The notes below the pieces were generated by a model. It was not told the origin of the DNA, did no database searches, and was given only the letters and a program-made list of their open reading frames with translations. From a virus, in IMG/VR virus record IMGVR_UViG_3300028571_001238, positions 1 through 24,768 of that record: a DNA stretch of 24,768 bases. One strand, 5' to 3'. Positions 1 through 24,768 of this stretch are shown in pieces. The translations under genes were made by a program, and so were the position numbers. Each line of letters opens with the position of its first letter. Position 1 is the stretch's first letter.

Positions 1-73
1 GGTGATGACATCTTTAATTTTAGTATATCCTATAATTATAACAATCAAGAATATTTTGTATATATATTTGAAT

Positions 74-721
74 TTATGGACACGCAGCAAAACTTATTAT
101 TGTACCACTTGAATTCACTTGTACTGCGTAATTATTTCCTCCAAAAGTGAATTTCGTGAATTGATTATTGCCATTATACGGATTGAATAATGACCCTCCG
201 AAAGCATTTTGATATATTTTTACTCCAATTACAGGAATGGCGTCTGCTTCATTAAGATAAGTATAATAATTTACAAGTGTTAACGTATCGCTACATGTGG
301 TTGCAGAACTCGAAAATTTGTTTTGCCCAATTAAATGAAGTGAGAACGCTGGTGTGGTTGAAGGAGTAGGCGTGATAGTCGGAGTGTTTGTAGGTGTTTT
401 GGTTTGTGTAGTAGTTACAGTGGGAGTATTTGTTGAAGTTTGTGTCTGAGTTGAAGTATTCGTTGGCGTTTTAGTAACCGTTGGTGTAATACTTGCGGTA
501 GGAGTTGGAGTTATATAAACTATTTCTCCATCAATACACCCTTCAGTATCCTCGATTTTTATAACAATGTTGCTTTCATTATAAGGTGGTGGTACGTCAA
601 AAGTATATGGAAAAACTGAAACGGTTGAAACATAAACACAACTCGCACTAAATGAATCACAGTAGTATATTTCAACTGGCGTGTTAGCGGTTACAGAAGT
701 TATTGTTACTTGTTGACTCAT
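74..721 (-). CDS. Thr/Pro-linker protein with N- and C-terminal Cys-containing domains
   Basis: Predicted 215-residue protein. An N-terminal domain of about 70 residues, with paired cysteines, is followed by a Thr-Pro-rich linker of about 50 residues (repeats of the TPTNTPT type) and a C-terminal domain of about 90 residues containing a TTCSD motif and ending in a cysteine. No signal peptide or membrane segment is visible. I chose the ATG at 721: it forms an ATGA overlap with the stop of the neighbouring gene, whereas the longer reading would need a TTG at 754 and a larger overlap. The N-terminal domain resembles the whole of the neighbouring 75-residue protein, and the C-terminal domain resembles the end of the 1163-residue protein. 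It is probably an exposed virion or fibre-like component; no biochemical function can be assigned. Confidence 0.8.
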   Translation of the reverse strand: MSQQVTITSVTANTPVEIYYCDSFSASCVYVSTVSVFPYTFDVPPPYNESNIVIKIEDTEGCIDGEIVYITPTPTASITPTVTKTPTNTSTQTQTSTNTPTVTTTQTKTPTNTPTITPTPSTTPAFSLHLIGQNKFSSSATTCSDTLTLVNYYTYLNEADAIPVIGVKIYQNAFGGSLFNPYNGNNQFTKFTFGGNNYAVQVNSSGTIISFAACP

Positions 722-945
722 GATACTACAGCACTTGTTCCTGAAATTATGCAATTATTTGCGTCAATTGCCTTAACCATATAGTTCGGTGAAGAGTTAT
801 TTGGTGAAGGGATATCAAATATGTATGGAAATGAAGAATTAGTTATGGTTGAGATATAAAAACATCCACTACCATCCACCTGACAAACATAAATGTCATA
901 GGGAGTTTGTCCTGTAATGTTATTAATCGTTACTTGTACTTCCAT
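718..945 (-). CDS. Small single-domain relative of the Thr/Pro-linker proteins
   Basis: A 75-residue protein made of one domain that is recognisably a paralogue of the N-terminal domain of the next gene downstream. Both open with a VTI strand, carry an IY-x-C segment, a Phe-Pro-Tyr-x-Phe-Asp stretch and a late cysteine following an acidic turn. It lacks the Thr-Pro linker and the C-terminal domain, so it looks like a free-standing domain copy created by duplication. It starts with ATG 13 bases after the stop of the 1163-residue gene and overlaps the following start by an ATGA. No family name recognised; a structural role in the particle is inferred only from its neighbours. Confidence 0.75.
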   Translation of the reverse strand: MEVQVTINNITGQTPYDIYVCQVDGSGCFYISTITNSSFPYIFDIPSPNNSSPNYMVKAIDANNCIISGTSAVVS

Positions 946-958
946 ATCTATATTTTAT

Positions 959-3900
959 TTAACATTGAGTTGATGATAGTCCGATTACAAATCCAGATCC
1001 ATTAAGGTCCCAATTGGCTCCTTGGTGGAACACATATATTTCACTAACCACATTCTGTAATGTAAAATCTGTATACAATATACATCCAGAACTAATTGTC
1101 TGACAATTTGAATATAGTGTTTTCGGATTGATAATAGAGTCAGAACATGCGTCTGCAACACTTATATCACTCACTCCACTATTTCCAAATGTACCTGTAT
1201 TAGCGGTTGCACAAGTTTCACAATTGGTATAGGTCTCACTCGGAACACCTGTGAAATAGTTACCTCCATAATTAATTGGAGTAACCTTTGGAGATGGAAT
1301 GTAAGATGTATTGAACTGTCCAACATAATACCAACAATTTCCGTCATTATCTTTGAATACCTCATTAACCGCTATTGCGAAAGATACTGGTTGTGTTTGA
1401 ATAACTTGTTGTATCGTTCCTCTTCCTGCTCCAATACGAATACATGACTGATAAACATATAAGAAGTTAGGTGTTACACTTGGTGAAGGGGTTATAGATG
1501 GTGTCGGTGTTTGTGTTGCCGTTGGAGTTTGGGTCTGAGTTGGTGTTGGTGGAGGTGTAGTACCTATCGCAGAGGTTGTAGATGGTGTTGGAGTTTGTGT
1601 TCTGGTCACACTTGGTGTAATTCCCGCAGTTGATGTAGGAGTGTTCGTTGGTGTTGATGTCGTAGTTGGTGTTGGAGTCGGTATTGTACTACAGTATTCA
1701 CAAGAAGAATAAATTTGTACAATATTTCCAAGGTTACTATTAGATGACAAGTTATTATCATCTCGGGTATAAACCACACAACGATTAACTCCATTAACCT
1801 GTACAAACATTGTCATACCAACTATTACTGGAGTTCCGCTAAACGACAATGAATCATTAGTATAGTATTCCTCTCCTGTATCACAATCAGTCAATACCTT
1901 AACTGACACACAACTGAATGTTTGGTCTAACATTTCAAATGTCACATTACCTCCAATCGAAACGGTTCTTGTAAGTGTAACTGAAGGAGTCAACGTCATT
2001 GTTGGAGTGGTTGATGTATAACCACTAAGAGAAAAATCTATACCCAATCCAACACAAGGACTGCTAGGTGTTGGTGAAGGTGTTGGTGTAACACCTATAG
2101 AGTCAATTAAAAAATTGACATCATCACAAGCAACACTCGGAGTTGGAGTTGGAATTGGTTCCCAATCACAATCAAAGTAAGCGTTGAAATCAAAAGTAGA
2201 ACAATCAATCGGAGTTGGTGTCGGAGTTGGACATATACCTCCTTCAAAATCATTAGCAGAAATGTCAGGACATTGTGAGTTACATGGATAGGAACCTCTT
2301 AATAAACAAGTTCCTCCCAAAGAAGTACTTAAACACCAATATTGAGTTGTGTGATAAATGACCGCATAAGTTGCTCCATCACCAGAATAATATAACCTTG
2401 AGTTGTAAGTTCCAGCTACTTCATAATTTCCATTATAACCTGAGAATGAAGGTAAAGTTGTATAGAAACAGAAATCTGAGAATGTACAAGCCGACGGAGA
2501 TGCTGAAACTGTCGGAGTATTAGTTGGCGTAGGTTGTGGGGTATTGGTTGGAGTTGGTGTTGGAATACAAAATTGACAATCATCAAAATCAGGGTCACCA
2601 AAATTAGGCCCACCTGGCCCTGAGAATTCAACAAAACTATAACACTCCCCATTATAAAGATAAGCCGCCCCAACAAATGCAGTATCTTCATTAACGTTAG
2701 CATAAAATACACTACCATTAGAACACTTATATAATAATGCCGCTGTTATATTTGTTCTCGGACACAGAGAATCTGCACAATTTGGAACTTGTGTAAATGT
2801 AACCCCTATGGAGTCATATATAGTACCCGTGGTAAATCCACTTACAATTGTGGCACATCCTTCGAATTCCGAACTACCAGTAATGTAATACGTATTCCCG
2901 ATTGTAACAGGTATACTCGGTCCTCCGAATCTAAATATGTTAGATCCATTTGTACAATCTTGGAACTGTACAATTACACTATTCGTCGCACTCGGAGTTT
3001 GAGTCTGTGTTGGAGTTTGTGTTGAAGTATTTGTAGGAGTTTGTGTTTGTGTTGAAGTATTTGTAGGAGTTTGTGTTTGGGTTGGAGTATTTGTTGGAGT
3101 TTGTGTTTGGGTTGGAGTATTTGTAGGAGTATTTGTAGGAGTACTTGTGTTTGTCGCTGTTTGCGTTGGTGTCTCTGTAGGTGTTTGTGTTGGAGTTTCA
3201 GTAGGAGTATTGGTCGCCGTTTGTGTTGGAGTCTCTGTAGGTGTAGTAGTATTAGTCACCGTCTGTGTCGGTGTCTCTGTAGGTGTTTGTGTTGGAGTTT
3301 CAGTAGGAGTATTGGTCGCCGTTTGTGTTGGAGTCTCTGTAGGTGTAGTAGTATTAGTCACCGTCTGTGTCGGTGTCTCTGTAGGCGTACTGGTTGGAGT
3401 TTCAGTATTCGTTGGAGTAGGAGTAGGAGTTAGTCCTTCAATACATCCTCCACAGAAACTTTCATCCACTTGGATAATAGTTAACCCCGTAGTCGCGGTA
3501 ACACTGCCAAGTATAGCACAGAAATATCCAGTACCCCCAGGAAATGGTACGTTATTTATTGATTGGGAAACGTGGTTACAATCTAAATAACTGATAGTAT
3601 TAACACCACTAGGCTCACCATCATTTGTATATTGATAACAAACACATCCATCACCTGGAGGTGTTGTGGATGGTGTAGCAGTAATTGTAGGCGTAGGGGT
3701 CGGAGTTTCATTAATAGTAGGTGTATTCGATGGTGTTTGATTTGGGGTTGGAGTTTCTGTTGGAGTCTGTGTTGGTGTTGAAGTATTTGTTGGTGTTGGA
3801 GTTGGAGTTATCACCGCACAACATTCACTAATACTTCCCGTTACAGGTATTACATCAGCATAGTCAAATATTGGACTTGCGACCTCACCACAAGTAGGTG

Positions 3901-4450
3901 GTGCTACACACTGTATATCACTTGTAGCAATAAGTACATTACCAACGGTTCCACCAGATATAAATGTAGTTCCTGTTGAACTATCACTATAATGTGCTAT
4001 TATATTAATATCAAATGGAGCTGGTATTGTACTTCCACTACAACCATCTAAGAACTCTATAAACGTATCTGTTGTACTTGCGAAATAACCAGGACAATCA
4101 AAACATTCACCAGGAGTACCTTGTACCGATGTTATTGTATAACAATATGAGGAACAAGGCTGACACCCTCCAGCAAAACTATCGTTTTGATATGCAATCG
4201 GGGCTACAAGTGGTCGGATAAACTCCCTAATTTGTCCACCTGACGCAAGATAAAATTCTTGCCCCACAGCAATTTGAGACTCAAATGGTGTAATATCACA
4301 AGACAACAATTCATCAAGGTCACAAAAGGCAGGATTGGGATTTCCAGGGTCTCCATTGAAGTCTAAGTTATATGATGTCGCGGTGCATGTTAGTGCCTTT
4401 AGGTATAGATCCGTTCCTCCACTATAAAAATTTACCGATATTATTCCCAT
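959..4450 (-). CDS. Large modular Cys-rich / Thr-Pro-linker (mucin-like) protein
   Basis: A 1163-residue protein of alternating modules. Cys-rich segments (residues 1-213, 266-340, 490-629, 652-740, 832-922 and 995-1163) are separated by Thr-Pro linkers at about 214-265, 341-489, 630-651, 741-830 (broken up by short Cys segments) and 923-994. Several Cys modules end in a CxxC pair (residues 117-120, 333-336, 625-628, 917-920, 1077-1080). The 149-residue linker contains Thr at nearly every second position and is encoded by short tandem DNA repeats. The last 65 residues resemble the C-terminal domain of the 215-residue protein downstream. There is no signal peptide, so export in the usual sense is not supported; a phage fibre, whisker or other surface protein fits better. 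It is first in its minus-strand group and starts with ATG beside a divergent intergenic region. Base composition is visibly less AT-rich than the genes around it because of the linker codons. Confidence 0.85.
3021..3130. repeat. 30-bp tandem repeat in linker coding sequence, about 3.7 copies
   Basis: Units start at 3021, 3051, 3081 and 3111. Units differ from one another by only a few substitutions. The period equals ten codons of the [10 protein letters not shown] type, so copy-number changes keep the reading frame and only alter linker length. Confidence 0.85.
3168..3385. repeat. 102-bp tandem duplication in linker coding sequence, about 2.1 copies
   Basis: The segment 3168-3269 is repeated without visible differences as 3270-3371, and the identity continues to about 3385. 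The period is 34 codons, in frame, within the 149-residue Thr-Pro linker. Identity at silent as well as coding positions points to a recent duplication. Confidence 0.85.
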
Positions 4451-4466
4451 GTAAGTATTGTTCCTA

Positions 4467-4474
4467 TATAAATA
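4467..4474 (+). promoter_or_regulatory. Possible T4-type late promoter element (TATAAATA), plus strand
   Basis: An exact TATAAATA, the consensus -10 box of T4 late promoters, lies about 86 bases upstream of the lone plus-strand gene. In DNA this AT-rich such octamers occur by chance, so the position in the only divergent gap is the main support. Transcription-start mapping would decide. Confidence 0.25.
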
Positions 4475-4507
4475 ACCCGATTACAGGTTTTTACACATTT
4501 AATAATA

Positions 4508-4515
4508 TAGTTTTG
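4508..4515 (+). promoter_or_regulatory. Possible Bacteroidota-type -7 box (TAnnTTTG), plus strand
   Basis: The sequence TAGTTTTG matches the TAnnTTTG element described for Bacteroidota sigma-factor promoters and lies about 44 bases before the start of the 56-residue plus-strand gene. I see no clear -33 TTTG partner, so this is a weak call. Confidence 0.25.
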
Positions 4516-4546
4516 TTAAAAACTAAATAAAGTGGTGCCTCGATAA

Positions 4547-4554
4547 TATTTATG
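4547..4554 (-). promoter_or_regulatory. Possible late-promoter-like box (CATAAATA), minus strand
   Basis: On the minus strand the sequence reads CATAAATA, matching the NATAAATA form of T4-like late promoters. It lies about 97 bases upstream of the start of the 1163-residue gene, in the only divergent gap. Chance occurrence is likely in such AT-rich sequence. Confidence 0.25.
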
Positions 4555-4559
4555 TGTGT

Positions 4560-4730
4560 ATGAAACTTCTAAACACAATTCAAAATATCATCAAAGAGGC
4601 TGAAGAACAATATAACAACGCTTGTGATTCATGTGTCCCTGTAGAAGAATTGGACAGACTCGAAAAACATTACAAGGATTCTCTCAAATTGTTGAAGCTT
4701 TATCAGTCTGAAGAAAAAAAGAAACGTTAA
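4560..4730 (+). CDS. Small helical hypothetical protein, only plus-strand gene
   Basis: A 56-codon open frame from ATG at 4560 to TAA at 4730. The product is charged and probably largely helical. It contains a CDSC cysteine pair (residues 22 and 25), heptad-like leucines after residue 30 and a basic Lys/Arg tail. It is the only plausible plus-strand gene and ends 22 bases from the convergent stop of the SGNH gene. Codon choice looks protein-like, with mixed third positions rather than random AT, and no minus-strand gene covers the stretch. No family recognised; a small regulatory or accessory role cannot be shown from sequence. Confidence 0.6.
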   Translation: MKLLNTIQNIIKEAEEQYNNACDSCVPVEELDRLEKHYKDSLKLLKLYQSEEKKKR

Positions 4731-4752
4731 TTTCTTACCAAGTCAATAGAGA

Positions 4753-5562
4753 TTAGATTAATCTACTCGGTAGATAACTCTTAAAATTAGTGTACATATA
4801 ATCTAATAATGATTTTGAATAGTTTTTATTATGTTGAGGTCCAGCATGAATATTATCAACAGCATAGTCTTTAAATTTTCCATAAGAACCATCAAACCGA
4901 TTGAATTCAGTATATGTTGTTGGAATTTCCATCCATCCATTCCACAACCAATTACATTTTTTTGACTCCAAAAAATATTTAATTAAAAGATGATTTTTAT
5001 ACCAATTCATAAAATCTTCATACTCATTTTGTATCGCAGTTAAATTATTTTGTAATTCCCGACCGTCCTCAGTCTCCTCAGTATATCCCCATTGTGAAGT
5101 TACCATGAATGGTTCTAGTCCCCCATCTTTGGTATAGAGTTCCCTTCTATGAGGTGAAGTATACATAATTAAAACTAAGTCAGGCTTTATTAAATCATAA
5201 TAGGTTATTAGACACCTTGTAATAAAATCATTACTTCTACCTCCCATACCAAAGTTATGGTCAACTCCATTTGTAATTGATTTGGAAAATTGTGCCGACC
5301 AAGTTTCATCATTATTAACCCCCACACCTTCAGTATTAGAGTCCCCAATAGACATTATCTTAAACCCTTCTTTATGTATTGAATCCCCTCTAAACCCTAA
5401 CTCATTGTAAGTGTATGTACATAAAGTGGTTGTATCCGATCCTGCGGTATGATATGTCTGATTAACTTTTTCAGATAAATTCCATTTATAACTTGAAATC
5501 TCAAACCCTTCTGGTGTCCAATATTTAAGGTTATTAACTGATTTGAAAAATCTTTTAATCAT
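4753..5562 (-). CDS. SGNH/GDSL-family hydrolase-like protein
   Basis: A 269-residue protein with the SGNH signature. The block I GDS motif is at residues 73-75, with Ser75 as the expected nucleophile. A block II-like GGRSN follows at about 107-111. A final Asp-x-x-His pair (Asp236, His239) sits in the usual C-terminal position. Members of this fold are esterases or acyl transferases, often acting on O-acetylated or otherwise acylated glycans; the substrate here is unknown. The 70 residues before the GDS motif are longer than in the other SGNH proteins of this window. Its start codon shares one base with the stop of the radical SAM gene (TAATG), indicating co-translation. Confidence 0.8.
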   Translation of the reverse strand: MIKRFFKSVNNLKYWTPEGFEISSYKWNLSEKVNQTYHTAGSDTTTLCTYTYNELGFRGDSIHKEGFKIMSIGDSNTEGVGVNNDETWSAQFSKSITNGVDHNFGMGGRSNDFITRCLITYYDLIKPDLVLIMYTSPHRRELYTKDGGLEPFMVTSQWGYTEETEDGRELQNNLTAIQNEYEDFMNWYKNHLLIKYFLESKKCNWLWNGWMEIPTTYTEFNRFDGSYGKFKDYAVDNIHAGPQHNKNYSKSLLDYMYTNFKSYLPSRLI

Positions 5563-6638
5563 TATATTATATTTTTAATAGGTGTAATAAATTCTTGTAA
5601 ATTATGCCAACATTGTTCCGCAGGAATAAATGTATTAACTTCCCGAACAAAATCATCATAATCGGGGTGTGAAATATTCCAAACTTTTTCAACTTCATAC
5701 TCTTCATGACTGAATGTCCCCCAATTGTTAATTTTTCCATAAAAAACATCAACTTTTTTTCCAAAAATTGATAACATTAAATTATAAAACATTTTCATTT
5801 CTTTATAATTTTTTTGTTGGACCACAAATGAAGTTTTTATATTTTTTAAACTTTTTATGGTGTTTATGAACTTGAGGTTTTCGATTAGCTCGTCCCAATT
5901 TCCACCAACTCTTACTTTATTTTCATATGTATCTTTAGTTGCGGCATCGATACTAATTTCACATGTTTTTACATATTTGTGAATTTTGGTCATTGATTCC
6001 CACATTTTTCTGTCCCATCTTGTAGCATTGGTGTGAAGATGTATATGAGATAAACTTGGCCATTTGTTTGAATCAAAGTTTCTGAGAAAATCTCTAAACC
6101 CAACAGAAACGAAAGGGTCACCAGTGCCAGTAATGTATAATCTTTTTGTGGTTTGCCCATATTGAGTTTCAATCTCATCAATAGTTTTTTTCACTCTTTC
6201 AATTCCCTTGGAATTTTCTACTATCAAGTTTATACGACAGGATGGGCATTTGAGATTACAAGTTCTGTCGAATGAAAATTGTATTGTGGATGGTGGAGTC
6301 ACAATTCCTTTTTTGAATGAATCTATCTTTGATTCCAAGTCCTTCGGTAGTCTATTTTTGTGATATAGTACGCTTGTGTTTCCAATCTCACCAAAGTTTT
6401 CGAGTTGATGTAAATATGGGCATTGGGCTTTGTCACAGTGTCTGAAAGACCCATCTATAACAGATTCCCTTATTTGTTGTGCTTCATAGGACTCCCAAGC
6501 ATCCCTTGGGGAAGAATTTTGGGGTAGTTCTTTTTTTAACCATGACGCGCAACATAGAAACCTATGTTTTTCATGAATTTCTAATGAGGCAAAAGGAACT
6601 GCACAAATGTAATTTTTTAAATCTGGTTTAGACCCCAC
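5562..6638 (-). CDS. Radical SAM protein with N-terminal extra-cysteine (SPASM-like) region
   Basis: A 358-residue protein. The CxxxCxxC motif that binds the SAM-cleaving 4Fe-4S cluster is at residues 127-134 (Cys127, Cys131, Cys134). It is followed by a GTGDPF segment at about 171-176 in the place of the usual GGEP SAM-binding motif. The region before the barrel has cysteines at 12, 29, 30, 68 and 73 around a CAVPF start, a pattern like the SPASM/twitch auxiliary-cluster domain, which in most enzymes is C-terminal. The start appears to be GTG at 6638: no in-frame ATG lies between the upstream stop and this point, and the nearby ATG at 6640 is in another frame. The substrate is unknown; neighbours suggest peptide or sugar modification. 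Confidence 0.8.
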   Translation of the reverse strand: MGSKPDLKNYICAVPFASLEIHEKHRFLCCASWLKKELPQNSSPRDAWESYEAQQIRESVIDGSFRHCDKAQCPYLHQLENFGEIGNTSVLYHKNRLPKDLESKIDSFKKGIVTPPSTIQFSFDRTCNLKCPSCRINLIVENSKGIERVKKTIDEIETQYGQTTKRLYITGTGDPFVSVGFRDFLRNFDSNKWPSLSHIHLHTNATRWDRKMWESMTKIHKYVKTCEISIDAATKDTYENKVRVGGNWDELIENLKFINTIKSLKNIKTSFVVQQKNYKEMKMFYNLMLSIFGKKVDVFYGKINNWGTFSHEEYEVEKVWNISHPDYDDFVREVNTFIPAEQCWHNLQEFITPIKNII

Positions 6639-6651
6639 ATTATTAATATTT

Positions 6652-7224
6652 TTATATTAGTTGTTTACTCACCTTAAATTGTCTTAATTTATTTTTTGTA
6701 TTTAAAATATCATAATCTAATTTAATTTCTTTGTTTTTTAAACCACCACTATAATATACAGATTCATAAGTATCTAACGGTATATTAAAATTATTAGATA
6801 ATTTTTTTAAATACGTATTTTCCAAAATAAGTTGATTCATTATAGGATTAATATCAGTATCTAACTTATATACATATTTTACATTATCCGAACTACCGTT
6901 GTAAATATTAGATAATGATTCGGCGTGTTCCTTTGTATTTTCTCTACCTAACAAAATAACATTCTCGAATTTTGGAATTAAGTCACAATAAAACTCATAA
7001 CATTTATCAAAGTAAGATTGTGGAAGATTTCCTAATATTACTGATATATTATCTATTTGATGAAACATCGTTTTTACAACAACATTTTCATGTTTATAAT
7101 TTTTCCATTGCGCACCCCAAGGGGAATATGGTTCATATATTATTTTTAAATTATAACTATTAGATATCGATTTTTGTAAAGATGTAGAACCACATCTAGG
7201 ACTAGATATAATTAAGAAATTCAT
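6652..7224 (-). CDS. Sulfotransferase-like protein
   Basis: A 190-residue protein that begins almost directly with SSPRCGSTSL (residues 7-16), the loop that in sulfotransferases grips the 5'-phosphosulfate of PAPS. A second conserved element, an Arg at about 94 and a Ser at about 103 in a LLGREN-to-ESLSN stretch, matches the 3'-phosphate-binding site of the family. It is shorter than most sulfotransferases (about 250-300 residues), so the acceptor-binding part is reduced. The expected reaction is transfer of sulfate to a sugar or tyrosine-like hydroxyl; the acceptor is not predictable. It starts at ATG 7224, a few bases after the SGNH gene upstream. Confidence 0.7.
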   Translation of the reverse strand: MNFLIISSPRCGSTSLQKSISNSYNLKIIYEPYSPWGAQWKNYKHENVVVKTMFHQIDNISVILGNLPQSYFDKCYEFYCDLIPKFENVILLGRENTKEHAESLSNIYNGSSDNVKYVYKLDTDINPIMNQLILENTYLKKLSNNFNIPLDTYESVYYSGGLKNKEIKLDYDILNTKNKLRQFKVSKQLI

Positions 7225-7231
7225 ATGTAAT

Positions 7232-7873
7232 TTATAAAATTTTTTTATTTATAATATTTTCCATATATTCTGCAAATTGTTTATGACCTTTAAACGAAAA
7301 ATGAAAATCAATAAACTCTCCATTAGTTGCGGTTTTTACATTTTCAAAACTATCATATATTTTAGGCATATCCCATATTATACAATCTTTAACTTTAGTA
7401 TTATTTACTAATATTTTTTTTAAAAAATCGAATCTATCATTATTTCTTTTTTCATATAATTTTTTGGGAGAAAAGTAGTATTGAAAATTTATAAGAGTTT
7501 CTGTTTCTTCTTTTGAAAAAACTTTTTCTAATTTATTTCTCCATGTTTCCTCTATGGTATAATCAATTGATAATGCAGATATCCATTCGGAATCGTTTGG
7601 AACTGATAATCTATCGTGATATGTTTTTTCTACAATAACAATATCATTTTCTTTTATTGATCCAAAATTTTTTATAATAGAGTCGAATATTTGTTCATTA
7701 CAAAAAGCATTTTTACCATAATTACTAACATTCATTTTTAATTTTTTTGATAATAGATTTGGCCAAATATCATCATCATATTTTTTGTATTTATAATATT
7801 CTTTAAAGGAACAATTTTCTACACATCCATGACCAAATGTGAAACTATCACCAAATGTATGTATTGTATTCAT
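7232..7873 (-). CDS. SGNH-hydrolase-like protein
   Basis: A 213-residue protein with GDSFTFGHG near its N-terminus (GDS at residues 8-10) and the closing catalytic pair as Asp189-x-His191, followed by a GH-x-x-FA helix start, typical of SGNH hydrolases. The middle is rich in charged and aromatic residues and is not conserved enough to read. It probably acts as an esterase or acyl transferase on a glycan. It is separated by two bases from the oxygenase gene upstream and by seven from the sulfotransferase gene downstream, so all three are probably translated from one message. Confidence 0.75.
   Translation of the reverse strand: MNTIHTFGDSFTFGHGCVENCSFKEYYKYKKYDDDIWPNLLSKKLKMNVSNYGKNAFCNEQIFDSIIKNFGSIKENDIVIVEKTYHDRLSVPNDSEWISALSIDYTIEETWRNKLEKVFSKEETETLINFQYYFSPKKLYEKRNNDRFDFLKKILVNNTKVKDCIIWDMPKIYDSFENVKTATNGEFIDFHFSFKGHKQFAEYMENIINKKIL
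7246..7253 (-). promoter_or_regulatory. Possible late-promoter-like box (TATAAATA), minus strand
   Basis: On the minus strand this is an exact TATAAATA located 22 bases upstream of the sulfotransferase-like start, inside the end of the preceding gene. The spacing would give a short leader. The motif is common by chance in this AT-rich DNA, so it is only a candidate. Confidence 0.2.
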
Positions 7874-7875
7874 TA

Positions 7876-8409
7876 CTATATTAAAGATTTAGTTAATCCA
7901 AAATTATCAATTGATAGCCAAAAAACCAAACTATATCGTGTCCCTGTTTTTATCTTATTGGCCAAATGGTCTATTGACGAATCAAACATTATAACATTTC
8001 CTACTTCTTTTGATGATGTTATGATTTCATCATTATGGAAAATACAAAGTTCCCCGCCCTCATAATCAGTTTCGTTCGAAAGTTGTATTATTAAAGTTTT
8101 ATATCTATTAGGATAATCTAATGCGGAATCATTATGTCTTTTATATTCTTGGGTTTTATCATATTTCAAAATTATAAAATATTCTGGTAAAGTTTTTATT
8201 CCAAAATCTTTAACCTTTTCTAATATTATATCAGATAAATCAGAATTTATTTGTATCACCACTTGAGTTGAAGTTCTATATTCGGATACAACTATTGTGT
8301 TGTTTCCTCCTATTATACCACTTCGTTCGAATAATTTATCATTCGAGAGTGATTTAAAATATTCACACTCATCTTGAGTAAATAATTTTTTTTCAATAAA
8401 ACTTTTCAT
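7876..8409 (-). CDS. 2-oxoglutarate/Fe(II) oxygenase, prolyl-4-hydroxylase-like
   Basis: A 177-residue protein with the full iron-binding triad of the double-stranded beta-helix oxygenases: His92-x-Asp94 and distal His148, with Arg158 in the place that holds 2-oxoglutarate. The stretch YEGGEL (residues 116-121) between them is typical of prolyl-4-hydroxylase-type enzymes. The length fits a free-standing catalytic domain. These enzymes hydroxylate proline or other residues in proteins, but family members also act on small molecules. The gene has one base between its ATG and the upstream stop. A second enzyme of the same type lies at 12616-13128. A link with the Pro-rich linkers at the left of the window is possible but unproven. 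Confidence 0.85.
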   Translation of the reverse strand: MKSFIEKKLFTQDECEYFKSLSNDKLFERSGIIGGNNTIVVSEYRTSTQVVIQINSDLSDIILEKVKDFGIKTLPEYFIILKYDKTQEYKRHNDSALDYPNRYKTLIIQLSNETDYEGGELCIFHNDEIITSSKEVGNVIMFDSSIDHLANKIKTGTRYSLVFWLSIDNFGLTKSLI

Positions 8410-8410
8410 T

Positions 8411-9076
8411 TTATATTATTTTTTCTATAGTTTTTAATCCATCATTTCCTTTTAAAAAATATTTAGATTGAAATAAATTAATTGGTACATTATTTTTATG
8501 TAAAACATACGATAACGCAACCCCTTCTGCGTTTCCAATATTTGGATAATAATATGTTTTTTTTATAATACTTTGATACTCTAAAATTGGTTTTATTCTT
8601 TCTAAATCGTATATAACATCTGATATATTATTATAGTACGGAAAATAATACAAATACTCAATCATTAATAGTAATTTACTATAATCAAACTCATTTTTTT
8701 TGAAATAAGTTATCAGTGGGTCAAAGTATTCTGAGTTAATATCTGAAAGATATTTACCATTTGGGAATTCACCAAAATATAAAACTTCATCGGTTGGTTT
8801 AAAGTTTAGTATCAATTCATTTGATATAAACTCAAACCAATCCGCATCTACATATAATACAGGTTGCTTTAACTTTTCAACTAATCTTAGTGGGAATAAT
8901 AGTTTGTCTATGAATGAAAAAACTTTATTTGAATATTTGTAAGTTTTTAAATTCGGAAACGATTCTGTCTCATCTGTTAATATTCTGACATCCCATCCAT
9001 GTTGTGTATACTTTGGTAGGTGTTGTTTTGCCTTTGATATATACTTACTACCGACTGCAACAACTGTTAATATCAT
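8411..9076 (-). CDS. GT-A-type glycosyltransferase-like protein
   Basis: A 221-residue protein with an opening Rossmann-like strand (ILTVVAVGSKY), then LYVDADWFEF with an Asp77-Ala-Asp79 (DXD) motif. This is the metal and nucleotide-sugar site of GT-A glycosyltransferases and comes after about 75 residues, as in GT8-like enzymes. The C-terminal half contains NAEGVALSYVL, resembling the acceptor/catalytic helix of small GT-A proteins. No membrane segment is seen. Donor and acceptor are unknown. Placement between a SET gene and a hydroxylase gene, within a glycan-modification cluster, supports a transferase role. Confidence 0.6.
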   Translation of the reverse strand: MILTVVAVGSKYISKAKQHLPKYTQHGWDVRILTDETESFPNLKTYKYSNKVFSFIDKLLFPLRLVEKLKQPVLYVDADWFEFISNELILNFKPTDEVLYFGEFPNGKYLSDINSEYFDPLITYFKKNEFDYSKLLLMIEYLYYFPYYNNISDVIYDLERIKPILEYQSIIKKTYYYPNIGNAEGVALSYVLHKNNVPINLFQSKYFLKGNDGLKTIEKII

Positions 9077-9084
9077 TTTATATA

Positions 9085-9522
9085 TTATATGATTTTTTTT
9101 AAATCAAAACGGTCATTTCTTCCATAGTTACTCAATAATTCTTCACCACATTTAATAACTCTAATCGATTTACCTGTATCTTTATCTATATTTGATTTAT
9201 TTTGGGGTAATCCACTATTCACAAATAAATAAGGATTTGTATATATCCAATGAAATCCATTAATTAATCTTACATATAGATTAGTATCATTTGGAAATTC
9301 CGTTGAATATTGAAATAAATCTAGTATATGAACTTGCAAGTCATATTCTAAAGTATTTATCTCATTTTGTGAAATAGGGTAAACTCCACTCTCACCTTCC
9401 CATACTTTAAAAATAAAGGTATTGGATGGTATTTCTTTAATTGCAAACACACCTACGCCTGCGATTCTACTTGGTTTTAATTTAACAAAAACATGATTCT
9501 TAATGTAACCAAATGCATCCAT
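9085..9522 (-). CDS. SET-domain protein (putative protein-lysine methyltransferase)
   Basis: A 145-residue protein that is little more than a SET domain. The N-terminal motif GVGVF (residues 22-26) corresponds to the SAM-binding G-x-G of SET proteins. FVNSGLPQN (about 100-108) sits where NHSCxPN normally is, and GEELLSNYG (126-134) is the closing motif with its conserved tyrosine. There are no pre- or post-SET cysteines, as usual for small viral and bacterial SET proteins. The His of the NHS motif is replaced, which may affect SAM binding. The target is unknown: a phage structural protein or a host protein are both possible. Its ATG overlaps the upstream stop by one base (TAATG). Confidence 0.75.
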   Translation of the reverse strand: MDAFGYIKNHVFVKLKPSRIAGVGVFAIKEIPSNTFIFKVWEGESGVYPISQNEINTLEYDLQVHILDLFQYSTEFPNDTNLYVRLINGFHWIYTNPYLFVNSGLPQNKSNIDKDTGKSIRVIKCGEELLSNYGRNDRFDLKKII

Positions 9523-9674
9523 TACAAATGTTTATTTTTAAATAAATCAAAAAATTTACTAATTACAGTGTGAACTCTTTCTTTTTCATCATTAGTTAAT
9601 GGAGATGTATTTTTATTTTTAATATCTTGTATTGATTTCTTTTTATATAATGGTGGGTGATTATCTATATTCAT
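9522..9674 (-). CDS. Small hypothetical protein coupled to the SET gene
   Basis: A 50-residue open frame starting at ATG 9674 and ending in TAATG, so its stop shares one base with the start of the SET gene. The product is polar and Lys/Asn-rich with a probable C-terminal amphipathic helix (VHTVISKFFDLFKN). No family recognised. The exact stop-start coupling and lack of any other gene here are the evidence that it is translated; an alternative is that the stretch is just the leader of the SET gene. Confidence 0.45.
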   Translation of the reverse strand: MNIDNHPPLYKKKSIQDIKNKNTSPLTNDEKERVHTVISKFFDLFKNKHL

Positions 9675-9760
9675 GATTTTATTTATTATGTACTAATATT
9701 TGATTTATGTAAAAACCTCTATTATCTTATACTAAAATAATATATGTTTGTGTGTTAAGT
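9675..9760. other. Intergenic gap with no supported site
   Basis: An 86-base AT-rich gap between the end of the Hint gene and the 50-residue gene. It contains an AATAAATA box on the minus strand at 9680-9687, but this lies only five bases from the next start, and a weak ATTAT/ATAAT inverted repeat. Neither is convincing as promoter or terminator. Confidence 0.4.
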
Positions 9761-12016
9761 TTATTGAAAATAATCTTGTCGTTTAAAAGTTTTATTTAAT
9801 AATTCATTATCCCCTAATCCAGAAACCACAAAATCCTCTACTATAAAGTTATGATGACTTTCAAATAAAAGATTACCATCTATTTCTAAATTGTAAAAAT
9901 TACCTACATATTGCATATCTAATTCAACCCCACTAGCCTCACAGATTGGTTTCCACACTCCATTATCATAAAATGGGTGTAATCTATCGGAAATCATTTT
10001 TTTATATTTTACAACTTCAACAACAGAATTTATAGGATGTATTAATTTATCAGTTACAATACCTTTAACATATTCGCCATCTTTATAACTTAAAACAAAA
10101 TCGCCTATTTCCACATCTTCAATATTTTTTTTACTACCATCTTCCATGGTTACTTCAGTATCGGATGTGAAACACACCGGAGCTCTGTTATGTGAAAGCA
10201 CATCATTAGCGTAATAATTGTGATACGTTTCAATTTCAGATAAGTTATATACGGTATATTCACCTTCTAAAATTTTAGTATTTATAAGAACATCTGTTTT
10301 ATTATATAATTTTATTATATCACCAATTTCAATTTTTTTGACAGGTTCTTCCAAACTATACAAAGTGTTTGATAAGGAATCTGAATAAGATGACCATCCT
10401 TTTTCCATAACGTATATTGGGTGGTCTATTGTGGCAATTAACTCTTTTCCGCTTTCAAATTCATATTTAACAACTTTACTTACTTTTCTTGAAAAGATAT
10501 TAATCACATTTGATGATTTAGTTTTATTATTTTTAAAATCAAAAGATAAAACTTTATCACCAACTTTAACATTTTCAATATTCAAGTACGCACCATCTTC
10601 CATTAATATTGGAGTACCCTCCACAAAACAAGGTGAGTTACTTGTAACCAAACTATTGAATGCTGTAGCACCATTTATTATATATGTGTCAGTATCTTCA
10701 ACATCAAGTTCTACAAAGGATAATCCATTTTCAGATGAAACATAAAAATTAATTTCATCTACTTTTACTAAATCTCCACTCAAGTCATAAAGATAATCAG
10801 TTTCTGGATTTACTTGTATACTTATTTTGAAACTAGTTTTATCAGTTAAACTATCATAAATTAAAAGCCCTTTATCAATTCCTGCAAATAAGGAATCACC
10901 ATCTATCACCACTTCAAGCATTGAATTATATCTTAAATTTTTACTATCTTTAAAAACTACAACTGAAGTAGTGATATATGAACCCTCGGGAAATTGACCC
11001 CCATCATAATTAGCCGTTAATGTATTTAAATCAGATTCATATTGTAATGGACTACTGATGTAATACGATTTTACGTTTTCACCCACTTGGATATCAGACA
11101 CTTTTTTCCAAGTATCATCTCCCATTAAAACTTCGTGCGATAATAAAATACCAGCAGAATCACTTTTAAACATATTTGTTACAAATTCGTAAAAATGATA
11201 ATCAGCTACCTTATTGGTTTCGGGATTTAAATCTATTGAAGATGGTAATTCAAGTATTGAGCTCTTTTTAAAACTTGCTAATTCAATAAAATTTAAATTA
11301 GAACCATATACAATTCCTACAAATCTAAAAGAAGTAATGTGATTATTAGTATCTACATTTGATGAATGAAAATGATATTGTTCAATCAGTTTATCTTCTC
11401 CTGAATTTTGAATTAAAAATTCATTCCAATTTTCTTCAATAGTACCATTTTCAGTATTTATTTTGAAGAAATCAATTGGATTATAAGATTCATCAATATC
11501 TTTAATTGTTGCGTCTGGTATGTTAGAAGGATTTGTTTCACGAGTTAATGTATCAAACTCCCCAATGGATGATGAATGATAGTACGCAACACAATAATCA
11601 GTTATAGAATTATTAGTAAATAAATTATATACATTCAATCTATTTTTACAATATTCACTGTCAAATAAAGCAGATTCATCATATGCCATTCTTAATATGA
11701 ACTTATTATCACTATCTTGAATAGTAGTAGGATATATTGTATTTGTATTTTCATCATGTAAATTTATACTTGTTATAAATTCACAATTTTCAGTTATATA
11801 ATCTGTTATTCGTGTAACTATTCTTAGATGGATTGTGGGTTTATAAATAATATCAAGTTCAACTATATTATTAGTTTGTAAAACATTTACAAACTCTATT
11901 AAATTCAAATTAGATAGCTCATTTTCTAAAATACCAGTATCTGTATTCAATTCCAATAATCTCAAATCACCATTTGAGTCTTTTACAAAGTCAGCCGAGA
12001 ATAAAGTTCCTTTCAT
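9761..12016 (-). CDS. Hint-domain (intein-like) protein with two clear and one degenerate Hint modules
   Basis: A 751-residue protein. Residues 1-285 have no firm assignment, although GDLRLLELNTDTG (16-28) and FILRMAYDESA (106-116) faintly recall ATP-grasp motifs. Residues about 290-460 resemble a Hint domain that has lost its catalytic ends: a WKKVSDIQVGENV segment at 303-315 and a DTDTYIING segment at 441-449. A clear Hint domain runs from Cys463 (CFVEGTPILMEDG) through His532-Pro533 to His609-Asn610. A second clear one starts at Cys615 (CFTSDTEVTMEDG) with His680-Pro681 and ends near 734 without a terminal His-Asn. The residue after Asn610 is Arg, not Cys, Ser or Thr, so classical intein splicing is unlikely; autocleavage as in bacterial intein-like proteins is more plausible. 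It stands between two short gaps, so it may be its own transcription unit. Confidence 0.85.
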   Translation of the reverse strand: MKGTLFSADFVKDSNGDLRLLELNTDTGILENELSNLNLIEFVNVLQTNNIVELDIIYKPTIHLRIVTRITDYITENCEFITSINLHDENTNTIYPTTIQDSDNKFILRMAYDESALFDSEYCKNRLNVYNLFTNNSITDYCVAYYHSSSIGEFDTLTRETNPSNIPDATIKDIDESYNPIDFFKINTENGTIEENWNEFLIQNSGEDKLIEQYHFHSSNVDTNNHITSFRFVGIVYGSNLNFIELASFKKSSILELPSSIDLNPETNKVADYHFYEFVTNMFKSDSAGILLSHEVLMGDDTWKKVSDIQVGENVKSYYISSPLQYESDLNTLTANYDGGQFPEGSYITTSVVVFKDSKNLRYNSMLEVVIDGDSLFAGIDKGLLIYDSLTDKTSFKISIQVNPETDYLYDLSGDLVKVDEINFYVSSENGLSFVELDVEDTDTYIINGATAFNSLVTSNSPCFVEGTPILMEDGAYLNIENVKVGDKVLSFDFKNNKTKSSNVINIFSRKVSKVVKYEFESGKELIATIDHPIYVMEKGWSSYSDSLSNTLYSLEEPVKKIEIGDIIKLYNKTDVLINTKILEGEYTVYNLSEIETYHNYYANDVLSHNRAPVCFTSDTEVTMEDGSKKNIEDVEIGDFVLSYKDGEYVKGIVTDKLIHPINSVVEVVKYKKMISDRLHPFYDNGVWKPICEASGVELDMQYVGNFYNLEIDGNLLFESHHNFIVEDFVVSGLGDNELLNKTFKRQDYFQ

Positions 12017-12076
12017 AATGTGTTTCTTTATATATTAAATATCTTGTTAGGTTTCAATTTGATAATTTTTATTATT

Positions 12077-12619
12077 TCACATAAGGTTCTTAGCCTTAGA
12101 AGTTGTAGTTCTTGAAATACAGACATGTGTAAGTTCTAAATTTTGAGGCAAATTTAATTGAAATTCAATAATATCATGAACTTCAGAAAAATTTACCTTA
12201 TTAAATCCAACTCTCTTATTATGTTCTAAGGTATTAGGGTATAAATTAATGACCCTAACTTTTTTATCAAGATTCGAATTAATTAATCTAAGTGATGATT
12301 TTTGTAAATTCAATTTATTTTCTCGGTAATCATCAAAACTTCCGTTGTTAAAAATAGCTGAAGTCAAAACATTAAAAATTGTTTTATCTTTATCTTTCCA
12401 TAAATCAAAAAGTTCCTCAAATATTTTTTGTTGAAGACTCGGATGATAAGTATTATTTATAAACACATCCAAATCTAAAATATCTGTTAAAATATTTTTG
12501 TAATTTTTTAAGTCATATCCATTACTTCTTGAAAATCCAATTACTTCATGATTTTTACCTAAAAAATCAAACAATCCCTTTCCCAAGAAATCACTGTGTC
12601 CCGTTATTCCTATCCTCAT
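12077..12619 (-). CDS. Short SDR-like (Rossmann) oxidoreductase
   Basis: A 180-residue protein with short-chain dehydrogenase features: TGHSDFLGKG at residues 6-15 (nucleotide-binding glycine motif), GFSRSNGYD at 28-36, INNTYH at 54-59 in the place of the NNAG motif, and Tyr98-x-x-x-Lys102 as the catalytic pair. It is about 70 residues shorter than normal SDRs. From memory, similar compact proteins with this GFSRSNGYD stretch occur in T4-like cyanophages. Substrate unknown; position between a hydroxylase and sugar-modifying genes suggests a sugar or a modified residue. Its start overlaps the upstream hydroxylase stop by four bases. Confidence 0.65.
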   Translation of the reverse strand: MRIGITGHSDFLGKGLFDFLGKNHEVIGFSRSNGYDLKNYKNILTDILDLDVFINNTYHPSLQQKIFEELFDLWKDKDKTIFNVLTSAIFNNGSFDDYRENKLNLQKSSLRLINSNLDKKVRVINLYPNTLEHNKRVGFNKVNFSEVHDIIEFQLNLPQNLELTHVCISRTTTSKAKNLM

Positions 12620-13128
12620 ATCAAACTAAGTTGTTCTTTGATATTTTCCTTGAACAAAAATATTATTAATGAATATCTAATCCCATTTTCAATTTTTGTA
12701 ACCTCGTGTTCTCTTGTATTTCTAAACGAATATATCGTTCCTGCTTTTTTCGGAATAATTTCTTTTGGTCTATACAAAATAAAATCACCCCCATCATAAT
12801 CATCATTCAAACAAACTCCAACATTCAATTTTTGATTAGGATAATATATATCACTATGTCTTTCAAATTCATTTCCCGCATCGTATTTGTGTAAATGTAT
12901 TACTTCAAAGGGCTTGATTATTTCAACATTCTTATCTATGAACAAATAATCAGTTATTTTATCAAAAATCCAAGTAACATTTTCATTTCTAAAAATATTA
13001 TAGTATGTATATGATATGTTATCACTAGGTCGCTCAACATTTGTACTGTTCCCATCTCGATGAGTACCTTCAATTTCTTGAGTCAAATTTATTATTCTAT
13101 TACATTCTTCTTTTGAAAAAGATATCAT
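12616..13128 (-). CDS. 2-oxoglutarate/Fe(II) oxygenase, prolyl-4-hydroxylase-like (second copy)
   Basis: A 170-residue protein with His91-x-Asp93, distal His141 and Arg151, the complete metal and cosubstrate set. YDGGDF (residues 111-116) fills the place of the YEGGEL of the other copy at 7876-8409. The two are of the same type but clearly diverged, so they are unlikely to be a recent duplication and may have different targets. It begins 30 bases after the stop of the 38-residue gene and overlaps the SDR gene by four bases. The reaction is probably hydroxylation of a protein side chain or small molecule; substrate not determinable. Confidence 0.85.
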   Translation of the reverse strand: MISFSKEECNRIINLTQEIEGTHRDGNSTNVERPSDNISYTYYNIFRNENVTWIFDKITDYLFIDKNVEIIKPFEVIHLHKYDAGNEFERHSDIYYPNQKLNVGVCLNDDYDGGDFILYRPKEIIPKKAGTIYSFRNTREHEVTKIENGIRYSLIIFLFKENIKEQLSLI

Positions 13129-13157
13129 ACATCTAATAATTTAGTACTTTAACATTA

Positions 13158-13274
13158 TCAATGGTTGTAAATAAAAGGATCTCTTTTCTTTAATTCTTCA
13201 ATTTTCTTTTTTAATTCTTTTTTTCTTTTTCGTTCCTTAATTTTTTTAAGGATCCAATCTATAATTTTTTTCAT
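13158..13274 (-). CDS. Tiny basic helical protein coupled to the carbamoyltransferase gene
   Basis: A 38-residue open frame. Its ATG at 13274 forms an ATGA overlap with the carbamoyltransferase stop, as many real gene junctions in this window do. The product is mostly Lys/Arg/Glu with a KKIIDWILKKIKERK start, predicted as one long amphipathic helix. No homologue recognised. Highly A-rich sequence can stay open by chance, so the overlap is the chief evidence. Confidence 0.45.
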   Translation of the reverse strand: MKKIIDWILKKIKERKRKKELKKKIEELKKRDPFIYNH

Positions 13275-14938
13275 AGTATTTTGTGTATTATATAATTATC
13301 TAAAACTAGTAAGTCTAAATCAGTGTCCTTGAAGGTTTCTATTGCATCATAGGGAGTCATTACCATTGTTTTATCTTTAACGTTGAAGGATGTATTCAAT
13401 ATAATTGGATACCCACTTAATTTTTCAAACTCAATTAATAAGTCATGAATAACAGTATTTTCATAGACAGTTTGAATTCTTGAGGTTCCGTCCACGTGAA
13501 CAACAGCTGATAATTTATCAGCATATTCTTCTCTAACTTTAACAATTTGATTCATGTATGGTACATCATCAATTGTATAGAAAAACTCATTTTGTTTCTC
13601 TTTAATAACCATAGGAGCGAAAGGACGAAACCCCTCTCTTTTCTTAATCAATCTATTAATTCTGGATTTCATATCGGGTACAGTAGGGTCGGCCAAAATA
13701 GACCTGTGTCCTAATGCTCTTGCCCCGAATTCGATTCTATCTCTATACCACCCAACTACTTTACCTTCATGAATTTTTGTCGCAACGTATTTTATTAATG
13801 TATTGTAATCGTGAATTTCAAAAAAGTTCAAATTTTTGATGTGTCCCAAATAAAATTCAACATCGTACTTTGGCCCCAAAAAAGGATTCTTAGTAACTCT
13901 TTTAGTTAACTTTTTATTTTGTACAAGGTAATGAATACAAGCTCCAACACAAGATCCAGCATCTGAGGGTGCAACTGGTATCCAAATTTTATCAAAGTTA
14001 GAATTAGAAACTATCTTTCCATTTGCAGTACCATTGTATGCCGAACCACCTCCTAAGCAAAGATTATTACTACCAAGATTTTTCAAACTTTTGATAATAT
14101 CGAATAAAACTTCTTCGTATCTTAGTTGAACTGCGGCGGCTAAATTTTGATGAATTGTAGTAATTTCTTCTTCAGTTAATCTTGGCGAAATATCCAAATG
14201 TTCTATTAGTTTTTCGTTGAACATCAATTTTTCTGACTTATCCCAACAAAAAACATTCATATCACAGATTAATTCTCCATCTTTGAATTCAATTAAACTT
14301 CTAACTTTTTCAATATACTCTTGAGGGTCTCCGTATGACGCCAATCCCATTAGTTTGTACTCTCCCTCATTTGGTTTGAATCCCAAATACGAAGTCATTG
14401 TAGAATAATAAAGCCCCAATGAATGAGGATATTTCCCCAAATCATGATATTCAATTCCATCATCATCCGCCAAACCAAAAGATAATGTATCAATTTCACC
14501 AACACCATCAATAGACAAACAGATTGCCCTTTCAAAATCGGAAGTGAAAAAAGAATAATACTGATGAGCTAAATGGTGTTCGGAGTAAAATACTCTTCCC
14601 TTAAATGGCCTCAAATGTTTATTTACATCTGAGATATTCTTTAAGATCTTAACTAAAGATTTCAAAGAATATTTCGGTGATGTAAAAAAGTTTTTCTTGA
14701 TGTTACTCATCACTCTTTTCAGTTTTAGATTGAGGTCTTCATAGTAACAAACCATTTCAATATCATCATAGGTTATGTTATAATAACCAAAAATATATTG
14801 AATCGTATTAATTGGAAAAGAACTGTCGTGTTTAATTCCCGTAAATTTTTCCTCTTCGCAAGCAAACACCAACTCCCCGTCTTTAAATAAACATGCTGAA
14901 GAATCGTGATAAAACGATGAAATTCCGAGTATGTACAT
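13271..14938 (-). CDS. NodU/CmcH-family O-carbamoyltransferase
   Basis: A 555-residue protein matching the family (about 550-600 residues) over its whole length. The N-terminal Kae1/ASKHA-like half has GISSFYHDSSA (residues 5-15), the metal-binding HHLAH at 121-125 and DGVGE at 144-148. The C-terminal YrdC-like half has the EFGARALGHRSILADP motif, then a GFRPFAP and a LNTSFN segment. These enzymes make carbamoyl-adenylate from carbamoyl phosphate and ATP and transfer the carbamoyl group to a hydroxyl, usually of a sugar, as in nodulation factors and tobramycin. The expected role here is 3- or 6-O-carbamoylation of the sugar made by the adjacent genes. The start shares one base with the upstream stop (TAATG). 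Confidence 0.92.
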   Translation of the reverse strand: MYILGISSFYHDSSACLFKDGELVFACEEEKFTGIKHDSSFPINTIQYIFGYYNITYDDIEMVCYYEDLNLKLKRVMSNIKKNFFTSPKYSLKSLVKILKNISDVNKHLRPFKGRVFYSEHHLAHQYYSFFTSDFERAICLSIDGVGEIDTLSFGLADDDGIEYHDLGKYPHSLGLYYSTMTSYLGFKPNEGEYKLMGLASYGDPQEYIEKVRSLIEFKDGELICDMNVFCWDKSEKLMFNEKLIEHLDISPRLTEEEITTIHQNLAAAVQLRYEEVLFDIIKSLKNLGSNNLCLGGGSAYNGTANGKIVSNSNFDKIWIPVAPSDAGSCVGACIHYLVQNKKLTKRVTKNPFLGPKYDVEFYLGHIKNLNFFEIHDYNTLIKYVATKIHEGKVVGWYRDRIEFGARALGHRSILADPTVPDMKSRINRLIKKREGFRPFAPMVIKEKQNEFFYTIDDVPYMNQIVKVREEYADKLSAVVHVDGTSRIQTVYENTVIHDLLIEFEKLSGYPIILNTSFNVKDKTMVMTPYDAIETFKDTDLDLLVLDNYIIHKIL

Positions 14939-16674
14939 TACTGAAAATTTATTAAACTTTGAAAAAAGTTATAGTCTGTTTTATCATCATATAAACTTGT
15001 AACTATATCTTTATTATGTTTGAACCTTTTTTTTGCACTTATATAAAATCCCTCTAATTGGTCTTTTTTCTTATTAACTCTAACAATTTCATCAATAATC
15101 ATTCTCATTCTTTTTTGTGGATTTGGCTCATTATCATAACTTAAATCAAAGAAATCTTCAAAAAAATCGAATCCATAGAGTTCTTTTGTCTTTTTAATGT
15201 GTTGATGGGTCGCAACAATTAATGGAAACTGTGAATAATAAAAAGGAATAAATGTCTTCTCAGTAATATGAATTAAATTATCTTTTTCAAACTGAGACTC
15301 ATTGACAATATTGATGTATGAATGTTTGTATGGATTATTTTCAAACATTGAATTCCAATCTTGTCCTCCACCATGGGTATCCACGTCATAATCCTCAAAC
15401 TCACTTTTTTTAATATCAATATTTTTAAAAAAGTTTAAACTACTTTGTGTTTCATTGATTAAATCTTGGTCAAATACGGTCAATAAAATATTAGAATCGA
15501 TATCGCCATTTTCTAATTTCATTGCGGACAATCTATTTCCTCTTAGAAAAGACCAATCGGTATCATCTAATAAATTATGGTGTTTAAGTGCCGTTAGAAT
15601 ACCTAATCTATGCATAGTTAGATTCCTATTATAACACGTAAACGTTTTTTCTTTATTGGGTTTAAACAGATATCCATCACACATATTCACAATATTTCTT
15701 GTAATCACCAATGGAAGTCTGTTTGACACATGAACATTTATTTTAGAATTTATCTCGTTTTTTAATTGTGGTAACAACTGATTACCATTTATAATAAAAA
15801 CTTGGTTTTCCGGTATTCCAATAATTCTAAGTAAGAAATCCGTGATTTTTATAACATTTTCCATGTCACATTCATGCTCTGTTACAAAAATAACTTTGAA
15901 GTTTTGATTTTTCTTTAGTAAAATTTTAATTTCTTCTGAGATTGGTAAATCTTTATGCTCTAAAATATATAGAGATAAATAATAATTTACATGTACCAAA
16001 TGGTAAAAATTTTCTTCTTTTCTTTCTGATATTTCACTAACATCACATATTTTATAATTTTCAATTTCATACCAACCTGGCATCATAAAATCTTGGGCCA
16101 TGAGTATGTTAGTGTTCTCACTCGATTCATCGGTTATAAGATTTAAAATTGTCTTATTATGATATAATTCCGGATACTCATTTATAATATACACCCCAAC
16201 ATTATCTTTAGCGAATTGATAATATAATTTTAAATCCTCAATAGTTTTACAATCAAAAATTTTAACATTTTTACACAAAGATTTGAATTCTTCTATGTAA
16301 TTTGCTTTATGTTGATGTCCTGGATCTAATGGCGCCTCAGACCCTTTACCAACCCTAATTATGATATGAACTTTATCACCCGTCATCAATTCATATTTGT
16401 CCACATGGTTTACTAATTGATTTGAAGCAGATATTAAAAAGTCCCATCTTGGATAAAATGTAACAACTCTTTTACCTGTCATCGCCAAACCCAAACTCAT
16501 CCCCATTTGTGTTTCTTCCATTACTGGAACCTCAATCATCTTTTCTTTGGGTACATCATCAAGTGTCGTACTCATCGGATTCCCCCTGTAAACTATTTGC
16601 TGACCAATAAAAACGGTATTATCATCATTAGATAAATCGGTCATAATTTGAGAAAGTGTTTCTTTATATGTCAT
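14938..16674 (-). CDS. Fusion: E1-beta-like thiamine enzyme domain plus glycosyltransferase-like region
   Basis: A 578-residue protein. Residues 1-180 are a transketolase/E1-beta-type pyrimidine-binding domain: it opens MTYKETL, has VPVMEETQMGM (50-60) with the Glu that activates thiamine diphosphate, YPRWDF (74-79) and GHQH (119-122). It lacks the usual E1-beta C-terminal domain. Instead about 380 residues follow, with CYNRNLTMHRLG (347-358) and HITEKTF (469-475) then a D-x-x-D-x-SYD region. I associate this pattern with glycosyltransferase-like proteins of phages and giant viruses, though I am unsure of the family. I chose ATG 16674, ten bases after the upstream stop, because the family begins exactly there; an ATG at 16713 would add 13 residues overlapping the upstream gene. 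It pairs with the E1-alpha-like gene. Confidence 0.75.
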   Translation of the reverse strand: MTYKETLSQIMTDLSNDDNTVFIGQQIVYRGNPMSTTLDDVPKEKMIEVPVMEETQMGMSLGLAMTGKRVVTFYPRWDFLISASNQLVNHVDKYELMTGDKVHIIIRVGKGSEAPLDPGHQHKANYIEEFKSLCKNVKIFDCKTIEDLKLYYQFAKDNVGVYIINEYPELYHNKTILNLITDESSENTNILMAQDFMMPGWYEIENYKICDVSEISERKEENFYHLVHVNYYLSLYILEHKDLPISEEIKILLKKNQNFKVIFVTEHECDMENVIKITDFLLRIIGIPENQVFIINGNQLLPQLKNEINSKINVHVSNRLPLVITRNIVNMCDGYLFKPNKEKTFTCYNRNLTMHRLGILTALKHHNLLDDTDWSFLRGNRLSAMKLENGDIDSNILLTVFDQDLINETQSSLNFFKNIDIKKSEFEDYDVDTHGGGQDWNSMFENNPYKHSYINIVNESQFEKDNLIHITEKTFIPFYYSQFPLIVATHQHIKKTKELYGFDFFEDFFDLSYDNEPNPQKRMRMIIDEIVRVNKKKDQLEGFYISAKKRFKHNKDIVTSLYDDKTDYNFFQSLINFQ

Positions 16675-16684
16675 ATTTTTTAAA

Positions 16685-17317
16685 TTAAAACGCAACCCAT
16701 TTGCCACTCCCATAATGAGGATATTTGGATTTGTATTGATACCAAATTACATCGTTTGGTATATCTCTTTTTATGTTATTCCATGTCTCCTCTGTCGGGG
16801 TGTAGGTTGAAACCCCATTATCTTCAACAACAAAATAAAGTGGTAAATCGAAGTTTCTGGCATACTTATGTATTTCATAAAATATTCCACTTTCAAAACT
16901 CATGTCCCCAACAAATACCCACACCTTTTCATCACCACCATTTTGTTTGATACTCATTGCAACACCTAAGGCGATTGATAGTGTTCCTCCAACAATTGCC
17001 GAGGAGTAAAACTTATCTTTTGGATTACAAATTGTAATCGATTTACCTTTTAAAATTTGGTCTTCTAACCAAATGGGACAAATGCCTTTCACTAAAGCAT
17101 GATAATGTGATCTCCACGTAGAAAAAACCCAATCAGATGGACCTATTCTTTTAGAGATTTCTATCAACTGTTCTTCATTACCATTTGATAAATGTACTGG
17201 TCCTCTAATTTTACCACCTTCCCAATGACTAACAATTAAATCTTCAAAATTTATTAAATCTTGTGAAGTCAATTTTTGTTCTCTAACTATTGGATATTGT
17301 TCTAAATTTTTAATCAT
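16685..17317 (-). CDS. E1-alpha-like thiamine-diphosphate-dependent enzyme subunit
   Basis: A 210-residue protein with the thiamine diphosphate motif: Gly137-Asp138 (GDMSFESG) followed, 29 residues after Asp138, by Asn167 in VVEDN. Other E1-alpha features are the STWRSHYHALVKG stretch (66-78) and IVGGTLSIALGVA (108-120). It is shorter than pyruvate dehydrogenase E1-alpha (about 320-370), but ends in YPHYGSGKWVAF, which looks like a natural end. I recall similar short alpha/beta pairs in bacterial surface-polysaccharide clusters. No E2 or E3 component is nearby, so a standard 2-oxoacid dehydrogenase complex is unlikely. A ketol or acyl transfer to a sugar is more plausible. ATGA overlap with the RmlC-like gene. 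Confidence 0.8.
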   Translation of the reverse strand: MIKNLEQYPIVREQKLTSQDLINFEDLIVSHWEGGKIRGPVHLSNGNEEQLIEISKRIGPSDWVFSTWRSHYHALVKGICPIWLEDQILKGKSITICNPKDKFYSSAIVGGTLSIALGVAMSIKQNGGDEKVWVFVGDMSFESGIFYEIHKYARNFDLPLYFVVEDNGVSTYTPTEETWNNIKRDIPNDVIWYQYKSKYPHYGSGKWVAF

Positions 17318-17862
17318 TTGTCTTTCATTTGAAGTATCGGGTTATTTGACGGCCACTCTATATTCCATTTTAGGTCGTTCCATTTTGCCACTCCGTGGTT
17401 TATTGAATCGACATACTCTCCTTTATAAAACATATTGTAATGAAACACACAATCAGTTAATGCGTAGTGTCCGTTTGCAAAACCTGGAGGAACTAAAACT
17501 TGGTCTCTATTTTTTTCTGAAATTAAAAACCAATCCCATTTTCCATAATTAGGTGAATTCTCCCTTATGTCCAACACAACTAAATATATGTCACCAACTA
17601 ACGCTTGTACTAGTTTCCATGTTTTATCATCGTAATGTAAACCCCTTAAAACTCCTTTGTATGATTTTGAGAATCTTCCGTGAATTGAGAGTTCGTTTTT
17701 ATCGTGGTGAATTTGACTCATAACAGGATGGTCCTCAGAATGATAAGTTGTAAAAATTTCACCCCTAAATTCTCTGAATATAGATGGAGTATAGACAGGA
17801 ACTTCATATCCAAAAATTTTAGATGGCCTTACGTCAAAATCGTTCCATTTTTTTTCATTCAT
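17314..17862 (-). CDS. RmlC-like (dTDP-4-dehydrorhamnose 3,5-epimerase family) cupin
   Basis: A 182-residue protein of normal family length. The opening FRGEIFTTY (residues 32-40), VLRGLHYDD (71-79) with the catalytic His76, the LVGDIYLVVLDIR strand pair (88-100), PPGFANGH (125-132) and WND with Asp163 (the dyad partner of the His) all match. These enzymes epimerise C3 and/or C5 of 4-keto-6-deoxy nucleotide sugars. Here the donor is more likely a GDP- than a dTDP-sugar because the neighbouring dehydratase is GMD-like, so the classical name may mislead. It overlaps both neighbours by four bases. Confidence 0.85.
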   Translation of the reverse strand: MNEKKWNDFDVRPSKIFGYEVPVYTPSIFREFRGEIFTTYHSEDHPVMSQIHHDKNELSIHGRFSKSYKGVLRGLHYDDKTWKLVQALVGDIYLVVLDIRENSPNYGKWDWFLISEKNRDQVLVPPGFANGHYALTDCVFHYNMFYKGEYVDSINHGVAKWNDLKWNIEWPSNNPILQMKDK

Positions 17863-18602
17863 AAATTCCAGTATTTTTTTCTAATTTCATACACATCAAA
17901 TGGTTCTCTTTTCATTTGTCCACCCTGTCTTAGGTTTGACCCAATTGTTTTATAACTCATAACAATTGATCTTCTATAATTTTCACTATTATTATCCTCG
18001 GAACCGTGAACTAAATAATCGTGAGTAAATAAAATATCGCCAGATTTACATTCGTGATATATTTTTTTAAAATTATGATTTTGCGGCATCACACATCCCT
18101 TACCTCTTTCGTTTTTCCAAAATGTTGGATTTGTTTTTATTCTTTCTTCATCAATTTCAATGGGTAGTATAGGTAAAAAGTGTGATGATTCATATGACCA
18201 CAAACACCCGTTTGACTGGTCGCTATCATCTAAACAAAAAATTACATTTATTGAATTTCCCCAACCAGATTCAGTATAAAACCCATCTTGATGTGCGTCT
18301 CTACCCAATTCACCAGGTGGTTTAAAATATGCCTGACTTTGTATCCCTTCAATTTTATCATTTAATATAGTCTCAAGAATTTCAATCAGTTTAGGATATC
18401 CAAAATATTTTAAAATTAACTCAGATTCTTTATGTGGGTGTGAATAAATTCCATATTCACCCCATGAGGAATCTTTTTTATTTCTTTGAATTCTTAAATT
18501 ATTTAATTCATTATTAATCTCATCAATATCATTTTGTGATAAGATATTATTTACTAAATAACCCCTATATTTCCAATCAAAAATTTCTTTTTCGTTTAAC
18601 AT
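17859..18602 (-). CDS. Phytanoyl-CoA dioxygenase-family (PhyH) oxygenase
   Basis: A 247-residue protein with the PhyH pattern: His104-x-Asp106 (AHQDGFY), distal His199 (LVHGSEDN) and a following Arg210-Arg211 pair that would bind 2-oxoglutarate. Length and the C-terminal MSYKTIG strand fit the family. PhyH-type enzymes hydroxylate small molecules, including sugars and lipids. In this operon a nucleotide sugar or a finished glycan is the likely substrate. Translationally coupled to the RmlC-like gene by an ATGA overlap. Confidence 0.85.
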   Translation of the reverse strand: MLNEKEIFDWKYRGYLVNNILSQNDIDEINNELNNLRIQRNKKDSSWGEYGIYSHPHKESELILKYFGYPKLIEILETILNDKIEGIQSQAYFKPPGELGRDAHQDGFYTESGWGNSINVIFCLDDSDQSNGCLWSYESSHFLPILPIEIDEERIKTNPTFWKNERGKGCVMPQNHNFKKIYHECKSGDILFTHDYLVHGSEDNNSENYRRSIVMSYKTIGSNLRQGGQMKREPFDVYEIRKKYWNL

Positions 18603-18612
18603 AAGATATTTT

Positions 18613-19023
18613 TTATTCCCAACTAATGCCCCAATCTTTAAATTCTGAGGCTAAACAATCTGTTTTATAATCTTTTCTACCGCCAACGATTTCTTGTATT
18701 TTGTTTTTGGCAGTATTTCTAACACCGTTTAATCCGTGAGTTAATTCCAAATTAATATTCTCAGTTTTACCATATTTTCTATAGTTGGACTCGTTGTGCC
18801 AAATGTGTAAGTTTGTTTGTGCCAAAACAACAATCGAACGAATCGTTTCAGCATCAACAATTCCTTTATTTTCTTGAAGTATCAAATCAATATCATGTTT
18901 AATATCTCTAATTTCTTGAGCGTATTCCTCTTTGTGTTCAGGAATAAAAACTTCTTTTAGTTGCGAAATGCTCATTCTATCAATTAACTCCGCTAGGGTA
19001 GGCAAGTATTTTCTTTTCTCCAT
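18613..19023 (-). CDS. Small conserved protein of unknown function in glycan cluster
   Basis: A 136-residue, mostly helical soluble protein without signal peptide or membrane segment. Notable stretches are LAELIDRMSISQLKEVF (residues 10-26), an IRDIKHDIDLIL helix, NLHIWHNE and LTHGLNGVRNTAKN. I recall very similar short proteins next to sugar genes in phages and bacteria, but I know no assigned function. The gene sits directly after the GMD-like gene (one base apart) and ten bases before the PhyH gene, so it is part of the sugar operon. Confidence 0.7.
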   Translation of the reverse strand: MEKRKYLPTLAELIDRMSISQLKEVFIPEHKEEYAQEIRDIKHDIDLILQENKGIVDAETIRSIVVLAQTNLHIWHNESNYRKYGKTENINLELTHGLNGVRNTAKNKIQEIVGGRKDYKTDCLASEFKDWGISWE

Positions 19024-19024
19024 T

Positions 19025-20035
19025 TTATCTATTTAGAAATTTACGACCTTTATTTATTCTATCTCTCCAATAATCCAACAGGTCGTCCATTGTTTCATTG
19101 AAAGGTATTTTTGGTTCCCATCCAGTTAATTCTCTGAATTTTGTTGTGTCAGGTATTTGTAAATCCGCATCTATTGGCCTTAACCTGTTTGGGTCAACAA
19201 CAATTTCAATTTCATTTTTCATAAATGATTTGGATATAAGATATTTCAAAGTGTCTTCAACTTTACAAGTATAATCTCCCCCAATATTATAATATGCACC
19301 AGGTGATGGATTAATAGTCAATAACATCCAATACGCTCTGACAGCATCTCTTACATCGGCATATGTTCTAAGAGAATCTAAATTACCAACAAATATTTTC
19401 GGGACCTGTAGTCCGTATTCTATCATTGCAATTTGTTTCGCAAATGTAGATTCATGAAATACATCCCCTCTTCTCGGACCTGTATGTGTAAACATTCTGG
19501 TTGTCATTACATTCATTTTATACGCCTCTCCATAGTATCTACCAATCAAATCAGTTCCAACTTTAGAAATAGCATATGGAGATGCCGGATGTAATGGACA
19601 CTCTTCATTAATCGGTAATTTATCTTTACTAACCCTCCCAAATATCTCACTTGAAGCACAAACATGTATCATTGCATCTTTATATGGCGACTTTCTTAAC
19701 GCTTCTAATAGATTAGCAGTACCGATGATATTTGTTTGTAATGTTTCGATTGGAGAATCAAAACTTGTTTGAGGATAAGATTGTGCCCCAAGATGAAAAA
19801 CATAATCAGGTTTAGAAATGTCTATAGCATTAACAATTGAACTAAAATCATTCAGGTCTCCATAGATTAATTTAACTCTTTCGGTATTGTTGATGATTTC
19901 AGTCAAATGTTCGATGTTATCCATAGAGTCATTCCATCTACAAAAACCATAAATTTTTACATTCGGTTTCTCTAAAAGAAAATCAACCATATGGGAACCA
20001 ACCATACCCAAAACACCTGTTATTAATATATTCAT
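19025..20035 (-). CDS. gmd: GDP-mannose 4,6-dehydratase-like SDR enzyme
   Basis: A 336-residue extended short-chain dehydrogenase of GMD length. It has GVLGMVGS (residues 7-14) for the cofactor, a CASSEIFG segment (126-133) where Ser129 and Glu130 stand for the Thr/Glu catalytic pair of dehydratases, and Tyr154-x-x-x-Lys158. The C-terminal LRPIDADLQIPD stretch and the TGWEPKIPF segment fit GMD. The expected reaction is GDP-D-mannose to GDP-4-keto-6-deoxy-D-mannose. A reductase of the RMD type is an alternative, but the catalytic Glu favours dehydration. The substrate for the ColD-like enzyme of the same operon would be its product. Start overlaps the SGNH gene stop by four bases. Confidence 0.82.
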   Translation of the reverse strand: MNILITGVLGMVGSHMVDFLLEKPNVKIYGFCRWNDSMDNIEHLTEIINNTERVKLIYGDLNDFSSIVNAIDISKPDYVFHLGAQSYPQTSFDSPIETLQTNIIGTANLLEALRKSPYKDAMIHVCASSEIFGRVSKDKLPINEECPLHPASPYAISKVGTDLIGRYYGEAYKMNVMTTRMFTHTGPRRGDVFHESTFAKQIAMIEYGLQVPKIFVGNLDSLRTYADVRDAVRAYWMLLTINPSPGAYYNIGGDYTCKVEDTLKYLISKSFMKNEIEIVVDPNRLRPIDADLQIPDTTKFRELTGWEPKIPFNETMDDLLDYWRDRINKGRKFLNR

Positions 20036-20739
20036 ATCATAAATTTTTTATACAAATATTCGGAAAATAACTCGTTCATTCTATAACTCCAATGTATGTC
20101 ATTCTCTAAACCATATTCACCATTGGATTGATAAAACACGTCCCTATGTGTTTCCCATTCACCAATTTTTTTTGTTAATATATCTTTGTCTTCTATAACA
20201 TAAGATTTAAAATCCATATTATCCCAAGAAAATATAAATTTTTTTCCATTAGTCAACGTATACAGTGATTCAATTATTTCGATTTGATTTAATTGGTTTG
20301 CTTTAGAACCATTTATTATTTCTTGTGTCCTTAACTCTTTTTCAAATTTTTTCCAATTATACTCTTTACCAAAAATTTCAATTTCAGTATCTACATTATT
20401 ATAAGACGCGGTTCCAACAAATCTATTCACATAGTTTACCTCATTCCTTTCAAAAAATTGATAATCTTTTTCAGATAGTGGTAATCTAGTTCTATTAAAA
20501 AAAGGAATACAAATAACTAAATAATCTTCGGATTCAATCAATGATAATATTTTAATCCAATTATCTATAATAGTCTGCACATCTCGGCTTGGCTCTCCAT
20601 CACATATTAAGTTTGTGTTCAATTTGTTTGAAAGGTCTTCCGCCCAAAAACATTTGTTTTGATTTGATGGAGGGTTAACATAAAAACTATCTCGACAAAA
20701 ACTATCCCCAATAATGAATAGATTATTCTTTATTTTCAT
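20032..20739 (-). CDS. SGNH-hydrolase-like protein in sugar operon
   Basis: A 235-residue protein with FIIGDSF near the N-terminus (GDS at residues 11-13) and Asp214-x-His216 (DIHWS) near the C-terminus, the two ends of the SGNH catalytic triad. The middle is poorly conserved. I chose the ATG at 20739, giving a 17-base overlap with the upstream epimerase gene, because it places the GDS motif at the usual position; the longer reading would start at a TTG at 20775. Likely an esterase or acyl transferase for an acylated sugar. Confidence 0.7.
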   Translation of the reverse strand: MKIKNNLFIIGDSFCRDSFYVNPPSNQNKCFWAEDLSNKLNTNLICDGEPSRDVQTIIDNWIKILSLIESEDYLVICIPFFNRTRLPLSEKDYQFFERNEVNYVNRFVGTASYNNVDTEIEIFGKEYNWKKFEKELRTQEIINGSKANQLNQIEIIESLYTLTNGKKFIFSWDNMDFKSYVIEDKDILTKKIGEWETHRDVFYQSNGEYGLENDIHWSYRMNELFSEYLYKKFMI

Positions 20740-21679
20740 TATACCATTCAATAGTTTCTCTAATACCCTCTTCAAAAGTATATTTTGGATTAAATCCTAA
20801 TTCATTTTTTATTCTATCTACACTAACCGCTCTAAATGGTATTGTAGTTGGTTTTGAGTCATCCCATATAACATCAAGGTTTTTACCCGTAACTGTTAAT
20901 ATGGTATTAAATATTTCGCCAATTGTAATTCCGTTTCCATATCCTAAATTATATGGTTTCATAGATTCTCCTTTTTCCAAAATCAATAAGGCTCCATTCA
21001 CAACATCCTTCACATATAAAAAATCCCTTACAACATCAGGGCTTCCCCACGCGGTAAATGGATTCTCATCACTAAGTACTCTTTTAATTAATGCGGGAAC
21101 AACATGACAAGTTTTTAAATCAAAATTATCATGTGGGCCAAATATTGCCGTACATCTTGCAAGTGCAATTTCTAAACCTGAGAATTTTGATACATGTTCC
21201 ATTAACTTTTCCCTATATCTTCTCATCCAACCATATCCATAGTATGATGTGTAAGGTTCATCAACCCAATATTCATCTTCAGTTATTGGTTTTCGTATAT
21301 CAGGGTATCCTGTTGAACTATTTAAATCCAAAAATCTTTTTACTTTATTTTTTGCACAAGATTCTAATACATTACCAATTAGATTTAATTGTTTAAGTGA
21401 TATTTGTACATCTGTTGGTACTGATGATGGGTGAGCCACTTCTCCAGCACAATGAATTACATAATCCGCCCCTTCTGTTAATTTAACACAGTCCTCCAGT
21501 TTCATTAAATCTATATCATGAAGAACTTGAATGTGGTCATGTTCATATTGTAATGGATTTTTATGTACATGTGTTCTAATATCCGCTCCCATTTCCACTA
21601 ATTTCATTAGGAAATGTGTACCAATAAATCCAGATCCACCGGTAACAACAACTTTTTTACCTTTTAAAAAATTTTCCAT
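20723..21679 (-). CDS. NAD(P)-dependent nucleotide-sugar epimerase/reductase
   Basis: A 318-residue extended SDR with GGSGFIG (residues 14-20), LNSSTGYP (119-126) and C-terminal GFNPKYTFEEGIRE. It resembles GDP-L-fucose synthase and other 3,5-epimerase/4-reductases, as shown by the GPHDNFD-to-PALIKR region. The catalytic Tyr is Tyr149, but the fourth residue after it is Arg153 instead of Lys, an unusual YxxxR. It starts one base before the neighbouring stop. Expected role: reduction of the 4-keto sugar, possibly one of two steps split between this protein and its neighbour. Confidence 0.8.
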   Translation of the reverse strand: MENFLKGKKVVVTGGSGFIGTHFLMKLVEMGADIRTHVHKNPLQYEHDHIQVLHDIDLMKLEDCVKLTEGADYVIHCAGEVAHPSSVPTDVQISLKQLNLIGNVLESCAKNKVKRFLDLNSSTGYPDIRKPITEDEYWVDEPYTSYYGYGWMRRYREKLMEHVSKFSGLEIALARCTAIFGPHDNFDLKTCHVVPALIKRVLSDENPFTAWGSPDVVRDFLYVKDVVNGALLILEKGESMKPYNLGYGNGITIGEIFNTILTVTGKNLDVIWDDSKPTTIPFRAVSVDRIKNELGFNPKYTFEEGIRETIEWYNENKE

Positions 21680-21680
21680 A

Positions 21681-22652
21681 CTAATGATTTACAAATGGAT
21701 TATATCGTTTATCTAAAATGTCTTTGTTGTTCAAAAACCACTCTGTAGTTTTTTTAACTCCCTCTTCTAATGAAGTATAACTTTTGAATCCATATTTATT
21801 CATCTTATTCATACTCATTAATCTTTTTTTATCTCCACTCGGTACGTCTGTCAGCCACTTAACATCAATATCTTTTCCCGAATGTTTGATTACTAGTTCA
21901 ACAAGTTCTTTAATTGAATTTCCTTCACCCGAACCCAAGTTAACAGGTTCAGTGATTTTGTTTTCAACAGTAAAAATCATCCCTTTTGCAACATCTTCAG
22001 CATGAATGAAATCTCGAATTGGTGACCCATCTCCAAAAACCTCTAAAACATCGTTCTCCTGAGCTTTACGTATCAATGAAGGTACAACCATCGCATTAGC
22101 TGGATTAAAGTTGTCATACGGTCCATAAACGTTTGCAGGTCTAACTATAGATATCCTGTCCCATCCATATTGTTTAGAATATGTTTCAGTCTGTAATTCT
22201 CCGATTCTTTTTGCCCATCCCGCATACATATCATTTGGTGATGGAAATGACCCCCATACACTTTCCTCATAAAAAATTTCAGATGGCGCATATACCCCCA
22301 CTGAACTTGTAAACAAATACCATTTGACATCAGATTCAAACGCCGCTTGAGTCATGTTAGTATTGAATTGTAACATAGGAACCATAAAATCAACTGGTTG
22401 ATTCATACACATCTGAGGAGAACCTTTTACACCCGCTAAGTGAAATACATAATCTTTACCTTTACAAATTTCCAAACAATTATCAAAGAATCTTAAATCT
22501 GTCTTAACAAACTCAACATTTTCAGGTAAATCTTCTGGCTCTGTCAAATCCGCGATAGTGACTTTGGCCCCTCTCATCATTAACTTTTTAACAAGCTGTC
22601 TTCCAATCATTCCTGATCCGCCTGTGACTAATACTTTTTGATTGTTAAACAT
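21681..22652 (-). CDS. NAD(P)-dependent epimerase/reductase, GDP-L-fucose-synthase/ColC-like
   Basis: A 323-residue extended SDR with GGSGMIG (residues 11-17), TSSVGVYAP (115-123), RPANVYGPYDNF and a RDFIHAEDVAKG segment. These are strong matches to GDP-4-keto-6-deoxy sugar 3,5-epimerase/4-reductases. The usual Tyr-x-x-x-Lys appears as Tyr143-AGWA-Lys148, one residue too long, with Ala at the position where the Tyr normally lies. With the ColD-like enzyme next door, a ColC-type reductase making the final GDP-dideoxysugar is a reasonable assignment but not certain. The start overlaps the ColD-like gene by eight bases. Confidence 0.8.
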   Translation of the reverse strand: MFNNQKVLVTGGSGMIGRQLVKKLMMRGAKVTIADLTEPEDLPENVEFVKTDLRFFDNCLEICKGKDYVFHLAGVKGSPQMCMNQPVDFMVPMLQFNTNMTQAAFESDVKWYLFTSSVGVYAPSEIFYEESVWGSFPSPNDMYAGWAKRIGELQTETYSKQYGWDRISIVRPANVYGPYDNFNPANAMVVPSLIRKAQENDVLEVFGDGSPIRDFIHAEDVAKGMIFTVENKITEPVNLGSGEGNSIKELVELVIKHSGKDIDVKWLTDVPSGDKKRLMSMNKMNKYGFKSYTSLEEGVKKTTEWFLNNKDILDKRYNPFVNH

Positions 22653-23832
22653 TGTTTAATACTTTAGTAAGGTTTATAATTTGTTCATCGGTCAAGTCCG
22701 TGTGATTTCCAATATACAATGAATAGTTGTGGACATAATTAACATTATCCAATTCCCCAACAACTCGATAGTCACATTTCTCTAAATAAGGTTGTAACAC
22801 TTGATTTCCACCACCCGAAGTTCCTAATCTATACTCGACATCCTCTAAAAATAAAATGTCACACACTCCATTAAAATCATCATTCTTATGAAATCTATTT
22901 TTGTAATCTTCTTTAACAATTAAAGGTAATGCAAAATTACTATTACCGTCTAAATCAAAATCCGTTTTAAATTTATTTTTATCTAAATTAGTTAACCATA
23001 CATTAAGATTGTGTCTTCTTTTTTCAACATTGTAATCAATTCTCTTCATTTGTTCGATACCTAATACAGCATTCATTTCCGTACTTCTCATATTAAAACC
23101 AGGTACAACAAAAGTGAAAAGAGGATTTAAATTTGGATATTCGTTTCGATATTGGATTTGTGTTTCCTCTGAAACTTCTCTAGTCATTCCATGTGATCTG
23201 AATAGTTTAGCCAATTCATTTATTTTTTCATTGTTTGTAGATATCATTCCACCTTCAACGGTTGTTATATGATGTCCAAAGAAAAAAGAAAAAACAGAAA
23301 TATCACCAAATGAACCAACCTTTTTCCCGTTGTAACACGCTCCATGTGATTCACAACAGTCTTCTATCAAAATTATATTTTTTTCTTTTACAATTTGTAA
23401 TAACTCATCATCAATCGCATTAAACCCTAAACAATGTACAATTACGATTGCCTTGGTATCATCCGTAATAGCCTGTTTAATGTTTTCTGTTGTTATTGAA
23501 AGATTTTCTAATGAGATGTCAACAAAAACAGGTTTCATTCCAAGTTGTACTATGGATGAAACATCTGATACCCAACCAAGTGGAGGCACAATAACTTCAC
23601 CAATACCAAGTAATTCTTTTACTATTGCAATTGAAATATAGTTTCCTGAAGATCCAGAATTTAACATGGTTGAATTTTTTACCCCCAACCATTTTGACCA
23701 AATTTTTTCAAATTCTTTTACCTTTTCACCATTAGTTAGTCTTTGATTTGATAATAAAAACTCACTGAGGGCAACTCTATCTGAATTTGAAATATTGTCG
23801 TTTATAAGTGGCCATTTATAATTTAGCTTCAT
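22645..23832 (-). CDS. colD: ColD-like GDP-4-keto-6-deoxy-D-mannose 3-dehydratase (DegT family)
   Basis: A 395-residue PLP enzyme of the DegT/DnrJ/EryC1/StrS family. The segment SFFFGHHITTVEGG shows His in place of the Schiff-base Lys of the aminotransferases (residues 187-188 counted from this ATG), as in ColD and in RfbH/E1 3-dehydratases. The cysteine cluster that holds the iron-sulfur centre in RfbH/E1 is absent, favouring ColD. Other ColD-like stretches are the EDCCESHG segment, HGMTREV, VVPGFNMRSTEMN and YIGNH at the end. The reaction would be removal of the C3 hydroxyl from GDP-4-keto-6-deoxy-mannose. I chose ATG 23832; the longer reading begins with TTG at 23865. No aminotransferase activity is expected without the Lys. 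Confidence 0.85.
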   Translation of the reverse strand: MKLNYKWPLINDNISNSDRVALSEFLLSNQRLTNGEKVKEFEKIWSKWLGVKNSTMLNSGSSGNYISIAIVKELLGIGEVIVPPLGWVSDVSSIVQLGMKPVFVDISLENLSITTENIKQAITDDTKAIVIVHCLGFNAIDDELLQIVKEKNIILIEDCCESHGACYNGKKVGSFGDISVFSFFFGHHITTVEGGMISTNNEKINELAKLFRSHGMTREVSEETQIQYRNEYPNLNPLFTFVVPGFNMRSTEMNAVLGIEQMKRIDYNVEKRRHNLNVWLTNLDKNKFKTDFDLDGNSNFALPLIVKEDYKNRFHKNDDFNGVCDILFLEDVEYRLGTSGGGNQVLQPYLEKCDYRVVGELDNVNYVHNYSLYIGNHTDLTDEQIINLTKVLNNV

Positions 23833-23861
23833 ATCTATAGTATAATAAAAAAAATTAGGTT

Positions 23862-24593
23862 TCAAAGGTTATTAATTGATTTATTTAAAATCAAATCTAA
23901 CAAATGTGGAGAAATATTTATCGGATTATGTAATCCAAACGAATTAGGATGAAATAAAATTTCAGTACTAAATTTCATTGCAGTTTCAATATCAGGTAAA
24001 TTATGTTCATCTATCCATTTAACAAAAAAAATATCTTCCCACCTTGGCTCATAGTCTTTATGATTTTTGGTTATTTCTAACATAACATCTTTGGTTCTCA
24101 ATGATAGTCCTCCGTTACCTATAAATCTATTTTCTTTTGGTTTTGACCATGGTGCTCCTATATAGTCATAGTCTAAAAATTCATCAATTCCGAATCGTAG
24201 TAGTAAAGTATCTAATTGAAATGTTAGTATTTTTTCCCCCTCAACAAGTGACCAAAAATCATTAGATTTTATATATTGGTTATATTCTATTTTAGTAAAA
24301 TCTTTGACCCCTGTATTAACATATTTTACATTCTTAATATCTTTTAAGATATCGTATACATACTCTCTATTGTCAATACCATGAAAAACTTGTAGCCCCC
24401 ATTTTATATTTGAATTAGTTTCATTTAGAAAAAATAAATGATTTTTTATAATTGATAACATTTTGGGGTCAATTCTTGGCTCAACTATAACGGCATAGTA
24501 ATTGGTTTCAGATGGCAACGTGGGATTATACTTACCAATTTTTTTTATAAAATCATTCAGATATTTTTCAATTAAATAATGTTGAGTTGTCAT
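23862..24593 (-). CDS. DUF5672-type glycosyltransferase-like protein
   Basis: A 243-residue protein with the DUF5672 pattern: TFQLDTLLL (residues 124-132), DYIGAPW (143-149), GNGGLSLR (159-166) and EDIFF (186-190), then a C-terminal FSTE and a GLHNP segment. The QLDT plays the part of a DXD-type motif. Proteins with this domain are regarded as GT-A glycosyltransferases of surface glycans, although few have been tested. It precedes the ColD-like gene and follows the partial SGNH gene with an ATGA overlap. Confidence 0.8.
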   Translation of the reverse strand: MTTQHYLIEKYLNDFIKKIGKYNPTLPSETNYYAVIVEPRIDPKMLSIIKNHLFFLNETNSNIKWGLQVFHGIDNREYVYDILKDIKNVKYVNTGVKDFTKIEYNQYIKSNDFWSLVEGEKILTFQLDTLLLRFGIDEFLDYDYIGAPWSKPKENRFIGNGGLSLRTKDVMLEITKNHKDYEPRWEDIFFVKWIDEHNLPDIETAMKFSTEILFHPNSFGLHNPINISPHLLDLILNKSINNL

Positions 24594-24768
24594 AATTTAT
24601 CGGTAATACTCTCATATATGTATTGTCCAATTATTTTGTATCCAAGAAGATTTGGGTGGTAATCTCCTTCGTAAAAATTTTGTTCGTCATTCCATACTAA
24701 TCTACTATTGTGTTCCCAAACAGATATATCATTATTTAGTTCATACTCTTTTAATACGTCTGAAACGG
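24590..24768 (-). CDS. C-terminal end of an SGNH-hydrolase-like protein (runs off the window)
   Basis: The last 59 codons of a minus-strand gene whose start lies beyond the right edge. The segment YEGDYHPNLLGYKIIGQYI contains the closing Asp-x-His pair of SGNH proteins with the usual HPN-x-x-G continuation. The stop forms an ATGA overlap with the next start. This is the fourth SGNH-type protein in the window. Confidence 0.6.
   Translation of the reverse strand, partial: VSDVLKEYELNNDISVWEHNSRLVWNDEQNFYEGDYHPNLLGYKIIGQYIYESITDKL

Follow-up and report, generated by a model that had tools for sequence, protein, structure and literature searches.

Tandem BIL-like Hint domains behind an ATP-grasp-like domain in proteins of uncultivated large T4-like phages

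Why would a phage protein carry intein-like domains in tandem when ordinary splicing seems unavailable to them? The question is raised by one open reading frame in a 24.8-kb virus fragment (24,768 nucleotides, hereafter the window): positions 9761..12016 on the minus strand, which also carries all parts of the gene given below, encode a 751-aa protein whose frame was verified and which belongs to a family of 52 proteins. The sequence-only reading of this locus described two clear intein-like domains separated by four residues. This observation is confirmed and forms part of a larger picture: Cys463, Asn610, and Cys615 lie where they had been placed in the translated frame, and both domains (residues 463-610 and 615 to the end) match Hint/intein families far over cut-offs. 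Pfam, profile-profile, and AlphaFold/Foldseek evidence combined identify three Hint domains in this protein, each with the fold and conserved blocks of the superfamily, behind an N-terminal domain that resembles an ATP-grasp ligase.

The middle Hint domain (residues 463-610; 10187..10630) is intact and BIL-like by Pfam, fold, and family census. It matches Intein_splicing (1.2e-14), Hint (7.5e-15), and TIGR01445 (2.5e-10), and solved BIL domains and inteins are among the structures matched by an AlphaFold model of the whole protein. Cys1 (C463), TxxH (TIDH), and HN (H609-N610) are all present and are followed by a non-nucleophilic +1 residue (R611), as in BIL domains, which have no nucleophile at that position and for the most part cleave (PMC7664689). 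The solved domains nearest to the phage Hint profile are CthBIL (4.8e-20) and Tetrahymena BIL2 (3.7e-19). CthBIL (PDB 2lwy), the best sequence-profile match, shares the Hint fold, Cys1, TxxH, HN, and the absence of a +1 nucleophile; unlike it, the phage Hints stand two to three in a row with one permanently degenerate, are fused to a ligase-like domain, and have Lys or Arg at +1. The best fold match, BIL2 of Tetrahymena BUBL1 (PDB 6tmm, 6y75), also lies within a polyprotein, but between two ubiquitin-like domains, whereas in the phage proteins Hint follows Hint at a distance of 1-11 residues.

A four-residue linker (RAPV, residues 611-614; 10175..10186) joins the two intact-Cys Hints, and the last module (residues 615-751; 9764..10174) is of a different kind. 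Its best stretches are 615-648 for Hom_end_hint and 614-737 for Vint, and it matches Tetrahymena BIL2 at 1e-6. As the sequence-only reading had noted, this domain has no His-Asn; the HN-less form proves to be a conserved variant, found in seven proteins, all of which retain Cys1 and the block-B His (C615 and His680 in the window), have no C-terminal Asn, and show SGLGD in the place of HN (SGLGDNELLN at the tail of the window protein). Beyond the domain the chain has only some 20 residues left. Retention of Cys1 and block-B His without HN recalls the Hedgehog Hog domain (1at0), but the phage Hint profile matches it weakly (0.0012), an acidic residue stands for the Thr of TxxH in the phage module, and no sterol-recognition region was seen.

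Sequence comparisons indicate that this HN-less module has moved between phage lineages in the manner of a cassette, exchanged at the module boundary. The last module of the window protein is 81% identical to that of relative L025 while their cores share 38%; with L005 the cores are 65% identical and the last module is of an unrelated type (33%). L030 and L011 repeat the first pattern (core 39%, last module 82%), and in the L015/L025 pair similarity begins at Cys1, the module boundary. A grouping fully supported by the cassette tree is rejected by the core tree (AU p = 2e-6). Such exchange supplies natural variants for comparison.

The stretch between the N-terminal domain and the first intact Hint (residues 283-460; 10637..11170) had been suggested, as residues 290-460, to be a third Hint that has lost Cys and His-Asn. 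Its Hint identity and the loss of Cys stand; of the pair, the His is gone in the window protein, but Asn460 (10637..10639) is kept. Family database scans gave no Hint family as the best stretch for residues 283-460, and the assignment comes from profile-profile comparison and predicted structure: the family alignment matches the intact modules at E = 8.5e-8, and the degenerate-Hint profile finds Tetrahymena BIL2 among PDB chains at 2e-6 in both halves. When residues 1-462 were modeled without any of the intact Hints (AlphaFold; pLDDT 80, pTM 0.71), the model matched BIL2 at 4.6e-8 and CthBIL 2lwy with a TM of 0.87 on the target in Foldseek.

The degenerate Hint is recognizable in 48 of the 52 family proteins, and its decay is one-sided. 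Gly, Ala, Ser, or Val, never Cys, occupies the Cys1 position in these relatives, TxxH is lost, and the block-B His is absent in all 48; the block-F Asp is kept in 47/48, the final Asn in 48/48, and the His before it in 45/48, the window protein being one of the three exceptions. Since the Asn is kept, only the N-terminal half of the chemistry is clearly gone, and the residue needed for the C-terminal half-reaction has been retained. A Hint with the Asn half alone offers a ready test of whether evolution can separate the two half-reactions. In three relatives HN of the degenerate Hint runs directly into Cys1 of the next (HN|C; L025:5337-5345, L031:7491-7499, L073:7366-7374), like an intein C-terminal junction. 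A class 2 intein, which this junction brought to mind, is ruled out by the loss of the block-B His in all 48.

The first 282 residues (11171..12016), which the sequence-only reading had left undivided within the N-terminal part to be released or attached, resemble an ATP-grasp amide ligase of the glutathionylspermidine-synthase/YgiC type, akin to enzymes that couple amines to peptides, more than a passive cargo. The domain is present in all 52 family proteins. The best non-Hint Foldseek match of the 1-462 model is YgiC (7uk8; prob 0.99, E 2e-3, moderate TM), accompanied by glutathione-synthetase-like proteins and GSS-like effectors. An Mg motif, D-x12-E-x-N, is invariant in 30/30 relatives at YgiC spacing: predicted ligands are Asp9 (11990..11992; YgiC D102, TryS D330) and Glu22-x-Asn24 (11945..11953; YgiC E115/N117, TryS E344/N346), and the trypanothione synthetase equivalents bind two Mg ions (PMC3581523). 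Alignment to YgiC by hhalign is local (21 columns; E 1.5e-3, probability 17%), with a score of 32 versus at most 21 among 30 column shuffles. Residues 1-282 gave no Pfam match at the gathering cut-off, the family N-domains gave a single weak GSP_synth match (0.053), and their profile drew chance matches alone from PDB sequences. Unlike E. coli YgiC/YjfC and glutathionylspermidine synthase (PF03738), the phage domain has little sequence ahead of the Mg motif and is phage-only; moreover, the Arg two residues before the Mg-binding Asp, which contacts the gamma-phosphate in GspS/YgiC, is Ser7 in every relative, which makes ligase activity uncertain.

IMG/VR was scanned repeatedly, with 32 loci, 44 loci, and others returned; these resolve to the 52 distinct proteins, all found solely in uncultivated large T4-like water phages (a gp23-bearing group); T4-like gp23 was present on 7/17 contigs tested, as was a tail-sheath domain (7/17). 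No relative appeared in isolate phage records (tblastn with N-terminal parts), and none that was cellular or bacterial among 84,980 species genomes scanned. Likewise, neither the papers searched nor the isolate phage records showed tandem, putatively self-cleaving Hints fused to an ATP-grasp-like ligase, a combination carried here by many large T4-like phages with active sites kept. Behind the core stand no intact modules in three records (one incomplete), one in 13, two in 30, and three in six. Modules are about 135-168 aa long, share about 30% identity, gave no match to a homing endonuclease domain, and, in the proteins tabulated, are joined by linkers of 1-11 residues. Nevertheless, at this level of divergence Cys1 is kept in 91/91 intact modules, and TxxH and HN in 84/84 and 81/84 ordinary ones, respectively. 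The residue after HN (n = 81) is Lys in 45 modules and Arg in 25 (70/81 together), Ser in one, and Cys or Thr in none; 28 of the proteins terminate exactly at HNK-stop. Pro precedes Cys1 of the first intact module in 27/49, including Cys463 of the window protein.

One relative departs from this plan: L267:2076-5345 is extended at the N-terminus, has Ser in place of Cys1 in its degenerate Hint, and carries a third Hint ending HN-S, beyond which it continues into a C-terminal repeat domain. The gene upstream of it is C39-peptidase-like.

The regions upstream of these genes share a motif that resembles a late promoter. TATTTAT occurs in 40/49 family upstream regions (shuffle mean 2.7, maximum 9 in 1000), mostly with its 5' end 20-43 nt ahead of the ATG, and TA[TC]TTA[TA] fits 48/49. 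The window's own motif is the form TATTTAA, 25 nt upstream of the ATG (12035..12041, minus strand). TATTTAT also precedes the tail sheath gene, a gene that we take, by its presumed kinship with T4 gp19, to encode the tail tube, and other structural genes of these phages (L112-L119). The T4 late-promoter consensus TATAAATA is found upstream of 0/52 family genes and is not enriched; TATTTAT is the reverse complement of TATAAATA except for the last base. We take TATTTAT to be the probable late promoter of these phages, standing where T4 would have TATAAATA.

The domain identities, the conservation and loss of catalytic residues, the module exchange, and the promoter motif are shown here. On balance, and with modest confidence, we think it probable that BIL-type autoprocessing frees the ligase-like core, or transfers it, late in infection. 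The constant core (residues 1-460) would comprise the ATP-grasp-like amide ligase and a Hint whose active site survives in its C-terminal (Asn) half alone, and the replaceable BIL-type cassettes on it would cut themselves at Cys1 (through a thioester) and/or at Asn. After synthesis the cassettes would autoprocess and either release the core or pass its C-terminus as a thioester to an amine; the route would be hydrolysis or aminolysis, with no ordinary splicing. The middle Hint of the window protein may be capable of both steps and the last of the Cys step alone, like Hedgehog Hog domains. Pro before Cys1 disfavors the N-S acyl shift in characterized inteins, and the acyl shift at Cys463 is therefore expected to be slow; cyclization of Asn460/Asn610 may precede it as the first break. 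The core itself may be an active ligase, with a phage or virion component as its substrate.

Of the chemistry proposed by the sequence-only reading, the BIL likeness is borne out by the closest sequences and folds, and N-terminal thioester chemistry is plausible since Cys1 and TxxH persist among modules about 30% identical; transfer to a sterol or glycan finds no sign. Its view that ordinary splicing is unlikely, drawn from the Arg after Asn610 and the missing His-Asn of the last domain, extends to the whole family, since no module has Cys or Thr at +1 (1 Ser/81).

The main rival is that the Hints are conjugating devices, in which a thioester on the core, or on a short basic inter-Hint linker, is moved to a Lys or other amine of a partner. 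Tetrahymena BIL2 does this with its upstream ubiquitin-like domain, which it joins to lysine by an isopeptide bond without ATP (PMC8616854), and BIL2 and CthBIL are the closest folds. Conserved Lys/Arg at +1, the 28 chains ending HNK-stop, and the restriction of the HN-less C-terminal module to the Cys step are all consistent with such a role, but the basic +1 residue could be inherited or inert, and these phages also have it in tail-region proteins that are unrelated to the family (HNKG, L117-L119). We regard conjugation as unlikely, though it could belong to the same process as autoprocessing.

Alternatively, the Hints may be structural only, as beta-rich spacer or adhesion modules in which cleavage has been lost. 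One domain has clearly decayed, Pro stands at -1, modules are swapped like fiber tips, and 3/52 proteins (one of these an incomplete record) lack an intact Hint; however, retention of Cys1 (91/91), TxxH (84/84), and HN (81/84) among sequences about 30% identical is hard to explain without chemistry, which leaves this explanation quite improbable. A reading of the modules as selfish elements, ordinary inteins that entered a phage gene, has very little to recommend it: intein profiles match and inteins are frequent in phage genes, yet the modules have no endonuclease domain, stand in tandem at the C-terminus, followed by a single Lys at most, and are fixed across lineages in 0-3 copies, and the missing +1 nucleophile and C-extein (1 Ser/81; 28 HNK-stop) rule out ordinary (class 1) inteins for the family. 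Equally remote is a pretoxin-type Hint releasing a C-terminal toxin, despite a PT-HINT match (2.9e-8): the N-terminus is an ATP-grasp-like domain, the last Hint is followed by no more than HNK-stop or some 20 tail residues, and almost every member lacks a C-terminal domain (L267 has a repeat domain there instead), which rules it out.

Returning to autoprocessing of the core, if the Hints work, the family would provide a natural tandem BIL system whose +1 residue is Lys or Arg, a tool for protein ligation, and would add a new type of protein modification late in phage infection. A bolder scheme, to which we give a low probability, is that the ATP-grasp core and Hint cassettes form a self-contained conjugation device: the Hints, with a basic +1 residue and Lys as acceptor, would form thioesters of peptides or of the core without ATP, and the ligase would extend or attach them, so that virion or host proteins are tagged or cross-linked late in infection, with the last cassette setting where the core ends up.

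Genes around the locus commonly encode modifying enzymes. A SET-domain protein is the downstream neighbor in the window (9085..9522, minus strand), and a homologue or SET domain occupies the same place in L002, L003, L012, L013, L020, L023, L259, and L279, adjoining the gene in nine examined records, window included. Other neighbors are 2OG-Fe(II) oxygenases, a radical SAM protein, GDSL hydrolases, a carbamoyltransferase, and nucleotide-sugar enzymes, and elsewhere in the relatives' surroundings there are a tryptophan halogenase and a C39-like peptidase. The window further encodes (6652-7224, minus strand) a protein starting MNFLIISSPRCGSTS with no Pfam match at 0.01 and, by eye, a sulfotransferase-like P-loop motif, and (959-4450, minus strand) a 1163-aa protein with long TPTPTNTPT repeats, Cys-rich blocks, and an upstream late-promoter motif, probably a fiber-like virion protein.

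Hint domains also occur in proteins of other architecture that these phages encode close to their tail region or past it (L117:1545-2861, L118:2242-3966, L119:2509-4233, L116:292-2802). These proteins carry HN-KG or HN-AKG, and those of L118 and L119 have, by eye, a LamG-like C-terminal part. Finally, Pfam AXH (the ataxin-1/HBP1 domain) matches residues 464-568 of the window protein (10313-10627) at 1.1e-15 and L267:3501-3950 at 8.8e-25. A literature search for AXH and Hint together returned no paper with both terms; the phage Hint profile matches ataxin-1 structures at 1.7e-10, better than many inteins, which suggests that AXH may be a truncated relative of Hint.
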